Origin: Bacteroidia bacterium
GTDB taxonomy: Bacteria; Bacteroidota; Bacteroidia; JADZBD01
Assembly (NCBI GenBank): GCA_020852255.1
Contig: JADZBD010000007.1
Span: 62,001-126,000 of the forward strand
Reading direction: 5' to 3'
Length of the DNA: 64,000 nucleotides
Shown here: one piece after another, positions 1 through 64,000 of the stretch
Layout: each line of letters begins with the position of its first letter
Position numbering within the stretch: position 1 is the first letter of the stretch
The notes under the pieces: model-generated
Told to the model about the DNA's origin: nothing
The model's input: only the letters and a program-made list of their open reading frames with translations
The model's database searches: none
Made by a program: the position numbers and the translations under genes

Positions 1-633
1 TGTCACCTTGAGCCCGTAGGTATCAAACCGGTTGCCCACCTTAGATTGTACCAGATCGGAAAGTTCATTAACGCTTCCGGCAATTTTTTCGATGGGAATA
101 CCGCTCTCACCAAGGGCATCGGTGATCTCCCGAACTACCCAGGTGCGTAATTGTTCCTGGATCTTTGCAGTGTCAAAATCCGGATTCGTGCCAGCAATTT
201 CACGGAAAAACTTTGGCCCGTCGTCTACTTTCATTGAATAATTACCGAACGCGCGGAATTCCACGAAGCCAAAGCGCTGATCCTCCAGAGTAATCGGGTT
301 TTTAGTTCCCCATTTTAAATTTGGAAAATTCTTCTTGCTCACAAAGTAGACATCCGCCTTGAACGGAGAGTTGAAACCATATTTCCATCCCCGCAACGTG
401 GTCATGATGGGCATGTTCTGTGTGGTGAGAGTGTGCATCCCCGGTTCAAACACGTCGGCGATCTTCCCTTCATTCAGAAATAATGCCACCTGCGATTCAC
501 GTACCGTCAGTTTCGCCCCCATTTTGATCTCGTCCTGGTAACGGGGAAATTTCCAGATCATCGTATCCTGAGTGTTGTCAACCCATTCGATGATGTCAAT
601 AAATTCACCTTTAATTTTGTCAAAGAGTCCCAT
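1..633 (-). CDS. SPFH/Band-7 domain protein, C-terminus beyond window
   Basis: Only the first 211 residues are present; the frame is open to the left edge. The ATG at 631-633 gives MGLFDKIKGEFIDIIEW, then a segment with VRESQVALFLNEGKIADVF and a later LEDQRFGFVEFRAFGNYSM stretch. This is the pattern of the YdjI-type SPFH proteins (virion-core-protein-like), usually 300-400 residues with a zinc ribbon or glycine-rich tail that is not visible here. SPFH proteins scaffold membrane or protein assemblies; the substrate of this subfamily is unknown. It is transcribed divergently from the flavoprotein gene at 747 across a 113-base gap. The family call is good, the cellular role is not known. Confidence 0.8.
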   Translation of the reverse strand, partial: MGLFDKIKGEFIDIIEWVDNTQDTMIWKFPRYQDEIKMGAKLTVRESQVALFLNEGKIADVFEPGMHTLTTQNMPIMTTLRGWKYGFNSPFKADVYFVSKKNFPNLKWGTKNPITLEDQRFGFVEFRAFGNYSMKVDDGPKFFREIAGTNPDFDTAKIQEQLRTWVVREITDALGESGIPIEKIAGSVNELSDLVQSKVGNRFDTYGLKVT

Positions 634-746
634 GCCTAGGTTTTTAGTTTTTCCGGCCCTGAAGTTACACCTTGTGCCACTGAAAACCTACGTTTATACC
701 TTGAAATCTGTCTACGGAGCTAGTTTTTTTTACGGAATATTGCAGC

Positions 747-1967
747 ATGGATAAACGCCGCATTGCAGTTGTAGGAGGAGGTGCAGCTGGCTTTTTCGGA
801 GCATTGCAGATAATTGAAAATGAGCCGAATATAGAGGTAACGATTTATGAAGCAGGTCAGCGGCTTCTCAATAAGGTCCGGGTCAGCGGAGGGGGTAGAT
901 GCAATGTAACCCACCAGTGTACGGACCCTTCTCTTCTGGTCGACTATTATCCGAGAGGAAACAAGGAATTACGGCAGGTTTTTTCAAGATTCTGCGTCGA
1001 GGACCTGGTGAACTGGTTCGAAAAAAAGGGAGTGCGCCTTCACACAGAGCCTGACGGCAGAATGTTTCCGGCTACCAACCAGTCTCAAACCATTGTCAAT
1101 TTTTTTCTCGATGCGGCCGGGAAGTCGGGAATCCGGGTGCGGAGGGAATTTAAAGTGGTGCGCATCGGGAAGGAGAATGGAATGTTCCAAATTTACTCAC
1201 AGGGAGGAGAAGTGGAAAATGCAGATAGGGTTTTATTCACAACGGGGGGCAACACCACGCCGGCACATTTTGATGTCCTGCGAAATCTTGGGGTGAGCAT
1301 AGTGGAGCCCGTACCGTCATTGTTTACATTTAATATTCCGGATCGGGGCTTGAATAGCCTAATGGGCGTTACGGTTCCGGAAGCAATCATTTCTCTGCCT
1401 GAACCGGGATTGGAAGCCGCCGGCCCACTGCTTGTTACTCATTGGGGTCTGTCAGGTCCGGCGGTACTGAAGCTATCCGCCTCCGCCGCCCGCATCCTGA
1501 GTGCCTGTAACTATCGCTGTTCGGTTCACGTTCGCTGGACGGATAGCATATTGCTCGAGGAGCGAATAGCTTCAGGGGCGGGAACTCAGATGAAGAATAT
1601 TATTACCGGTCTGCCTTCCCGGTTGTGGGAGTACCTTCTGAAGCGGACTGCGATAGACCCTTTAAAACGGGCTGCTGATTTAAGTAAGGCAGACAAAAGT
1701 GTGCTGCGAAATGTCATAGAAAGGGATGAATACATGATGGAAGGAAAGACCACATTTAGGGAAGAATTTGTTACCTGCGGAGGGGTCTCATTGAAAGAGG
1801 TAAATATGAAAACAATGGAAAGCCGCCAGGTGCCCGGGCTATTCTTCGCCGGGGAGGTACTGGATATTGACGGGTTTACCGGAGGGTTTAATTTCCAGGC
1901 GGCCTGGAGTACAGCCTATGTAGCCGCTATGGGTGTTATTAGCTCAAAATCAGTAAATTTGCCCTGA
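747..1967 (+). CDS. BaiN/HI0933-family FAD-dependent oxidoreductase
   Basis: A 406-residue flavoprotein of the HI0933/BaiN (YhiN) family, also called aminoacetone oxidase-type. It opens with an FAD-binding Rossmann motif (GGGAAG, residues 10-15), has the family signature SGGGRCN (47-53), and near the C-terminus a second FAD contact, AGEVLDIDGFTGGFNFQ (about 367-383). Length is normal for the family. Substrates of most members are unknown; BaiN itself was proposed to act on bile-acid intermediates, which should not be transferred here. The start codon follows GCAGC directly, with the weak box GAATATTG at 735-742. The PorE-like gene begins 14 bases after its stop, so the two may share a transcript. 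Confidence 0.88.
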   Translation: MDKRRIAVVGGGAAGFFGALQIIENEPNIEVTIYEAGQRLLNKVRVSGGGRCNVTHQCTDPSLLVDYYPRGNKELRQVFSRFCVEDLVNWFEKKGVRLHTEPDGRMFPATNQSQTIVNFFLDAAGKSGIRVRREFKVVRIGKENGMFQIYSQGGEVENADRVLFTTGGNTTPAHFDVLRNLGVSIVEPVPSLFTFNIPDRGLNSLMGVTVPEAIISLPEPGLEAAGPLLVTHWGLSGPAVLKLSASAARILSACNYRCSVHVRWTDSILLEERIASGAGTQMKNIITGLPSRLWEYLLKRTAIDPLKRAADLSKADKSVLRNVIERDEYMMEGKTTFREEFVTCGGVSLKEVNMKTMESRQVPGLFFAGEVLDIDGFTGGFNFQAAWSTAYVAAMGVISSKSVNLP

Positions 1968-1981
1968 TCAAAAACATTCAC

Positions 1982-3967
1982 ATGACCAGGAAAATTATTT
2001 TCTTGATGCTCGTTTCCCTGTTCCTCACCCCGGCTCTGGTGCAGGCACAGAAAAAGGGCTTCCTGAAAACGGCTTCAGATAAGCGCGATTTTGACGAAGC
2101 GGAGTTGCTTTTCATGAACGGTGATTATGATAATGCGCTCAAGACCTACGAAAAAATGGAGCGGAATTACCCCAACGAACCCTATTTGATCTATAAGGTA
2201 GGGTGTTGCAATGTTTTTGTCGACGGAGGATTTACAAAGGCCATCGAAAACCTGAGCAAACTGGACCGAAAGAAATTCAGAAAAACGGACCTGCTCTATT
2301 ATCTGGGAAGGGCCTATCATCTTGATTACCGCTTTGAGGAGGCGATAGCACTCTTGAATGAATACAGGCAGAGTAAATGGGCCTCGGCTAAGTTGAAGTT
2401 GGATGCTGAACGTGTTATTAAATATTGCCAGAACGGGATAGAGTTGATGAAGAATCCAGGGAAGGCAACGGTAAAAAACTTGGAAGGACCATTGAATACA
2501 TCCGGCAGCGAGTATGTGCCGGTGCTTAATATGGAGGAGAACATCATGTATTTTACCTACCGGGGAGAAAAATCCGTAGGTGGCAAGCAGGTGGTGCCGG
2601 ATGTTCCTGACGAAAACGGAGATTATTTCGAGGACATTTTTACCTCCCGCAAAACAGCTGACGGATGGACAAGCCCTGAACCTTTGTCCGATTCTGTAAA
2701 TACCACAGGTCACGATGCAAATATTTCGCTCTCAGCAGACGGACTGAAACTTTTTATGTTCATGAATCCTTCCCATGATCCCGGACAGATCGCTTACACA
2801 TTTAAGGACTCTACAGGATGGATCCGTCCCCGCTTGTTGAAGGGTGATATTGAGAGCGGCGCCTGGGAAGGAAGTGTGTGTCTTTCTTTTGACGAAAAAA
2901 TGCTATTCTTTGCTTCCGAACGCAGCGGAGGCGAAGGTAAAAAGGATATCTATATCGCTTTCAAGGATGCCGGCGATAAATGGAATAAAGTAAAAGGCCT
3001 GGGAAAAACTATTAATACGGAAGCAGATGAAGATGCGCCATTTCTTCATCCGAACGGACTTTTCCTCATATTCGCTTCCAACGGAAGAAACAGCATGGGC
3101 GGATATGATCTTTTTTATTCCGAGATGACTGCGGACAGCAACTGGTCAGAGCCTGTAAACCTTGGCTATCCCATCAATACTCCTGGAGATGATATTTACT
3201 TTCATCTTTCCCTTAGCGGAAAACGCGGCTATTACTCGTCCGACCGTAAGGGCGGATATGGTAAACAGGATCTCTACCTGATTGAGAACCCCTTTGATAA
3301 GAAATTTGCTGTACAGGTGGTGCAAGGTGTGGTAACTGTGGATGATCTTCCGGCGCAGGTAGAAGTTCTGGTGTATAATTCCAGCACAGGCGCTTTGGTG
3401 AAAACACTGCTCTCCGATCCCACCACCGGCCGGTATTTCATTTACCTACCCCGCGGTGCTAAATATGAGGTGAAGTTCAAGTACAAGGATCTGATCTCCG
3501 ACAAGAATTATCTGAATACGATAGAAATCCAGGATTACACGGAAACCAATTGGCCAATCAAACTGTACACGGAGGAATACCGGAAGAGAATGCTTCAAAA
3601 GCAGGACAGCATAATGACGGTTTCTGATACGATTGTGGAAAAGACACTGAACTTCCAGGAGGTGCTCATTCTGTATGGCGACAAAAGTGCTGAAGGACTG
3701 GTATTCAAGGTTCAGGTAGGAGCCTTCAGTAATGCAAAGAATTTCGACAAAAAGCAGGCTTCCAGGCTCGGCAAGGTGGAGAATACGGTGCTGTCCGACG
3801 GAATTACCCGTTTCACTGTGGGTACCTTCAATACGCTGAACAAAGCACAAAATTTTAAAAGCAAAGCGGTAAAGGCAGGCATAGACGATGCCTTTATTAC
3901 GGCTATTTATAAAGGAGAAAGAGTCTACCTGAAGCAGATTGTGCATCTGCTTTCCGGTCAGAAGTAA
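1982..3967 (+). CDS. PorE-like periplasmic protein: TPR, PD40 propeller, regulatory-like fold, SPOR domain
   Basis: A 661-residue exported protein. Signal peptide at residues 1-23, ending ALVQAQ. Next come TPR-like helices (about 30-150), then WD40/PD40 propeller repeats (about 165-440; recurring blades such as LSLSGKRGYYSSDRKGGYG), a carboxypeptidase-regulatory-like beta-sandwich (about 445-530, containing GVVTVDDLPAQVEVLVYN), and a C-terminal SPOR domain (about 575-650, opening FKVQVGAFSNAKNF). The first three modules and their order match PorE, the T9SS protein that ties the secretion ring to peptidoglycan. PorE ends in OmpA_C; here a SPOR module, which binds denuded glycan strands, takes that position. 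A role in envelope anchoring is inferred. It may be a PorE paralogue rather than the secretion component itself. Confidence 0.75.
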   Translation: MTRKIIFLMLVSLFLTPALVQAQKKGFLKTASDKRDFDEAELLFMNGDYDNALKTYEKMERNYPNEPYLIYKVGCCNVFVDGGFTKAIENLSKLDRKKFRKTDLLYYLGRAYHLDYRFEEAIALLNEYRQSKWASAKLKLDAERVIKYCQNGIELMKNPGKATVKNLEGPLNTSGSEYVPVLNMEENIMYFTYRGEKSVGGKQVVPDVPDENGDYFEDIFTSRKTADGWTSPEPLSDSVNTTGHDANISLSADGLKLFMFMNPSHDPGQIAYTFKDSTGWIRPRLLKGDIESGAWEGSVCLSFDEKMLFFASERSGGEGKKDIYIAFKDAGDKWNKVKGLGKTINTEADEDAPFLHPNGLFLIFASNGRNSMGGYDLFYSEMTADSNWSEPVNLGYPINTPGDDIYFHLSLSGKRGYYSSDRKGGYGKQDLYLIENPFDKKFAVQVVQGVVTVDDLPAQVEVLVYNSSTGALVKTLLSDPTTGRYFIYLPRGAKYEVKFKYKDLISDKNYLNTIEIQDYTETNWPIKLYTEEYRKRMLQKQDSIMTVSDTIVEKTLNFQEVLILYGDKSAEGLVFKVQVGAFSNAKNFDKKQASRLGKVENTVLSDGITRFTVGTFNTLNKAQNFKSKAVKAGIDDAFITAIYKGERVYLKQIVHLLSGQK

Positions 3968-3981
3968 CGAGAAGGTCTGTG

Positions 3982-5124
3982 ATGAAAGTGTATTTCGACA
4001 ACGCAGCAACCACTCCCATGGATCCGGAAGTGGTAGAAGCCATGATCCCGTTTATGAAGGAGCATTTCGGGAATCCTTCTTCCATTCACAGCTTCGGAAG
4101 ACAAACACGGGCTGCCATTGAAAACGCCAGAAAAACCGTGGCCAGATTTCTTCACGTTTCCCCGGGAGAAATCTTTTTTACTTCCGGTGGTACGGAATCC
4201 AACAACATGGCCATTCAGTGTGCAGTTCGCGACCTGGGCGTGGATACCATTATTACTTCTCCGATCGAGCATCATGCGGTACTCCATACTATTGAAGTGC
4301 TTGTGGAAGAAGGAAAAGTGCGCGTTAAAATGCTGCGCCTCGACCCGAAAGGATTTATCGATCTCGCCCACCTGGAGGAGTTGCTGAAAGAAGGAGGAAA
4401 GATACTGGTCTCCCTTATGCATGCCAACAACGAGATCGGAAATTTGCTGCCCCTGAAGAAAGTTTCAGAGCTGTGCAGCAAGTTTGAGGCATTCTTTCAT
4501 ACTGATACGGTGCAGACCATGGGTCATTATACCTTTAACCTGAATGAGGTACCAGTTGATTTCCTGAGCTGTGCCGCCCATAAATTTCACGGCCCCAAGG
4601 GAGTCGGATTCATTTATATCAACAGCCGGATAAAAGTTCATCCTTTTATTCACGGCGGGTCTCAGGAACGAAATATGCGGGGGGGCACAGAAAATCTTAC
4701 AGGAATAATTGGCCTGGCCAAAGCAATGGAAGTGGCATATGGTCATCTTAATGAGCACCAGGCTCATGTGCAGGAACTCAAATCCTATATGATCCTGAAA
4801 CTGAAGGAACAGATTCCTGGTGTGAATTTCAACGGTGATCCGGAAGGCTCCTCTCTTTATACGGTACTGAATGTGCAGTTACCTTCTACCCCTAATGCTG
4901 AAATGCTGATTTTTAATCTGGATATTGCCGGCGTGGCCTGTTCGGGAGGAAGTGCATGCACTTCCGGAAGCAACGTGGGCTCACATGTACTGCGTGGGAT
5001 TCATTCGGATATGAACAGACCCTCGATTCGTTTCTCTTTCTCAAAATTTAATACCAGGGACGAGGTAGACTACGTCGTGGAAAAGCTCAGAAAGTCTCTT
5101 GGTGTGCCGGTAGAATCCCGTTAA
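3982..5124 (+). CDS. Cysteine desulfurase, IscS/NifS family
   Basis: A PLP enzyme of 380 residues that moves sulfur from L-cysteine to a carrier cysteine for Fe-S cluster, thiamine or tRNA thiolation pathways. Visible motifs are the N-terminal YFDNAATTPMDP, the TSGGTESNN cofactor loop, the EHH segment, the PLP lysine in CAAHKFHGPKG (K201) and the catalytic cysteine in SGGSACTSGS (C326). A GTG lies directly before the ATG at 3982; the ATG gives the normal family N-terminus and was chosen. No IscU, SufE or other Fe-S gene is adjacent, so its dedicated partner cannot be read from context. Its stop overlaps that of the convergent hydrolase gene within the sequence TTAA. Confidence 0.93.
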   Translation: MKVYFDNAATTPMDPEVVEAMIPFMKEHFGNPSSIHSFGRQTRAAIENARKTVARFLHVSPGEIFFTSGGTESNNMAIQCAVRDLGVDTIITSPIEHHAVLHTIEVLVEEGKVRVKMLRLDPKGFIDLAHLEELLKEGGKILVSLMHANNEIGNLLPLKKVSELCSKFEAFFHTDTVQTMGHYTFNLNEVPVDFLSCAAHKFHGPKGVGFIYINSRIKVHPFIHGGSQERNMRGGTENLTGIIGLAKAMEVAYGHLNEHQAHVQELKSYMILKLKEQIPGVNFNGDPEGSSLYTVLNVQLPSTPNAEMLIFNLDIAGVACSGGSACTSGSNVGSHVLRGIHSDMNRPSIRFSFSKFNTRDEVDYVVEKLRKSLGVPVESR

Positions 5125-7007
5125 CGAATCACAATTAGTTTTTCTGTCTGCCCCCACGTTGTCCGTACACTATATATTCCGGCAGGAAGTCCGGTGAGAT
5201 CAATCCGTACATCACCGGCAGCAGCACACAATTGCTCCAGTACGATACGTCCTGTGCCGTCCATGATCTGAACAGTTCCTTTCTGACTGCAAGAGCTAAC
5301 AATTAGATAATCGCTGGCCGGATTTGGAAAGATAAAAAGAGGCGCGATGACATTTTCAGCAGAGCCTCCGTTGAAATCAACCAGCGGAAGCGTGATGTAT
5401 GAATAATCAGTGCTGTTCATATAGATGCTGTTGCTCGCAATAAGAGGATTTACCAGCGTATCGAGACTCGGACCCGGATACATGGCACCTCCTGTATTCA
5501 TATTTCTGTTGAACCGGGGATAGTTCGAGGAAGTAATGTCTACACGGATCTTATGCCCGGCAAGGAAGGTAATCGCCGTATGGGGCAGATCAACAAGGAT
5601 GTCGTAGATGGTACCCGGATTCATTACCGCGGTGTCAGCAGCCATGTACCCGTTCCGAAATCTCATGCGGAATATGCCATCGTGAATAAGCATGCTCCTT
5701 CCGTCTGGATATACATCCGTCAGGCGAACCGAAAAATCAGTATCTAGCCGGTCCGACGATACTTTCATCCGGACTTGTGGTTTTCCTTTCAGGATCACAT
5801 CTGCACCAAGGGGTGCTGTGGTAAAAGTGAGAATGTCGCTCCTGGATTCAACCAGCGGAACCTGATCAAACGGGCCCTGATCAAGATCCGCGCGAAGGGT
5901 AGTACCGCCAATGGTGGGAGAAGGATCGGTAGGGTCATACAAAAAAGAGGCATCACCCGTTGCGCTAACAGGAGAGATATTATCCAGGCCACCGCCCGGA
6001 TGAAAATACAGATTGATATTATTCATTCCGGTGGGAGGCCAGGTCGTTGAAGAATTCCAGACATTACTTCCCATCTGGTAATACTGAATAAAGGGAGTGC
6101 TGTTCCAATTGTTGGGAATGGCGCGCAGGTGATAATCGTAAAACAACAGAGCCAGTGAGTCATTCCACCAGGCTGCATTGGGATAAGACAATTGCCCCTG
6201 GTTCGGACTTCCTACCTGTGCGGGTCCGTATCCGCCGTGTACCCAGGGTCCCATCAGCAGACGATGCTGGTTCTGTACGTTTGCAGGAGAGTTACTGCGG
6301 ATTCCGTTAAAAAAATCAATCATTACATCAATGGTATGATCATACCATCCGCCGATCATAAACGTCGGAATCCGTATACTGTCAGGGTAGAAATTCGTCA
6401 TCTCGGATACCTGCCAGAGTATATTGTATACCGGATTTGCCAGCAGTGTCGCTGACATTCCAAAGCCCAGACCATCCAGTTGTTCAACATACTCTGTTCG
6501 AATGGATCCTCCGGGAAAATACTCGAGATAACTGTATTGCGGTCCGGCCACGAGCGGAACCATACAGTCAAGGGAGGGAGGATTTTTCTTCGCAGTCATA
6601 AACTGGACCCTCCCTAATGCGGAAGGACCCCAGGTACCTATTTTTCCGTTGCACCAGGCACGGGTGTTCACCCATTCGATCACGTCATAACCATCGTTGC
6701 CGCGGGCAGGACAGTTCAGGTAATAGGCCGCCTGCGAGCCGTAGAAACCCCGCCAGTCAACGATTACGAATGCGTAATTGCTGTTGTTCAGGTTCATTCC
6801 AACACCAAGTGGAAGTCCGATGACCTGGTAGGCCAAACGGTTATAAGGAGTCTGAATAACAATCACCGGTCCACTGGTCCAACCGGAGGGAAGATAAATG
6901 CTGCAGGCGAGCTTACGGTTATCGGCCGTGGGAACAGAATCAAAAATGGGGCTAAGCTGGGCAGTGAGGGAACCGCCCAACAATAATAAAAACAAGAGTG
7001 ATCTCAT
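5121..7007 (-). CDS. CocE/NonD-family serine hydrolase with T9SS type A sorting domain
   Basis: A secreted hydrolase of about 628 residues. The chosen ATG at 7007 gives a clean signal peptide, MRSLLFLLLLGGSLTAQ; a TTG/ATG nine codons upstream would spoil it. The S15/CocE fold shows a nucleophile elbow GPSALG (preceded by GTW), the acid in GGWYDHTID and the histidine in GPWVHGGYG, so the triad is intact. The jelly-roll C-terminal half is followed by about 75 residues of Por secretion type A domain (FIFPNPASDYLIV, then GLPAGIYSVRT). The protein is therefore predicted to be exported through T9SS and held at the surface or released. Relatives are acyl esterases and X-Pro peptidases; the substrate is not known. 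The gene lies 40 bases downstream of the M13 peptidase gene, in the same direction. Confidence 0.88.
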   Translation of the reverse strand: MRSLLFLLLLGGSLTAQLSPIFDSVPTADNRKLACSIYLPSGWTSGPVIVIQTPYNRLAYQVIGLPLGVGMNLNNSNYAFVIVDWRGFYGSQAAYYLNCPARGNDGYDVIEWVNTRAWCNGKIGTWGPSALGRVQFMTAKKNPPSLDCMVPLVAGPQYSYLEYFPGGSIRTEYVEQLDGLGFGMSATLLANPVYNILWQVSEMTNFYPDSIRIPTFMIGGWYDHTIDVMIDFFNGIRSNSPANVQNQHRLLMGPWVHGGYGPAQVGSPNQGQLSYPNAAWWNDSLALLFYDYHLRAIPNNWNSTPFIQYYQMGSNVWNSSTTWPPTGMNNINLYFHPGGGLDNISPVSATGDASFLYDPTDPSPTIGGTTLRADLDQGPFDQVPLVESRSDILTFTTAPLGADVILKGKPQVRMKVSSDRLDTDFSVRLTDVYPDGRSMLIHDGIFRMRFRNGYMAADTAVMNPGTIYDILVDLPHTAITFLAGHKIRVDITSSNYPRFNRNMNTGGAMYPGPSLDTLVNPLIASNSIYMNSTDYSYITLPLVDFNGGSAENVIAPLFIFPNPASDYLIVSSCSQKGTVQIMDGTGRIVLEQLCAAAGDVRIDLTGLPAGIYSVRTTWGQTEKLIVIR

Positions 7008-7047
7008 GACCATAAGACGCACGGTAGCGAACAAGGTTTAATGGTCC

Positions 7048-9084
7048 TTACCAAATCTCCGCCCTTTCGTCCGGTTTTCTATACATTCCATCTCCTTCTT
7101 TCACCCCGAAAGCATCATAGAACTCCGGCATGTTGCTGAGCGGACCATTCACACGGAAGCGTCCGGGAGCATGAACATCTGTGATCAGCCGTTGCTTAAG
7201 AGCAGCATCTCGATGTTTCACGCACCACACTTTTGCCCAGCCCATAAAAAAGCGCTGTTCAGGGGTAAATCCCTGCTTTTTCTGTTTGAGTTCCGGATGT
7301 TTTTCCAGGTACATTTTCATCGCATGATAGGCCATAGTGAGTCCGCCCAGATCCGCAATGTTCTCTCCCAGCGTCAGTTTTCCGTTTACGCGGAGAGTAT
7401 CCAGTGCAGTAAAACTGTCAAATTGTTTCACCACCTTGTCGGCCCGCAACTGAAACTGTTTATAATCTTCTTCTTTCCACCACATGGTAAAGTTACCCTG
7501 CGCATCAAACTGTGCTCCCTGATCGTCGAATCCATGCGTGAGTTCGTGTCCGATAACACCTCCCATGGCACCGAAGTTAATGGCCATATCCATCCCTGCA
7601 TCGAAGAAGGGATACTGCATAATCCCCGCCGGAAACACAATCTCGTTCATGCTCGGACTGTAGTAGGCATTGATGGTGGGAGTGGTCATGCCGAATTCTT
7701 TTCTGTTCACCGGTTTCCCCAGCTTGTTAAGGTTTCGCCGGAATTCAAAGTTGGCCGCGTTCAACATATTCCGGATATAATCCGTGGAGGAAACGGTCAC
7801 TTCCGAATAATCTTTCCATTGTTCAGGATAGCCCAGTTTCCGGATAATCGCATCCAGCTTAACCAGTGCAGCCTTTTTTGTTTCCTCACTCATCCATGTT
7901 CGGCTCTTAATGCGCTCCCTGTAAGCGGCAAAAAGATAGTCAACCATTTCATCTACTTTTTTCTTCGCATCCGGAGGAAAGTATTTATCCACAAACATTT
8001 TTCCCAGCGCATCGCCCAGTGAATGATCCACAGACTCCGCTACTCTTTTCCACCTCGGCTTTTGCTTTTTTACACCCTTCAGCGTTTGTTCATAGAATGC
8101 GAAATAGTGGTGCTCCATCAGATCCGTGGCATGATCTGCACAGGTATTCAGCAGGTTCCACCTGAGATAATTCTGCCAGTTCTCAAGATCGTAGTTTTCC
8201 AGCATGAAAGAAATCTGCTGCATGAAAGCAGGATTGTTGATTACGAGTTCTTTCTGGAAGGAGGGAAGACCCAGTGTACGGAAATAATCATCCCAGTTCA
8301 GTCCCGGACATAATTTTTTAAGACTATCAATACTCATCCGGTTGTACTGTCGTTGAATATCACGGCGTTCTACATTCGTCAGATGTTTTTTTGCCAGTTC
8401 CGTTTCAAAACTTATGATACGTCCAATGGTCTTGGAAAGATCTTTGTTCTTTATTCCCGCTTCCTGAAATAAATTCATCATGTATTCTGTGTATTTTTTC
8501 CGGATGCGGAGCGCATCTTCGTCCATGCGGGTGTAATAATCCCTGTCCGGCAGTCCGAGACCGGAATTATAAATGGCAGGAATCATCTCCGTCGAGGATT
8601 TCAGATCCTGATCTACATAGAAGAAGAACAGCCCGCTGATGCGGTTGCTGTGGAGCCGCCCGAGCACTTTCCCGACATCTTTGGTTGAGGTCATGGAAGC
8701 GATGAGGTCGAGTTCGGCTTTTAATGTTTCAATCCCTTTTTTATTTCTTCCGGATGAATCCATGCCCGAACGGTAGTAGTCCGCAACTTTCTGAACATCG
8801 GGACCTGCACCGGCTGCTTGTTGGGCTGCATTCGTGAGCAGTTGCCTAATCTTCGCACTGTTGCTCTCCCGAAGCTCTGCGAAGCTACCCCATACCGATT
8901 CCGTCTCCGGAATAGGCGTTTTCTTCAACCAGGTTCCGTTTGCATATTCAAAGAAATTGTCCGTTGGTTTTACATTCGTGTCTATGCCCTCCAGATCTAC
9001 TCCCTTTTCTTCCATTGCCCTGAATCCCAGAATTAGTCCGGCGGCTAATCCAATGGCAGCAAGAACGTTACGTTTGATTCGCAT
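7048..9084 (-). CDS. M13-family (neprilysin/PepO-like) zinc endopeptidase
   Basis: Zinc peptidase of 678 residues. The hallmark motifs are present: GHELTHGFDDQGAQFD (HExxH with the following arginine-binding region), the third zinc ligand in GENIADLGG, and the substrate-binding NAYYSP motif upstream. The N-terminal M13_N domain begins with DNFFEYANGTWLK. Starting at the ATG at 9084 gives MRIKRNVLAAIGLAAGLILG, a signal peptide or membrane anchor; the longer frame from 9117 would begin upstream of the exact TATCTTTG -7 box at 9104-9111, so it is less likely. Such enzymes cut short peptides in the periplasm or at the surface. It probably shares a transcript with the CocE-type hydrolase downstream. 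Confidence 0.92.
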   Translation of the reverse strand: MRIKRNVLAAIGLAAGLILGFRAMEEKGVDLEGIDTNVKPTDNFFEYANGTWLKKTPIPETESVWGSFAELRESNSAKIRQLLTNAAQQAAGAGPDVQKVADYYRSGMDSSGRNKKGIETLKAELDLIASMTSTKDVGKVLGRLHSNRISGLFFFYVDQDLKSSTEMIPAIYNSGLGLPDRDYYTRMDEDALRIRKKYTEYMMNLFQEAGIKNKDLSKTIGRIISFETELAKKHLTNVERRDIQRQYNRMSIDSLKKLCPGLNWDDYFRTLGLPSFQKELVINNPAFMQQISFMLENYDLENWQNYLRWNLLNTCADHATDLMEHHYFAFYEQTLKGVKKQKPRWKRVAESVDHSLGDALGKMFVDKYFPPDAKKKVDEMVDYLFAAYRERIKSRTWMSEETKKAALVKLDAIIRKLGYPEQWKDYSEVTVSSTDYIRNMLNAANFEFRRNLNKLGKPVNRKEFGMTTPTINAYYSPSMNEIVFPAGIMQYPFFDAGMDMAINFGAMGGVIGHELTHGFDDQGAQFDAQGNFTMWWKEEDYKQFQLRADKVVKQFDSFTALDTLRVNGKLTLGENIADLGGLTMAYHAMKMYLEKHPELKQKKQGFTPEQRFFMGWAKVWCVKHRDAALKQRLITDVHAPGRFRVNGPLSNMPEFYDAFGVKEGDGMYRKPDERAEIW

Positions 9085-9103
9085 AGGATATTTGGTGTTT
9101 AAC

Positions 9104-9111
9104 CAAAGATA
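9104..9111 (-). promoter_or_regulatory. -7 box TATCTTTG for the M13 peptidase gene
   Basis: Exact match on the minus strand to the Bacteroidota -7 consensus TAnnTTTG, ending 19 bases before the ATG at 9084. No convincing -33 TTG is seen. Confidence 0.6.
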
Positions 9112-9130
9112 TAACAATTATCGTGCAGCT

Positions 9131-12100
9131 TCAGCAGGTCATCAGTTCCCCGCTGTCTGTATAAATGAGCCAGGATTTAATCCCGGGATAGCCTGCCTCC
9201 GCAAGAACGCTGCCGTAGTGCCTCACCTGAGCAGCATGTTCCTCCCGCGGCATCCCCGTCTTAAAATCTATTACATGTGTTTCAGCGTTCAGAAATTGTA
9301 TTCTGTCGGGTCTTATGAATTCTCCGTCGGGTAATAACACCTCTCTTTCCATCAGAGGCTTGCCCTGATCAAAGAGATTCCTGATTTTTTTATTTTGCAT
9401 TATGCGCCTGAGTTCTGCTGTTACCGCCTCCTTGTCTCCGGGCACTATCAATCCTTTGCGGAGCAACACTTCTGTAGCATGGTCTGTATCGGATGAGCAG
9501 GCCATCTGAGCCAGGGCATGGTGGATCACGATTCCCTTATTTCTGGCACTGCTGTTAAAGCCCGGCAGCGCTTGTTCCCGGTATCTTCTTCTTAATTGTA
9601 GCCGTTCCCTCCATGAGGCGGAATGTGTTTTCTCAAGTGTTGCAGTTATATCTTTTCTATGGCCGGTGTTATCGTGGGGAGCAAGCCGGCCGGTGCGGAA
9701 AACTTCCTCATGGTCGGAAGAATAGCCCCGGCTGACCAGCCATTCCAATACCCAGGCACTTACCTCTTTCGCTTTATGCTTGCGTTCACACAACATGAAC
9801 AGGGCGCTGGCTGCACGCGTAGTAGCTACGTAAAGGAGATTCAGGTTATCCAGGCGTGCTTTTTCCAGCTCTTCGGAAAGAATGGGCTGAAGAAAAGTGT
9901 TTTCCAGTGCTTTGGAAAGTGGAATGGCCATCGAATAATGCTTTCCACCCGCCACCGGAGAGATGTCTGCTACCGTCAGTTCTGGAAGTTTTTGTGTATC
10001 CCAGTTACAGCGGGGAAGTATTACTACCGGGAATTCCAGTCCTTTTGATTTATGTATCGTCATCACCCTTACCGCATTCAGGCCTTCAGGTACGTGAACG
10101 TACTCCTTTCCGGATCGTTCTTCCCACCATTCCAGGAACCCTCCGGGATCATTGCCTTTATGCGTGGTGTAAGCCAGTACAAGATCACAGAAGGTTGTAA
10201 TATAAGGATCCGGCAGCGGCTGAAGGTTCCATTTTCGGATCACACTTTCTGTGATCTCCGTAAGGGATATGTTCCGGTACGTTTCCAGATCCGTTTCAGA
10301 AAGGAACGAGGGTGCGGCGCGCAGGGATTGGAGTGTAATTTTTTTCTCCTCTTTCCGGAGAACATACTCGATCAGTGCGGTATTTCCTGCCGGTGACAGA
10401 TCTCCGTTTACAGCGCGGAGGAGATTGAGTATAAAGCGAACTTCCGGCGAAGCGGATATTAAAAGAGAATCCGAGGAAATAACAGGAATTCCGCTGTGCT
10501 GCATAAAATGTGCGATCTCTGCAGCGTCTTTGTTGTCGCGTGTAAGCAATGCAATATCCCGGAATTCAAATCCATTGCTTTGCATCCGACGGATAATATC
10601 CAGTGCCTGTTCAGGATGGGAATCTTTCGTTTCAGGGAATGCGATCTCCACATATCCCTCCTGATCGTCTCCATTCCATTCCTGCCGGGCGTTGCGGAAA
10701 ACCTCTTGTTCGGTTCCCGTGCTTTCCCTGACCAGCCATTGGTATAATTCATTATTGAATTGGACAATCGCGCCCCCGCTTCTGTAATTGGTTCCCAGCC
10801 GGGCTTCCCGGAAGTTTCTTTGTATGGCACCGGCGCGTTCGCCCATAATCTCGTCTCCGGCATCCATGTCAATCGCAGGCAGGCCCGTAAATTGCCTGAC
10901 TTCTCCGCCCCTGAAGCGGTAAATAGCCTGTTTTCCGTCGCCAACTACCATATTGAAATTTCCTTCCGACAGCGACTGGTGTAACAGGGGCAAAAGATTC
11001 GTCCACTGCAATCCTGAAGTGTCCTGAAATTCATCAATCAGGTAATGACGGAAGCGGGTTCCAAGTCTTTCGTAAATGAATGGTGCGGGTTGCTGTCGTA
11101 CAACCTGTGCGATCAGTTTATTGAGATCTCCGATCAGAAGCAGATCATTTTCTTTTCGGTATTCTTCCATTCTCGAGCGGATATCCCTGAATAGTACCAT
11201 CACGTCAAGATGTTGGGCCACGATGCGGCGTACGGTGAAGTCACCGCCTTCCTTTTCGATCAGATCCAGCAGTGTGCGCGCGGCAGCGGTGCAGTTCCCG
11301 AGCAGTGGCGTCATTTTCGCTTCCGCCTCTTTGTTCGCTTTTGCCGTCCATTGCTCACCCGTTATGGCTTTTACCGCGTTTTGATTGATGTCGGGTAATG
11401 CGCCCGACCAGGCAGACATGGTTTGCAGCCAGCCTCCTATACCTCTTTGCCCGAACGAAAGTTCGGATACCGAGAGTCCTCCGCGCTTCAGCTGTTCCAG
11501 TATACCCGCGGCCAATTGATGTGTCTTGCTGCGGAAACTTTGCATTTCAGCGAAGAGCTTTTTCTTTAATTCACGCAATGCTCCTTCCTCCGGAATACTT
11601 AATTCCTCTCCACGAACCCGGTCCTCCGTCTTCAGTATCCGGATGGTTGCGTCAATTAAGGTGTCCCTGACATTCCAGTTTCTCTCTTCCTCCATGTGAT
11701 TTTTCATGAATTCGAGCAGGTAATTGGTCACTTTATCTTCCTTTCCCGAACGATCCAGGAGGATGTCCACGGCCTGGCGAACAAGATGATTACGGTCTGT
11801 ACTTAATTCAAACTGTTGCGGAAGATGCAGGTCATGCGCAAAGGTGCGGATTACCCGATGCGTGAAGCTGTCAATGGTGCTGATGGAAAAATCCGAGTAG
11901 TGATGCAGAATACTGTTTAACAGAACCCCGACCCGCTGGCGCAGAATTGTTTGCGGCAATCCCAGCTCCTTCTCCAGCATCATCGTTAGCACTTCCGCAC
12001 CGGGGTGTCCTTCCTGCATACGGCGTAGTGTGAGGAGTATCCTCTCTTTCATTTCCGCCGATGCTTTGTTTGTAAAAGTGATGGCGTTCACAGAGCGGTA

Positions 12101-12217
12101 CCGGGAAGGAGGGGTGTGGGCATCGTCCAGCGCCAACCGCAGGTATTCCTTCACCAGTGTGAAGGTTTTCCCTGATCCGGCGGAAGACCGGTAGACTACA
12201 AAGCTGCGGTTGCTCAC
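9131..12217 (-). CDS. UvrD/RecB-like helicase-nuclease (AddA-like)
   Basis: A 1028-residue superfamily 1A helicase fused to a nuclease, with the plan of AddA/RecB. Motif I is SSAGSGKT (residues 11-18), motif II DEFQDT, motif III GDGKQAIYRFRGG, motif V/VI region TIHKSKGLEFPVV and LLYVATTRA. The C-terminal PD-(D/E)XK nuclease has IHHALAQM, then RPDRIQFL and VIDFKTG as the metal and lysine positions. The start is GTG, preceded by an AGGAG ribosome site, which is unusual in this window. The expected role is resection of double-strand breaks. Its usual partner AddB is not next to it: both neighbours are peptidase genes. It could therefore act with a distant AddB or alone. Confidence 0.88.
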   Translation of the reverse strand: MSNRSFVVYRSSAGSGKTFTLVKEYLRLALDDAHTPPSRYRSVNAITFTNKASAEMKERILLTLRRMQEGHPGAEVLTMMLEKELGLPQTILRQRVGVLLNSILHHYSDFSISTIDSFTHRVIRTFAHDLHLPQQFELSTDRNHLVRQAVDILLDRSGKEDKVTNYLLEFMKNHMEEERNWNVRDTLIDATIRILKTEDRVRGEELSIPEEGALRELKKKLFAEMQSFRSKTHQLAAGILEQLKRGGLSVSELSFGQRGIGGWLQTMSAWSGALPDINQNAVKAITGEQWTAKANKEAEAKMTPLLGNCTAAARTLLDLIEKEGGDFTVRRIVAQHLDVMVLFRDIRSRMEEYRKENDLLLIGDLNKLIAQVVRQQPAPFIYERLGTRFRHYLIDEFQDTSGLQWTNLLPLLHQSLSEGNFNMVVGDGKQAIYRFRGGEVRQFTGLPAIDMDAGDEIMGERAGAIQRNFREARLGTNYRSGGAIVQFNNELYQWLVRESTGTEQEVFRNARQEWNGDDQEGYVEIAFPETKDSHPEQALDIIRRMQSNGFEFRDIALLTRDNKDAAEIAHFMQHSGIPVISSDSLLISASPEVRFILNLLRAVNGDLSPAGNTALIEYVLRKEEKKITLQSLRAAPSFLSETDLETYRNISLTEITESVIRKWNLQPLPDPYITTFCDLVLAYTTHKGNDPGGFLEWWEERSGKEYVHVPEGLNAVRVMTIHKSKGLEFPVVILPRCNWDTQKLPELTVADISPVAGGKHYSMAIPLSKALENTFLQPILSEELEKARLDNLNLLYVATTRAASALFMLCERKHKAKEVSAWVLEWLVSRGYSSDHEEVFRTGRLAPHDNTGHRKDITATLEKTHSASWRERLQLRRRYREQALPGFNSSARNKGIVIHHALAQMACSSDTDHATEVLLRKGLIVPGDKEAVTAELRRIMQNKKIRNLFDQGKPLMEREVLLPDGEFIRPDRIQFLNAETHVIDFKTGMPREEHAAQVRHYGSVLAEAGYPGIKSWLIYTDSGELMTC

Positions 12218-12309
12218 TCCTGCAATTTAAACTAAAATCTCCTGCTTTCCTTCGCGTAATTATTCACAGGAGGAGTAACGCAGAAAAAATCGCAGAAAAG
12301 ATTAAGTTT

Positions 12310-13116
12310 TCAGGGAATAATGCGGAATTTTTCTTTCCATGATCCGGGGGTACCGTATTCGAAATGCCAGTAGTTCAGAGCGGAGGGGCGGAATCCGGCC
12401 TTGGTCATCACTTTGCGCAGCAATTCGCGGTTGGCCAGTTCTCTTTGAATGGGACCCAGCGTATCCTTCCTGTAAGGATCCTTCATTCCATACTCCTCAA
12501 AGATATTGTAAGGTAGTCCCATGCTTTGAAAAACTCCTTTTTCATTCACAATCCCCATATCCACAGCACTGCCGTAATGATGCGGATTCCCGTGTATATA
12601 ATGTCCGGCCTTTCCTGTACTCAACTTATGACAGGTGTCGTAGGTCGCACTGTCTATATGCGCTGCACGGGTGCCATCGAGCACTATGAGATTATAATAA
12701 GGATATTCCCGCTTAAGTTCTTGTTGAGCAAGGGACAATGCCTTGCACACTTCTTCGGGAAGGTAAACGGCATAGAGGGCGCCATATGCGTTCAGACGAA
12801 GGTTGGAATGATGCGGAAAATTATGGATGCCGTGCTGAATGGTGGAATCGATATAATAAAGCCAGATCTGCCCGTTTCGGATGTAGGAACTTTCTAAACG
12901 GAATTTCACCGGTTCAACGGGTTTGTTGGTTTTTTTTTGTTCAGATGCTAGCCACTTCCTGTAACGCAGGTCTGCTGTCTTCTCGTAGGTGTCAGGGGTG
13001 CCGGCTACCGGATTGAAATTGAAATAGCGGTCTTTTACAAGGTAGGTAACCTCCAGTCCCAGAACGGCAATCAGAGGTAAGATAAATTTTAAATGTGAAG
13101 ACCGCGATAAATTCAC
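12310..13116 (-). CDS. M15-family D-alanyl-D-Ala dipeptidase/carboxypeptidase-like protein
   Basis: An envelope zinc peptidase of the M15/VanX type. The zinc and catalytic motifs are HHYGSAVDMG (HxxGxAxD form) and the C-terminal LNYWHFEYG (WHxE), so the active site looks complete. Just after the start is one hydrophobic signal-anchor, FILPLIAVLGLEVTYLV, placing the enzyme in the periplasm. The start is uncertain: ATG at 13143 overlaps the divergent gene, while the GTG at 13116 lies three bases after an exact TATCTTTG box (13120-13127) and would give a leaderless mRNA of 268 codons. I prefer the GTG. The likely substrate is a D-Ala-containing cell-wall dipeptide; whether it is an L,D- or D,D-enzyme cannot be told. 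Confidence 0.78.
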   Translation of the reverse strand: MNLSRSSHLKFILPLIAVLGLEVTYLVKDRYFNFNPVAGTPDTYEKTADLRYRKWLASEQKKTNKPVEPVKFRLESSYIRNGQIWLYYIDSTIQHGIHNFPHHSNLRLNAYGALYAVYLPEEVCKALSLAQQELKREYPYYNLIVLDGTRAAHIDSATYDTCHKLSTGKAGHYIHGNPHHYGSAVDMGIVNEKGVFQSMGLPYNIFEEYGMKDPYRKDTLGPIQRELANRELLRKVMTKAGFRPSALNYWHFEYGTPGSWKEKFRIIP

Positions 13117-13119
13117 AGT

Positions 13120-13127
13120 CAAAGATA
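13120..13127 (-). promoter_or_regulatory. -7 box TATCTTTG for the M15 gene
   Basis: Exact TAnnTTTG on the minus strand, three bases before the GTG at 13116. It lies two bases from the oppositely directed -7 box of the next gene. Confidence 0.55.
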
Positions 13128-13129
13128 AG

Positions 13130-13137
13130 TAAGTTTG
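13130..13137 (+). promoter_or_regulatory. -7 box TAAGTTTG for the CtlX-like gene
   Basis: Exact TAnnTTTG followed by CAGC and the ATG at 13142. The message would have almost no leader. A start at the in-frame ATG at 13166 would leave a short leader instead. Confidence 0.55.
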
Positions 13138-13141
13138 CAGC

Positions 13142-14044
13142 ATGGAGAATGCAGGCAGGGTCTTTATGATCCGTCCTTTTCGCTTTAAGATCAATGAACA
13201 AACCGCCGTTACGAATTCCTTTCAGCAACCGGTATTGGCCGGGGCTGATGCGGTGTCTGCAAAGGCTGCGGAGGAATTCGATGCGTTAGCAGATCTGTTG
13301 AAGAATAACGGAGTGGAGGTGATCATGTTCAGGGAGCGTTCCGACCGGGATACTCCTGATAGTATCTTTCCCAATAACTGGATAAGTTTTCATGAATCGG
13401 GCCTGTTTCTTTACCCCATGCAGACAGAAAACAGGAGGAAAGAGCGTTCGGCAGAAATCCTGGAGTTTTTAAAACCTTACGTCCCCGAAAGCCGCATAGT
13501 GGATTTGAGTATTCATGAAAGGGCAGGATTGTTTCTTGAAGGGACGGGTAGTTTGGTGGTGGACTACGGCCGCCGCATTGTATATGCAGCGCTTTCTCCC
13601 AGAACATCTGAGGTGCTGGTGAACCAGTGGGCGGGAATGTTTGGAATGGTTGCCGTTACATTCCGGACTACAGGAGACATTTATCATACAAACGTGATCC
13701 TGACAGTAGGTAGTGGTTTTGCCATGCTCGGGAGCGGACTGATTCCTGACAAAAAAGAGCGTGAAAAAGTAATTTCTTTTCTTGAACGATCAGGAAAGCA
13801 GGTGATTCACCTGACGGAAGACCAAATCCGTTCTTTTGCCGGAAACAGTTATGAATTGGTAAGCAGCGGAGGAGAGAATCTGATTTTAATGTCGAGCCGA
13901 GCGTTTGAAAGTCTGAACCCTGCGCAGAAAACTTCTTTGGAAAGGTTTGGACGCATCATCCATTGCCCGGTTCCAACCATTGAATCTGCCGGAGGCGGCA
14001 GTGTTCGATGCATGATCGCAGATATGAATGCCTGGGAACGCTAG
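13142..14044 (+). CDS. CtlX-like amidinotransferase-fold hydrolase
   Basis: Guanidine-modifying-superfamily protein of 300 residues, closest in layout to CtlX (citrulline utilisation hydrolase) and related arginine deiminase-like proteins. Visible are MIRPFRFKINEQTAVTN near the N-terminus, the substrate loop IFPNNWISFH, the acid/histidine region TGDIYHTNVILTVG, and the C-terminal nucleophile in SAGGGSVRCMIAD. All elements of a working active site appear present. Two starts are possible, 13142 (MENAGRVFMIRP) and 13166 (MIRP); relatives usually carry a few residues before MIRP, which favours 13142. No arginine or citrulline pathway gene is next to it, so the exact substrate is unresolved. Confidence 0.8.
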   Translation: MENAGRVFMIRPFRFKINEQTAVTNSFQQPVLAGADAVSAKAAEEFDALADLLKNNGVEVIMFRERSDRDTPDSIFPNNWISFHESGLFLYPMQTENRRKERSAEILEFLKPYVPESRIVDLSIHERAGLFLEGTGSLVVDYGRRIVYAALSPRTSEVLVNQWAGMFGMVAVTFRTTGDIYHTNVILTVGSGFAMLGSGLIPDKKEREKVISFLERSGKQVIHLTEDQIRSFAGNSYELVSSGGENLILMSSRAFESLNPAQKTSLERFGRIIHCPVPTIESAGGGSVRCMIADMNAWER

Positions 14045-14115
14045 ACCATGCCGTTCGCTCTTCCGGAATGGCTGGTATTTTTGCGGGCAAAGGGGATGGT
14101 TTCCCGGTATCTTAT

Positions 14116-14123
14116 TATCTTAG
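14116..14123 (+). promoter_or_regulatory. Candidate -7 box TATCTTAG upstream of yajQ
   Basis: One mismatch to TAnnTTTG, 12 bases before the yajQ ATG. Confidence 0.35.
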
Positions 14124-14135
14124 TGTCCCATTCCT

Positions 14136-14624
14136 ATGCCATCCTTCGATATCGTATCTAAAATTGATCACCAGTCACTCGACAACGCGATCAATAACGC
14201 CCGGAAGGAGATACTGAACCGTTACGATTTCCGGGATTCTAAATCGATAATTGACTTTAACAAGAAAGACCTGTTGTTGGTTGTGACCACCGAGAACGAC
14301 ATGCGGCTCGGGCATATTGAAGATGTAATCCGTTCCCGGATGATCAAACAGGGAATTGATTCCAACTGTATGGATTTCGGTAAAGAGCAATATGCCAGCG
14401 GAAATATGTTGCGCAAGGACATTAAAATTAAAGAAGGCATTGACAAGGAAACGGCAAAAAAGATTGTGAAGGATGTCAAGGAAACCCGGTTAAAGGTTCA
14501 GGCCCAAATCATGGATGATCAGGTGCGGGTTACAGGGAAAAAGATCGATGATCTGCAGGAAGTGATTGCCTTTTGTAAAGTGGGAAAGTATGGGATCCCC
14601 CTGCAGTTTGTTAACATGAAATGA
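14136..14624 (+). CDS. yajQ: YajQ-family nucleotide-binding protein
   Basis: A 162-residue match to the DUF520/YajQ family over its whole length, starting MPSFDIVSKIDHQSLDNAI and ending with the conserved GKYGIPLQFVNMK. Two RNP-like ferredoxin folds are expected. Members bind nucleotides, tRNA or, in Xanthomonas and Pseudomonas, cyclic di-GMP; whether the Bacteroidota form does so is not shown. It overlaps the next gene by the four bases ATGA, so translation of the two is probably coupled. Confidence 0.93.
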   Translation: MPSFDIVSKIDHQSLDNAINNARKEILNRYDFRDSKSIIDFNKKDLLLVVTTENDMRLGHIEDVIRSRMIKQGIDSNCMDFGKEQYASGNMLRKDIKIKEGIDKETAKKIVKDVKETRLKVQAQIMDDQVRVTGKKIDDLQEVIAFCKVGKYGIPLQFVNMK

Positions 14625-15256
14625 ATATACTTTTATTCGGTGGTACAGGAAAGTGCGGGCAGGAATTCCTCAAGCAATTACCGGCAGAGTATTCGGTACG
14701 TTGCGTAGTCCGGCGCAAGGGAAGTGTAAAAGGCTCCGGTATGGAGTATTACATGGAGGACATTCAATGCGCCGCGCAACTCCGGGAAGCACTGAAGGGA
14801 ATGGATGCGGTGGTTTCTTTGCTCGGACATAAGAAAGGCTCGCCCGGGGATCTGCAAACCGCCTTCATGACTCGTTTGGTACCCCTGATGATGGAGCTAA
14901 ACGTCATACGCCTGATCTCACTCACAGGTTCCGGTGTTCCCGATCTTACCAACGACAGGCGTTCCGGATTTCTACACTGGGTAAATGAAATTACAACCCG
15001 CGTGATTGCCCTTCTGGATCCGCAGAGAGTGAATGACGGAGTCTGTCATGCCAAAGTAATTATGGAATCCGGTCTGGATTGGACTATCATTCGTACACCC
15101 TTGCAATTAGGGGCTCGGAGCAATGGAACTTACTGGGCAGGACAGGTAGGAAAAACACCCGGGTGGTATGTTAAGCGTGAGGACATCGTCCATTTCATTC
15201 GTAAAATTCTGAATGAAAAGTCGTTCGTTCACCAGCTACCTTATCTGGTTTCCTGA
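14621..15256 (+). CDS. NmrA-like atypical short-chain dehydrogenase
   Basis: A single Rossmann-fold protein of 211 residues. The NAD(P)-binding loop is MNILLFGGTGKCGQEFL and the core holds GMDAVVSLLGHKKG and LISLTGSGV. The catalytic Tyr-x3-Lys of classical SDR enzymes is not evident; the segment RVNDGVCHAKVIMESGLDW occupies the equivalent place, as in atypical NAD(P)H-binding SDR proteins such as biliverdin-reductase-B-like or NmrA-like proteins. It may be a redox enzyme or a redox sensor. It is translationally coupled to yajQ and faces the SPT-like gene, 46 bases away. Confidence 0.8.
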   Translation: MNILLFGGTGKCGQEFLKQLPAEYSVRCVVRRKGSVKGSGMEYYMEDIQCAAQLREALKGMDAVVSLLGHKKGSPGDLQTAFMTRLVPLMMELNVIRLISLTGSGVPDLTNDRRSGFLHWVNEITTRVIALLDPQRVNDGVCHAKVIMESGLDWTIIRTPLQLGARSNGTYWAGQVGKTPGWYVKREDIVHFIRKILNEKSFVHQLPYLVS

Positions 15257-15302
15257 TCGCCCCGGAGTACCTTTTATTCTTAATCTCTTTCTCGTTTTAA
15301 CC

Positions 15303-16553
15303 TTACTTCGGTATCGTGGCGATCTTCGCACCGGCGTAGCCGCCGGAAGCGAGTTTATCCTTTACAGACAAAAAGGCTTTGATCGTATAATCAACATCTC
15401 CAATCGTATGAACTGCAGTGGGTATCAGGCGCAGAATGATCATTCCTTTTGGAATTACAGGATAAACCACGATTGAGCAGAAAACATTGTGATTTTCACG
15501 AAGGTCAAGTACCAGCCCGGTGGCTTCCTCTACCGAACCTTTCATATACACCGGTGTAACCGGTGATTCCGTATTGCCTATATCAAATCCCGCATTCTTC
15601 AGGCCGCTCTGCAAGGCATTTACGATCTTCCATAAGTTGTCTCTAAGTTCAGGCTTGGTACGCATCAGCTCTAGTCGCTTCAACGCGCCGATAACAATAG
15701 GCATGGGCAACGACTTTGCGAAAATCTGAGAGCGCATGTTGTAGCGTAGATAGTCAATCACATCTTCGTTGGACGAAATGAAACCGCCGATGAGCGCAAA
15801 AGATTTGGCAAAGGTTCCGAAATAAATGTCGATTCCGTCCTGGCAGTCCTGGTGTTCGCCGGTTCCTCCGCCTGTTTTTCCCATGGTGCCAATCCCGTGG
15901 GCATCATCAACAAAGAGACGGAAACTGAACTTCTTTTTAAGTTCAACAATCTCCCTGATTTTGCCCATATCGCCCCGCATTCCAAACACACCTTCGGTGA
16001 TCACCAGAATACCGCCTCCGGTTTCAGAAACCATTTTGGTAGCACGATCCAGCTGTTTTTCAAGATTTGCAATGTCATTGTGTGGATACACAAACCGTTT
16101 TCCCATGTGGAGCCGGACTCCGTCGATGATACATGCATGTGCTTCACTGTCATACACGATCACATCCCTGCGGTCTACCAGTGAATCAATGGCGGAAAGC
16201 ATCGCCATGTATCCGTAATTACACAAAATCGTGTCCTCCTTATGAACATAGGCGGAAAGCTCTGATTCCAGCTTTTCATGATGATTGGAATTGCCGCTCA
16301 TGATACGGGCACCCATTGGATAGGCCAGACCATACGCTGCAGTTGCTTCCGCATCAGCCTTCCTTACCTCCGGATGATTGGCAAGTCCCAGGTAGTTGTT
16401 CAGGCTCCAGTTAAGACGTTCCCTTCCCCTGAAAACCATATGTGGTCCGATCTCTCCCTCCAGCTTAGGAAAAGTATAGTAGCCGTGTGAATCTTTGGAA
16501 TACTGACCGAGAGGGCCCCGGTTGTTTCGAATCTTGTCAAATATATCTTTCAT
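15303..16553 (-). CDS. Alpha-oxoamine synthase (serine palmitoyltransferase / cysteate acyltransferase-like)
   Basis: PLP enzyme of 416 residues in the alpha-oxoamine synthase family (with Kbl, BioF and serine palmitoyltransferase). Visible: LNWSLNNYLGLANHPEV, YPMGARIMSGNSNHHEKLE, the cofactor-contacting LFVDDAHGIGTMG, and the Schiff-base lysine in GTFAKSFALIGG. The N-terminal half resembles the flavobacterial group often annotated as SPT or glycine C-acetyltransferase, a group that in sulfonolipid makers joins an acyl thioester to cysteate (capnine route). Serine, glycine or cysteate as the amino substrate cannot be decided from sequence. Its own -7 box TAACTTCG lies 21 bases upstream. A ceramidase-like gene at 34706 supports amide-linked lipids in this organism. 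Confidence 0.82.
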   Translation of the reverse strand: MKDIFDKIRNNRGPLGQYSKDSHGYYTFPKLEGEIGPHMVFRGRERLNWSLNNYLGLANHPEVRKADAEATAAYGLAYPMGARIMSGNSNHHEKLESELSAYVHKEDTILCNYGYMAMLSAIDSLVDRRDVIVYDSEAHACIIDGVRLHMGKRFVYPHNDIANLEKQLDRATKMVSETGGGILVITEGVFGMRGDMGKIREIVELKKKFSFRLFVDDAHGIGTMGKTGGGTGEHQDCQDGIDIYFGTFAKSFALIGGFISSNEDVIDYLRYNMRSQIFAKSLPMPIVIGALKRLELMRTKPELRDNLWKIVNALQSGLKNAGFDIGNTESPVTPVYMKGSVEEATGLVLDLRENHNVFCSIVVYPVIPKGMIILRLIPTAVHTIGDVDYTIKAFLSVKDKLASGGYAGAKIATIPK

Positions 16554-16574
16554 GGCAGCGTTAGCTATTGGTTG

Positions 16575-16582
16575 CGAAGTTA
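16575..16582 (-). promoter_or_regulatory. -7 box TAACTTCG for the SPT-like gene
   Basis: TAnnTTCG on the minus strand, followed by CAACC, 21 bases before the ATG at 16553. Confidence 0.5.
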
Positions 16583-16673
16583 AGTCATTTGATTACACCT
16601 GCCAAAGGCAGTTTCGGAACTTATCAACCTGAAACTGACAGGATTCCGGGTGATTTCCTGTGCGATAAATGTG

Positions 16674-16681
16674 TATCTTCG
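16674..16681 (+). promoter_or_regulatory. -7 box TATCTTCG for the BamD-like gene
   Basis: TAnnTTCG followed by CAAC, 11 bases before the ATG at 16693. It argues against a start at the longer in-frame codon 16669. Confidence 0.5.
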
Positions 16682-16692
16682 CAACTTATTCT

Positions 16693-18585
16693 ATGCTGGT
16701 ACGATTTATTTTTCTGCTTCTTGCCGCCTGCTCCCTGGTCTCTTGCCGGGAATATAAAAAGTTACTGAAAAGTGCTGATTTGGATAAGAAGTACAGTGAG
16801 GCAGTCCGGTTCTACGAAAAGGGCGATTGTGTCCGTTCGCTTCAGTTGTTCGATGAATTGCTCACTGTATATAAGGGTACGCCAAAATACGAGAGCATTT
16901 ACTTTTACTATGCCTATAGCCACTATTGTGTAGGAGACCACCTGCTGGCTGCGTATCATTTCCGGATATTCACTAAGAGTTATCCGACCAGTAAACACGC
17001 CGAGGAGTGTGCCTTTATGGCTGCTTTATGCTATTATCAGGAATCGCCCCGCTATACCCTCGACCAGACAGAGACCCGCAATGCGATCAGGGAATTGCAA
17101 ACGTTCATTAACAGGTATCCCAACAGCACCAGGATGGATACCTGCAACCTCCTGATTGATAAACTCCGGGTGAAGCTGGAGAAAAAAGATATGGAGATCG
17201 CCCTCCAGTATTACCACATGGAGGATTATAAAGCGGCGATGACCTCCTTTAATAATCTTCTCAGGGAGTATCCCGACACCCGATACAGGGAATTAGTTAA
17301 TTATTATATCATAAAGGCAGGGTACGAACAGGCGATCCGTTCGGTGGACGAAAAGAAAATAGTCCGGCTGACGGAAGTGGTTGATCAGGTTAATAAATTT
17401 CAGGTCGCTTTCCGCGACAGCGGAGAGTACCGGACGGAGGTAAACCTGATCGGGATCGGTGCAAAAAACCTGAAGGAGAAGGCTGCCTGGGAGATACCTT
17501 TCCTGAATTTCGAAAACAGGAAGTATGCAAAGGCCATTGAAGGGTTTAAAGAGTTTTTAACACTTTACCCCGAGAGCCCCAAAGCAGATAAGGCGAAAGA
17601 ATACATTTCTGATTCGTATTTTCTTCTGGTTCAGCTATCGTATCAAAATATTGAAAAGTCCTACGGAGTAAATCCTGTGATCAATGCGTACCGTGAGTAT
17701 CAGAAGAATGCCGGGAAGTATACGCCCCTGATCAACGAACGCTACTCTTCGTCCCTGGCCGCTTTTAAGCAGGATGCGGCATGGCTGGCCATCGACCGGG
17801 TTATTTCCCAGCTGGAGGATGTATTCCGCATGAAGGATGTAAACTCACTCACCCTCTGCAGAATCACAGAAGACTTTTTCAAGGAAGCGGAAGGGGCGGT
17901 AGCCGATCCCGGACGAAAAGCGGAGTTGAACGCCAGGATGGAAAAAATCCGGACCGCTAAAGCCGGCGTGGAAAAGGAAATAGGATTCTGGTTTTACGAT
18001 TCCAGGAATTACCAGGCTTGCCGGGGAAACCTTCAGAAGTTCTTCCCATCCACCGAAAAAAATGACCACCAGTCAAAGAGCTTTTATTACTTCATGCTTT
18101 CCCTTTGGAATACTGCAGATGAGATTTCCCTGGTCCGTCCGGATTTCCGAAAGGTATACTATGATTCTCTTTACCGGTTGGATAAAATGTTCAGCCCGCG
18201 GCTCAGCCCCAAATACGCCCGTAAGATGAAAGCACTGATGGAGGAAGTACGGGAGGATGAACTCAGGCTTCCCGGGGAGTACATCTACCAGTTATATAAA
18301 ATCGGTCAGTATGATAAAGTAGTGGAGCAGACTGATCTTCTGAAGAGTACGGTTACCCGCAAGGAAGTACTCAGCCGCATGCTCTATTACAGAATACGTG
18401 TGGATTATACCCGTGCACGGTTCGGTTTTGCTTCCGATAAAACGCTGAAAATAGTGCAGGACGGTTTAGCCGGTTCGCGCCAACTGCATGCTTCTATGCA
18501 TGGGAAGTACCGATGGAAAGCCGGACGACTGATCCGCCTGATGAAAAAGAGGGAACGCACGGTCAGGAAATCTTTGGTAAAATGA
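16693..18585 (+). CDS. BamD-like outer-membrane assembly lipoprotein with long C-terminal extension
   Basis: Lipoprotein of 630 residues. The ATG at 16693 gives MLVRFIFLLLAACSLVSC, a signal with lipobox LVSC. Residues about 19-260 match Bacteroidota BamD: EYKKLLKSADLDKKYSEAV, then TPR blocks with SYPTSKHAEECAFMAALCYY and QTFINRYPNSTRMD. BamD docks on BamA and helps fold outer-membrane proteins. Usual length is about 250-290 residues; here some 360 more follow, beginning with another TPR-like unit (KYAKAIEGFKEFLTLYPE) and ending in a very basic tail (MKKRERTVRKSLVK). The extension has no domain I recognise. In many Bacteroidota bamD precedes the RNA polymerase omega and coaBC genes; here a GT9 gene overlaps its stop by ATGA instead, so this may be a paralogue. 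Confidence 0.72.
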   Translation: MLVRFIFLLLAACSLVSCREYKKLLKSADLDKKYSEAVRFYEKGDCVRSLQLFDELLTVYKGTPKYESIYFYYAYSHYCVGDHLLAAYHFRIFTKSYPTSKHAEECAFMAALCYYQESPRYTLDQTETRNAIRELQTFINRYPNSTRMDTCNLLIDKLRVKLEKKDMEIALQYYHMEDYKAAMTSFNNLLREYPDTRYRELVNYYIIKAGYEQAIRSVDEKKIVRLTEVVDQVNKFQVAFRDSGEYRTEVNLIGIGAKNLKEKAAWEIPFLNFENRKYAKAIEGFKEFLTLYPESPKADKAKEYISDSYFLLVQLSYQNIEKSYGVNPVINAYREYQKNAGKYTPLINERYSSSLAAFKQDAAWLAIDRVISQLEDVFRMKDVNSLTLCRITEDFFKEAEGAVADPGRKAELNARMEKIRTAKAGVEKEIGFWFYDSRNYQACRGNLQKFFPSTEKNDHQSKSFYYFMLSLWNTADEISLVRPDFRKVYYDSLYRLDKMFSPRLSPKYARKMKALMEEVREDELRLPGEYIYQLYKIGQYDKVVEQTDLLKSTVTRKEVLSRMLYYRIRVDYTRARFGFASDKTLKIVQDGLAGSRQLHASMHGKYRWKAGRLIRLMKKRERTVRKSLVK

Positions 18586-19664
18586 GTTTTTATATACGCA
18601 CCGATTGCCGTTATTACCGGGGCGATCTTCCCTGCGCGCCGCATAAGGAACACGGTTACCATTGTAAAGATTGTCCGTCTTACGACCGCGTTGGGAAAAG
18701 GATACTTGTGATTAAACTGGGAGCGATCGGCGATGTGATACGTACAACGCCTCTGGTCAGGAGATTCAGAGAGGAATACCCGGATTGCTATATTACCTGG
18801 CTTACACTCACCCCGGCGATTCTTCCCAAAAAAGGCATTGATGAGATCGTTCCGTTTAATCTGGCGGGGATCACCTGGCTGCAGGAAGCCTCATTTGATA
18901 TTGCTGTTAACCTGGACAAGGAAAAGGAAGCCGGTGCGCTGTTGGCCGGTATCAGTGCCGAATTGAAATTCGGATACATTTTGAAGAATAATGTGATCCA
19001 ACCTGCAAATCCAATGGCTTTCCATAAGTTTAATACGGGAATGTTCGATGACGTAAGCAAAGCCAATACGCTTTCTTATTGCGAGGAGATTTTTAATATC
19101 TGCGGATGGAAATACAAAGGGGAAGAGTATCTTTTTGATGATCATTCCGACAAGGGATTCAAATGGAAAATCGGAAACAGGGGTAAGAAAATTGTGGGAC
19201 TGAACACCGGCTGTGGTGGACGGTGGACTACACGGCTCTGGCCGAACGGGCACTGGATTAACATGGTGAAGAAACTTAAACAGGCCGGCTACTTCCCTGT
19301 GTTGCTGGGAGGCGAGGCAGAACATAAGAACAATCAGGTGCTGGCGAAGAAATCTGGCGCGGCTTATTATGGGCATTTTTCACTGGAGCAGTTCATTAAT
19401 CTCGTTGCGCAATGTGACCTTGTGATCACGCAGGTAACCATGGCTATGCACATCAGTATCGCACTGAAAAAGAAGGTGGTACTTATGAATAATATTTTTA
19501 ACAAACATGAGTTCGATTTATTTGGCCGGGGCAGTATTGTGGAACCTCCTGATGGGTGTGAATGCTTTTATAAAGGAAGTTGTGTCAGAGGCGCATCCTG
19601 CATGAAAGACCTTCGCCCGGACGATGTGCTCAAGGAGGTGCGTAAACACCTTCCGGTGAGGTAA
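18582..19664 (+). CDS. GT9-family glycosyltransferase (heptosyltransferase-like) with cysteine clusters
   Basis: A 360-residue GT-B enzyme of the ADP-heptose:LPS heptosyltransferase family. Conserved parts: VIKLGAIGDVIRTTPLVRRF in the N-terminal domain, and the sugar-nucleotide region GLNTGCGGRWTTRLWP and LLGGEAEHKNN. Start set at the ATG at 18582, which overlaps the upstream stop as ATGA; a longer frame from 18513 lies inside the BamD-like gene. Unusual is an N-terminal cysteine set, C9, C18, C28 and C31, before the Rossmann fold, and a second set of four in the C-terminal tail (GCECFYKGSCVRGASC). These could bind metal. Donor and acceptor are unknown; transfer to lipid A core or another envelope glycan is inferred. 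Confidence 0.84.
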   Translation: MSFYIRTDCRYYRGDLPCAPHKEHGYHCKDCPSYDRVGKRILVIKLGAIGDVIRTTPLVRRFREEYPDCYITWLTLTPAILPKKGIDEIVPFNLAGITWLQEASFDIAVNLDKEKEAGALLAGISAELKFGYILKNNVIQPANPMAFHKFNTGMFDDVSKANTLSYCEEIFNICGWKYKGEEYLFDDHSDKGFKWKIGNRGKKIVGLNTGCGGRWTTRLWPNGHWINMVKKLKQAGYFPVLLGGEAEHKNNQVLAKKSGAAYYGHFSLEQFINLVAQCDLVITQVTMAMHISIALKKKVVLMNNIFNKHEFDLFGRGSIVEPPDGCECFYKGSCVRGASCMKDLRPDDVLKEVRKHLPVR

Positions 19665-20345
19665 TCAGTTACCGCTCCCTTCCGGTGGTGATGTTTTCTC
19701 CATCGGCCGGAATTCTGAGGTGTTCTCCAGCCGGTAATACGAGTCCCCATGACGTAAAACGGTGAAACCGCCGGATCGGAAGAGCAGAACATCAGCGTTA
19801 GCACTCATGCCAAAGAGAACCAGTTTGCCCTTCGACATTTTATAGCCCCGGTAGTTAATGGGTGAAAGCCAGAATTCCACAGTGATACTTCCGGAGGCAT
19901 CTTTATCCTCACGAATACCCGAGATGTCCTTCAATGCGGAATCTTTTGCATTGGGAATCTCCGAAGACTGGGTGGAAATACTGATCTCGCGGGTGGTTAC
20001 CAGCTCGTCCTTTTTTACTTCAAACAATTCATCTCCGCCCCTGGTGGTTCTGAAAAGACTGTCGGCAAAGAAAGAATCCTTTGGATTGGTCTGCAAAGTG
20101 ATCTGCACGGAGTCTGCACCCTGCTGTTTCTCAGTATTTTTTACCGTGGGCTGTTGGTCGTAAACCTTTCTTGGTTGTTCGTCAATGGTTTCAGTAAGCA
20201 GGCTGTCTGATCCCTGCTTATTAAAAAGTTCAATGCGGGAAATGTATTCGTCAATCTTGAAAATAAAAAAGCCCGCGCCCACCAGCAATCCTACTGTGAT
20301 TCCGAACAGAAAATAGATCACCCGGTTGCCTGAACTTTTAACCAT
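19665..20345 (-). CDS. Single-pass membrane protein, function unknown
   Basis: A protein of 226 residues with no family I recognise. The ATG at 20345 gives MVKSSGNRVIYFLFGITVGLLVGAGF as a signal-anchor, after which the chain is polar, rich in Ser, Thr, Asp and Gln (about 45-145), ending with a small beta-rich part (SITVEFWLSPINYRGYKMS and onward). This resembles an inner-membrane anchor with a disordered linker and a periplasmic C-terminal domain. An exact TAATTTTG -7 box ends five bases before the ATG, which supports this start over the longer frame from 20423. Its stop codon directly abuts that of the GT9 gene. Confidence 0.68.
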   Translation of the reverse strand: MVKSSGNRVIYFLFGITVGLLVGAGFFIFKIDEYISRIELFNKQGSDSLLTETIDEQPRKVYDQQPTVKNTEKQQGADSVQITLQTNPKDSFFADSLFRTTRGGDELFEVKKDELVTTREISISTQSSEIPNAKDSALKDISGIREDKDASGSITVEFWLSPINYRGYKMSKGKLVLFGMSANADVLLFRSGGFTVLRHGDSYYRLENTSEFRPMEKTSPPEGSGN

Positions 20346-20350
20346 CCTGA

Positions 20351-20358
20351 CAAAATTA
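20351..20358 (-). promoter_or_regulatory. -7 box TAATTTTG for the membrane protein at 20345
   Basis: Exact TAnnTTTG on the minus strand, five bases before the ATG; predicts a near-leaderless message. Confidence 0.55.
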
Positions 20359-20466
20359 CAAATCCCTGCCTGAGCGCGGTTAATTTTTGTTAAAAATGTC
20401 AGGATGAGCACATTTGGCTGCAATTTTGCACTGCATCCATCGTTTAAACTTCAAAACGGAATAGCT

Positions 20467-21930
20467 ATGAAAAAGATCCTTATCGTGTTTGCAGCCGCTC
20501 TTGCGGGTGGTGCCGTTTCTCTCGGAATCTACGATTTGTGGAAGGGCGATCAAAAGGGCAGTGAAACCGGAAAATATGAGGGCATCAGGCAAACGGGTTA
20601 TTATGTGAATCTGCCGGGCAATACTGCTGCTCCTGACTTTGTGGCCGCGGCCGACCTGAGCGTTCATGCGGTGGTTCACGTGAATACCACCGTGGAACAT
20701 CCCGAAACCTCCTATAACGAGATGAACCCTTTCCATGATTTTTTCTGGGGCAATCCATTTCAGCCCAGAGGACCCAGCGTGGCCTCCGGATCCGGAGTGA
20801 TTGTTTCCGGCGACGGTTATATTGTAACCAATAATCATGTGGTGAACGGCGCCGACAAAATTGAAATTACACTCAACGATAAAAGAACTTACACGGCAGA
20901 GCTTATCGGAACAGACCCATCTACGGATCTGGCCCTCCTGAAGATCAAAGAAAAGGATCTTCCTTATCTGCTGTATGGTAATTCCGACAATTGCAAAGTG
21001 GGGGAGTGGGTGCTGGCGGTCGGAAATCCTTTTAATCTTACCAGTACGGTCACCGCCGGTATTGTTTCCGCAAAGGGAAGAAATATTAACATCATTGAAG
21101 GGAATCCGGAGAAGGGAATGTTCCCCGTTGAATCGTTTATTCAAACCGATGCCGCTATTAATCCGGGTAACAGCGGTGGCGCTCTGGTGAATGTGAAAGG
21201 GGAGCTGGTGGGAATTAATACCGCCATCGCTTCCAATACGGGCAGCTACGCCGGGTATGGATTTGCCATTCCTGTGAACCTGGTTCGGAAAGTGGTAAAT
21301 GATTTGCTGGAGTTTGGGCAGGTACAGAGGGCATTCCTCGGAGTGAGTATTCGTGATATTGATTCCCGGCTGAAGGAGGAGAAATCTCTGAAGGATATGA
21401 AGGGCGTCTACGTAAATGGACTCACCGAAGGCGGAGGAGCAGACAAAGCAGGTATTAAAGAGGGAGATATTATCATCCGGGTGGGAGATGCTCCGGTAAA
21501 CAATACCGCTGAACTCATGGAACAGGTCTCCCGCTTTCGCCCCGGCGACAAGGTAACGGTTACCCTTCGCCGCGATGCCAAGGAAGTAACACTGCCGGTG
21601 GTGCTGAAGAATCGAAAAAATGAAACGAAACTGCTGGAGAAAATGGATGTGGAGGAGTCAGTGAAACTGCTGGGGGCTACCTTCGAAAATATCTCGGACG
21701 CGGAGAAGAAGAAGCTTGGAATTGAAAGCGGACTGAAGATTGTTGAAATGGAGGGCGGCAAACTGCGCAGTGCCGGTATTAAGGAAGGATTTATTATCAC
21801 CTCCATTGATAAAAAGAAGGTGAATTCGCTGGACGACCTGAAGAAAGCACTTGAAAACAAAAAAGGTGGTGTGCTTATAGAAGGTGTGTATGCCAACGGA
21901 ATGAGGGCTTACTATGCCTTTGGGCTGTAG
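20467..21930 (+). CDS. degP: DegP/HtrA-family periplasmic serine protease
   Basis: A 487-residue Do-type protease and chaperone of the envelope. Signal segment MKKILIVFAAALAGGAVSLG; the ATG at 20467 replaces a longer frame from 20404 that has no signal. The trypsin-like domain holds the triad His124 (TNNHVVNGAD), Asp154 (STDLALLKI) and Ser236 (NPGNSGGALVN). Two PDZ domains follow: PDZ1 from about FLGVSIRDID (about 300-380) and PDZ2 over the last 90 residues. It degrades misfolded outer-membrane and periplasmic proteins. A weak -7 box CAATTTTG is at 20421-20428. An 11-bp stem terminator follows the gene. Confidence 0.93.
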   Translation: MKKILIVFAAALAGGAVSLGIYDLWKGDQKGSETGKYEGIRQTGYYVNLPGNTAAPDFVAAADLSVHAVVHVNTTVEHPETSYNEMNPFHDFFWGNPFQPRGPSVASGSGVIVSGDGYIVTNNHVVNGADKIEITLNDKRTYTAELIGTDPSTDLALLKIKEKDLPYLLYGNSDNCKVGEWVLAVGNPFNLTSTVTAGIVSAKGRNINIIEGNPEKGMFPVESFIQTDAAINPGNSGGALVNVKGELVGINTAIASNTGSYAGYGFAIPVNLVRKVVNDLLEFGQVQRAFLGVSIRDIDSRLKEEKSLKDMKGVYVNGLTEGGGADKAGIKEGDIIIRVGDAPVNNTAELMEQVSRFRPGDKVTVTLRRDAKEVTLPVVLKNRKNETKLLEKMDVEESVKLLGATFENISDAEKKKLGIESGLKIVEMEGGKLRSAGIKEGFIITSIDKKKVNSLDDLKKALENKKGGVLIEGVYANGMRAYYAFGL

Positions 21931-21958
21931 GATTACTAACAATCACACAAGGTTCGTC

Positions 21959-21999
21959 GAAAGGAAAGCCATCTTTAAGGAGCGCTTTCCTTTCTTTAT
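21959..21999 (+). terminator. Intrinsic terminator after degP
   Basis: Perfect 11-bp inverted repeat GAAAGGAAAGC (21959-21969) and GCTTTCCTTTC (21984-21994) with a 14-base loop, then TTTATT. It separates degP from rpoD. Confidence 0.7.
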
Positions 22000-22073
22000 T
22001 GAGTTATTCACAAGTTATTGACTTTCAGCAAATACTGGGAAAATCAGGGCTTGGAAAACTCCGTATAATGGCG

Positions 22074-22081
22074 TACCTTTG
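22074..22081 (+). promoter_or_regulatory. rpoD promoter, -7 box TACCTTTG with upstream TTG
   Basis: Exact TAnnTTTG; a TTG at 22051-22053 lies 20 bases upstream, the proper place for a -33 element. It leaves a leader of about 75 bases before the rpoD ATG, the longest leader in this window. Confidence 0.7.
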
Positions 22082-22159
22082 CAGCCGGTTAAGTGAGTTT
22101 GAAGTGTCTGTTAAAGAATAGTTATTAGTCCTACCTAATTTAAAAGCCAGGAAAGCAAA

Positions 22160-23023
22160 ATGAGGCAGCTAAAAATTACCAAGTCAATCACCAATAGAGA
22201 GTCCGCATCATTAGACAAATACCTCCAGGAGATCGGGCGAGAGGAATTAATCACCGCTGAAGAGGAAGTGGCTTTAGCCAAGAGGATCAAGGAAGGAGAT
22301 CAGGTAGCTCTTGAGAAACTGACCAAAGCCAACCTGCGCTTTGTGGTTTCAGTGGCCAAGCAGTACCAAAACCAGGGGCTCAGTTTGCCCGACCTGATCA
22401 ACGAAGGAAACCTGGGATTAATCAAGGCGGCCCGCCGTTTTGATGAGACCCGTGGTTTTAAATTCATTTCGTACGCCGTTTGGTGGATTCGTCAAAGCAT
22501 TCTTCAGGCGCTTGCAGAGCAGTCGCGGATTGTGCGTTTACCTCTCAATCAGGTAGGTTCACTGAATAAAATCAATAAGGCATTCGGTCGCCTTGAACAG
22601 CAATTTGAACGTGAGCCGAGCGCAGAAGAGTTATCGCAGATTTTGGATCTCCCGGAAGACAAGGTGGCTGACACAATGAAAGTATCCGGACGTCATGTTT
22701 CCATGGACGCTCCCCTGATCAGCGGCGAAGAGAACAGTTTGCTGGATGTTCTGGTGAACCACGATTCGCCCCGTGCCGATAATTCCCTGATGACCGAGTC
22801 ACTTCAAAAGGAGATTGAGCGTTCTCTTTCCACACTCACCGAAAGGGAAAGGGATGTGATCCGTCTTTTTTTTGGAATCGGTGAAAATCACGGACTCACC
22901 CTTGAAGAGATCGGAGCGAAATTCGACCTGACCCGCGAAAGGGTACGCCAGATAAAAGAGAAGGCGATCCGGCGCTTGCGTCACAGTTCGCGCAGCAAAC
23001 TTTTGAAAGCTTACCTCGGCTGA
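22160..23023 (+). CDS. rpoD: Primary RNA polymerase sigma factor (RpoD/SigA)
   Basis: The 287-residue housekeeping sigma factor in its compact Bacteroidota form, without the long region 1.1 and the non-conserved insert. Region 1.2: [18 protein letters not shown]. Region 2: [24 protein letters not shown] and [15 protein letters not shown] (2.3-2.4). Region 3 begins near [13 protein letters not shown]. Region 4: [14 protein letters not shown] and the helix-turn-helix [19 protein letters not shown]. Region 2.4 and 4.2 of this type read the TAnnTTTG/TTG promoters seen across the window. Its own promoter is of that type, so the gene is likely self-transcribed. Confidence 0.97.
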
Positions 23024-23041
23024 TCTGAAAACGGAAACTAT

Positions 23042-23091
23042 GAAAGACCGCAAAGGAAACGGAAACAACATCCCCACCTCTGCGGTCTTTC
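23042..23091 (+). terminator. Perfect 11-bp inverted repeat between rpoD and the GAPDH gene
   Basis: GAAAGACCGCA (23042-23052) pairs perfectly with TGCGGTCTTTC (23081-23091) across a 28-base A/C-rich loop. It begins 18 bases after the rpoD stop. The long loop and the lack of a T-run make an intrinsic terminator uncertain; mRNA-stabilising or attenuating structure is also possible. Confidence 0.45.
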
Positions 23092-23100
23092 GCATTTAAT

Positions 23101-24597
23101 ATGTCTCGTCACCTGTCAACACCCCGGCGCATGGAAACCGCAACAGCGAAAGGAAAAACAAAATCAGATTTTGAATCTCAGCTCGGCACCTGGATCCACA
23201 GAGAGAAGGAAGCCATTGAACTGATTGGAGTGATCGGAACATTATGGTTCGAGCATTCCGTGGAATTAATGATGTTCAGAAATCAGTTGGTAGATCGCTC
23301 CGCTTCTGAGATAATGAACCTCCACCAGTATTCCAAAGATGTGGTGAATAAACCCATCGAAGTGTCCAGAACACTTGAACTGGCTAAGGCATTGCTTACT
23401 TTCGATCTTGTTCCTTCCCGTATTGATATTGGGAAGCTGGTCGCGGAATGGAACCAGGAGAGTTCCACACCTGCCAGGGATTTTCTCAATGGAAAGTTAG
23501 GGCACCTGATAGGAAAAGAAAAATTCGCCCTCCGCCCCAAAGACGTAGTGCTGTACGGATTCGGCCGCATTGGCCGCCTTGCGGCGCGGGAACTGATTTC
23601 CCAGGCCGGAAAGGGCGAACAGCTCCGCCTGCGTGCCATTGTTACTCGCGACAAATCCGATGATGATATGATCAAGCGCGCTGATTTGCTTCGTACCGAC
23701 TCCGTTCACGGCCCATTTCCCGGAACTGTGATTGCGGATGCCGCCAACCGCTGCCTTGTCGTAAATGGTCATGTGATCCATATGATCTCAGCCGCCGATC
23801 CCTCCAAAATTGATTACACTGCATTTGGTATCAACGATGCCCTGCTGATTGACAACACAGGGGTAGCCCGCGACCGGGAAGGATTATCGCAGCACCTTAA
23901 AGCCAAAGGCATTGCCAAAGTGTTGCTCACCGCCCCTGGAAAAGGAGATATTCCAAACGTGGTGCATGGTGTTAATCATACGCAGTATAAGGAAGATGAG
24001 CGGGTATTCTCAGCCGCTTCCTGCACTACCAACGCGATTGTGCCTGTACTCAAAGTGATCTTCGAAAAGTTGGGAATTGACCGCGGGCACATCGAAACGA
24101 TTCACTCCTATACTAATGACCAGAATCTCCTGGATAATTTTCATAAAAAATACCGACGCGGCCGCTCCGCTGCCATCAATATGGTAATCACCGAAACAGG
24201 TGCGGATAAAGCGGTTGCAAAGGTAATTCCTCAGCTGGCCGGAAAACTGACAGGTAATGCTGTTCGTGTGCCGACCCCGAACGTGTCGCTCGCTATCTTA
24301 AATCTTACGGTATCCAAATCCACCACGAAGGAAGAAGTGAATGAACTGATGCGCGATGCCGCCCTCAACGGCGACCTCGTGGAACAGATCCAGTTCTCTT
24401 TTTCCAATGAACTGGTGAGCAGCGATTGTGTCGGAAATTCTTGCGCTTCCATTTTTGACTCACCTGCTACTATTGTGGGGAAGGATGGGAAGAATGTGAT
24501 ACTGTATGTGTGGTATGATAATGAGTATGGTTATACACGGCAGGTAATCCGGTTCGCAAAGCATTTATGTAATGTTCGCCGGTTAACCTATTATTAA
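23101..24597 (+). CDS. gap: Glyceraldehyde-3-phosphate dehydrogenase, long Bacteroidota form
   Basis: A 498-residue GAPDH that oxidises glyceraldehyde 3-phosphate with NAD(P) and phosphate. The canonical enzyme starts near residue 143 with VVLYGFGRIGRLAARELI; the catalytic cysteine is C308 in SAASCTTNAIVP, and the end has WYDNEYGYTRQV. About 140 helical residues come before (HREKEAIELIGVIGTLWFEHS and on); this extension is standard in the 480-residue flavobacterial paralogue and sets it apart from the 330-residue glycolytic form. The paralogue may be biosynthetic, but that is inference. The ATG at 23131 (METATAKGK) is an alternative start. The next two genes follow closely, so they may be co-transcribed. 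Confidence 0.9.
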   Translation: MSRHLSTPRRMETATAKGKTKSDFESQLGTWIHREKEAIELIGVIGTLWFEHSVELMMFRNQLVDRSASEIMNLHQYSKDVVNKPIEVSRTLELAKALLTFDLVPSRIDIGKLVAEWNQESSTPARDFLNGKLGHLIGKEKFALRPKDVVLYGFGRIGRLAARELISQAGKGEQLRLRAIVTRDKSDDDMIKRADLLRTDSVHGPFPGTVIADAANRCLVVNGHVIHMISAADPSKIDYTAFGINDALLIDNTGVARDREGLSQHLKAKGIAKVLLTAPGKGDIPNVVHGVNHTQYKEDERVFSAASCTTNAIVPVLKVIFEKLGIDRGHIETIHSYTNDQNLLDNFHKKYRRGRSAAINMVITETGADKAVAKVIPQLAGKLTGNAVRVPTPNVSLAILNLTVSKSTTKEEVNELMRDAALNGDLVEQIQFSFSNELVSSDCVGNSCASIFDSPATIVGKDGKNVILYVWYDNEYGYTRQVIRFAKHLCNVRRLTYY

Positions 24598-24608
24598 CAC
24601 GTATCCTT

Positions 24609-25214
24609 ATGAAAACAATCTTTCTGTTTTTAGTCCTTTGTCCTGCGGTTCTGCTGGCGGGCGACACTCCCAATATGGGAATTGGGTTCCGTTTCGGAGA
24701 ACCTTCCGGCATCACTTTTAAAAAGTACCTTGGAGAGAGCAAAGCTTTCGAGATCAGCTTTGGGCGCAGTTATCTTTGGAACGGCGACGGATGGTATAAC
24801 AGCTATTTTCATAATTACTATAAAAAGCAATATAACTGGTACTGGTACAGTTACAGTTCGTATTCCCGCAGCTTCCCGTTCGGGCTGCAGGCAAACTATC
24901 TTTTCCATAAGCCGCTTTATGCCAGTGAGAAGTACGGCGACCTGAGCTGGTATTTCGGAGCAGGTGCACAGGTGAGGATACAAACCATCAAGTATTATTA
25001 TCACTACCAGGAAACGGCGACCTCACCCATCCTGTATTCGAGTGACTCGTATACGAATTTCGATATTGGTATTGACGGAGTGATCGGACTGGAATTCAAT
25101 TTCAAGGAAGTGCCGCTGTCAGTATTCACGGATGCCGTGATGTTTATGGAAGTGGCGGATCAGCCCTTTCGGTTCTGGTGGCAGGGTGGTTCCGGAATCC
25201 GGTACAATTTTTGA
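24609..25214 (+). CDS. Exported beta-rich protein, probable outer-membrane barrel
   Basis: A 201-residue protein with the signal peptide MKTIFLFLVLCPAVLLAG. The mature chain alternates glycine and aromatic residues, with an extreme tyrosine/tryptophan run near residues 60-85 (contains YYKKQYNWYWYSYSSYS), and ends in IRYNF, an aromatic C-terminus typical of outer-membrane barrels folded by BamA. About 8 strands would fit. No enzymatic motif is seen. It lies 11 bases after the GAPDH stop and 12 before the next exported-protein gene. Confidence 0.65.
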   Translation: MKTIFLFLVLCPAVLLAGDTPNMGIGFRFGEPSGITFKKYLGESKAFEISFGRSYLWNGDGWYNSYFHNYYKKQYNWYWYSYSSYSRSFPFGLQANYLFHKPLYASEKYGDLSWYFGAGAQVRIQTIKYYYHYQETATSPILYSSDSYTNFDIGIDGVIGLEFNFKEVPLSVFTDAVMFMEVADQPFRFWWQGGSGIRYNF

Positions 25215-25226
25215 TTTTTCCGGGGC

Positions 25227-26201
25227 ATGGGCCGAAACACCTGCCTCCTGGGAATCCTGGCTTTCTGTTTGTCTCTTAAGGTCAATGGACAGTTTATTGT
25301 AACGCCCGTTCCTCCGGAAACACTTTCGGCTGCCGGCGTAACGACTTTTCGTGAATATTTCCGCGATACGCTGATGAAGCAGGATAGTCTGATGGCGGAA
25401 TACATGTTGAATCACCTGGGCGGCGCTGTGCTCTTCCGCTTCCGGCACAGCCATCATACAGATGAATGGGCATACCGGAAGTTCGCGATTTCTCCCGACA
25501 GTCTCCTTTCTTCTTCTACTATTTATATCACCGAAAACGGGAAAGAGGTGTTGTTCTATGAAAAACTGGTATTTTATAAAAAAAACATGGGTCCACAGGT
25601 AAGCATTACCCGTGAATTCGACCGGGGACTGCATACCATTGACACGATTCCTGCGGATCCTGAATTTATCAACCAGCTGATTCTGACTATTCACAAGGGC
25701 GATACAGTTCGGCGGATCAGAAACCTCCGAAAAGGGAATACGAAACTGTACCTGGTTACAGAAAAAAGGGGAGGGGTGTGGTCCGAAACAGAAAAGATGC
25801 TGACTGTTTACAAACCGGACGGAAATTTCGACAGCCTTGTACATTATAAAGCAGGAAAACTTTTTCAGAGTTATTCGTGGACGGACGTTGATAACAAGAA
25901 GAAGGAAATGAACAATGGATGGCACGAAAACGATAATGGATTGCCCTGGGATCCTCCGCCGCCAGCTGAAAAGATTCGTTATACAAAAAATCCGTTTAGC
26001 AACAGTCCTGTGTTCTCCGAAAAGAAGAGTGCCGGATGTTATGTATGGATTGAGCGCTTTTCAGACGCTTCTTCCGGGAAACCCTTTGTTATTGAGGTGT
26101 TCGACAAGCAGAACCTGCCGGTGCTTAAGATCAATACCATGAACGGCGACAGAATAACGTATGTTTATTCCTACCGGAAGAAAACGTCTTCCGGTAAATG
26201 A
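25227..26201 (+). CDS. Exported protein, function unknown
   Basis: A 324-residue protein with a signal peptide (MGRNTCLLGILAFCLSLKVNG, cleavage after G or Q) and no family I recognise. The mature part is polar, beta-rich and contains several TYVYSYR- and YKAGKLFQSYSW-like strands, as in MORN-like or antitoxin-like YXXG proteins (FDSLVHYKAGKLF). It lacks a sorting domain and transmembrane helices, so the periplasm is the likely site. Its stop codon abuts that of serA in the palindrome TGATCA. Confidence 0.6.
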   Translation: MGRNTCLLGILAFCLSLKVNGQFIVTPVPPETLSAAGVTTFREYFRDTLMKQDSLMAEYMLNHLGGAVLFRFRHSHHTDEWAYRKFAISPDSLLSSSTIYITENGKEVLFYEKLVFYKKNMGPQVSITREFDRGLHTIDTIPADPEFINQLILTIHKGDTVRRIRNLRKGNTKLYLVTEKRGGVWSETEKMLTVYKPDGNFDSLVHYKAGKLFQSYSWTDVDNKKKEMNNGWHENDNGLPWDPPPPAEKIRYTKNPFSNSPVFSEKKSAGCYVWIERFSDASSGKPFVIEVFDKQNLPVLKINTMNGDRITYVYSYRKKTSSGK

Positions 26202-27170
26202 TCAGGAATTCCTCTTTAGTGCTGCAATAATCTTTTCAGCTAATTCCACTCCAATCCTTTCCTGCGCTTCCAGTGTGGCAGCGCCGATATGAGGGGTCAG
26301 TGAAATTTTAGGGTGGGCGAGGAGTGTTGAATTGGGTGTGGGCTCATTCTCAAAAACATCAAGACCGGCTCCGGCCAGATGTCCGGAATCTAAAGCGGCA
26401 AGAAGGTCTTTTTCATCAATTACACCGCCGCGGGAAGCATTCAGCAGAATGGCACCCTTTTTCATTTTTGAGATTTCTTTGGCTGTAATTAGTTTTCCGC
26501 CGGGAACATGCACCGTGATAAAATCGGATTGAGCGTAAAGCTCTTCCAGTGAAATACCGGTAATCTTAACTTTAATGGGAGAACGCTGGTAAATATCCAC
26601 GTTGATTTCTGCCTCCGGAACAAACGGATCGTGTGCTACCACTTTCATCCCGCAACCCAGGGCCAATCGCGCTACCGCCTGTCCGATACGCCCCAACCCG
26701 ATAATCCCGATCGTTTTATCTCTTATTTCAATTCCACCGGCATAGCTTTTTTTCAACGCATCGAATTTCACGGAACCTTCTGACGTCATTTTTCGGTTGG
26801 CATCATGCAAAAAGCGAACCAGTCCTAGTAAATGCCCCATCACCAGTTCCGCAACCGAATTCGAGGATGCAGCCGGTGTGTTGATCACCTCAATGCCTTT
26901 ACCCCTGGCATACTCCACATCAATATTGTCCATGCCCACACCGCCACGGCCAATCACTTTTAGTCCCGGACAGGCATCAATGATATCTTTACGTACTTTG
27001 GTTGCGGACCGAACCGTAAGCGCCACATAATCTTCCTTGTTCAGGGTGTCTGCCAATTTTTCCTGTGCCACTTTTTCTGTGATCACCTCGAATCCTGCCT
27101 TTTCCAACAATGCTTTCCCGGTTGCATCAATCCCGTCATTGGCTAAAATCTTCTTCGCGCTCATTTCCAA
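26202..27170 (-). CDS. serA: D-3-phosphoglycerate dehydrogenase (D-2-hydroxyacid dehydrogenase)
   Basis: NAD-dependent enzyme for the first step of serine synthesis, 3-phosphoglycerate to 3-phosphohydroxypyruvate. Seen: substrate loop GRGGVGMDNIDVEYA, NAD site GIIGLGRIGQAVARLAL, the region LNASRGGVIDEKDLLAAL, and the catalytic histidine in TPHIGAATLEAQ. At 322 residues it has no ACT domain, so it is the short form, not inhibited by serine through ACT. An ATG two codons in (27164) is an alternative start. It lies six bases after serC and is surely co-transcribed with it. Confidence 0.93.
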   Translation of the reverse strand: MEMSAKKILANDGIDATGKALLEKAGFEVITEKVAQEKLADTLNKEDYVALTVRSATKVRKDIIDACPGLKVIGRGGVGMDNIDVEYARGKGIEVINTPAASSNSVAELVMGHLLGLVRFLHDANRKMTSEGSVKFDALKKSYAGGIEIRDKTIGIIGLGRIGQAVARLALGCGMKVVAHDPFVPEAEINVDIYQRSPIKVKITGISLEELYAQSDFITVHVPGGKLITAKEISKMKKGAILLNASRGGVIDEKDLLAALDSGHLAGAGLDVFENEPTPNSTLLAHPKISLTPHIGAATLEAQERIGVELAEKIIAALKRNS

Positions 27171-27176
27171 CGTTTT

Positions 27177-28250
27177 TTAACTGAATTTCTTTTCAAATTC
27201 CTGCATCACTGCCACGAGTGCTTTTACACTTTCCAGTGGCAGGGCATTGTAAAGTGATGCTCTGTATCCACCCACATCCCGGTGCCCGCGTAATCCGCTG
27301 ATCCCTGCGTCCTTCCACATCTTGTCAAACTCCGGCTCTTTACTCGGATCATTCATAATGAAAGTCACGTTCATATTCGACCGGTCTTCGCGCTCTGTGG
27401 TGCCGCGGAATAAATTGTTTCTGTCAATCTCATCATACAGCACCCGCGCTTTCTCATTGTTCAGGCTTTCGATCCACTCTATGCCTCCGTTTTTCTTAAG
27501 CCATTGAAGAGTGAGTAAGCTAACATAGATCGGAAACACCGGCGGAGTATTGTACATCGACCCGCTTTTAATATGCACCTGGTAATCCATCATACTAAGC
27601 ATCTTTCGGCCGGTCTTCCCAAGGACGCGCTTATCTAATGCTACCATGGTGGCCCCTGCCGGCCCCATATTCTTTTGTGCTCCGGCGTAGATCAGGGCAA
27701 ATTGTTTTCCGTCTACCTTCCGGCTGAATATGTCCGATGACATATCACAAACAACCGGAACCCTGCTGATCGGAAATTTTCGCATTTGGGTACCGTAGAT
27801 CGTATTATTGGAAGTGATGTGAAAATAATCAATGTCGCCGGGAATACCGTACGTCTTGGGAATGTAGGAAAATTGTTTATCCTCAGAGGAAGCCAGTACT
27901 TTCACATTGCCAATTAATTTGGCTTCTTTGATTGCCTTACCTGCCCATACTCCGGTGTTCAGATAACCGGCCGTTCCGTCCGTCCGGAGTAGATTATAGG
28001 GAACCATGGCGAATTGCATACTCGCACCTCCTCCCAGGAATAACACCTCATAATTATCGTCCAGTAGCAATAACTCCTTTACCAACTGGCGGGCTTCGTC
28101 CATTACCTTCTCGTAATTTTTACTCCGGTGTGAAATTTCCAACAAGGAAAGGCGGAGATGATCAAAATTTAGGCAGGCCTCCGCTGCCTGTTTCAGCACC
28201 TCCGCAGGTAGGATGCCCGGACCTGCGCTGAAATTGTGCACTTTGCTCAT
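27177..28250 (-). CDS. serC: Phosphoserine aminotransferase
   Basis: A 357-residue PLP enzyme, converts 3-phosphohydroxypyruvate and glutamate to phosphoserine; also acts in pyridoxal phosphate synthesis. Family marks: HNFSAGPGILPAEVL, FLGGGASMQFAMVPYNL, the PLP lysine in YAGAQKNMGPAG, and GLRGHRDVGGYRASLYNA near the end. First gene of serC-serA, preceded by the -7 box TAATTTCG. No serB phosphatase is present in the window. Confidence 0.96.
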   Translation of the reverse strand: MSKVHNFSAGPGILPAEVLKQAAEACLNFDHLRLSLLEISHRSKNYEKVMDEARQLVKELLLLDDNYEVLFLGGGASMQFAMVPYNLLRTDGTAGYLNTGVWAGKAIKEAKLIGNVKVLASSEDKQFSYIPKTYGIPGDIDYFHITSNNTIYGTQMRKFPISRVPVVCDMSSDIFSRKVDGKQFALIYAGAQKNMGPAGATMVALDKRVLGKTGRKMLSMMDYQVHIKSGSMYNTPPVFPIYVSLLTLQWLKKNGGIEWIESLNNEKARVLYDEIDRNNLFRGTTEREDRSNMNVTFIMNDPSKEPEFDKMWKDAGISGLRGHRDVGGYRASLYNALPLESVKALVAVMQEFEKKFS

Positions 28251-28278
28251 AAGGTTAATCGTGTGTTAAAATTCAAAC

Positions 28279-28286
28279 CGAAATTA
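28279..28286 (-). promoter_or_regulatory. -7 box TAATTTCG for serC-serA
   Basis: TAnnTTCG on the minus strand, 28 bases before the serC ATG at 28250. Confidence 0.5.
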
Positions 28287-28365
28287 GTAAGAATAGGGAT
28301 TCTTAACCGGGATAAAAGAGGAAATCTGAAAACAGCAAGTGGCTCAAAAACAGCTTGTTATAAAG

Positions 28366-29274
28366 TTATTTTGGAGCATTGGGATTCGGGCTGCTGTCGG
28401 GCATATTGTGGTCTCCTTCCTTTCCCGTTTTCTCATTTCGAACATCCGGATCACGCAGCATTTTCCACTTACCCTTTTCCCAGGTAAAGCCGTCAATGGC
28501 AAGGGTGGGTCCATAGTCGCTGAACACTCCTTTTCTGGAAGAATCGGTCGGACCGAGCACATCATAGACGATCATGCTTTCCTTTTCATGCCACTTCAGA
28601 GTCATATACACTCCCTGCTTGTATTCAAAAATCTGCCGTTTGTTATACACTCTGATCTTCTTGTAAGGATTAATCTCCTTTTCAGTTTCGATAACCGCTT
28701 CCCCGAAAAGCGGAAGCCCCCCGGAGGTGAATAGTAATGTTTCTATCAGTTTTTTCTGCGTAATACGATCGTTCCCATCCCATCCCAGCAAAGTGTAAAT
28801 TTTTTTCTTTTTTACTTTTGTGACAATGATGGTGCTGTAGAAAGCGCCATACCATTTTTTTGCATCCAGGGTTTGCTGTTCGGGATTACGGATTTCATCT
28901 GACTTATCCGTTAGTTCAAATACATCCCAGTGCTTTTTCTTCGAATTGTAATGTTGAAGATATCCGTAGTACCGGAACGTTTTGTCATCCAACTGAACCG
29001 CCCAGTTATAAATCCTCAGTTCGTGGTCGGGAGAAATAACAAGCATTCTGAATTTCCTGAGCGAATCGAATGCGAATTCCGCGCTTTTCGGATCCTGAAG
29101 TGCACGTTCCACAAGATCCGTAAGGCGTGCGTTGAGGATGAGCTTTTCTGCATCATCGTTCGCACGAAGTGATGCTCTTACGACCACGGCCATGCTGTCT
29201 TCCAGCGTACGCAGATCCTGCCCCCGGGCGGAAAGCAATAACAACAATGAAAGACAAAAAGCCGTACTTCGCAT
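28366..29274 (-). CDS. Exported protein conserved in Bacteroidota, function unknown
   Basis: 302 residues. The ATG at 29274 gives the signal peptide MRSTAFCLSLLLLLSARGQ; the longer frame from 29301 starts at the exact TAACTTTG -7 box and is rejected. The mature protein is beta-rich with an NWAVQLDDKTFRYYGYLQHY segment and KIYTLLGWDGNDRITQKKLIE, a pattern I associate with conserved unassigned exported proteins of this phylum. No catalytic motif, lipobox or sorting domain. It is the third gene of the minus-strand block but is separated from serC by 115 bases and has its own promoter. Confidence 0.65.
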   Translation of the reverse strand: MRSTAFCLSLLLLLSARGQDLRTLEDSMAVVVRASLRANDDAEKLILNARLTDLVERALQDPKSAEFAFDSLRKFRMLVISPDHELRIYNWAVQLDDKTFRYYGYLQHYNSKKKHWDVFELTDKSDEIRNPEQQTLDAKKWYGAFYSTIIVTKVKKKKIYTLLGWDGNDRITQKKLIETLLFTSGGLPLFGEAVIETEKEINPYKKIRVYNKRQIFEYKQGVYMTLKWHEKESMIVYDVLGPTDSSRKGVFSDYGPTLAIDGFTWEKGKWKMLRDPDVRNEKTGKEGDHNMPDSSPNPNAPK

Positions 29275-29298
29275 GGGGACAATACGCAAGGAGAATGC

Positions 29299-29306
29299 CA
29301 AAGTTA
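29299..29306 (-). promoter_or_regulatory. -7 box TAACTTTG for the exported protein at 29274
   Basis: Exact TAnnTTTG on the minus strand, 24 bases before the ATG at 29274. Confidence 0.55.
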
Positions 29307-29417
29307 CGGGGAGTTTCGGGATTTATTGTTTTTTTTAGGGAGAATGTCTCTGCCGCCAGAGGCAGAGGTCCGGCAGAAAGAATGCTTCCAGACGGAGCGT
29401 TCTGCCTTCAAATGAAG

Positions 29418-29425
29418 TAAATTCG
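29418..29425 (+). promoter_or_regulatory. -7 box TAAATTCG for the acyl-CoA reductase gene
   Basis: TAnnTTCG then CAGC and ATG, the same end as at 13142. A near-leaderless message is predicted. Confidence 0.5.
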
Positions 29426-29429
29426 CAGC

Positions 29430-30425
29430 ATGCAGGAAGCGCTTTCGGTATGGGGAGCCCAATTGCGGCAAGCAGATTTTCCGGGGGAAGCGCTCCTCAC
29501 GAACGCCTATGCATCCAATGGTTGGTTCACCTCCACCGAAATCAAGCGGGCAATTGCTGCGATCGCTGAAATGCTGGAGCCAGGTACAATGGAAAAATGG
29601 CTGAAGCCTTACACTTTTCCGGTGGCTGTGCCCAAAACGATTGCTGTTATTCTGGCGGGAAATATTCCACTGGTTGGATTTCACGATATTCTTTGTGTGC
29701 TGGTGTCTGGTCACAGGGCAATGGTAAAAATGTCGTCTGCCGATGCCGTGTTGCTTCCGGCCGTTCTTGACCTGCTGGAAAACGCCGACCCGGCGCTGCG
29801 GAAGCGTATCCTGCTGGTGGAAGGGAAAATGACCGGATTCGATGCGGTTATCGCTACAGGCAGCAACAACAGTGCAAGATATTTCGAATATTATTTTGGT
29901 AAGTACCCTCATCTTTTTCGACGTAACCGTACTTCCGTGGCTGTGCTGGATGGAAATGAGTCCGGAAGGGATCTTGCAGCACTGGGGAATGATATCTTTT
30001 CATATTACGGACTTGGATGCAGGAACGTAACGAAACTTTACATACCTGAAGAGTATGATCTTAATCGGTTTTTTGAAGCGATGTATCCTTTTCGGGATGT
30101 TCTGCTCAATAAGAAATACGGAAATAATTATGATTACTACCGTGCCCTGTATCTTATGAACAGTTCCTCCATACTGGATAACAATTTTCTCCTCCTCAAG
30201 GAGGATGCAGGGCTGCATTCGCCGCCTGCTGTACTCTATTATGAAAGGTACCGGAACATCGCTTCCCTGGAGGATAAACTGCGTATGTTGGAAGAATCTA
30301 TTCAGTGTATCGTAGGATCCGTAAACGTTTTAGGTCGTAATATACCATTCGGGTCCGCCCAACGCCCGGCACCGTGGAACTATGCTGACGGTGAAGACAC
30401 GCTCCGTTTTCTGGCTGCAGTTTAA
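29430..30425 (+). CDS. LuxC-family acyl-CoA reductase
   Basis: A 331-residue member of the LuxC branch of aldehyde dehydrogenases, which reduce fatty acyl thioesters to aldehydes. Seen: VPKTIAVILAGNIPLVGFHD (cofactor region), MVKMSSADAVLLP, TGSNNSARYFEYYFG, and the putative nucleophile cysteine in YYGLGCRNVTKLYI. Bacterial luciferase genes are absent, so its role is lipid metabolism. In many Bacteroidota a homologue sits beside serC and serA with a ferredoxin gene; here the serine genes are near, but the ferredoxin is absent and an exported-protein gene stands between. Aldehyde use (for example ether or plasmalogen-type lipids) is a guess. Confidence 0.82.
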   Translation: MQEALSVWGAQLRQADFPGEALLTNAYASNGWFTSTEIKRAIAAIAEMLEPGTMEKWLKPYTFPVAVPKTIAVILAGNIPLVGFHDILCVLVSGHRAMVKMSSADAVLLPAVLDLLENADPALRKRILLVEGKMTGFDAVIATGSNNSARYFEYYFGKYPHLFRRNRTSVAVLDGNESGRDLAALGNDIFSYYGLGCRNVTKLYIPEEYDLNRFFEAMYPFRDVLLNKKYGNNYDYYRALYLMNSSSILDNNFLLLKEDAGLHSPPAVLYYERYRNIASLEDKLRMLEESIQCIVGSVNVLGRNIPFGSAQRPAPWNYADGEDTLRFLAAV

Positions 30426-30462
30426 GTTAATTTGCTTATATTTATTCCTCAAATTCTCATCT

Positions 30463-33099
30463 ATGAGACGTTTCGTTCTTGTACTTCTTCTTTGCTCAGC
30501 CGGACTGATCCGGGCCCAGATATTCTGGACGGAAACTTTTGGTAATGGATGCACACAGGGTACTGCAGCAAATGGTCTTGTTACCACCAATGGAACATGG
30601 ACACAAACCAATTTTATCAATGATCCGGAGTCGAATGAATGGTATGTAAGTTCCTGCGAAGCCGGTATGGGTTTGAACAATTGCGGAGATGGCTGCCTGA
30701 GTAATCCGGCTTTGTTGAACCGAACGCTGCACATTGGTGCCAACGACGGCTGGACTCCTACTGATCCGGGAGCGGCTTACAATGCCGGCGGCTTTTGCGG
30801 TGTGCTTTTTTGTGTGGCGGCCGATAAACGGGTGGAATCACCGGTGATTAACTGCACCGGATATACTAATATCCAGCTGAATTTTCTGTATCTCGAAGGC
30901 GGACAGGCCAGCACGGACAATATGACGGTCTGGTATTACGACGGCGTATCGTGGTCGCAACTCACCGATCCGGGGAAAACGCTGACAAATTGTGTGGGCG
31001 GCCAGGGTCGCTGGGCAGCTGTACCGGTTATTAATCTGCCGGTTTCTGCAAATAATAACCCGAATGTGAAGATTGGCTTCCGTTGGACGAACAACGATGA
31101 CGGTGTGGGAACGGATCCTTCGACGGCCATTGATGATATTACCCTTTCTGTTGTCAGCGGATCCCCACCCGTAGCAGCTTTTACTACCTCAAACAACACT
31201 ATCTGTGCAGGTTCCTGCATTAATTTTACGGATAACAGCACCAACACACCCACGGCATGGTCCTGGTTGTTTCCCGGAGGCACACCCGCCAGTTCAAATT
31301 CCCAGAATCCCAATAATGTTTGCTACAACACGGCCGGATCATATACGGTTACGCTTACTGCCACCAATGCGAACGGAAGTAATTCCACCACGCAGGTGAT
31401 TACCGTTAATCCCATCCCTACCATTACCGTTTCGCCCTCTAATCCCACGTATTGTACGGGAGGTAATGCTTCGCTCACTGCGTCGGGAGCAACGAGCTAC
31501 AATTGGTCGCCGGCTACCGGACTTTCCTGTACAACGTGTGCAAACCCAACCACGAATGTTACTACTACCACTACCTATACCGTAACGGGCACTGGTCCCG
31601 GTAACTGCACTTCAACCACTACCGTCACGGTAACCGTCACGCCAAGTCTTGTGGGTACCGCGTCTGCAAATCCTTCAAGCATATGCTTTGGGGATTCTAC
31701 GTTGCTGAGCGGAGGCGGCGGAACCAATTATTCCTGGACGCCAACCGCTTCTGTTTCCTGCGGCACGTGTCAAAACACTTATGCTACTCCAACTACCACC
31801 ACCACCTACACAGTGGCGGTTTCCGGCGGAACCTGTCCGACTGTGACAGCCACCGTAACGGTCACTGTGAATCCGCTTCCCACGGTTAGTGTATCGCCTC
31901 CTGCGCCGGCCTTTTGCCAGGGTGGCAATGCTCCACTCACTGCTTCAGGAGCGAATGCCTGGTTGTGGAGCCCCGCTACCGGTCTTTCATGCACCACTTG
32001 CGCAAATCCCCTGGCCAATCCTACCGCTACCACAACGTATACCGTAATAGGAACGGGTGCTGGTAACTGCACTTCAAGTGCTACTGTTACCGTCACGGTG
32101 AATCCTCTCCCTACGGTATCGGTTACTCCTCCGTCTGCAACAATCTGCGCAGGAAATAATATAGGTCTCACCGTTACCGGTGGTCAGACTTATGCCTGGG
32201 CACCTGGCACAGGGCTTTCCTGCACCACTTGTGCTAATCCTACTGCCTCGCCAACAGCCAGTACTACTTACACTGTTACCGTAACTGATGCCAACGGTTG
32301 TACCAACACTGCTGCGGTTCCCATCACAGTGAACCCCTGTGCACCTCCGGTAGCAGCCATCACCGCTTCCGCTACTGCTGTTTGTATGCCGGGATGTATT
32401 ACCTTTTCTGATAACAGCACCAATAGTCCTACTTCCTGGTCATGGACTTTCCAGGGCGGAACGCCGGCAACTTCAACCCAGCAGAATCCCGGACAGGTAT
32501 GCTGGACAGCGGCAGGAACTTACCTGGTGACACTGATCGTATCCAACGCGAATGGAACAGACACTACCTCACAAAGTATTACAGTAAATCCAATGCCCAC
32601 GGCCACCACGGGACCAGACGTTACGATTCCTATTGGAGGAAGTACGGTGCTGCCAGTGGGCGGAGGAACAAGCTATACCTGGTCACCGGCAACCGGATTG
32701 AGTTGTACCGCCTGCCCGAATCCTACCGCATCACCTACAGTAACAACAACCTATTGCGTAACAGTTACCGATGCGAATGGATGTACCGATGATTCCTGCA
32801 TGACGGTTTTCGTGGACCAGAATTGTCCGGAAGTTTTTCTTCCTACTGGATTCAGTCCCGACGGTGACGGCAAGAATGACGAATTTTATCCCATCATACC
32901 CTGTTTCGAAAGTATGTGGCTGGCGGTATATGACCGTTGGGGTGAGAAGATTTTTGAATCAGATGATCCTGGGAAAAAGTGGGATGGTACATTTCGTGGT
33001 GCTCCGCTGGACGCCGCTGTTTTTGTGTATTATTTCCACTACCGGCAGTTAAACGGCAAGGATGAAAAGCTAAAGGGGAATGTTACGCTGGTCAGATAA
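30463..33099 (+). CDS. Surface PKD/Ig-like repeat protein with T9SS type B C-terminal domain
   Basis: An 878-residue exported protein. The ATG at 30463 gives MRRFVLVLLLCSAGLIRAQ; the frame from 30382 adds no signal. The first 230 residues form a jelly-roll-like, cysteine-rich domain (TWTQTNFINDP, CVAADKRVESPVINCTGYTN). A PKD domain (PPVAAFTTSNNTICAGSC) follows, then four Ig-like units of about 77 residues, a second PKD domain (PPVAAITASATAVC) and a fifth unit. The units share SPATGLSCTTCANP and TTTTTYTV. The last 90 residues (FLPTGFSPDGDGKNDEFYP through KLKGNVTLVR) are the gliding-motility-associated type B sorting domain. It is predicted to be a T9SS surface adhesin and lies directly before a PorP/SprF gene, its likely partner. 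Confidence 0.88.
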   Translation: MRRFVLVLLLCSAGLIRAQIFWTETFGNGCTQGTAANGLVTTNGTWTQTNFINDPESNEWYVSSCEAGMGLNNCGDGCLSNPALLNRTLHIGANDGWTPTDPGAAYNAGGFCGVLFCVAADKRVESPVINCTGYTNIQLNFLYLEGGQASTDNMTVWYYDGVSWSQLTDPGKTLTNCVGGQGRWAAVPVINLPVSANNNPNVKIGFRWTNNDDGVGTDPSTAIDDITLSVVSGSPPVAAFTTSNNTICAGSCINFTDNSTNTPTAWSWLFPGGTPASSNSQNPNNVCYNTAGSYTVTLTATNANGSNSTTQVITVNPIPTITVSPSNPTYCTGGNASLTASGATSYNWSPATGLSCTTCANPTTNVTTTTTYTVTGTGPGNCTSTTTVTVTVTPSLVGTASANPSSICFGDSTLLSGGGGTNYSWTPTASVSCGTCQNTYATPTTTTTYTVAVSGGTCPTVTATVTVTVNPLPTVSVSPPAPAFCQGGNAPLTASGANAWLWSPATGLSCTTCANPLANPTATTTYTVIGTGAGNCTSSATVTVTVNPLPTVSVTPPSATICAGNNIGLTVTGGQTYAWAPGTGLSCTTCANPTASPTASTTYTVTVTDANGCTNTAAVPITVNPCAPPVAAITASATAVCMPGCITFSDNSTNSPTSWSWTFQGGTPATSTQQNPGQVCWTAAGTYLVTLIVSNANGTDTTSQSITVNPMPTATTGPDVTIPIGGSTVLPVGGGTSYTWSPATGLSCTACPNPTASPTVTTTYCVTVTDANGCTDDSCMTVFVDQNCPEVFLPTGFSPDGDGKNDEFYPIIPCFESMWLAVYDRWGEKIFESDDPGKKWDGTFRGAPLDAAVFVYYFHYRQLNGKDEKLKGNVTLVR
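31408..32820 (+). repeat. Tandem Ig-like repeats within the surface protein gene
   Basis: Units of roughly 230 bases start near 31408, 31642, 31868 and 32100; a fifth starts near 32587 after an inserted PKD domain. At DNA level the segments coding for SCTTCANP and TTTYTV are nearly identical between units 1, 3 and 4, so copy number may change by recombination. Confidence 0.75.
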
Positions 33100-33156
33100 A
33101 CGGATCAATGAAGGAATGATCAAAATATAAAATTGAATATAACGGATAACCTAAAC

Positions 33157-34182
33157 ATGAAACACCTCTATTACATTGCGGCACTACTTCTGTTTGGGGC
33201 GGCCTCTGCCCAGGACATACATTTCTCGCAATTTACCCTGACACCACTTCAGCTGAATCCGGCATCAGCCGGCGGGCTCACAGGGATTCAGGCGAGTGTG
33301 AATTACAAGTCGCAATGGGGCAGCGTGGGCTATCCTTACCGGACCTATTCTGCCTCTCTGGATGTGGCAATAGGTCATAAAAAGGAAAAGAAAAAAGGTT
33401 TTTTCGGACTTGGGATATTTTTTTACAACGATAAGGCCGGGGATGCATCCATGAGTACCCTGCAGGGAAATCTAAATGCTGCCTATCATCTTCGCCTGAG
33501 TGAAAGAAGTATGCTGAGTGCGGGCGCCTATTATGGATTTGCACAACGGAGCGCCTCATTCGGAGCACTGAAGTGGGAGTCTCAGTATGTGAACGGCAGT
33601 TACGCTGCATCGAATCCCAGCGGAGAACCGGGGGGTAATGCCTTCATGCAGCAGGATCTGGGAGCAGGAATATTCTGGACGTTGAGAAAAGGCGATATGT
33701 ATATGACATCGAATGATCATGTGCATATAGATGCCGGTGTTGCCTACTTTCATATCCTTCCCATGGTCAATGCATTTGGCGGATCTGGCGATGTGCTTTA
33801 TTCCAAGTATGTTGGACATTTCTGGATGTCGAAAGGAATTAAAAATTCCCGGCTCGCACTGCAGCCCTCTGTTCTCTTCTTTATGCAGGGGCCTCAGACT
33901 GAACTCAATTTCGGACTGGATGTAAAATACCAGGTGAAGGAAAATTCTAAAGTAACCGGATATGAAAAAGGAACTTCTGTTTATCTCGGTTTACATCACC
34001 GCCTGATGGATGCGGTAGTGATCAATGCGATGTATGAATATGATTCATTTACAGTCGGTCTGTCCTACGATGTGAATGTTTCGGAGCTTACCAATGCTAC
34101 ATTTGGCAGAGGAGGACTGGAAGTAGCTCTCAGATACAGAGATCCTTTCTCCTATCTTTGGAAAAACAGCAGCAGGCATTAA
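33157..34182 (+). CDS. PorP/SprF-family T9SS outer-membrane protein
   Basis: A 341-residue outer-membrane beta-barrel of the PorP/SprF family. Signal peptide MKHLYYIAALLLFGAASAQ, then the diagnostic start DIHFSQFTLTPLQLNPASAGG, then VNYKSQWGSVGYPYRTYSAS and glycine/aromatic strands. The family binds PorE and tethers type B-sorted proteins to the cell surface; genomes usually hold several, each next to its own adhesin. The upstream PKD protein with a type B domain fits this pairing exactly. The ATG at 33157 was preferred over 33133 since it begins the signal peptide. Confidence 0.93.
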   Translation: MKHLYYIAALLLFGAASAQDIHFSQFTLTPLQLNPASAGGLTGIQASVNYKSQWGSVGYPYRTYSASLDVAIGHKKEKKKGFFGLGIFFYNDKAGDASMSTLQGNLNAAYHLRLSERSMLSAGAYYGFAQRSASFGALKWESQYVNGSYAASNPSGEPGGNAFMQQDLGAGIFWTLRKGDMYMTSNDHVHIDAGVAYFHILPMVNAFGGSGDVLYSKYVGHFWMSKGIKNSRLALQPSVLFFMQGPQTELNFGLDVKYQVKENSKVTGYEKGTSVYLGLHHRLMDAVVINAMYEYDSFTVGLSYDVNVSELTNATFGRGGLEVALRYRDPFSYLWKNSSRH

Positions 34183-34252
34183 TTATGGCATTGTTTTTGA
34201 ATATCAGTTAATATTATACCGAAAGACCGGTCAAACCCAAAACCTCTCACTG

Positions 34253-34651
34253 ATGAAAAAAGTTATTTTCCTTGTTTGTATACTCTTCACAGGTACAGCG
34301 TTATTTTCTCAAAACAACGAAGTAGTACCTGCACCACAGACAAACACCACGGATGCAGATCCGCTGTCTTTTCATTACGGTAAAATGATGGCATTCGCCA
34401 AACACCTTAAGAACGATGTGAAGCAACTTCACAAAGGCGGCGACCGTATTTATTTTTTCAATGATGGGAAGTACACTGAAATATGGAACGGTGTAGAGTG
34501 TTCCGGCACCTGGTCCTATAACCCTGCCAAGAAAAAAATCACGACAGTTTGCGGAAGTACGACCCGTGAGTGGGAAGTAAAATCTTCAGATGCAACGAAG
34601 CTGGACCTTTTCAGAACAGGAGAAACGCTGACACTCACTCCCAAGGGGTGA
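34253..34651 (+). CDS. Small exported lipocalin-like protein, function unknown
   Basis: A 132-residue protein with a signal peptide, MKKVIFLVCILFTGTALFSQ. The mature part has a beta-rich core with FNDGKYTEIWNGVECSGTWSY and ATKLDLFRTGETLTL, as in small lipocalin-like repeats; two cysteines could form a disulfide. No lipobox and no sorting domain. It follows the PorP gene by 70 bases. The 70-base gap holds an 8-bp palindrome GACCGGTC at 34225-34232, of unknown meaning. Confidence 0.6.
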   Translation: MKKVIFLVCILFTGTALFSQNNEVVPAPQTNTTDADPLSFHYGKMMAFAKHLKNDVKQLHKGGDRIYFFNDGKYTEIWNGVECSGTWSYNPAKKKITTVCGSTTREWEVKSSDATKLDLFRTGETLTLTPKG

Positions 34652-34671
34652 TACCGGTTTCTGCTTGTTTT

Positions 34672-34705
34672 TCCTTCCCAGGCTTAAAAGGCCGGGAGAT
34701 TTTTT
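34672..34705 (+). terminator. Hairpin plus T-run just before the ceramidase-like gene
   Basis: CCCAGGC and GCCGGG form an imperfect stem with a bulged A, followed by AGA and six T ending at 34705. The next base begins the ATG at 34706, so it could end the upstream transcript or act as an attenuator. Modest stem. Confidence 0.4.
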
Positions 34706-35434
34706 ATGAGTAAATACGGCCGAGTTTTGCTTATTCTTGCCCTGGTTATCACTGCCGGACTGGTGGTGTATGGTCCCATTCCGCAAGACACTTCCTACCA
34801 CCAGTTCGCGGATACAAGAACATATTTTGGAATTCCTAATTTTTGGGATGTGATCAGCAATGCCGTGATCTTTCTGGCAGGTGTTTACGCTTTGTTTTGC
34901 TGGAAAAAAATGACAGGCCTGAGCAATGCCATGAAATGGGTCCTGATTGCCGGCATGTTGCTTACCGGACTAGGATCAGCGTATTATCATCATACTCCCG
35001 GTAACGCAACACTTGTTTGGGATCGCCTGCCAATGACCCTGGTGTTTATGTCTTTTTTCTCTCTCATGGTTTTCAGCCTGCTTTCAGAGAAGCTGGGACG
35101 GATGCTTTTTTTTATTCTTGTACCGGTGGGGATTCTGAGTGTTATTTACTGGTATTTATCGGAAGTGCAGGGTCATGGAGATTTGCGCCCGTATGTGCTT
35201 GTGCAGTTTTTTCCGATGATCTCTCTTCCGCTTATTCTTTACTGGTCAAAACCAGGGCGACCGGTTGTTTTGGGCGTCAGCTGGATACTGATCTGCTATC
35301 TACTGGCAAAGGTTACAGAACATTTCGATAAGGAAATTTTCAGTCTTTTGAAATTATGGAGCGGTCATACGCTGAAACATATCCTAAGCGGTGTCAGTTT
35401 GTACTATATGGTGAGATTATCACACAGATTATAA
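34706..35434 (+). CDS. Alkaline ceramidase-like (CREST family) membrane hydrolase
   Basis: A 242-residue protein with about seven transmembrane helices. The CREST metal-hydrolase pattern is complete: Ser and His in GSAYYHHTPG, Asp in TLVWDRLPM, and the HxxxH pair in SGHTLKHIL at the last helices. The family includes alkaline ceramidases and progestin-receptor-like amide hydrolases; a bacterial member would be expected to hydrolyse amide-linked lipids such as ceramides or sulfonolipids. The window also holds an SPT-like enzyme (15303-16553) that could make such lipids. Substrate unproven. Its stop overlaps the convergent DUF2752 gene in TTATAA. Confidence 0.8.
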   Translation: MSKYGRVLLILALVITAGLVVYGPIPQDTSYHQFADTRTYFGIPNFWDVISNAVIFLAGVYALFCWKKMTGLSNAMKWVLIAGMLLTGLGSAYYHHTPGNATLVWDRLPMTLVFMSFFSLMVFSLLSEKLGRMLFFILVPVGILSVIYWYLSEVQGHGDLRPYVLVQFFPMISLPLILYWSKPGRPVVLGVSWILICYLLAKVTEHFDKEIFSLLKLWSGHTLKHILSGVSLYYMVRLSHRL

Positions 35435-35767
35435 AGACCCGGACTTCTTCCCCTGTTTGATTATACGCATCACTAATTTTCTGAAAATGTTGGCGTAAAG
35501 CAGCGCCAGTACCGGGATCAAAAAGATACTTAGCCTGTTGAAATCCATTGCCTCGGAGAATTCGAAATGCAGCAAATGCTGTGTCGCACGCGTCATCCCG
35601 CATCCGGGGCACTCTCTGTCGAATAGAAGCACCGAGGGACATACGGACTCGCCATAATCAAAATAATCTGCGGGAGACAGCATCAGCCACACCGGCAATG
35701 CAATCATCCCGCAGAGAATGAACAGGATACCCGTCCTTCGTAAACTAAGCCCTGTCGTTGACAACAA
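35429..35767 (-). CDS. DUF2752 membrane protein
   Basis: A 112-residue protein with the DUF2752 signature CPGCGMTRATQHLLHFEF and two or three hydrophobic helices (ILFILCGMIALPVWLML and LSIFLIPVLALLYANIF). The CPGC motif could bind metal or form a disulfide; the function of the family is not known. The frame lacks an early ATG: it begins with TTG codons at 35767 and overlaps the upstream YqaE-domain gene by 23 bases, so its start may be TTG or lie further inside. In the phylum DUF2752 genes often sit next to YqaE-domain genes, as here. Confidence 0.8.
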   Translation of the reverse strand: MLSTTGLSLRRTGILFILCGMIALPVWLMLSPADYFDYGESVCPSVLLFDRECPGCGMTRATQHLLHFEFSEAMDFNRLSIFLIPVLALLYANIFRKLVMRIIKQGKKSGSL

Positions 35768-36302
35768 TGATAGCGTGAATGATACCGCCGATACAGGTCA
35801 GACACAACAGCAGATTGATCACCACCGGCTTCACTTCCCAGTCGGTCACAAGTCCCACGGCCAGCCAGGGTATCAGGATAGCAAGAACGATCAACAATCC
35901 CTTGTCAGGTCCGCTGCTGTTTTTTTTGCCGGATTTCCTTTCCTGCTTGCTTTCCACCTTGGTACTTCTGACCAGTGTGTTGTTATCCGATGATTCGGTG
36001 GTGGTAGAAGTAACACCGGATTTATTTACTACCGGTTTTTTGGGAGTGATGGTGTTTGCATCCGGCGGTGCGGCATACACCGGAGTGGACAGGGTTACAA
36101 CTTGCTCCACCTTATCAACGGACGGCGTGGTAGTTTTCAGCGGTTGAATCTTCTCGGGGCCGGTTTGTGCCGTTTGAGCAACTGTCTTGTGCTTAAAATC
36201 AACGTGATAGCCGCTCATATACTGACGTTTTTCAAACGTACATGCTGTTACTGCAATGGCAACAACGAGGAGCGGAAGAAAATTTCTTGATAAGATTTTC
36301 AT
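35745..36302 (-). CDS. Lipoprotein-like protein with C-terminal YqaE/Pmp3 domain
   Basis: 185 residues. N-terminal signal MKILSRNFLPLLVVAIAVTAC with a lipobox-like VTAC, then a polar linker rich in Thr, Pro and Lys (about 35-125), then a Pmp3/YqaE domain: GLLIVLAILIPWLAVGLVTDWEV and the second helix through CLTCIGGIIHAIIVVN. Pmp3 proteins are two-helix inner-membrane stress peptides. The combination of lipobox and two helices suggests an inner-membrane protein lipidated in the periplasm, or that the cysteine is part of a plain signal-anchor. Function unknown. Confidence 0.8.
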   Translation of the reverse strand: MKILSRNFLPLLVVAIAVTACTFEKRQYMSGYHVDFKHKTVAQTAQTGPEKIQPLKTTTPSVDKVEQVVTLSTPVYAAPPDANTITPKKPVVNKSGVTSTTTESSDNNTLVRSTKVESKQERKSGKKNSSGPDKGLLIVLAILIPWLAVGLVTDWEVKPVVINLLLCLTCIGGIIHAIIVVNDRA

Positions 36303-36401
36303 GTGGAGGGGTTTTAGATTTTGTTCAATGATAGGAATTATTCTATGTTAAACAAAATGATGGCCGACAGGATTTAGCTGTTTTTTTTGAAGAAAAAGCA
36401 T

Positions 36402-37817
36402 CTATTGGTTGTATTCGTAGGCTCCGCAATCAGGTGGACCATCGGTGATCCTTGAGTTCCCCTTCAGGTCGAGATTCAACTCGCCGGGAAAAAAAGTGCT
36501 TATAACATTCATGTCGCCTTTGTTGATAGCGGAGGATAGCGGCCTTAATTTATAATCTCCGTTCAGGCTGTCCAGAAATGCCGGATCCTGGTTTACGACC
36601 GGAGAAATAAAGTAAGGGCCGGTCACTGGCAACTCTGTTTTTAATACGCAGTAATGAAATTTGTAACGGTAGTTGACGGAGGTGTTCGTGCTTTGATCCA
36701 GCTCAATCTCGTTGGCCAGGTCACCATAGATGATGCAATTGTAGAAATTGCAGGAATCCAGCGGGCGGGTGATGATATTCTGGTCGGATGATTCATAATA
36801 ATTATTAATGATCAGAGCCGGTGTCTGACGGTTGTCCAGGTTCCAGTAGTTTGCAAATGTGCAATGATAAAAGGAGTAGTCACCTCCGATCGCAAGAGCG
36901 GCTGCATATTGACCGCAGTTTCCAAATGTGCAGTTGTATGCACGAACCTTTGAACCTACGCCGTAAAGCGCGGCCGCAGCGTGATTTTTCAGAATGGAAT
37001 TTTTTAGCAATAGGGTGGGATTGACCGAATAATTCATGGTATCAGACCGGATTCCTATATACGCATTCTTGATCACGGCACCGTCTACTATATTGTCTCT
37101 ACTGCCGTTCAGCAACCAGATTCCAAACCACTGATCAGCGACTTCCGCATAAAAGGGTTCCAGGCGGTCTCCCTGAAAAACGGCCGGATTCGATCGTGTT
37201 CCGTTTACGATGAGTGTTCCCTGGACCAGCAGGGCAGAACCCTTATGAAAGTGGATCCTGCAACCGGCATTGATCGTTAAGGAGCATAAGGAATCTACCA
37301 GAATGGAATTATAGATCAGATAGGGTTTGTCGTTATTCCATGTCTGATTGCATAGCACCTGGCCGTTAAAATAATGCGCATCCTGCCCCCATGCCTCCAA
37401 AACTACCTGCTGGATGTTTCCGTTGGTCTCAAAGAGTAGTTTATCGGTGATGATCAGCGGGGAATTTTGACTGTTCGGATCAACGGTTACTTCCACAAAT
37501 ACCCAAAGGCTGTCTTTGGCGGGTATCTCCACATCATTTACCACAGGTCCGGGAAACCCGTCAATATTGAATCGGAAATCGGATGCCTGGCCTGATTCCA
37601 GCCATATCCTGCTGATGTTCATTGGCTGTTCATGGCGGTTATACACCAGAAACGATCGGGTGGTGGAACCTATGCTGGTAAACACAGTATCGTAAAGAAT
37701 AGAATCCGTACTCATTTCCAGCTTTGCCGCCGCGTCGGTTAGCAGCTGATCCTTCCGGCAGGAGCTGGATGCTGCCAGGAGCAGAAGAAGGGCGGGGAAG
37801 GTCAGGTTACGGAACAT
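36402..37817 (-). CDS. Lipoprotein with right-handed beta-helix
   Basis: 471 residues. Signal peptide MFRNLTFPALLLLLAASSSC with lipobox ASSC. The first third carries a beta-sandwich (DSILYDTVFTSIGSTTRSF, typical start of Bacteroidota choice-of-anchor-like families), followed by regularly spaced IKNAYIGIRSDT, LKNSILKNHAAAALYG, and NCTFGNCGQYAAALAIGG turns of a pectate-lyase-like beta-helix, ending DLKGNSRITDGPPDCGAYEY. Such folds bind or cut polysaccharides; no catalytic site is recognisable, so binding or scaffolding is as likely. A -7 box TATCTTTA lies seven bases before the ATG. Confidence 0.82.
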   Translation of the reverse strand: MFRNLTFPALLLLLAASSSCRKDQLLTDAAAKLEMSTDSILYDTVFTSIGSTTRSFLVYNRHEQPMNISRIWLESGQASDFRFNIDGFPGPVVNDVEIPAKDSLWVFVEVTVDPNSQNSPLIITDKLLFETNGNIQQVVLEAWGQDAHYFNGQVLCNQTWNNDKPYLIYNSILVDSLCSLTINAGCRIHFHKGSALLVQGTLIVNGTRSNPAVFQGDRLEPFYAEVADQWFGIWLLNGSRDNIVDGAVIKNAYIGIRSDTMNYSVNPTLLLKNSILKNHAAAALYGVGSKVRAYNCTFGNCGQYAAALAIGGDYSFYHCTFANYWNLDNRQTPALIINNYYESSDQNIITRPLDSCNFYNCIIYGDLANEIELDQSTNTSVNYRYKFHYCVLKTELPVTGPYFISPVVNQDPAFLDSLNGDYKLRPLSSAINKGDMNVISTFFPGELNLDLKGNSRITDGPPDCGAYEYNQ

Positions 37818-37824
37818 GAATTTT

Positions 37825-37832
37825 TAAAGATA
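37825..37832 (-). promoter_or_regulatory. Candidate -7 box TATCTTTA for the beta-helix lipoprotein
   Basis: One mismatch (last base) to TAnnTTTG, seven bases before the ATG at 37817. Confidence 0.4.
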
Positions 37833-37868
37833 CTAAGAACGGGAAAACCTCCGGTTTATTGGATTTTG

Positions 37869-37876
37869 TAATTTAA
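37869..37876 (+). promoter_or_regulatory. Candidate -7 box TAATTTAA for the gene at 37881
   Basis: Two mismatches in the TTTG part, but placed four bases before the ATG, like several stronger boxes. Confidence 0.3.
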
Positions 37877-37880
37877 CAGG

Positions 37881-39248
37881 ATGGATCGTAAAAGCGGCAT
37901 ATTCTTCGTTTCCGTGCTGATCGTGTCGTGCTGGTTTACTGACCGGTGGATCACGAATGCCAATACCACCAGCAGGGCGCTTACCGTCCTGAGCGTGGTG
38001 GAGTCCGGAACTTTCTGCATTGACCGCTACCATGAAAAAACCAAGGATAAAAGCTTCGTTAACGGGCATTATTACAGCGATAAAGCCCCTCTTCCGGCAC
38101 TCCTGACTATTCCATTTTTCGCCGTGATGAAGTGGACCGGGCTGGTTACAGATCATAATGGATCCTTTTTTGGCCCCGAGGTATATTATCTGGGGAATTT
38201 TATCTGCGGCTCGCTTCCGTTTGCGCTGATACTGCTGGGCGGACTCCGATATATGAAACGAAAGAAAACGAAACTTTCAAGAGGTATTGTTCTCCTAATG
38301 CTTTCTTTTTTTGGATCTTTTATCTTTATAATGGCTGGTACTTTCTTTGCCCACATGCTCTCTGCGCTCTTTATTCTCCATGCGTGGCTGGACATGGAAG
38401 AGGACCAATATGTTCGGGCAGGTGCATTTACCGGTGCCGCTTTTCTCTGCGAGTATACACTGCTGCTTTTTATCCCGGTCTGGCTTGTGCACCTCTATCT
38501 GAAGAAGAAATCATGGCGAATTACCGCACGTTTTTTATTGGGTAGTCTCCCGCCATTACTTTTTCTCATGTTTTATAATTACATTTTTACCGGCTCTCCG
38601 TTCGAGATGCTTTATAAATACCATACCTTCCAGGAGCTTCACCAGGATTACGGCTTTGCATTGCCCTCCCTGGATTCTTTATGGGGACTCAGTTTCAGCC
38701 CCTACCGCGGTTTGTTTTTTTACGCTCCTGTGCTGATCATTTTTCTTGCCGCGGGTTTGTCAGCCCTGCGCCGGGGGAATATATTACAACGCCTGAGAGC
38801 AGAGTACGTAGTGCCGGCTTCTCTAATTTTCTTTCTATTTATTGCCGGTTATTTTGGATGGCATGGCGGATGGACCTATGGACCCAGGCTCCTTTTTCCC
38901 ATTGCTGTTCTTCTGATGGTCAGGGCCCTTCCGCTCCTGTCTCAAAGGACCTGGTTTCCCTGGGCGGCCTCTTTCTCTTTCGCTGGAATCCTGATGAGCC
39001 TTATGGCGAAGATGACTCATGCTTATTCCCTTCCAACGGAGGAAAGAAACCCCGTGGTGCAGATTCTCTGGCCCGCAGTGAAGCAAGGGGCATGGAACGG
39101 CAATGATGTATTAAGTATGATCACGGGGCAGCCTTCAGGAACAACGGGACTCGTATATTTGCTCCTGCTTGGGTTGCTCGCTGCCGGGATGTACCTCTGG
39201 TATTCCGGTACAGAAAATGAATCAGCGGCAGAGGACCCCGGTTTGTAA
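37881..39248 (+). CDS. Polytopic membrane protein, glycosyltransferase 39-like
   Basis: A 455-residue protein with about eleven transmembrane helices. It opens with a helix, then an extracytoplasmic loop DRYHEKTKDKSFVNGHYYSDKAPL, the pattern of GT39/Dol-P-sugar transferase relatives, where acidic residues and a YxDKAP motif line the active site. Later it has an AGYFGWHGGWTYGPRLLFP segment, also seen in that group. Such enzymes move sugars from a polyprenyl carrier on the periplasmic side. Donor and acceptor unknown. It is followed 34 bases later by an acyltransferase gene. Confidence 0.62.
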   Translation: MDRKSGIFFVSVLIVSCWFTDRWITNANTTSRALTVLSVVESGTFCIDRYHEKTKDKSFVNGHYYSDKAPLPALLTIPFFAVMKWTGLVTDHNGSFFGPEVYYLGNFICGSLPFALILLGGLRYMKRKKTKLSRGIVLLMLSFFGSFIFIMAGTFFAHMLSALFILHAWLDMEEDQYVRAGAFTGAAFLCEYTLLLFIPVWLVHLYLKKKSWRITARFLLGSLPPLLFLMFYNYIFTGSPFEMLYKYHTFQELHQDYGFALPSLDSLWGLSFSPYRGLFFYAPVLIIFLAAGLSALRRGNILQRLRAEYVVPASLIFFLFIAGYFGWHGGWTYGPRLLFPIAVLLMVRALPLLSQRTWFPWAASFSFAGILMSLMAKMTHAYSLPTEERNPVVQILWPAVKQGAWNGNDVLSMITGQPSGTTGLVYLLLLGLLAAGMYLWYSGTENESAAEDPGL

Positions 39249-39282
39249 AAGCAAAAAGGTATATCAGATACAAGACGGAAAT

Positions 39283-40644
39283 ATGCTCTATTATGTTCTG
39301 AAAATTCTTTATCAGCTTTTTTACAGAACCTATTACAAAGTTGAAATACGGTATGAGGCTGAAATTGCTACCGGAGTTCCTGTTGTTCTGGCGCCTAATC
39401 ATGTGAATGCGTTTATTGATCCGACCATTATTGCAACATGGATTAGAAGAAAGGTGAGGTTTTTCGCACGGGGAGATGTTTTCCGAACCTCAGCCTTCGG
39501 GAGATGGGCGCTGGAAAGCATGAACATTTCTCCTATTTATAGAATTCAGGAGGGATACGCGGACCTGAAGAAAAATGATGCCACCTTTGAAGAAAGTAAG
39601 CAACGTCTTCTGCGCGGCGAAGCATTATTGATTTTTCCTGAAGCAGTTTGTGAGCAGGTGCCGAAGGTGAGAAAGCTCAAGAAAGGATTGGCCCGCATTG
39701 TGTTTGGAGTTTATGAAGAATCTGCACTACGCAGGAATGTGCTGATCTATCCGGTGGGATTGAATTACTGGGAACCTGCCCGTTTTGGAAGTAAATTGCT
39801 CATAGTGGTCGGGAACCCCCTGAGCCTGGAAGATTATACCGCACGGTATAAGGAGAATAAGGCGGACACCCTTCGCCAGTTCACTGCAGATCTTGAAAAG
39901 GCGATGAAGGCCATTACTATATGTGTGGAAGAGGAAACACTCTATCCCGTTTATCAGCGATTGATCAGCAGGGTTTCGGGGCATCCGGTGAATAAGGGAA
40001 AGTGGGAGAGAGGTATGTATGGAGAATACCGTGGGTTAATGGAATTTTCCGGAGCGCTGAATCACGGATTTGTATCGGATCCGGAAATGGTGAGTGCGCT
40101 TGCGGAAGAAACAAGGGAAATGGCGGAGGGCTTGAATAAAGGAAATATTAACCGGCACTGGATGTCCGGAAGCCATCAGGAAAATCCTTCCGTTTCGCAT
40201 CTGTTGTTCTGTTCCCTGTTGCTGGTTTTGTCTCTTCCGTTCTTTCTGTTCGGATGGTTTTCGGGTGGGATGGTATTCGATTTCGCCTATCGGAGAGCAA
40301 AGAAGAAGGTACGCAAGATAGAATTCCACGCTTCGGTACATGCCATGATGGGCATGCTCTTTTGGTTTGCTTATTATGCCATTGGTATCACATTGATCGC
40401 AGTCTTAGCCCCACATTATATCTGGTCACTGCTGTATGTTGTGGCGGCTCCAATCTCCCTCCTGACGATGGCACCCTTCCTGAATGCCTGGAGAAGTATC
40501 TCCAGCGCTTGGAAGTTGCGCCGTTTGCTCCGGAGTAAGCACGCCGAAGCTGAACGCATCCGGGGTCTGCGAGAGAAGATAACAGGTCGCATTGCCTCAC
40601 TCATTAATGCATACAGGAACGTGCAGATACCGGGCCGGAACTGA
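39283..40644 (+). CDS. PlsC-like 1-acyl-glycerol-3-phosphate acyltransferase family protein
   Basis: 453 residues. The acyltransferase domain holds APNHVNAFIDPTIIA, with His and Asp five residues apart as in the Bacteroidota subgroup, ALLIFPEAVCEQ (the usual FPEG position reads FPEA) and VLIYPVGLNYW. Two hydrophobic hairpins occupy the C-terminal third (about 325-415), then a basic tail. It likely acylates lysophospholipid or another lipid at the inner membrane. The ATG at 39283 was chosen; the longer frame from 39169 lies inside the upstream gene. Its stop abuts that of the VOC gene in TGATCA. Confidence 0.83.
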   Translation: MLYYVLKILYQLFYRTYYKVEIRYEAEIATGVPVVLAPNHVNAFIDPTIIATWIRRKVRFFARGDVFRTSAFGRWALESMNISPIYRIQEGYADLKKNDATFEESKQRLLRGEALLIFPEAVCEQVPKVRKLKKGLARIVFGVYEESALRRNVLIYPVGLNYWEPARFGSKLLIVVGNPLSLEDYTARYKENKADTLRQFTADLEKAMKAITICVEEETLYPVYQRLISRVSGHPVNKGKWERGMYGEYRGLMEFSGALNHGFVSDPEMVSALAEETREMAEGLNKGNINRHWMSGSHQENPSVSHLLFCSLLLVLSLPFFLFGWFSGGMVFDFAYRRAKKKVRKIEFHASVHAMMGMLFWFAYYAIGITLIAVLAPHYIWSLLYVVAAPISLLTMAPFLNAWRSISSAWKLRRLLRSKHAEAERIRGLREKITGRIASLINAYRNVQIPGRN

Positions 40645-41721
40645 TCAGTCCTTCACCCGGCTAAACGAAAGCGTTTTAAGCATCCAGTCCGGTAGTGGTT
40701 TTGTGCGGTCACGTTTGCGCAGGTCCAGATTCCAGCCAAGTGCTTTTAGTATGGGGAGCTTCTTGGTTTCCACAAACTCAATAAGAGTTCCGTCGGGATC
40801 TTCGATGTAACTGAAATGCCCCGCGGTAGATCCCATCTCGAAGCCTGCACCGCTGTCCACAGTAAATGGTGAGCCCATTTGCTCGCATTTTCGCCGAAGT
40901 GCTTCCATGTTGGCTATGTCAAAGCTCAGATGAATAATGCCCTGGTCGCCCCACCAGCGATTCTCGTAAATCTTACGGGGCTCACGATCCAACACCCGGA
41001 TCAGCTCAATCGTGCTGCTTCCCAGTAAGCGGGAAAATGCTCCTTCCCGTGGTTTGCTGTGCCCGATCAGTACCCTTCTAAATTTATTTGTTCCGCCTGG
41101 TAAAGCTGCCAGATCCGCGAATACTCCGGTGGTATCATAGATCACCTTATCGTATCCCAGAATTTCTGAATAAAAACGCATAGATTTTTCCATGTCGCTA
41201 ACACCGATAATGGAACCGCAGGTGCCTCCTGTCAGCTTCCGTTTGCGGCTGAACCAGTCGGCAGAACCGGTTATCTCAAAAATAGTTCCCCATGGATCCC
41301 GGATATGAAATCGCGGCTGACCTGCAGGATCATTCGAAGGGCTGTCCATCACCTCCGCATTTCCCCCGGCCAGTGACCGGTGGAAGCCATGCACATCCAT
41401 GCATTTTATTTTAACGAGATTGAAACCCAAATCCCCCATCCGGACTTCAAAAGAAGGCGGAACCGGTTTGCGGCTGATATACTGCCAGATTTCAAAGCCT
41501 CCGCCGCCATTGATGTTGATCGCAAGGATGGCGTGTCGGCGGTGAGGCTTTCCTCCGGTATAGGGAAGCATGAGCTTGGCCTCGGCGGATTCATTGATCA
41601 CCGGTATATCCGCTCCGAAAAGTTTGCGGTAGAAAGCGAAAGCAGCCGGGGTATCGGGAACACCGAGTCCGATCTGTTGTATGCCTGCAATCAGATAGCG
41701 GTCATTGGATTCAGAAGTCAA
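40645..41721 (-). CDS. Two-domain VOC (glyoxalase/extradiol-like) protein
   Basis: About 358 residues with two vicinal-oxygen-chelate modules: the first starts IAGIQQIGLGVPDTPAAFAFY and ends DPWGTIFEITG, the second starts IIGVSDMEKSMRFYSEIL and ends YIEDPDGTLIEFVE. The pair is the layout of glyoxalase- or dioxygenase-type enzymes, but the substrate is unknown. No ATG begins the frame downstream of the SDR stop. A TTG at 41721 overlaps that stop by 11 bases and precedes the conserved part directly; the extra 51 codons further upstream overlap the SDR gene and look unrelated. Coupling to the SDR gene is likely. Confidence 0.78.
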   Translation of the reverse strand: MTSESNDRYLIAGIQQIGLGVPDTPAAFAFYRKLFGADIPVINESAEAKLMLPYTGGKPHRRHAILAININGGGGFEIWQYISRKPVPPSFEVRMGDLGFNLVKIKCMDVHGFHRSLAGGNAEVMDSPSNDPAGQPRFHIRDPWGTIFEITGSADWFSRKRKLTGGTCGSIIGVSDMEKSMRFYSEILGYDKVIYDTTGVFADLAALPGGTNKFRRVLIGHSKPREGAFSRLLGSSTIELIRVLDREPRKIYENRWWGDQGIIHLSFDIANMEALRRKCEQMGSPFTVDSGAGFEMGSTAGHFSYIEDPDGTLIEFVETKKLPILKALGWNLDLRKRDRTKPLPDWMLKTLSFSRVKD

Positions 41722-42520
41722 AGCCTTTGGGTTTTTGTTTGAAAATAAGTTTTTGAAACAATGCGGGGAAGAACCGCTTGATCCATACCGCGCGAAGTTC
41801 CGATCCGCCGATGAATATTTCATCTCTCCTGCACCGGATGCCGCGAATGATCTGATGGGCGCATGCTTCTGCACTCATCCCCTTCACATGTTCTTCCTCC
41901 ATTACATTGCCTGATTTTCCTGTAGCGGTAAGTGCATGCTGGGAAATGGCGGTTCGGATCCGGCCGGGGCAAACCAGCATAACATGAATATGCCGGCTTT
42001 TCAGTTCCAGCCGCAGCGATTCAAAATAGCCGTGCAAGGCATGCTTGGATGCTGAGTAACTGGAGCGGAGGAAAAACCCGAACTTGCCGGCGATGCTGCT
42101 GATTACCACAATCTGCCCTGATTTGTTTTGTATCATATGGGGCAGCACCGCACGTGTAAGTGACACCGTTCCGAAATAATTCACTTCCATAATCTGTCGT
42201 TCTACCTGCGGATCGGTCTCCGCCGCCTTGCTGCGCTGACTGATCCCGCCGTTATTGATCAGCACATCCACGCGTCCGAATTTTGCAATCACTTCCGAAA
42301 CATGGTTCCCGAAGGAGGCAATATCGTCCAGTGAAAATGAACAGATCATCGATCGGTCGTCTCCTAATCCTGCGGCCATCCTGATTTTTTCAAGTTCCTT
42401 CTCCTGCCGTGCCGATAATATTACTTTCGCGCCTGCTGCCGCCAGTTCATGTACCAGTGCAGCGCCAATACCTGACGAGGCCCCCGTAACCCAAACCACC
42501 TTTCCTGATAATTCTTGCAT
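41711..42520 (-). CDS. Classical short-chain dehydrogenase/reductase
   Basis: 269 residues. NADP-binding VWVTGASSGIGAALVHEL, the structural NNGG, catalytic serine in VVISSIAGKFG and the Tyr-Lys pair in SYSASKHAL, so it should be an active oxidoreductase. C-terminal region WIKRFFPALFQKLIFK is typical of membrane-associated DHRS7/SDR34-like members. Substrate unknown. First gene of a two-gene unit with the VOC protein; a TATATTTA box lies five bases before the ATG. Confidence 0.88.
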   Translation of the reverse strand: MQELSGKVVWVTGASSGIGAALVHELAAAGAKVILSARQEKELEKIRMAAGLGDDRSMICSFSLDDIASFGNHVSEVIAKFGRVDVLINNGGISQRSKAAETDPQVERQIMEVNYFGTVSLTRAVLPHMIQNKSGQIVVISSIAGKFGFFLRSSYSASKHALHGYFESLRLELKSRHIHVMLVCPGRIRTAISQHALTATGKSGNVMEEEHVKGMSAEACAHQIIRGIRCRRDEIFIGGSELRAVWIKRFFPALFQKLIFKQKPKGFDF

Positions 42521-42525
42521 GCGGG

Positions 42526-42533
42526 TAAATATA
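42526..42533 (-). promoter_or_regulatory. Candidate -7 box TATATTTA for the SDR-VOC unit
   Basis: One mismatch to TAnnTTTG on the minus strand, five bases before the ATG at 42520. The rest of the 233-base gap to the L31 gene holds only the divergent L31 promoter; I saw no RNA gene or repeat there. Confidence 0.4.
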
Positions 42534-42722
42534 ACGGAAAACCTAAAAGGTACTGAGTGCCTCAGGCTTTGCGGTATTTACTTACGAAACTCGCTCCCAC
42601 CTGCTGTAGTACCGGGCCGGAAGGGGGGCTTTTGACGTGCGACAAACAGGATAATCAACTGAAATACAGTATCATAGAATATTTATTTTTAGCTTGTGCC
42701 ATTGAATTGTCCGGAAAATGAT

Positions 42723-42730
42723 TATCTTCG
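42723..42730 (+). promoter_or_regulatory. L31 promoter, -7 box TATCTTCG with upstream TTG
   Basis: TAnnTTCG; a TTG at 42702-42704 lies 18 bases upstream. Start follows 23 bases downstream. Confidence 0.6.
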
Positions 42731-42753
42731 CGTCCCTTAAAACACTGAATGTC

Positions 42754-43008
42754 ATGAAGAAAGGCCTGCATCCGGAGAACTACAGATTTGTTGTGTTCAA
42801 GGATATTTCCAATGATTATGCGTTTCTCACAAAATCAACTGCAGAAACGAAAGATACCATCACCTGGGAAGACGGAAAGGAATATCCGCTGGTGAAACTG
42901 GATATCTCTCACATGTCGCATCCTTTCTATACCGGTAAGATGAAGCTGGTAGATACCGCAGGGCGCGTGGATAAATTCCGCTCGCGCTACGAGAAGAACA
43001 AAAAATAA
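42754..43008 (+). CDS. rpmE2: Type B ribosomal protein L31
   Basis: 84 residues. [21 protein letters not shown] and [25 protein letters not shown] are diagnostic of bL31. The zinc-binding cysteines of the A form are missing, so this is the zinc-independent B form. The ATG at 42754 was chosen; the longer frame from 42718 begins before the promoter. A clear terminator follows. Confidence 0.95.
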
Positions 43009-43032
43009 TTTACTTCTGGCTCAAGACAGAAG

Positions 43033-43068
43033 AAAAACCCTCAGCGAATCCCCGGTTGGGGGTTTTTT
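43033..43068 (+). terminator. Intrinsic terminator after rpmE2
   Basis: AAAAACCC (43033-43040) pairs with GGGTTTTT (43060-43067), giving an 8-bp outer stem with a T-run on the right; the inner loop may pair further via CCCC/GGGG. Confidence 0.7.
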
Positions 43069-43113
43069 ATTAGACCACATTCCTGCATTGAAGGATCACA
43101 CGATAATAGCCTG

Positions 43114-44265
43114 ATGAAGACGATCGTTCTCTTCGACGACCACACGCGCGGAAATTTGCTGCCATTCACCTTCACACGGCCGGTAGCCGACATCCGGATT
43201 GGTATACTAACTATTCGCGAAAAATGGGAAAAGATACTGGGTGTATCTTCGGCTACTGATACAGAGGATTATTTATCGGCAAAGTTTCCATCCGGAAACA
43301 ATCCCTCCTCTCTTTGGATTAACGGCTCGGTGCTCCCGGATGCCGGCTTGGTTCAGGCGATAAAATCCTTACCGCCCGGAAAGTCGTTGGTGCAGAATGA
43401 ACTGGTCATTGCATCGTTTGGCGGGAAAGCGGTAAAGGAGCCGCAGCCATATACAGGAGAGCTCTTCCGTATTACCCGTCCGTGGGATATCTTTCTGAAA
43501 AATGATATGGCGCTGAGGGCAGATTTCGAATTGATCACCGGCGGAAGGAAATCTGCTCCGCTGAGTGGTACCAACAAGGTAATTGGCGCTGAGAATATTT
43601 TTCTTGAGGAAGGCGCCCGTGTGGAATGTGCGGTGCTGAATGCCGGAACCGGACCTGTTTATCTTGCAAAAGATTCTGAAATAATGGAGGGTTCCATGGT
43701 AAGAGGTCCCTTCTCGCTGGGAGCGCATTCTGCCCTTAAGATGGGGGCAAAAATTTACGGGGCAACCACCGTCGGACCGCACTGCAAAGTCGGGGGAGAA
43801 GTCAATAACTCCGTCATCTTCGGTTATTCCAATAAGGCGCACGATGGCTTTCTGGGCAATTCTGTTCTCGGTGAGTGGGTGAATATTGGTGCCGATTCTA
43901 ATAATTCTAATCTCAAGAACAACTACGCGGAGGTGAAACTTTGGAACTACATTACCAGGCGCTTTGAAGGTACCGGAACGATTTTTTGCGGGTTAATGAT
44001 GGGTGATCACAGCAAGTGCGGTATTAATACCATGTTCAACACAGGCACCGTGGTGGGAGTGTTCGCCAATGTATTCGGCTCCGGATTTCCCCGCAATTAT
44101 TTTCCTTCCTTCGGATGGGGTGGTGCCGCCGGGATTACCACCTACAAATTAAAGGACGCATTTGAAACTGCGGATCGTGTAATGGAACGCCGCGGACTCC
44201 GGCTGACTGGTGCCGAGAGGGACATACTGGAACATGTTTTCAGTCTGGATCGCCCGGATGCCTGA
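43114..44265 (+). CDS. GlmU-like sugar nucleotidyltransferase-type protein
   Basis: A 383-residue protein of the Bacteroidota GlmU family. The N-terminal part begins MKTIVLFDDHTRGNLLPFTFTRPVADIRIG, related to but not the usual LAAGxGTRM nucleotidyltransferase loop, so true nucleotidyl transfer is doubtful. The C-terminal half is a left-handed beta-helix of hexapeptides (GPFSLGAHSALKMGAKIYG, VGPHCKVGGEVNNSVIFG), as in GlmU or UDP-GlcNAc-type acyltransferases. It may modify sugar phosphates for envelope precursors. It follows a terminator, so it has its own promoter, though none is clear in the 45-base gap. Confidence 0.82.
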   Translation: MKTIVLFDDHTRGNLLPFTFTRPVADIRIGILTIREKWEKILGVSSATDTEDYLSAKFPSGNNPSSLWINGSVLPDAGLVQAIKSLPPGKSLVQNELVIASFGGKAVKEPQPYTGELFRITRPWDIFLKNDMALRADFELITGGRKSAPLSGTNKVIGAENIFLEEGARVECAVLNAGTGPVYLAKDSEIMEGSMVRGPFSLGAHSALKMGAKIYGATTVGPHCKVGGEVNNSVIFGYSNKAHDGFLGNSVLGEWVNIGADSNNSNLKNNYAEVKLWNYITRRFEGTGTIFCGLMMGDHSKCGINTMFNTGTVVGVFANVFGSGFPRNYFPSFGWGGAAGITTYKLKDAFETADRVMERRGLRLTGAERDILEHVFSLDRPDA

Positions 44266-44283
44266 ACCGGCGCCTACTTTTCA

Positions 44284-45360
44284 TCAATCCTTCTTCAACA
44301 GATTTCCAAATACTTTTTCCAGTTTTTCCATTTTCGGCGGAATGGTCATTTTACAATAAGGCTGCTCCTTGTTGCTGCTGTAATAATTCTGATGATAGTC
44401 CTCGGCTTTGTAAAACTTTCCAAGTTGTGACAGCTCTGTAATAACAGGACCATCGTAAGCTTTTTCCTTTGTGAGCCCTGCGATAATTTCCTGTGCCAGT
44501 TTTTTCTGATCCTCATTCCTGTAAAATATTACCGAACGGTATTGCGTACCCACATCAGCTCCCTGCCGGTTCAGCGTTGTTGGATCATGTACGGTAAAGA
44601 AAACTTTGAGGATATCCGCTGCGTTGATTTTGAAAGGATCGAAAACAATCCGGGCAACCTCGGCATGGCCGGTGGTTCCTGTGCATACCTCCTTATAAGT
44701 AGGATTTTCTGTTGTTCCTCCGCAGTATCCGGACTCCACGCTGAGCACTCCTTTCAGTTCCCGGTAAATGGCTTCTATACACCAGAAACATCCGCCACCC
44801 AGCACAAGTGTGTCCGTACTGCCCATGCCGGAAAGGTGCTTATCTGATGCAGATTCAAATCCCAGTGACACCGAATTGGCGCAGTACCTTTTTCCGGTCG
44901 CGGTGGGCCCGTCATCGAAGATGTGTCCGATATGACTGCCGCATTTCCCGCACAGGATCTCTTCCCGGAGCATGCCGTGACTGCTGTCCTTTTGCATCAC
45001 AATGGCTCTACTGTTAACCTGTGCGTCAAAGCTGGGCCATCCGCAATGCGACTCGAATTTAGCGCTGGACGCAAAAAGAATATTTCCGCAGGCAGCGCAA
45101 CTATAATGGCCTTCTTCCCGGTGCATCAGAAATTTCCCGGAGTAGGGACGTTCCGTGCCTTTTTCCCTTAGTATGTAATATTGTTCAGGGCTCAGCGATT
45201 TCTTCCATTCTTCTTCTGTGCGGCGGATCTCAAAGGAGGAATCCGCGCCGGTGGCTTGTTTGGATTTCATTTCGTTTACGGGTGTTTGTGAACATGCGAT
45301 GAGGGTACATAATCCGGAGAGAAACAAAAGGAGGCGGGTCGGAAACCGCATGAGGGTCAT
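44284..45360 (-). CDS. msrBA: Bifunctional methionine sulfoxide reductase MsrB-MsrA, lipoprotein
   Basis: 358 residues. Signal MTLMRFPTRLLLFLSGLCTLIAC with lipobox LIAC, so it acts at the envelope and repairs oxidised methionines. MsrB comes first (two zinc-type CxxC, CAAC and CGKC; HCGWPSF; catalytic KRYCANSVSLGF), MsrA second (GGGCFWCIEA with the catalytic cysteine, then GYCGGTTENPTY and the C-terminal NYYSSNKEQPYC). Together they handle both sulfoxide epimers. The start at 45360 lies after the -7 box TAATTTCG (45378-45385); the ATG at 45375 would precede the transcript start. Confidence 0.94.
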   Translation of the reverse strand: MTLMRFPTRLLLFLSGLCTLIACSQTPVNEMKSKQATGADSSFEIRRTEEEWKKSLSPEQYYILREKGTERPYSGKFLMHREEGHYSCAACGNILFASSAKFESHCGWPSFDAQVNSRAIVMQKDSSHGMLREEILCGKCGSHIGHIFDDGPTATGKRYCANSVSLGFESASDKHLSGMGSTDTLVLGGGCFWCIEAIYRELKGVLSVESGYCGGTTENPTYKEVCTGTTGHAEVARIVFDPFKINAADILKVFFTVHDPTTLNRQGADVGTQYRSVIFYRNEDQKKLAQEIIAGLTKEKAYDGPVITELSQLGKFYKAEDYHQNYYSSNKEQPYCKMTIPPKMEKLEKVFGNLLKKD

Positions 45361-45377
45361 GTTCAGGGTTTGCATTA

Positions 45378-45385
45378 CGAAATTA
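45378..45385 (-). promoter_or_regulatory. -7 box TAATTTCG for msrBA
   Basis: TAnnTTCG on the minus strand, 17 bases before the ATG at 45360; it helps fix that start. Confidence 0.5.
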
Positions 45386-45424
45386 ACGAAAAGCGGGAGT
45401 GCTTTATTAACCCGTTAAGATTAT

Positions 45425-46294
45425 TTAACGCGCGGCCGATATGGCTATGGCTATCACCCCCAGCGCCAGCCCTGCCCAGTTAAGTGCTGATAGTCGTTCA
45501 CGGAAGAACACGATTGAACTGAGTGTTGACAGGATTACCACTCCCATATTGCAGACAGCGAAAAGTACACCGCTGTCCACCAGCTTTTCGCCTATTGCTG
45601 CCATCATGCATACGATGGAAGCTACATTAGGAATTCCCAGCAGAATACCGGCTCTGATCTCTTTCAGCGAGGGTTCTTCCCTGCGTATCAGCAAAGCGAC
45701 AGCGCCGATGGTTCCCGCGGAAAGAAAGCTAAGGCCCACATACGGAATAAATCCTCCTTCCATGAAAAAGGTCTGCTGCATATAACTGATGATGGCGTCC
45801 ACCAGTCCGGATCCCACAAAAACCACCAGTCCGAGCAGAAGAGGGAAGGAAACTTTTCCGGCTGACCCGGAGGGAAATGTTTCCGGCCGTTTTATCGAAA
45901 CTAAAACAACGGCAGCCATGGCTAGAAGAAAGGCAATCACCCGGCTGATGAATAACTCTTCGTTAAAGAAAAAAACTCCGATTAGCACCGGCAGGATAAA
46001 GGACATCTTGTTCGCAACGCTCGCGGTGGCGATCCCCAGCGTGTTTGCAGTCCGGGTAACCAGTATGAATACGGATATGAAGACCGCTCCTGTTCCGAGC
46101 GCGGCCGTGAACCAGGGCTGTTCGGGCGCATTCAGCAGTACAGTTATGGTTCCCGGGAAGAAGAAAGTACAGATCCCTGCGGTGAAGTAATTGATCACAA
46201 GGGCTGGTAGGGAACGGACACCGAAATGACTGAAGGACCGTAATACCACGAACATCATGGCATTGCAGAAAATACTAATCAGCAGCCAGATCAT
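45425..46294 (-). CDS. EamA/DMT-family membrane transporter
   Basis: 289 residues with ten predicted helices in two EamA repeats (first from MIWLLISIFCNAMMFVVLRSF, second from about FPLLLGLVVFVGSGLVDAII). The last helices, VLFAVCNMGVVILSTLSSIVF and LNWAGLALGVIAIAISA, match drug/metabolite exporters. Substrate unknown. It overlaps the ribD stop by four bases (ATGA type), so it is co-translated with ribD. Export or uptake of a flavin-related compound is a possibility, but not shown. Confidence 0.87.
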   Translation of the reverse strand: MIWLLISIFCNAMMFVVLRSFSHFGVRSLPALVINYFTAGICTFFFPGTITVLLNAPEQPWFTAALGTGAVFISVFILVTRTANTLGIATASVANKMSFILPVLIGVFFFNEELFISRVIAFLLAMAAVVLVSIKRPETFPSGSAGKVSFPLLLGLVVFVGSGLVDAIISYMQQTFFMEGGFIPYVGLSFLSAGTIGAVALLIRREEPSLKEIRAGILLGIPNVASIVCMMAAIGEKLVDSGVLFAVCNMGVVILSTLSSIVFFRERLSALNWAGLALGVIAIAISAAR

Positions 46295-47328
46295 TCCGAC
46301 CGGTAGATATGCAAGTGGTCGAGTCCGGATTTATGTTGTCCGGCCGGAGGAACAGGCAGGGATGGGCCTTTCACTCCGCTTCCCAGTTTCAGGGGTGCCG
46401 TGAACACCCGTGCTTCATCCCAATTGTTTCCCTGAATGAAACTATTCACCAGTTCCCTGCCTCCCTCTACAATGATGGATTGAATGTTCAGTTTATATAA
46501 TTCCCCTAGTATCCTTGGAATAACTTCTTCCAGGAAATCCACCTGCACAAAATCAATATTAGGCTCGGAGTGATGAGAGGACGCAGTGAAAACAATTGTT
46601 TTTTGTGTTTTGTCGAATACGCGGTAATGGTCAGGGATTCTCAGGTCTTTGTCTACCACCACCCGCAAAGGATTACGGCCCTTAACATGTCTGACGGACA
46701 AACTGGGATTGTCCATGAGCGCTGTTGTGGTCCCCACCATTATAGCCTGCTCTTCCGAGCGCCAGCGGTGAACGGTGATGTTCGATTCATTACAGGTAAT
46801 ACGTTCCTGGTTTCCCACTTCTGCCATGGACCGTTTCCGGTCAATGTAACCGTCAGCACTCCTGGCCCATTTGAGTATCACATACGGGCGTTGTTTGTTC
46901 AAAAAGGTGAAATAGCGGCGGTTCAGCTCCCGGCACTCATTTTCCAGTACCCCGCTGATGACATCTATGCCCGACCTGCGGAGTTGTTCGAGCCCCTGGC
47001 CGGCAACAAGCGGGTTCGGATCGGTGGTTCCTACAACCACTTTTTTTATTTTTTTGGAGAGTATGAGGTCCGTGCAGGGTGGGGTTTTGCCCTGATGACA
47101 ACATGGTTCCAGAGAAACATAAAGTGTGCAGGTGCTGAGATCCACTCCCTTTCCTGCTGTTTGAATTGCCTCTACTTCGGCGTGAGGGCCACCGAATTCA
47201 CGATGAAAACCTTCCCCCACTACTTCCCCGTCCCTGACCAGAACAGCACCAACCATAGGATTGGGAGCTACGCACCCCAGCCCGTTTGCGGCCAGTTCCA
47301 GGCAACGTTTCATCCAAATCTCGTCCAC
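46291..47328 (-). CDS. ribD: Bifunctional riboflavin deaminase-reductase RibD
   Basis: Second and third steps of riboflavin synthesis in one chain of about 345 residues. Deaminase: GPHAEVEAI and SLEPCCHQGKTPPC hold the zinc ligands. Reductase: about residues 145-330, from YVILKWARSADGYID with IVEGGRELVNSFIQ. The frame is open to an ATG at 47367, but the exact TAAATTTG box at 47335-47342 lies inside that stretch; the GTG at 47328 gives (V)DEIWMKRCLELA, the normal family start. No other rib gene is adjacent. Confidence 0.93.
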   Translation of the reverse strand: MDEIWMKRCLELAANGLGCVAPNPMVGAVLVRDGEVVGEGFHREFGGPHAEVEAIQTAGKGVDLSTCTLYVSLEPCCHQGKTPPCTDLILSKKIKKVVVGTTDPNPLVAGQGLEQLRRSGIDVISGVLENECRELNRRYFTFLNKQRPYVILKWARSADGYIDRKRSMAEVGNQERITCNESNITVHRWRSEEQAIMVGTTTALMDNPSLSVRHVKGRNPLRVVVDKDLRIPDHYRVFDKTQKTIVFTASSHHSEPNIDFVQVDFLEEVIPRILGELYKLNIQSIIVEGGRELVNSFIQGNNWDEARVFTAPLKLGSGVKGPSLPVPPAGQHKSGLDHLHIYRSE

Positions 47329-47334
47329 GGCTTT

Positions 47335-47342
47335 CAAATTTA
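47335..47342 (-). promoter_or_regulatory. ribD promoter, -7 box TAAATTTG
   Basis: Exact TAnnTTTG on the minus strand with a TTG 17 bases upstream (47360-47362). It leaves six bases before the GTG start and excludes the upstream ATG. Confidence 0.62.
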
Positions 47343-47366
47343 TTCTAATTGTGCCCCCGCAATTCA

Positions 47367-47374
47367 TAATTTTA
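47367..47374 (+). promoter_or_regulatory. Candidate -7 box TAATTTTA for the gene at 47385
   Basis: One mismatch to TAnnTTTG, ten bases before the ATG. It overlaps the far upstream region of the divergent ribD promoter. Confidence 0.4.
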
Positions 47375-47384
47375 CCAACACCGC

Positions 47385-48911
47385 ATGAACAGGATATTTC
47401 AGCATTTCAGTAGAAGTTGGGAACATCGCCCCTTGCAGCTTGTTTTGTACGCTGCGTTGAGCATACGGATCATCGCCGCCCTGTTCTCCCGGGGTTACGG
47501 ATGGCATGATGATCATTTCCTGACAATAGAGCCTCCGCATTCATGGGTACACGGGCAGGATTATAATAACTGGCTGCCCTCTTCGCATCAGGGCGCATTC
47601 AAGCCTTCAGGGCATAGCTTTACATACAGCGGAATCATGTTTGGTATATTCAGTTTCCTCGAAACCGCAGGAATAACTGATCCGCAGTGGCAAATGGTTT
47701 TTATCCGGCTCATTCACGCCCTCTTCTCTTTGCTTGTAGTATATTATGGATACCGCATTGCGGAGCGCCTGTATGGGATGCCCGTGGCCCGGACGACCGG
47801 TTTACTGCTCGCATTGTTTTATTTCATGCCGTTTCTTTCGGTGCGCAATCTGGTTGAAATGGTTTGTATCCCTTTTCTGCTCGGAGGTACATGGTTTCTT
47901 TTACGCGTAGAATCTCTGAAATGGAAATGGGTGCTGTTGTCGGGATTCTTTTTCGGAATGGCTTTCTCCATTCGCTATCAAACCGTGCTATTTACAGCGG
48001 GAACAGGCCTCGTTCTCCTTTTTACAGTTCCTTTTTTAAGAACAATGGCCTGGTCCCTTGCACTTGCCGCTACGGTGCTTATTACCCAGGGACTGGTGGA
48101 TTACATCATCTGGGGGGTTCCGTTTGCGGAATTCTGGGAGTATACTACCTATAATCAGTCGGCCGGAGCCACCGATTATTTCGTGAGGGAGTGGTATATG
48201 TACCTTGTGGTGCTGGCCGGTATGCTCCTGCCGCCTTTCAGTGTATTTATACTTTCCGGTTTTGTGGCGGGATTCAGGAGGGCATTGCTCCTTTCCGTCC
48301 CGGTGCTCATTTTTCTGGCGTTTCATACCTGGTTCCCCAATAAACAGGAACGTTTTATTTTGCCGGTACTTCCTTTTCTGCTGATCGCCGGATACGGTGG
48401 CTGGATCTTACTGTGTGAACGTAAGCTGAACGGAACCGGATGGAAAAAAGTCATACGGATTTCTATGATATTTTTCTGGAGTCTTAACATTTTAGCCTTG
48501 ATTCCGGTAACCTTGATGTATTCCAAACGCAGCCGGGTGGAAACAATGTCCTGGCTTGGAAAACAGGAGGATTTTGTTTCCTATGTCATTGAAGACAGCA
48601 ATCATTCTAAGATCACCATGCTTCCGGACTTTTATTCAGGGAAAGGCTATTCTTCCTGGCGCATCATGTCTGATATTCCGGCGACCTGGGTTCATGAGCA
48701 GCTGATGTTTTTACCCAGGCAGGAGCGACCTAATTACATGCTGTTCATGTTTGAAGAGCGAGTGCAGGAGCGTATGGATTCTGTGCAGAATTACTTTAAG
48801 CTGGAGCCGGTAACAGCGATTGAACCCAGCCTGATGGACCACATTCTTCACCGTTTGAATCCTTATAACAAGAATGAAAAGATAGTCATCTGCAAAATCA
48901 AATGGGAATAA
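47385..48911 (+). CDS. GT22-like membrane mannosyltransferase family protein
   Basis: 508 residues with about ten membrane helices. It shows RGYGWHDDHFLTIEPPHSWVHG near the N-terminus, acidic residues on the first periplasmic loop, then FRNLVEM-like SVRNLVEMVCIPFLL, and in the middle HTWFPNKQERFILPVLPFLL, the HKExRF-like motif of GT22 (ALG9/PIG-B-type). Such enzymes use a polyprenyl-linked sugar donor on the outer face of the inner membrane. Acceptor unknown. Its last ten bases overlap prmC. Confidence 0.72.
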   Translation: MNRIFQHFSRSWEHRPLQLVLYAALSIRIIAALFSRGYGWHDDHFLTIEPPHSWVHGQDYNNWLPSSHQGAFKPSGHSFTYSGIMFGIFSFLETAGITDPQWQMVFIRLIHALFSLLVVYYGYRIAERLYGMPVARTTGLLLALFYFMPFLSVRNLVEMVCIPFLLGGTWFLLRVESLKWKWVLLSGFFFGMAFSIRYQTVLFTAGTGLVLLFTVPFLRTMAWSLALAATVLITQGLVDYIIWGVPFAEFWEYTTYNQSAGATDYFVREWYMYLVVLAGMLLPPFSVFILSGFVAGFRRALLLSVPVLIFLAFHTWFPNKQERFILPVLPFLLIAGYGGWILLCERKLNGTGWKKVIRISMIFFWSLNILALIPVTLMYSKRSRVETMSWLGKQEDFVSYVIEDSNHSKITMLPDFYSGKGYSSWRIMSDIPATWVHEQLMFLPRQERPNYMLFMFEERVQERMDSVQNYFKLEPVTAIEPSLMDHILHRLNPYNKNEKIVICKIKWE

Positions 48912-49705
48912 TATCCGAAGAGCAGCGGGTGGCCGCCGGAAAGAAGCTGACGGCCTTGTATGGCCGGAGTGAGGGAGAGGCCATTCTGCGGATATTGAAG
49001 CAGGATTTTACGGAACAGGAGCTTTTCGAGAACGCTGTCCGGAGAGTGCTTAACGGTGAACCGGTGCAGTATGTCTCCGGCTACACTGATTTTCTGAACT
49101 GCAGGATTGCGGTGGATCCTTCGGTGCTGATTCCTCGACCCGAAACGGAGGAAATGGTCTGTCTGATACTGAAGGAGAATCCCGGGCCGGTAATGCGGGT
49201 ACTGGATATGGGAACAGGCAGCGGCTGCATTTCTGTTGCGCTGGCCCGTGCACGTCCGCTATGGCAGGTGGTAGCCTCGGATGTATCTTCCGCAGCGTTA
49301 CGCCTGGCCGTGAAAAACGCAGCCGACAACAGAGTTGACGTGGAATTCTGGTTGCATGATATATTGCAGAAAGACCCCGGATTTCTTCCCCGCGAACTGG
49401 ATGTTTTAGTGTCGAATCCTCCCTATATCACCATGGAAGAATCCGCGGAAATGGAGAATTTGGTACTCGATCATGAACCTGCTCTTGCCCTGTTTGTCAC
49501 AGAAAACGACCCGCTTCAGTTTTACAGAGCCCTGGCAGCATATGGTCTGATCCTGCTGAAAAGCGGCGGACAAATATGGATGGAATGTAACGCGAAGTAC
49601 ACTTCAGAGATTAAGGACTTTTTTGAAACGAAGGGATATCGCTGCGTGAGCATACGGAAGGATCTGAGTGGAAAGGATCGCTTTATACACGCATATGCAC
49701 CGTGA
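48902..49705 (+). CDS. prmC: Release-factor glutamine N5-methyltransferase
   Basis: 267 residues. SAM-dependent enzyme that methylates the GGQ glutamine of RF1 and RF2. SAM site VLDMGTGSGCISVALARA, catalytic NPPY in VLVSNPPYITMEESAE, helical N-terminal domain with EPVQYVSGYTDFLN and VLIPRPETEEM. Length normal. The ATG overlaps the stop of the upstream gene by ten bases. Confidence 0.96.
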   Translation: MGIISEEQRVAAGKKLTALYGRSEGEAILRILKQDFTEQELFENAVRRVLNGEPVQYVSGYTDFLNCRIAVDPSVLIPRPETEEMVCLILKENPGPVMRVLDMGTGSGCISVALARARPLWQVVASDVSSAALRLAVKNAADNRVDVEFWLHDILQKDPGFLPRELDVLVSNPPYITMEESAEMENLVLDHEPALALFVTENDPLQFYRALAAYGLILLKSGGQIWMECNAKYTSEIKDFFETKGYRCVSIRKDLSGKDRFIHAYAP

Positions 49706-49712
49706 AATTCGT

Positions 49713-49720
49713 TATTTTTA
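49713..49720 (+). promoter_or_regulatory. Candidate -7 box TATTTTTA before ligA
   Basis: One mismatch (final base) to TAnnTTTG; placed four bases before the ATG, after prmC has ended. Confidence 0.35.
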
Positions 49721-49721
49721 A

Positions 49722-51731
<2,010 letters not shown>

Positions 51732-51783
51732 GGGTTAATCTCACGGGTTTTGCCGAAGAAAGCATCAGGTATTTCTGCTTCTA

Positions 51784-52590
51784 TCACTGAATTAATAAGG
51801 AGGCCAATGCCTCGCGGTAATCCTGACGTAAGTTCATGCCATTATGGGTTGCTCCGCTGAGGGTGATGAGGGTGTCACCTTTCTTAAATAAGGAAGAAAG
51901 CATGGTGGAGCTTTCGTGGGGAATGATTTCGTCTGCGTCTCCGTGAAAGAGGGTAACAGGACAGGTCACCTTTGGCAAATATTCGTTCGTGGCAAAAGTA
52001 TATTTCATCAGAAATGAAGGGAGATAGGGATAGGTGCGATGCGCCATGTCACCGAGGTTAAAGTAAGGAGCTTGCAGGATAAGTCGGGAAGGGTGTTGCA
52101 CTGAAGCTAAGCGCGCTGCGGGGCCTGTTCCTATGGAATATCCTATCACGATGATCTGATCCTCCCGATAGTCTTTCATCATCGTTTCATAGGCAGCCTG
52201 TACCCCTCGGTGAAGTTGATCTTCGGAATAAATATTTCCGCTGCTTTTGCCATAACCGGGATAATCCAGGATGAAGAAATCATATCCCAGGTCAATATAT
52301 AACTCGTACGCTTTCCCCCAGGTATCTAAGGCTCCTGCATTCCCGTGAAGGTAAAACACCAGCCCTCTGGATGAATCCGATCTGAATAGCAGCCCGTGTA
52401 TTGTGTCGCCGGCACTGGGAATTAATGATTCTGTGAAGGAATGTTGAAACTGGAAGGCGAAATCGCGGTCCAGTTTCTTTGGATGAAAAATGAGGGCTTC
52501 CTGGAAGAAATAGACTACAGAGCAAAGAACTATATAGAGGATTGCCAGAACAATAAATGTACGCTTAACCGTTTTTAGTAATGCTCTCAT
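51784..52590 (-). CDS. Membrane-anchored alpha/beta hydrolase (BEM46/ABHD-like)
   Basis: 268 residues. One N-terminal helix (FIVLAILYIVLCSVVYFFQEA) and then the hydrolase fold: HGNAGALDTWGK oxyanion loop, nucleophile in IGYSIGTGPAA, acid in HGDADEIIPHES, and histidine in GATHNGM. The plan matches the BEM46/ABHD13 group, whose members act on lipids or as thioesterases. Periplasmic-facing topology is inferred from the single anchor. Substrate unknown. It lies 74 bases downstream of the outer-membrane-like gene in the same direction. Confidence 0.86.
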   Translation of the reverse strand: MRALLKTVKRTFIVLAILYIVLCSVVYFFQEALIFHPKKLDRDFAFQFQHSFTESLIPSAGDTIHGLLFRSDSSRGLVFYLHGNAGALDTWGKAYELYIDLGYDFFILDYPGYGKSSGNIYSEDQLHRGVQAAYETMMKDYREDQIIVIGYSIGTGPAARLASVQHPSRLILQAPYFNLGDMAHRTYPYLPSFLMKYTFATNEYLPKVTCPVTLFHGDADEIIPHESSTMLSSLFKKGDTLITLSGATHNGMNLRQDYREALASLLIQ

Positions 52591-52664
52591 AGAATAAATA
52601 GATGGTAGATGGTGGATGATCTGGCGGAGGAATAAGGCCGGGGTCGAAGAGAAGAAGGATACCT

Positions 52665-53318
52665 TTACTCCTCAAAGCCCTCTGCCCTGTGCGCGAAATC
52701 AATAAATACAGAAAAGCCGAATGAAAAAGAACTGGTGAGCCCCGTCTTTTCTTTTTCGGAATAACTTTTATGCTCATTCAGGCAAACGCCATCGGGGTTA
52801 AACTCGTAAGTCAGCAGGTTATAGTTCACCATTAATCCCATTCCGAACCCCTCGTCAATCATCCACACATAGGAAACATTTGGTTCGAGATTGATGGCCT
52901 CCACATTTTTATCGAACGGATTTCCATTCACACACGGTATTTTAGAATAATCTAACCAGTTGTAGCCTGTATTGAGAGCAGGTGTGAGGAGGGCGTTTTT
53001 TCCTACAGGCTTATCGAAGGAGAAGCGGAGAAGGGCATTGTGCGTATGCTGGAGCATATCTACATCGGGAATCTTGTTGCCCCGTACCTGAAATTGTTTA
53101 AAGCGGTAAGCTACTCCAAGGTTCAGCATTTTTCCGATCCTGCGGTTTACACTGAAGCCAAGATCAAAAATTCCTGTAAAGGAAAGTTTGAATGCTTTAT
53201 TAGCCACTGGCTGTGGCACCATAAAATCCAAACGGGTGGTCCAACGGATATCGTCTGCCTTATCCTGAGCAGAGATCAGTATGGGAAGAAAAAGAAGAAG
53301 TAGAAAAGTCCTTCGCAT
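52665..53318 (-). CDS. Outer-membrane beta-barrel-like protein, function unknown
   Basis: 217 residues. The ATG at 53318 shares a base with the fabI stop (TGATG), and gives the signal peptide MRRTFLLLLFLPILISAQ; the longer frame from 53489 lies inside fabI. The mature chain has strands of barrel type (DLGFSVNRRIGKMLNLGVAYRF, FGMGLMVNYNLLTYEF, SSFSFGFSVFIDF), so it is likely an outer-membrane barrel, but no family is recognised. Translation is probably coupled to fabI. Confidence 0.68.
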   Translation of the reverse strand: MRRTFLLLLFLPILISAQDKADDIRWTTRLDFMVPQPVANKAFKLSFTGIFDLGFSVNRRIGKMLNLGVAYRFKQFQVRGNKIPDVDMLQHTHNALLRFSFDKPVGKNALLTPALNTGYNWLDYSKIPCVNGNPFDKNVEAINLEPNVSYVWMIDEGFGMGLMVNYNLLTYEFNPDGVCLNEHKSYSEKEKTGLTSSFSFGFSVFIDFAHRAEGFEE

Positions 53319-54136
53319 CACTCTTTGCCGCGGAATCGTTGCACCACTTCCGTACTGACGCCGGTGGTGGAATAACCGCCGTCGTGAAAGAGATTCTGCA
53401 TGGTCACAAAACGAGTCATATCGGAAAACAATGTGATGCAGTAATTGGCACAATCTTCGGCGGGGGCATTCCCCAGCGGCGAGAGGCAATCTGCAAATTC
53501 GTAAAATTCGTCGAAACCTTTGATCCCCGATCCGGCTGTTGTTTTGGTTGGTGACTGGGAAATGGTATTCACCCTTACCTTTTTGGACTTTCCATAATGA
53601 TACCCAAAGCTGCGGGCGATGCTTTCCAGGAGAGCCTTCGCTTCCGCCATGTCATTGTAAAATGGGAAAGTCCGCTGTGCAGCTATGTACGACAGGGCAA
53701 CCACACTGGCCCACTCATTCAGAGCATCTGTTTTCATAGCTACACTGAGCATCTTATGAAAGGATACGGCAGACACATCAAGTCCTTTGTTAAGAAATTC
53801 GTAGTTCAGTTCTGTGTAGGGAACATTTTTCCGTACGTTCACCGACATACCGATACTATGCAGAACAAAATCAATTTTCCCGCCCAGTATCTGCTGACTT
53901 TTAGTAAAAAGATGCGTAAGATCCTCCACGCTCGTAGCGTCCGCCGGAATCAGTTCCGCATTGCATTGTTCGGATAATTTTTTGATCTCACCCATCCGCA
54001 ACGCAATCGGGGCATTGGTGAGAACAAAAGTGGCTCCCTGTTCATGGGCTTTTTCTGCCACTTTCCATGCGATGGAATTGGGATCGAGGGCACCTGAAAT
54101 GATGCCGCGCTTTCCTTTAAGTATTCCCTGAGACAT
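53318..54136 (-). CDS. fabI: Enoyl-acyl-carrier-protein reductase FabI
   Basis: 272 residues. NADH-dependent last step of fatty-acid elongation. Seen: GILKGKRGIISGALDPNSIA (cofactor loop), HSIGMSVN, the Tyr-x6-Lys pair in FYNDMAEAKALLES, TKTTAGSGIKGF and the C-terminal DGGYSTTG. The length is normal for the family. It follows recN with a 38-base gap in the same direction. A second possible enoyl reductase (FabK-like) is at 55860. Confidence 0.95.
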   Translation of the reverse strand: MSQGILKGKRGIISGALDPNSIAWKVAEKAHEQGATFVLTNAPIALRMGEIKKLSEQCNAELIPADATSVEDLTHLFTKSQQILGGKIDFVLHSIGMSVNVRKNVPYTELNYEFLNKGLDVSAVSFHKMLSVAMKTDALNEWASVVALSYIAAQRTFPFYNDMAEAKALLESIARSFGYHYGKSKKVRVNTISQSPTKTTAGSGIKGFDEFYEFADCLSPLGNAPAEDCANYCITLFSDMTRFVTMQNLFHDGGYSTTGVSTEVVQRFRGKE

Positions 54137-54174
54137 AATGGACGTTTAACCGTACAAGTATACCGATTTTTCCG

Positions 54175-55833
54175 CTAATGGTCGAGAAGTTCCCTCGCCG
54201 TATTAAGCGCATTTTCACTTGGTTTGCCCGAACTGAGCAGTCCGGCCACCTCCCGCACCCTTTCTTCCGGGCCCAGGCGGCTGAGAAGAGTCTGAACCCC
54301 TGCACCCTTATTCTGTTTGAATACCTTAAAATGTGCCGTTCCTTTTCCTGCTACCTGGGGCAGATGGGTGATGGCGATCACCTGCATCTTTTCCCCCATT
54401 CGCGCCAGGATACCGGCTACCTTTCCGGCCACAGTACCCGAAACTCCTGAATCGATTTCGTCAAAAATAATGGTGGGAAGTGTCCGGTGCCGGGCTACGA
54501 TGGACTTTAAGGCGAGCATGAGCCGGGAAAGTTCGCCCCCGGAAGCCACTTTCCCGATCTCCCGGAGGTCTGAACCCGGATTGGCAGAAAATAGAAAATC
54601 CGCCCGGTCTGCTCCGTTTGTTGTCAGATCAGGGGTGGAAGACAGCTGTACCCGAAGTTCCGCCTGGGGCAGGGCAAGATCCCCGAACAGCATTTTTATT
54701 TCATTCTGGAGGGCAGGAATGCTCTTTCTCCTGTGCTTGTGCAGTTCCTCTGACTTTTTCCTCAGTTCTTTTTCCTCCTCGGCGCATTCTTTTCTCAGAC
54801 TTTCCAGCGATTCGGCTTCTGTGACGGTCTTTTCCAGCTTCGCGGAAAATTGCTGTTTTAATTCCAATAAGGCCGACACCTCATTCACCCGGTGCTTTTT
54901 CTGCAGGTGATACAGGTGGTCAAGTTTATCGCGCAGCAGGACCGCCTGTTCCGGACCTGTTCCGGCCGCAATTGCTCCCTGACCGAGTTCAGCAGCGATA
55001 TCCTTCAGTTCTTCCAGAGCTGAACTCAGCCTGCGCGTAAGTTCCTCTGCCCGCGGACTTTTATCGGCGAACGACTTCATCAGATTGCGCGCACGCGTCA
55101 GCGTTGTGAGCAGTCCGCGTTGCTCTGACTCTAGCAATTGTTCCGCTTCATTCATGGCCTCCCGCAGCTTCTCCGAGTGTTCTTGCTCCTTCAGTTCCAT
55201 TTCCATCCGCCGCTGGTCCAGTTGTTCCAGCCCCGCCTCCTCCAGTTCCTTGAACTGAAATTCCAAAAAATCTTTTTCCCGCATCTGTCTGGCCAGCTCC
55301 TCCTCCCGATCCTGAAGGGAGGCAAGGTTCGCTTTCCATTGATGGTATTGTGCCCTGTAGTCTTCTGTTTTTTCTGTACACCCCGCCACAAGATCCAGCA
55401 ATTCCATCCGGAACTCCCCACGCCGCAAAAACAGTGTCTCGTGCTGTGAGTGAATGTCCACCAGTTCTTCACCCAGCTCCCGAAGAATCTGGAGGGTTAC
55501 CGGTGTGTCATTGATGAAGGCCCTTGATCTGCCATCCGCCCCGATTTCTCTCCGCAATATGATGACTTCGCTATGATCCAGGTCCTTTGCTCTGAACCAT
55601 CCTTTGAATCGTCCCCTCGTATCACTGAACCGGCCTTCAATGATGCACTTTTTCCGTGAATCCTCTGCCCGGTTTCCAAGTAAGAGTCCCAAAGCTCCCA
55701 GAAGAATAGACTTTCCTGCACCGGTTTCACCCGTGATAACATTAAAGCCTTCCCCCGGCTCCCATTCAAGCCGGTCAATCAGGGCATAATTGACAATAGA
55801 AAGATGCTGCAGCACAGGTTCAAAATTATTCAT
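54175..55833 (-). CDS. recN: DNA repair protein RecN
   Basis: 552 residues. SMC-like ATPase for double-strand break repair. Walker A GETGAGKS (residues 35-42), a long coiled coil between about 150 and 370, then the ABC signature ASGGELSRLMLALK and Walker B TIIFDEIDSGVSG, and HLPQVA. Domain order and length match RecN. It heads the recN-fabI-barrel transcript and is divergent from the FabK-like gene. Confidence 0.96.
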   Translation of the reverse strand: MNNFEPVLQHLSIVNYALIDRLEWEPGEGFNVITGETGAGKSILLGALGLLLGNRAEDSRKKCIIEGRFSDTRGRFKGWFRAKDLDHSEVIILRREIGADGRSRAFINDTPVTLQILRELGEELVDIHSQHETLFLRRGEFRMELLDLVAGCTEKTEDYRAQYHQWKANLASLQDREEELARQMREKDFLEFQFKELEEAGLEQLDQRRMEMELKEQEHSEKLREAMNEAEQLLESEQRGLLTTLTRARNLMKSFADKSPRAEELTRRLSSALEELKDIAAELGQGAIAAGTGPEQAVLLRDKLDHLYHLQKKHRVNEVSALLELKQQFSAKLEKTVTEAESLESLRKECAEEEKELRKKSEELHKHRRKSIPALQNEIKMLFGDLALPQAELRVQLSSTPDLTTNGADRADFLFSANPGSDLREIGKVASGGELSRLMLALKSIVARHRTLPTIIFDEIDSGVSGTVAGKVAGILARMGEKMQVIAITHLPQVAGKGTAHFKVFKQNKGAGVQTLLSRLGPEERVREVAGLLSSGKPSENALNTARELLDH

Positions 55834-55859
55834 TATTTTGTTCCTTTATCTCCCGAGTT

Positions 55860-56804
55860 ATGAAGAACCGTGTTACCGGATTGTTTAAAATAAAATATCC
55901 TCTCATCCAGGGTGGAATGATTTGGTGCAGCGGGTGGGAATTGGCTGCTGCGGTAAGTAACGCCGGCGGACTGGGGCTGATCGGTGCCGGATCCATGTAT
56001 CCCGATATTCTCAGAGAGCATATTATTAAATGCAAGGAAGCAACAGATAAGCCTTTCGGAGTCAACCTGCCTTTGCTGTATCCCGACATCGAGAAGCATG
56101 TGAACAGCATTATCGAACTGGGAGTGAAGATCGTATTCTCTTCTGCGGGAAATCCCAAAACATGGACGTCCAAACTCAAGGAAAACGGAATCACAGTGGT
56201 ACATGTGGTGTCCAATGTAAAGTTTGCAATAAAATCAGAAGAGGCCGGGGTGGATGCGGTGGTCGCGGAGGGATTTGAAGCTGGCGGGCATAACGGCCGG
56301 GAAGAAACCACCACGATGGTTCTGATTCCTATGGTGCGTGATGCTGTTAAAATTCCGGTGATCGCTGCCGGGGGTATCGCTTCCGGCAGAGCCATGCTTG
56401 CGGCATTGGCCCTTGGAGCAGATGCGGTACAGATCGGGTCCCGTTTTGTTGCGAGTACGGAATCCTCAGCACACGCTGATTTTAAAAAAAGAGTCATTGA
56501 AACGCCGGAGGGCGGCACACAGCTTTCGCTGAAACAGCTAACTCCTGTACGCCTGATTAAAAACACGTTTTTTGAAGAAGTGAACAAGGCAGAAATCGCC
56601 GGTGCCGGAACGGAGGCACTGAAAGCACTTTTAGGAAAAGGACGATCCCGAAAGGGTATGTTCGAGGGCGACCTGGAAGAAGGAGAACTCGAAATCGGTC
56701 AGGTAAGCGGAGCCATTCGCAAGATAATGCCGGCTGGAGAAATTGTGAAGGAAATTATTTCGGAGTATGAAACTGAAAAACGGAAACTTTGTTCCGGACT
56801 ATAA
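55860..56804 (+). CDS. Nitronate monooxygenase / FabK-like flavin TIM-barrel protein
   Basis: 314 residues. FMN-binding TIM barrel of the 2-nitropropane dioxygenase/FabK group: YPLIQGGMIWCSGWELAAAVSNAGGLG, AVVAEGFEAGGHNGRE, PVIAAGGIASGRAMLAALALGADAV split around the FMN phosphate loop. Nitronate monooxygenases oxidise alkyl nitronates; FabK reduces enoyl-ACP. Both share the core and cannot be separated by eye; the nearby FabI makes FabK redundant, which slightly favours a detoxification role. It heads a run of five same-strand genes. Confidence 0.82.
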   Translation: MKNRVTGLFKIKYPLIQGGMIWCSGWELAAAVSNAGGLGLIGAGSMYPDILREHIIKCKEATDKPFGVNLPLLYPDIEKHVNSIIELGVKIVFSSAGNPKTWTSKLKENGITVVHVVSNVKFAIKSEEAGVDAVVAEGFEAGGHNGREETTTMVLIPMVRDAVKIPVIAAGGIASGRAMLAALALGADAVQIGSRFVASTESSAHADFKKRVIETPEGGTQLSLKQLTPVRLIKNTFFEEVNKAEIAGAGTEALKALLGKGRSRKGMFEGDLEEGELEIGQVSGAIRKIMPAGEIVKEIISEYETEKRKLCSGL

Positions 56805-56822
56805 ATTTCCTCCTCTGATCCT

Positions 56823-57356
56823 TTGAACTATTTCATCGCTCTGATACCGCCCGAGCCTGTTTTATCCAGGGTACAGGCTCTCAAAGAGGAAATGAGTCTG
56901 CGCTTTCATTCCAGGCAGGCACGTTATTCCCCTTCGCACATCACGCTGCACATGCCCTTTGAATGGAGAGTGGACCGGGAGCAAGAACTAAGGGATATGC
57001 TGGACGGGGTTGCAAAGAATTTACATCCTTTTAAAATAGAATTACAGGGTTTTGGTGCTTTCGCTCCACGGGTGATCTTTGTAAAGCCGCTGCCGTCGGA
57101 GGAACTGCGAAGAGTGTATGCGGCCGTAGGCGAGGCAGCGCGTCGCAGACTCGGCATCGTTTCTCAGGATGCATATGCAAAGCCCTTTCATCCGCACATG
57201 ACCATTGCCTTTCGGGATCTGCGTAAAGATCAATTCAACCATGCGTGGGAAGAATTCCGGCTTCGCCCCTTTTCTGAATCATTCAATTGCAACGGCGTCA
57301 GTCTTCTCCGAAAAGCGGGAAAGTACTGGGTTGAGCATTACCGGTCTGAGTTCTGA
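56823..57356 (+). CDS. 2H phosphoesterase (LigT-like 2',5'-RNA ligase family)
   Basis: 177 residues. Two HxT motifs, SHITLHMPF and HPHMTIAF, form the active site of the 2H superfamily, which opens 2',3'- or 2',5'-cyclic phosphates of RNA or nucleotides. The frame has no ATG near its start: TTG at 56823 gives (M)NYFIALIPPE, the normal family start, 18 bases after the previous stop. Substrate not known. Confidence 0.86.
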   Translation: MNYFIALIPPEPVLSRVQALKEEMSLRFHSRQARYSPSHITLHMPFEWRVDREQELRDMLDGVAKNLHPFKIELQGFGAFAPRVIFVKPLPSEELRRVYAAVGEAARRRLGIVSQDAYAKPFHPHMTIAFRDLRKDQFNHAWEEFRLRPFSESFNCNGVSLLRKAGKYWVEHYRSEF

Positions 57357-57365
57357 GAAATGCTG

Positions 57366-57373
57366 TAATTTAG
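57366..57373 (+). promoter_or_regulatory. Candidate -7 box TAATTTAG
   Basis: One mismatch to TAnnTTTG, nine bases before the ATG at 57383. Confidence 0.3.
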
Positions 57374-57382
57374 GGGAAGAGA

Positions 57383-57985
57383 ATGAATCAGTCGGTCATA
57401 CAGGTTCCGGTTTTTCCTCTTCCCTTTGTTATTCTTCCCGGAGAGGAAAGAGGCCTGCATGTCTTTGAACCCAGGTATAAACTTCTCATCCGGGAATCAC
57501 TTCTTACGCATCGGCATTTTGGTATTCCCTGTACTTCCGGTGCCAAAATGCTGGGTTTTGGTTCTCTGGTGAGGGTCAGCAGGGTGCTCAAGAAATACGC
57601 TGACGGCAGAATGGATATTATGGCAGAAGGGGTGGGAACGTTTGACCTGGAGGGCCTCATGGCGATAGAAACCAGGGAGGTCTATGGAACAGCCATGATC
57701 GCAGTCAATGAAGAGGACCACTTTCCTGTTTCCCGCGCAGTTTTCGACCGGTTCTTTTCAGTTTATGAAGAATTAACTGGCAGGATCTCCGAACGCGACG
57801 AGTATGACGGATGCGATCTCTTCAGGCTGGCCGTCAAATTACCTTTACATGATTCCCAGAAAATCGCTTTGGTTTCTGCGCGAACGATCGCCCGCCGGGA
57901 AAGACAGCTTGAAAAAATGCTGGAGTATCTCTTGCTCGTGCGCAAGCAGGAAGAGCAGATTCGAGGCCGCGTTTTTCCGAATTAG
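57383..57985 (+). CDS. LON substrate-binding domain protein (no protease domain)
   Basis: 200 residues. The N-terminal LON_substr_bdg fold begins QVPVFPLPFVILPGEERGLHVFEPRYKLLIRE, the standard pattern. The rest is helical, and neither the AAA+ ATPase nor the Ser-Lys protease of Lon is present, so it is a stand-alone Lon-N protein. Such proteins occur widely in bacteria and their role is unknown; substrate recruitment or adaptor function is a guess. Confidence 0.88.
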   Translation: MNQSVIQVPVFPLPFVILPGEERGLHVFEPRYKLLIRESLLTHRHFGIPCTSGAKMLGFGSLVRVSRVLKKYADGRMDIMAEGVGTFDLEGLMAIETREVYGTAMIAVNEEDHFPVSRAVFDRFFSVYEELTGRISERDEYDGCDLFRLAVKLPLHDSQKIALVSARTIARRERQLEKMLEYLLLVRKQEEQIRGRVFPN

Positions 57986-58008
57986 ACTGCAGTATCCGGG
58001 TATCTCCT

Positions 58009-58016
58009 TATCTTTA
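58009..58016 (+). promoter_or_regulatory. Candidate -7 box TATCTTTA for fabG
   Basis: One mismatch to TAnnTTTG, seven bases before the fabG ATG at 58024. Confidence 0.4.
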
Positions 58017-58023
58017 TCCCATT

Positions 58024-58770
58024 ATGACACTTCTCTCATCAAAAGTAGCCCTCATCACCGGAGCCTCACGGGGGATCGGCCGGGGTGTTGCGCTGAAATT
58101 TGCCGCCAGCGGGGCCCATGTGGCATTCACTTATCTCTCCAGTGTGGAGAAGGGGCAGGAACTGGAAAAAGAACTTGCTGCATTCGGGATAAAGGCGAAA
58201 GGCTACCGGTCGGACGCGGCAGACTTTAAAGCGGCGGAACAACTGGTAGAGGAAGTGGTAAAGGAATTCGGAACAGTGGATATCCTGGTAAACAATGCTG
58301 GGATCACACGCGACAATCTTCTTATGCGCATGACTGAGCAACAGTGGGATGAAGTGATCAGCGCCAATCTGAAATCTGTTTTTAATATGTGCAAGGCCAT
58401 ACAGCGTCCAATGCTAAAAGCCCGGAAAGGTTCAATAATCAATCTTAGTTCGGTGGTGGGAATACGCGGAAATGCAGGACAGGCGAATTATGCTGCCTCC
58501 AAGGCGGGAATTATCGGACTGAGTAAAAGTGTGGCGCTTGAACTGGGTTCCCGGAATATCCGCTCGAATGTGATCGCCCCCGGATTTATTGAAACGGAAA
58601 TGACCGCTGCGCTTGATCCCAAAATTGTGGAAGGCTGGAAACAAACTATTCCGCTGAAGCGGGCAGGAACAGTGGAAGATGTGGCGAATCTGTCCGTCTT
58701 CCTGGGCTCTGATCTCTCTTCCTACATCACCGGACAGACCATCACGGTCTGCGGCGGTATGCTCACCTGA
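58024..58770 (+). CDS. fabG: 3-oxoacyl-ACP reductase FabG
   Basis: 248 residues. Classical SDR for the first reduction of fatty-acid elongation: ITGASRGIGRGVALKFA, NNAGITRDNLLMRM, catalytic Ser in INLSSVVGIRGN, YAASKAGIIGLSKS and the C-terminal GQTITVCGGM. The NNAGITRDNLLMRM run is diagnostic of FabG. It lies 38 bases after the Lon-N gene and 14 before the VWA-like gene. Confidence 0.93.
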   Translation: MTLLSSKVALITGASRGIGRGVALKFAASGAHVAFTYLSSVEKGQELEKELAAFGIKAKGYRSDAADFKAAEQLVEEVVKEFGTVDILVNNAGITRDNLLMRMTEQQWDEVISANLKSVFNMCKAIQRPMLKARKGSIINLSSVVGIRGNAGQANYAASKAGIIGLSKSVALELGSRNIRSNVIAPGFIETEMTAALDPKIVEGWKQTIPLKRAGTVEDVANLSVFLGSDLSSYITGQTITVCGGMLT

Positions 58771-58784
58771 TTTATCCCTGCCTC

Positions 58785-60866
58785 TTGAGTATCGTTGTTG
58801 AATCACCTGCCCTCATCCTTCTCTGCATTCTGGCGGGTGCAGTGTACAGCGGCGTACTTTATTTCCGGAATAAATCTGCGGCAGAGATACCCCTCGCACT
58901 TCGGATAGTTTCCGCGGCGTTTCGTTTCCTGTGTGTGGCTTTTATAGCTTTCTACCTTCTGGATCCTATGATTAAAATGGTCAACAGGGAAACGGAAAAG
59001 CCACTCATTGTGGTGGCACTGGATCATAGCGCATCGCTTATCAATGGAAAGGATTCTGCGTATTACAAAACTCAGTTTCCCGATGCGCTCCGTAAAATGC
59101 TGGATGATCTTGCATCAACGTATGATACCGTAACCTATTCGTTCGGAGATAAGGTACGAAACGGGATCGACTGCAGGTTTGGGGATAAAAGCACGGATAT
59201 TGCTTCTCTCTTCCGTGAACTGGACGATCGGCTTTCAAACCGGAATGTGGGAGCGATTATTCTTGCCTCCGACGGAATATACAACCGGGGTTCTAATCCG
59301 CTGTTTTTAAAGACGGGGCTAAAATGCCCGGTGTTTACGATTGCCCTTGGTGACAGTACTGTGCGAAAGGATCTGATTCTTCGGAATGTGGCGCACAACC
59401 GCTACGCGTATCTCGGAAATACCTTTCCGGTGGAAATGTTTGTGGATGCGCGTCAGATGAAGGGTTCCCGTTCTGTTCTCACAATATCAAAAGGCAATCA
59501 GATTGTTTTTTCGGAAACTATTTCTGCCGGCAGTTCATCGTACGTCCGAACGGTGAGTGCCATGATTGAGGCAAAAGAGCCCGGACTTCACCGGTACCAT
59601 ATTAGTCTCACACCCGTGGAAGGGGAAGTTAATCTGAAGAACAACAGCCGGGATATCTTTATTGAGGTGCTGGACAGCCGTCAAAAGATACTCATTCTGG
59701 CGCAGTCGCCTCATCCGGATGTGAATGCTCTCAGGTCTGCTATCGAAATAAACAGGAATTATGAAGTCGAAGTGAGTGTTATTGATCAGTTTTCAAAGGG
59801 TTTTGAAGCATATAACCTGGTGATTCTGCATCAGTTGCCGGCTCCGGATGCAGGGGCAAATAAAAAGCTGGAACCGCTTTTTTCTTCCAGCCTGCCTGTA
59901 TTATTTGTTCTCGGTACGCAGTCGGATGTGGTGGCGCATGCCAGGCTGAACGCGGGTATTAAAATCCCTGAGCACAAAGGGAAATCGAATGAGGTGACCT
60001 TATCTCCTTCGGAAGGTTTTACGCTTTTCGAACTATCTGCGGATGCAAAGAGTTTTTACCGCAAGTATCCTCCGCTGACAGCACCCTTCGGAAATTATAA
60101 ATCCAGTCCTTCCTGTGTACCTGTCTTCTACCAGCGCATCGGAATGGTGAACACCGGCAACCCGGCCTGGGCGTTTGCAGATATGGGAGGAAAGAAATCG
60201 GGCATCATTTCTGGAGAGGGTTTGTGGAAATGGAGATTGTTCGAGATGTCGGAAAAAGGAAACACAACGTATTTTGATGACCTGGTCAGCCGTTCGGTGC
60301 AATACCTTGCAGTGAAAGCTGATAAAAGTCTTTTCCGGGTCTACGGTAAGTCCGATTTTCTTGAAAATGAAAATATTGAACTCAACGCAGAGGTCTACAA
60401 TGAAACCTATGAGCTGATAAATGAATCGGAAGTGAACATCGAGATCATAGATGAGGAGGGAAAGAAGTACGCATTTACGTTCACTCCAACAGGTAAAAGC
60501 TACCGTCTGAATGCGGGCATTCTCCCGCCGGGGAATTACCACTATGAAGCTCGAACCAAAAGCGGTGATAAAATTCTTACGGCGCGCGGCCAATTCAGCA
60601 TTTCCACCATTCACCTGGAGCAGGTAAGCACTACGGCCGATCATCAGTTGCTGTACGCGCTGGCGAAAAAGAACGCAGGTGCTATGATGTATCCTGGTAA
60701 CATGTCCGGATTACCGGATATTCTCAATGCCCGGGAGGATGTGAAAACTGTGACGTACATGCATCGGAAACTTTCCGATCTTATAAACATACGTTGGCTG
60801 TTTTTTATGCTCTTGTTGCTGCTGGCAGCAGAGTGGCTGATACGGAAGCGCAGCGGCGCGTACTGA
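58785..60866 (+). CDS. VWA-like membrane protein, function unknown
   Basis: 693 residues. Helices near the N-terminus (ILLCILAGAVYSGVLYF and LRIVSAAFRFLCVAFIAFYLLD), a von Willebrand A-like domain with metal site VALDHSASL (DxSxS form) and AIILASDGIYNRG, then beta-sandwich-like parts, and one helix at the C-terminus (LFFMLLLLLAAEWLI) before a basic tail. The plan resembles BatA/BatB-type or periplasmic VWA scaffolds in Bacteroidota. No further motif is recognised. Start is TTG at 58785. Its stop abuts that of the CPBP gene in TGATCA. Confidence 0.68.
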   Translation: MSIVVESPALILLCILAGAVYSGVLYFRNKSAAEIPLALRIVSAAFRFLCVAFIAFYLLDPMIKMVNRETEKPLIVVALDHSASLINGKDSAYYKTQFPDALRKMLDDLASTYDTVTYSFGDKVRNGIDCRFGDKSTDIASLFRELDDRLSNRNVGAIILASDGIYNRGSNPLFLKTGLKCPVFTIALGDSTVRKDLILRNVAHNRYAYLGNTFPVEMFVDARQMKGSRSVLTISKGNQIVFSETISAGSSSYVRTVSAMIEAKEPGLHRYHISLTPVEGEVNLKNNSRDIFIEVLDSRQKILILAQSPHPDVNALRSAIEINRNYEVEVSVIDQFSKGFEAYNLVILHQLPAPDAGANKKLEPLFSSSLPVLFVLGTQSDVVAHARLNAGIKIPEHKGKSNEVTLSPSEGFTLFELSADAKSFYRKYPPLTAPFGNYKSSPSCVPVFYQRIGMVNTGNPAWAFADMGGKKSGIISGEGLWKWRLFEMSEKGNTTYFDDLVSRSVQYLAVKADKSLFRVYGKSDFLENENIELNAEVYNETYELINESEVNIEIIDEEGKKYAFTFTPTGKSYRLNAGILPPGNYHYEARTKSGDKILTARGQFSISTIHLEQVSTTADHQLLYALAKKNAGAMMYPGNMSGLPDILNAREDVKTVTYMHRKLSDLINIRWLFFMLLLLLAAEWLIRKRSGAY

Positions 60867-61679
60867 TCAGAGTAGCCCTTTGTAATAGAGAGCGGCCATA
60901 TCCATCAGAATCGCTACTGAATAGTGCAGCAGTGTTCCCATCCAGATAGAGTTGCTCTTCAGGCTGAGTGCGCCGAGCGTAATGCCCGCCAAAACCGATC
61001 CGAGTGTTTCCGCAACCGGTTTCTGAAAATGGATCATACAGTACGGAATACACATAAAAAATATAGCATAGTATCCGAAACGGGCTTTGCTCCCATGCAA
61101 AAGGAAGCCGCGGAAAAAGAACTCCAGCGTGAAGAACTGAAAAAAGTACATCGCTTCCCATATCCAGAAACCTGTACTTAAGCCCTCGCCTGCTACCTGG
61201 TAGAATGGATATTTTGCCTGAAATCCGCTTCCTTTTCCCACCAGCAGTACCAACGGTATCATTACCGTGAGCAGGAGGACATAGAGCCAGGCGTCTTTGA
61301 TCACGCCTTTCCCCCTGAGTCCAAAATCACGAACCTTTTTTTTGAGCAGCCACCGGATTACAGCCATGGGGACAATCAGGTAGCAAATAACCACCACAAA
61401 TATCCACCAGCCGAGGCGGATGAGTTCATAGGAAGAGGTACCGGAGGTGGTTAGCGGTAACTGATCGTCGAATCCCAGCAGGCGTGCAATTTCATAGAAG
61501 TAAAAATCATCTCCGAAATAGCGGATCAGGATAAGGCAGATCATGGCGGTAATACTCACGATCGCCACTTCCCGCCCGGCTCTTCTTTTTCCCTCTGTAT
61601 CTCCTTCTTTGATCTCCGCTTCCTTTCCTGCCGCGTGCGCCTGCGTAAAGAGTTCTTTAAATCCGGCGAGCAGGTTCAT
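60867..61679 (-). CDS. CPBP-family (Abi/Rce1-like) membrane protein
   Basis: 270 residues with seven or eight helices. The catalytic region reads FQFFTLEFFFRGFLLH, YCMIHFQKP and GTLLHYSVAI, in the order of the EExxxR, FxxxH and HxxxN motifs of intramembrane CPBP proteases. The first motif has only one of the two glutamates (LE instead of EE), and the last lacks Asn. It belongs to a known subgroup with this change; protease activity should not be assumed. Expected in the inner membrane; substrate unknown. Confidence 0.82.
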   Translation of the reverse strand: MNLLAGFKELFTQAHAAGKEAEIKEGDTEGKRRAGREVAIVSITAMICLILIRYFGDDFYFYEIARLLGFDDQLPLTTSGTSSYELIRLGWWIFVVVICYLIVPMAVIRWLLKKKVRDFGLRGKGVIKDAWLYVLLLTVMIPLVLLVGKGSGFQAKYPFYQVAGEGLSTGFWIWEAMYFFQFFTLEFFFRGFLLHGSKARFGYYAIFFMCIPYCMIHFQKPVAETLGSVLAGITLGALSLKSNSIWMGTLLHYSVAILMDMAALYYKGLL

Positions 61680-61690
61680 TAAAAAATAAT

Positions 61691-61698
61691 TACATTTG
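61691..61698 (+). promoter_or_regulatory. -7 box TACATTTG for the 38-residue peptide gene
   Basis: Exact TAnnTTTG, 23 bases before the ATG at 61722, directly outside the start of the CPBP gene on the other strand. Confidence 0.6.
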
Positions 61699-61721
61699 TG
61701 GAAGCAGTCAAAACAAAGCCT

Positions 61722-61838
61722 ATGAGAAAATTCTTAGATACTTGTTTCAACTGGGGAGAGGCTGGTCCTTTTGCCCTTGTTTGGATGATTGGAGCACTTG
61801 CTGCAACGCTTTTTCTGGCCTTCGCCGGAAAGTTATAA
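61722..61838 (+). CDS. Small membrane peptide, 38 residues
   Basis: A 38-residue frame on the plus strand between the CPBP gene and the EEP nuclease gene: starts MRKFLDTCFNWGEAGPF and ends AATLFLAFAGKL, with one hydrophobic helix (about residues 17-35). A perfect -7 box precedes it by 23 bases. Its stop overlaps the stop of the convergent EEP gene in TTATAA, an overlap type seen at another real gene end in this window (35429-35434). No family is recognised. The promoter, start-to-stop fit and clean gene-sized gap make it more likely a real gene than chance, but this is not proven. Confidence 0.62.
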   Translation: MRKFLDTCFNWGEAGPFALVWMIGALAATLFLAFAGKL

Positions 61839-62957
61839 GGCAGGTTCCAGTACCGCATAAATAGGAAAATGATCGGAGAAGCTCTCCGGTAATGTTTCAA
61901 ATAGTGTGGCGTTCCATTCCCTTCCGTACAGGATGTAATCGATCCTGAATGAGGGGAATTTTCCGTTATAGGTTTTTCCCAGTCCGCTTCCTCTTTCCTC
62001 AAAGGCATCCTTCATGCCCCGTGCCATCGTATGATAGGTGTAGGAATAAGGGGAGTCGTTGAAGTCTCCGCAAACGATCTTCGGATAGGGGCATTTGAAC
62101 ATATGTTCACTGATGATCTCGGCTTGTGCGGCACGGCGAATAAATCCTTTTTTGAGTTTTGAAAATATCCGTTCTGAGCTTTTTATTTCATCAACTTCCT
62201 TTCCACTACCCAAGCTTTCAAGAAACTTGAGATCGTCAGTATTCAGGCGGTTGCTCTGCAGGTGCACGTTATACACCCGGAGGGTGTCGCCGTCCTTCAA
62301 TATGTCTGTGTAAATACAGGCGTTGTTCGTTTGCTCGTTGAAATCAATGAATCCTCGGTTAACAATGGGATATTTGCTGAAGGTGGCGATTCCGAAACGC
62401 TGGTCTTTGATCTTCAGTGTGTACTCCACATGGTAGAATGGTCTCCGGAGTATCAGAAGGAACGTGTCCAGTATTTTAAAGTGACTGTCGTTATCATAAA
62501 ATTCCTGCAGACAGAGAATATCCGCATTCTCCTTTTTAAGAAAGAGCATAATACGGTCCCGGGTGTTCTTGTTGCTGGTCCAGTTGTAGAGGTCGAACAA
62601 ACGAACATTATAGGAGAGTATTTTGACCGGGTGCGAAGGGTGTTCTTCGGAAGGACTGTTCCACTGTAACAGATGTCCGAAATTGGACCAGGAAAGCAGA
62701 AGCGGAATCAGTGAAACTATCGTCAGTCTTTTCCGGAAAATAATCCAGAAAACTATAAATAGTACATTGACCCAGAGGAGGTAATACCAGGAAAGTCCGA
62801 GAAAGGCGAGGGGATAAAAATCGGCAGGACTATAATGCGGAGCCAGCAGGGAGAGTGCCGTCAGGAGGGCAATAAGAATATTTACCCAGAGCACCAGGCG
62901 TAAAGCCAGCGGGTTTCTGCGCTTTAGATCTTTTCCGGCCGGTTCTTCTTTAGGCAT
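61833..62957 (-). CDS. Endonuclease/exonuclease/phosphatase-family protein with membrane anchor
   Basis: 374 residues. Three hydrophobic helices at the N-terminus (VLWVNILIALLTALSLLAP and two more to about residue 95), then an EEP domain: VKILSYNVRLFDLYNW, LCLQEFYD (metal ligand Glu), VCGDFNDSPYSY, and the catalytic SDHFPIYAVLE. It is thus an active-looking phosphodiesterase or nuclease facing the periplasm or membrane. Substrate unknown: nucleic acid, phospholipid or sugar phosphate. The start shares a base with the rhomboid stop (TGATG), so the genes are coupled. Confidence 0.88.
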   Translation of the reverse strand: MPKEEPAGKDLKRRNPLALRLVLWVNILIALLTALSLLAPHYSPADFYPLAFLGLSWYYLLWVNVLFIVFWIIFRKRLTIVSLIPLLLSWSNFGHLLQWNSPSEEHPSHPVKILSYNVRLFDLYNWTSNKNTRDRIMLFLKKENADILCLQEFYDNDSHFKILDTFLLILRRPFYHVEYTLKIKDQRFGIATFSKYPIVNRGFIDFNEQTNNACIYTDILKDGDTLRVYNVHLQSNRLNTDDLKFLESLGSGKEVDEIKSSERIFSKLKKGFIRRAAQAEIISEHMFKCPYPKIVCGDFNDSPYSYTYHTMARGMKDAFEERGSGLGKTYNGKFPSFRIDYILYGREWNATLFETLPESFSDHFPIYAVLEPAL

Positions 62958-63808
62958 CAGATTTTATTGCTGTATTTGAACCAGTCTTCTTTTTCTTCCT
63001 TTGTTAGCGAATCGTAACCGGAGCGGTTGATCTTATCCAGAATGTCATCAATTCTCTTTTGTGCATCTCGTTTGCTCACGCTTTCACCGGCAGATCGACG
63101 GTGTACCACTTTGAGTTTCTTTTTCGGGAGTTTCAGATTCCAGCCATTTTTTATGCTACGTATATAAAGGTATCCGAAAAACGCTCCTCCCAGATGCGCG
63201 ATGTGCCCGCCTGTGTTGCTGAACTGAGTTACCGCCAGCAGATCGAAGAGAATCATGAAGAGTGCGAGGTACTTGATGCGTACAGGACCAATGAAGATCA
63301 GATTCACAGAATAGTCCGGCACGAGCGTGGCGGCGGCGGCAACGATGGCCATCACGGCCCCGCTGGCGCCGATCATGAAAGCGGCGATGCCATACCATTG
63401 CGGAAATAGCTGGTACATAGTCCATGCCAGTGCGGCGGAGACCAGGCCGCCCCCGAAATATACAATGCTGAACCGCTTCTTTGTAAATTCACTGAAAATG
63501 GAACCAAACCAGTATAAGTTTAGCATGTTAAAAAGAATATGCGTCAGACCGCCATGGATGAAAAGCGAGGTAAACAGCGTCCATGGCCGGGTGAGGAGCA
63601 GGGCCGGATCATAAGGAAGGGCAAGCCAGTTTTCTATTCTGTGTTGCCAGGAATTAATCTCTCCGCCGCTGAATCCTGCCAGCAGGAGTACGATGCGGAG
63701 GAGTAAGTTGAGCAGAAGAAAAACGGCTACGTTGGCAATGATGATACGGATAAGGGCGCTGGGAGAGCGCAACTGCATCCGTATATCGTTGGTGATGGAT
63801 CGGAACAT
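62957..63808 (-). CDS. Rhomboid-family intramembrane serine protease
   Basis: 283 residues with six helices. Nucleophile in MIGASGAVMAIV (GxSG), histidine in GGHIAHLGGAFFGYLY, and the HGGLTHILFNMLNLYWFG segment around the first loop and helix, so the active site is complete. The soluble C-terminal tail (KRIDDILDKINRSGYDSLTKEE in part) is typical of the phylum's form. It cuts membrane proteins within or near the bilayer; substrate unknown. A second rhomboid gene lies three bases upstream. Confidence 0.93.
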   Translation of the reverse strand: MFRSITNDIRMQLRSPSALIRIIIANVAVFLLLNLLLRIVLLLAGFSGGEINSWQHRIENWLALPYDPALLLTRPWTLFTSLFIHGGLTHILFNMLNLYWFGSIFSEFTKKRFSIVYFGGGLVSAALAWTMYQLFPQWYGIAAFMIGASGAVMAIVAAAATLVPDYSVNLIFIGPVRIKYLALFMILFDLLAVTQFSNTGGHIAHLGGAFFGYLYIRSIKNGWNLKLPKKKLKVVHRRSAGESVSKRDAQKRIDDILDKINRSGYDSLTKEEKEDWFKYSNKI

Positions 63809-63811
63809 GAT

Positions 63812-64000
63812 TCAGAAACTGTGCTTACGCCCCCAGAGTTTGATCATCAGAAAACCGAATGCCATTCCTCCCAGGTGCGCGAAATGCGCCACCTGATCGC
63901 CAGGAAAATCGGCTACACCGTAAAAGACTCCCACTGCGATCATCAGAATTACAAAGTGCTTGGCACGCATCGGAATGAACAACATAAAATGAATCAGCAT
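63812..64000 (-). CDS. Second rhomboid protease, N-terminus beyond window
   Basis: The last 62 or more residues of a second rhomboid: hydrophobic FVILMIAVGVFYGVA, then the catalytic-histidine motif VAHFAHLGGMAFGFLM and the tail KLWGRKHSF. The nucleophile motif and the start lie beyond 64000. It ends three bases before the next rhomboid begins, so the two form one unit with the EEP gene. Confidence 0.88.
   Translation of the reverse strand: MLIHFMLFIPMRAKHFVILMIAVGVFYGVADFPGDQVAHFAHLGGMAFGFLMIKLWGRKHSF

Follow-up and report, generated by a model that had tools for sequence, protein, structure and literature searches.

A SPOR domain in place of OmpA_C in a PorE-like TPR-PD40 protein of a Bacteroidia bacterium and in its subfamily

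Main finding

A gene in the window (the whole stretch of 64,000 nucleotides that was analysed) encodes a 661-aa protein that is built like PorE of the type IX secretion system (T9SS) but ends in a SPOR domain in place of OmpA_C. The SPOR identity of this C-terminal module was confirmed, and the swap of OmpA_C for SPOR is old and common to many uncultured Bacteroidia, not unique to the source genome. In Bacteroidota, the attachment of outer-membrane complexes to the cell wall has been described for PorE-like proteins, which use OmpA_C for it. Judging from sequence, model and analogy, the 661-aa protein is probably a periplasmic tether, a PorE-like paralogue that would link an outer-membrane partner to denuded glycan through SPOR. 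A SPOR domain in this place would tie the complex to peptide-free wall and thereby determine where, and when in the cell cycle, it is held.

Domain organization of the 661-aa protein

Sequence inspection, Pfam, an AlphaFold2 model built on 33 aligned relatives and Foldseek together give the order of modules read in the preliminary description, which is that of PorE: signal peptide, TPR, PD40 propeller and regulatory-like fold (Table 1). The first 35 residues contain no Cys and hence no lipobox. Among the Pfam matches of the protein, TPR_14 scored 26.7 bits (cut-off 23.5) and PD40 58.3 bits (6e-16, four stretches); CarboxypepD_reg is not among them, and the regulatory-like fold was assigned from the model and from paralogues. 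The mean pLDDT of the whole protein is 90.3, with values below 50 in residues 542-553 of the linker. The top Foldseek matches of the whole model are propeller proteins, several of them with five-bladed GH43/GH62/GH130 folds.

Table 1. Positions in the window of the gene encoding the 661-aa protein, its modules and glycan-contact residues, and the adjoining genes.
Feature	Residues (aa)	Position	Strand	Evidence
Whole gene (ATG start): signal peptide - TPR - PD40 propeller - regulatory-like fold - linker - SPOR	1-661	1982..3967	+	ORF, Pfam, AlphaFold2, homologues of the same layout
Sec signal peptide, ...VQA/Q	1-22	1982..2047	+	Assigned by eye; N-termini of 33 relatives inspected
TPR helices	31-157	2072..2452	+	Pfam TPR_14, model helices, designed TPR proteins in PDB
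PD40 beta-propeller, about 20 strands = five blades	160-437	2459..3292	+	Pfam, model strands, Foldseek
Carboxypeptidase-regulatory-like beta fold	443-528	3308..3565	+	Model strands 444-528; paralogues match CarboxypepD_reg
Linker, low-confidence stretch flanked by two short helices	529-571	3566..3694	+	Model
SPOR domain, including an additional strand and helix at the C-terminus	572-658	3695..3955	+	Pfam, profile against 1x60, model, Foldseek
Gln578, equivalent of the glycan-binding Gln in RlpA (Q270) and FtsN (Q251)	578	3713..3715	+	Conservation; PMC6895207
Arg610, equivalent of FtsN R285 / RlpA R309, basic patch	610	3809..3811	+	Conservation; PMC6895207
Upstream FAD enzyme, TIGR00275 family, 14 bp before the gene		747..1967	+	NCBIfam, 386.8 bits, cut-off 183.8
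Downstream cysteine desulfurase (NifS/IscS-like), 11 bp after the gene		3979..5124	+	NCBIfam

Identity and fold of the C-terminal domain

The preliminary description had assigned the last 75 residues to SPOR instead of OmpA_C. The identity holds, but the domain proper extends over approximately residues 572-658. The full-length Pfam scan gave a match to SPOR (PF05036) that is above the cut-off of 21 bits and marginal (21.8 bits at aa 575-639), while the isolated C-terminal domain reached 26.1 bits; no OmpA match was found by Pfam in the 661-aa protein with the E threshold relaxed to 1. Among PDB sequences, the C-terminus matches the CwlC SPOR domain (1x60) best, with an E of 8e-4 for the single sequence and 1.4e-5 for a family profile of 37 relatives. 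Since Foldseek of the whole model returned propellers only, the domain was modelled alone (pLDDT 95.1). This model displays the RNP-like beta-alpha-beta-beta-alpha-beta fold of solved SPOR domains, and Foldseek placed the SPOR domains of CwlC (prob 1.00) and DedD (0.99) on top. The agreement of profile, fold and conservation rules out a chance or marginal SPOR call.

Distribution and descent of the SPOR subfamily

To place the protein among its relatives, we considered the 78 best-ranked by full-length similarity in a scan of named genomes; a C-terminal domain profile locates SPOR at this position in 77 of the 78, a count that applies to the matches listed and is not a frequency. The lone exception (L118) runs off its contig end. 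The recurrence of the same layout rules out a frame fusion or assembly artefact. The case considered in the preliminary description as speaking against its reading, that many orthologues already carry SPOR at this position, holds for this subfamily and not for PorE orthologues proper.

A profile of the regulatory fold plus SPOR was matched at E <= 1e-25 by 44 of 198 relative genomes, some of which may match through SPOR alone, and the strict short form, whose open frame measures about 650-720 aa, is present in at least 18 of the 198. In an even sample of 198 genomes across the phylum, the SPOR form was found in the source genome only. The SPOR form is therefore common among certain Bacteroidia, most of them uncultured, and rare outside these.

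A branch of the phylogenetic trees has 45 of the 46 SPOR-bearing rows on the same side; its support is 98 with one model and 58 with the mixture model. The remaining row, sL039, was placed apart from the main SPOR clade. The plain reading of these trees would be one main origin and a second small one, and the outlier suggests that SPOR was attached to the TPR-PD40 scaffold more than once. The main clade, the occurrence of the strict short form in at least 18 genomes and the partly shared gene neighbour mark the subfamily as old.

The SPOR-bearing proteins occur in two forms: a short one with a single SPOR, to which the window gene belongs, and a long one of about 950 aa with up to three. The source genome also encodes a long paralogue (L054:4405-7197, contig C2; 930 aa) with TPR, PD40, regulatory fold and three SPOR domains. 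It shares the scaffold and the terminal SPOR with the window gene and falls in a neighbouring clade, but differs by two extra internal SPOR domains, of a type that mostly has Glu or Asp for Gln. The long form has a gene neighbourhood of its own, conserved in at least 20 loci. Long and short genes are adjacent or one gene apart in eight loci, which suggests an origin by tandem duplication; in the source genome the two lie on different contigs.

The SPOR version is an established subfamily. Pfam detects SPOR in only 14 of 37 of its C-terminal domains, and with most members below detection this branch is largely invisible in current annotation. A search of the open literature found no paper describing the SPOR version, nor any on SPOR with PD40, SPOR with T9SS, or SPOR with Flavobacterium and TPR. 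The modules and the scaffold are each known, and their combination is a conserved, largely unannotated variant of which a prior description is possible.

Glycan-contact residues

In RlpA and FtsN, lactyl groups that become exposed only on removal of the peptide are held by a Gln together with a basic patch (PMC6895207). The equivalent Gln578 is invariant in the relatives (33/33) and in the single or terminal SPOR domains (93/93), and the position of Arg610 is kept in 32/33 and 84/93, respectively. In the long form, Glu or Asp occupies the Gln position in 21 of 23 first internal SPOR domains, and Glu in all 14 second ones. Gln kept in the terminal domain and Glu or Asp in the internal ones points to a specific constraint on the binding face of the terminal domain. 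Conservation of the glutamine and of the basic residue supports the preference for denuded glycan put forward in the preliminary description. By extrapolation from SPOR domains of other phyla, the SPOR of the short form should prefer such glycan.

Relation to PorE and CHU_0125

The protein resembles PorE (PG1058/PGN_1296) in having TPR, a five-bladed propeller and a regulatory-like fold in the same order, as well as periplasmic export and a C-terminal peptidoglycan module. It differs in that SPOR replaces OmpA_C and the lipoprotein cysteine is absent. The F. johnsoniae homologues have no lipoprotein signal either (PMC7192894), so the missing lipobox is weak evidence against PorE. The TPR-PD40 front end is also shared with CHU_0125, the OmpA-like outer membrane integrity protein of Cytophaga hutchinsonii, which, unlike the 661-aa protein, has OmpA_C at its end. 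With FtsN, DamX, DedD, RlpA and CwlC the protein shares the C-terminal SPOR fold, the glycan-binding Gln and the basic residue; in those proteins SPOR is paired with membrane anchors or wall enzymes, and here with a TPR-propeller scaffold.

Comparison with the NCBIfam models gave 158.6 bits for T9SS_PorE (NF052230; cut-off 600), in a match that ends at aa 455, and 173.4 bits for CHU_0125 (NF053607; cut-off 620), which is the top NCBIfam match by bits and ends at aa 563; both matches end before SPOR. The source genome (3.28 Mb) encodes about 20 TPR-PD40 paralogues, and a separate classical PorE, as proposed in the preliminary description, was looked for among them. Two proteins encoded in tandem on contig C3 match the PorE model over its whole length and have OmpA in the expected position, at 536 and 485 bits; no protein of the source genome reaches the cut-off of 600, the top score being 536. 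For one of them, the one tested, the solved P. gingivalis PorE domain 6TOP is the best PDB match, and trees built on the part of the proteins that precedes the wall module place the pair far from the SPOR group. These two proteins, both below the curated cut-off, are better PorE candidates than the 661-aa protein. The pair is encoded at L060:3803-8392, and neither protein has a lipobox.

The 661-aa protein as PorE is ruled out by its low NCBIfam score and by having no OmpA_C, no lipobox and no adjacent PorP. The same absences, together with the lack of the SPOR form in most T9SS-positive genomes sampled, speak against the preliminary suggestion of a T9SS component. The protein is a paralogue among the approximately 20 TPR-PD40 proteins, and the other possibility raised at that time, a paralogue that connects the wall to another complex, fits best.

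Several of these proteins in the source genome are bare forms. One of them, a 523-aa TPR-PD40-regulatory-fold paralogue without any wall module, is encoded about 7 kb upstream of the window gene (L057:7192-8763, contig C7).

Gene neighbourhood

The upstream FAD enzyme gene is probably co-transcribed with the gene of the 661-aa protein. A TIGR00275 FAD gene likewise lies immediately upstream in two related loci (L066 and L076), and L076 has two further upstream genes in common, in the same order; these conserved neighbours support vertical descent and do not indicate a function. A homologue of the downstream cysteine desulfurase was not found by synteny beside the genes of the relatives. Scans for promoters and terminators gave nothing above shuffles. 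No PorP gene adjoins the window gene, and PorP-like ORFs were found in two of about 78 related loci, four and six genes away and in no case at three genes or fewer. These positions and the search of related loci rule out a gene pair with PorP. No division genes lie next to the window gene. Further downstream, on the opposite strand, window positions 5121-7034 (-) encode an X-Pro dipeptidyl-peptidase (S15/PepX_C) whose C-terminus carries the T9SS sorting domain Por_Secre_tail, which marks it as a type IX cargo protein within the window.

Proposed function

Glycan binding, the partner, the location and the biological role of the 661-aa protein are proposed here from the comparisons above. The protein would be a periplasmic scaffold, exported by Sec and belonging to the PorE/CHU_0125-like TPR-PD40 superfamily, with SPOR as its peptidoglycan module. 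PorE binds PorP, which in turn binds a type B cargo protein (PMC9143113), and the OmpA_C of PorE holds the peptide stem (PMC7192894). By analogy with these PorE-PorP-cargo experiments, an outer-membrane partner is likely for the TPR-propeller part, which would grip it at or under the outer membrane. The linker and SPOR, as the conserved binding residues suggest, would dock on peptide-stripped glycan strands. SPOR should hold stem-less glycan, so the protein would work, and its partner be held, where amidases have acted, at the division septum or at sites of wall turnover. Possible partners include a PorP-type barrel and a division factor.

A division protein, in which TPR, propeller and wall anchor would be a fused analogue of CpoB, TolB and Pal, respectively, is possible though doubtful; it is a narrower version of the tether explanation, and our confidence in the two overlaps. 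The TPR part is presumably CpoB-like, the PD40 repeats are TolB-like and a TolB model weakly matches a paralogue. The SPOR proteins known so far have roles in division or morphogenesis (PMC6895207), and the OmpA-bearing relative CHU_0125 is Pal-like for membrane integrity; however, its deletion gave no division defect (PMC5891637). The lack of division genes next door also counts against this explanation, and absence from most Bacteroidota sampled would make the protein at best accessory. If true, it would couple constriction of the outer membrane to splitting of the septal wall.

A T9SS role, with a PorE-like hold on a PorP-like barrel and type B cargo but on denuded glycan, is unlikely. It would anchor some surface proteins at septa or remodelling sites, and it is consistent with the existence of PorE-PorP-cargo complexes (PMC9143113), with the presence of SprA and many PorE-like genes in the source genome, and with 19 PorP-family genes over the cut-off there, of which a distant one could act. 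In addition, most of the few sampled genomes without SprA (G026, G033, G041, G073, G138) have no strong match to the SPOR form, although with SprA in 191 of 198 genomes the T9SS-negative ones are uninformative as a test. However, G059 has a strong match while SprA was not found in its 95% complete assembly, and no PorP gene adjoins the window gene or, in all but the two loci above, occurs among the related loci, although other paralogues of the source genome do adjoin PorP genes. A core part in the T9SS is unlikely because SprA is present in 191 of 198 relatives and the SPOR form in about 44; its restriction to the source genome in the even sample of the phylum points the same way.

That the SPOR fold was kept for binding protein instead of glycan, so that the swap removed wall anchoring, is very unlikely: the short helix 1 region and extra C-terminal strand and helix of the model are in its favour, and the loss of the key Gln in the internal SPOR domains of the long form suggests that repurposing may occur in the family, but Gln (93/93) and Arg (84/93) are retained in the short-form and terminal domains.

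Returning to the tether, the short and long forms might together be the two SPOR scaffolds of a septal system linking outer membrane to wall in mostly uncultured Bacteroidia. We regard this extension as improbable; if true, the system would take part of the Tol-Pal job or steer surface-protein complexes to division sites, and the long form would combine one glycan-binding SPOR with two converted to another ligand. The long form also offers a natural contrast, within one chain, between SPOR domains with and without the binding glutamine.

Other SPOR proteins

Other SPOR-bearing proteins were also detected. The source genome encodes a giant protein of 1933 aa (L055:6090-11891, contig C16) with weak N-terminal TPR and PD40 matches, Pro/Thr-rich repeats and at least two SPOR domains, and frames of this type, of about 1600-2300 aa with similar SPOR matches, occur in other Bacteroidia. 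Two adjacent genes (L056:4297-8060, contig C3) encode proteins of 468 aa with one SPOR and 768 aa with three, of the Bacteroidota type and without the PD40 scaffold. Additionally, two proteins of about 830 aa (L101:9989-12481 and L102:9998-12493) have two SPOR domains each; the extra domain is terminal, unlike in the long form, and this second SPOR is without the usual 'DGITRF' strand motif.
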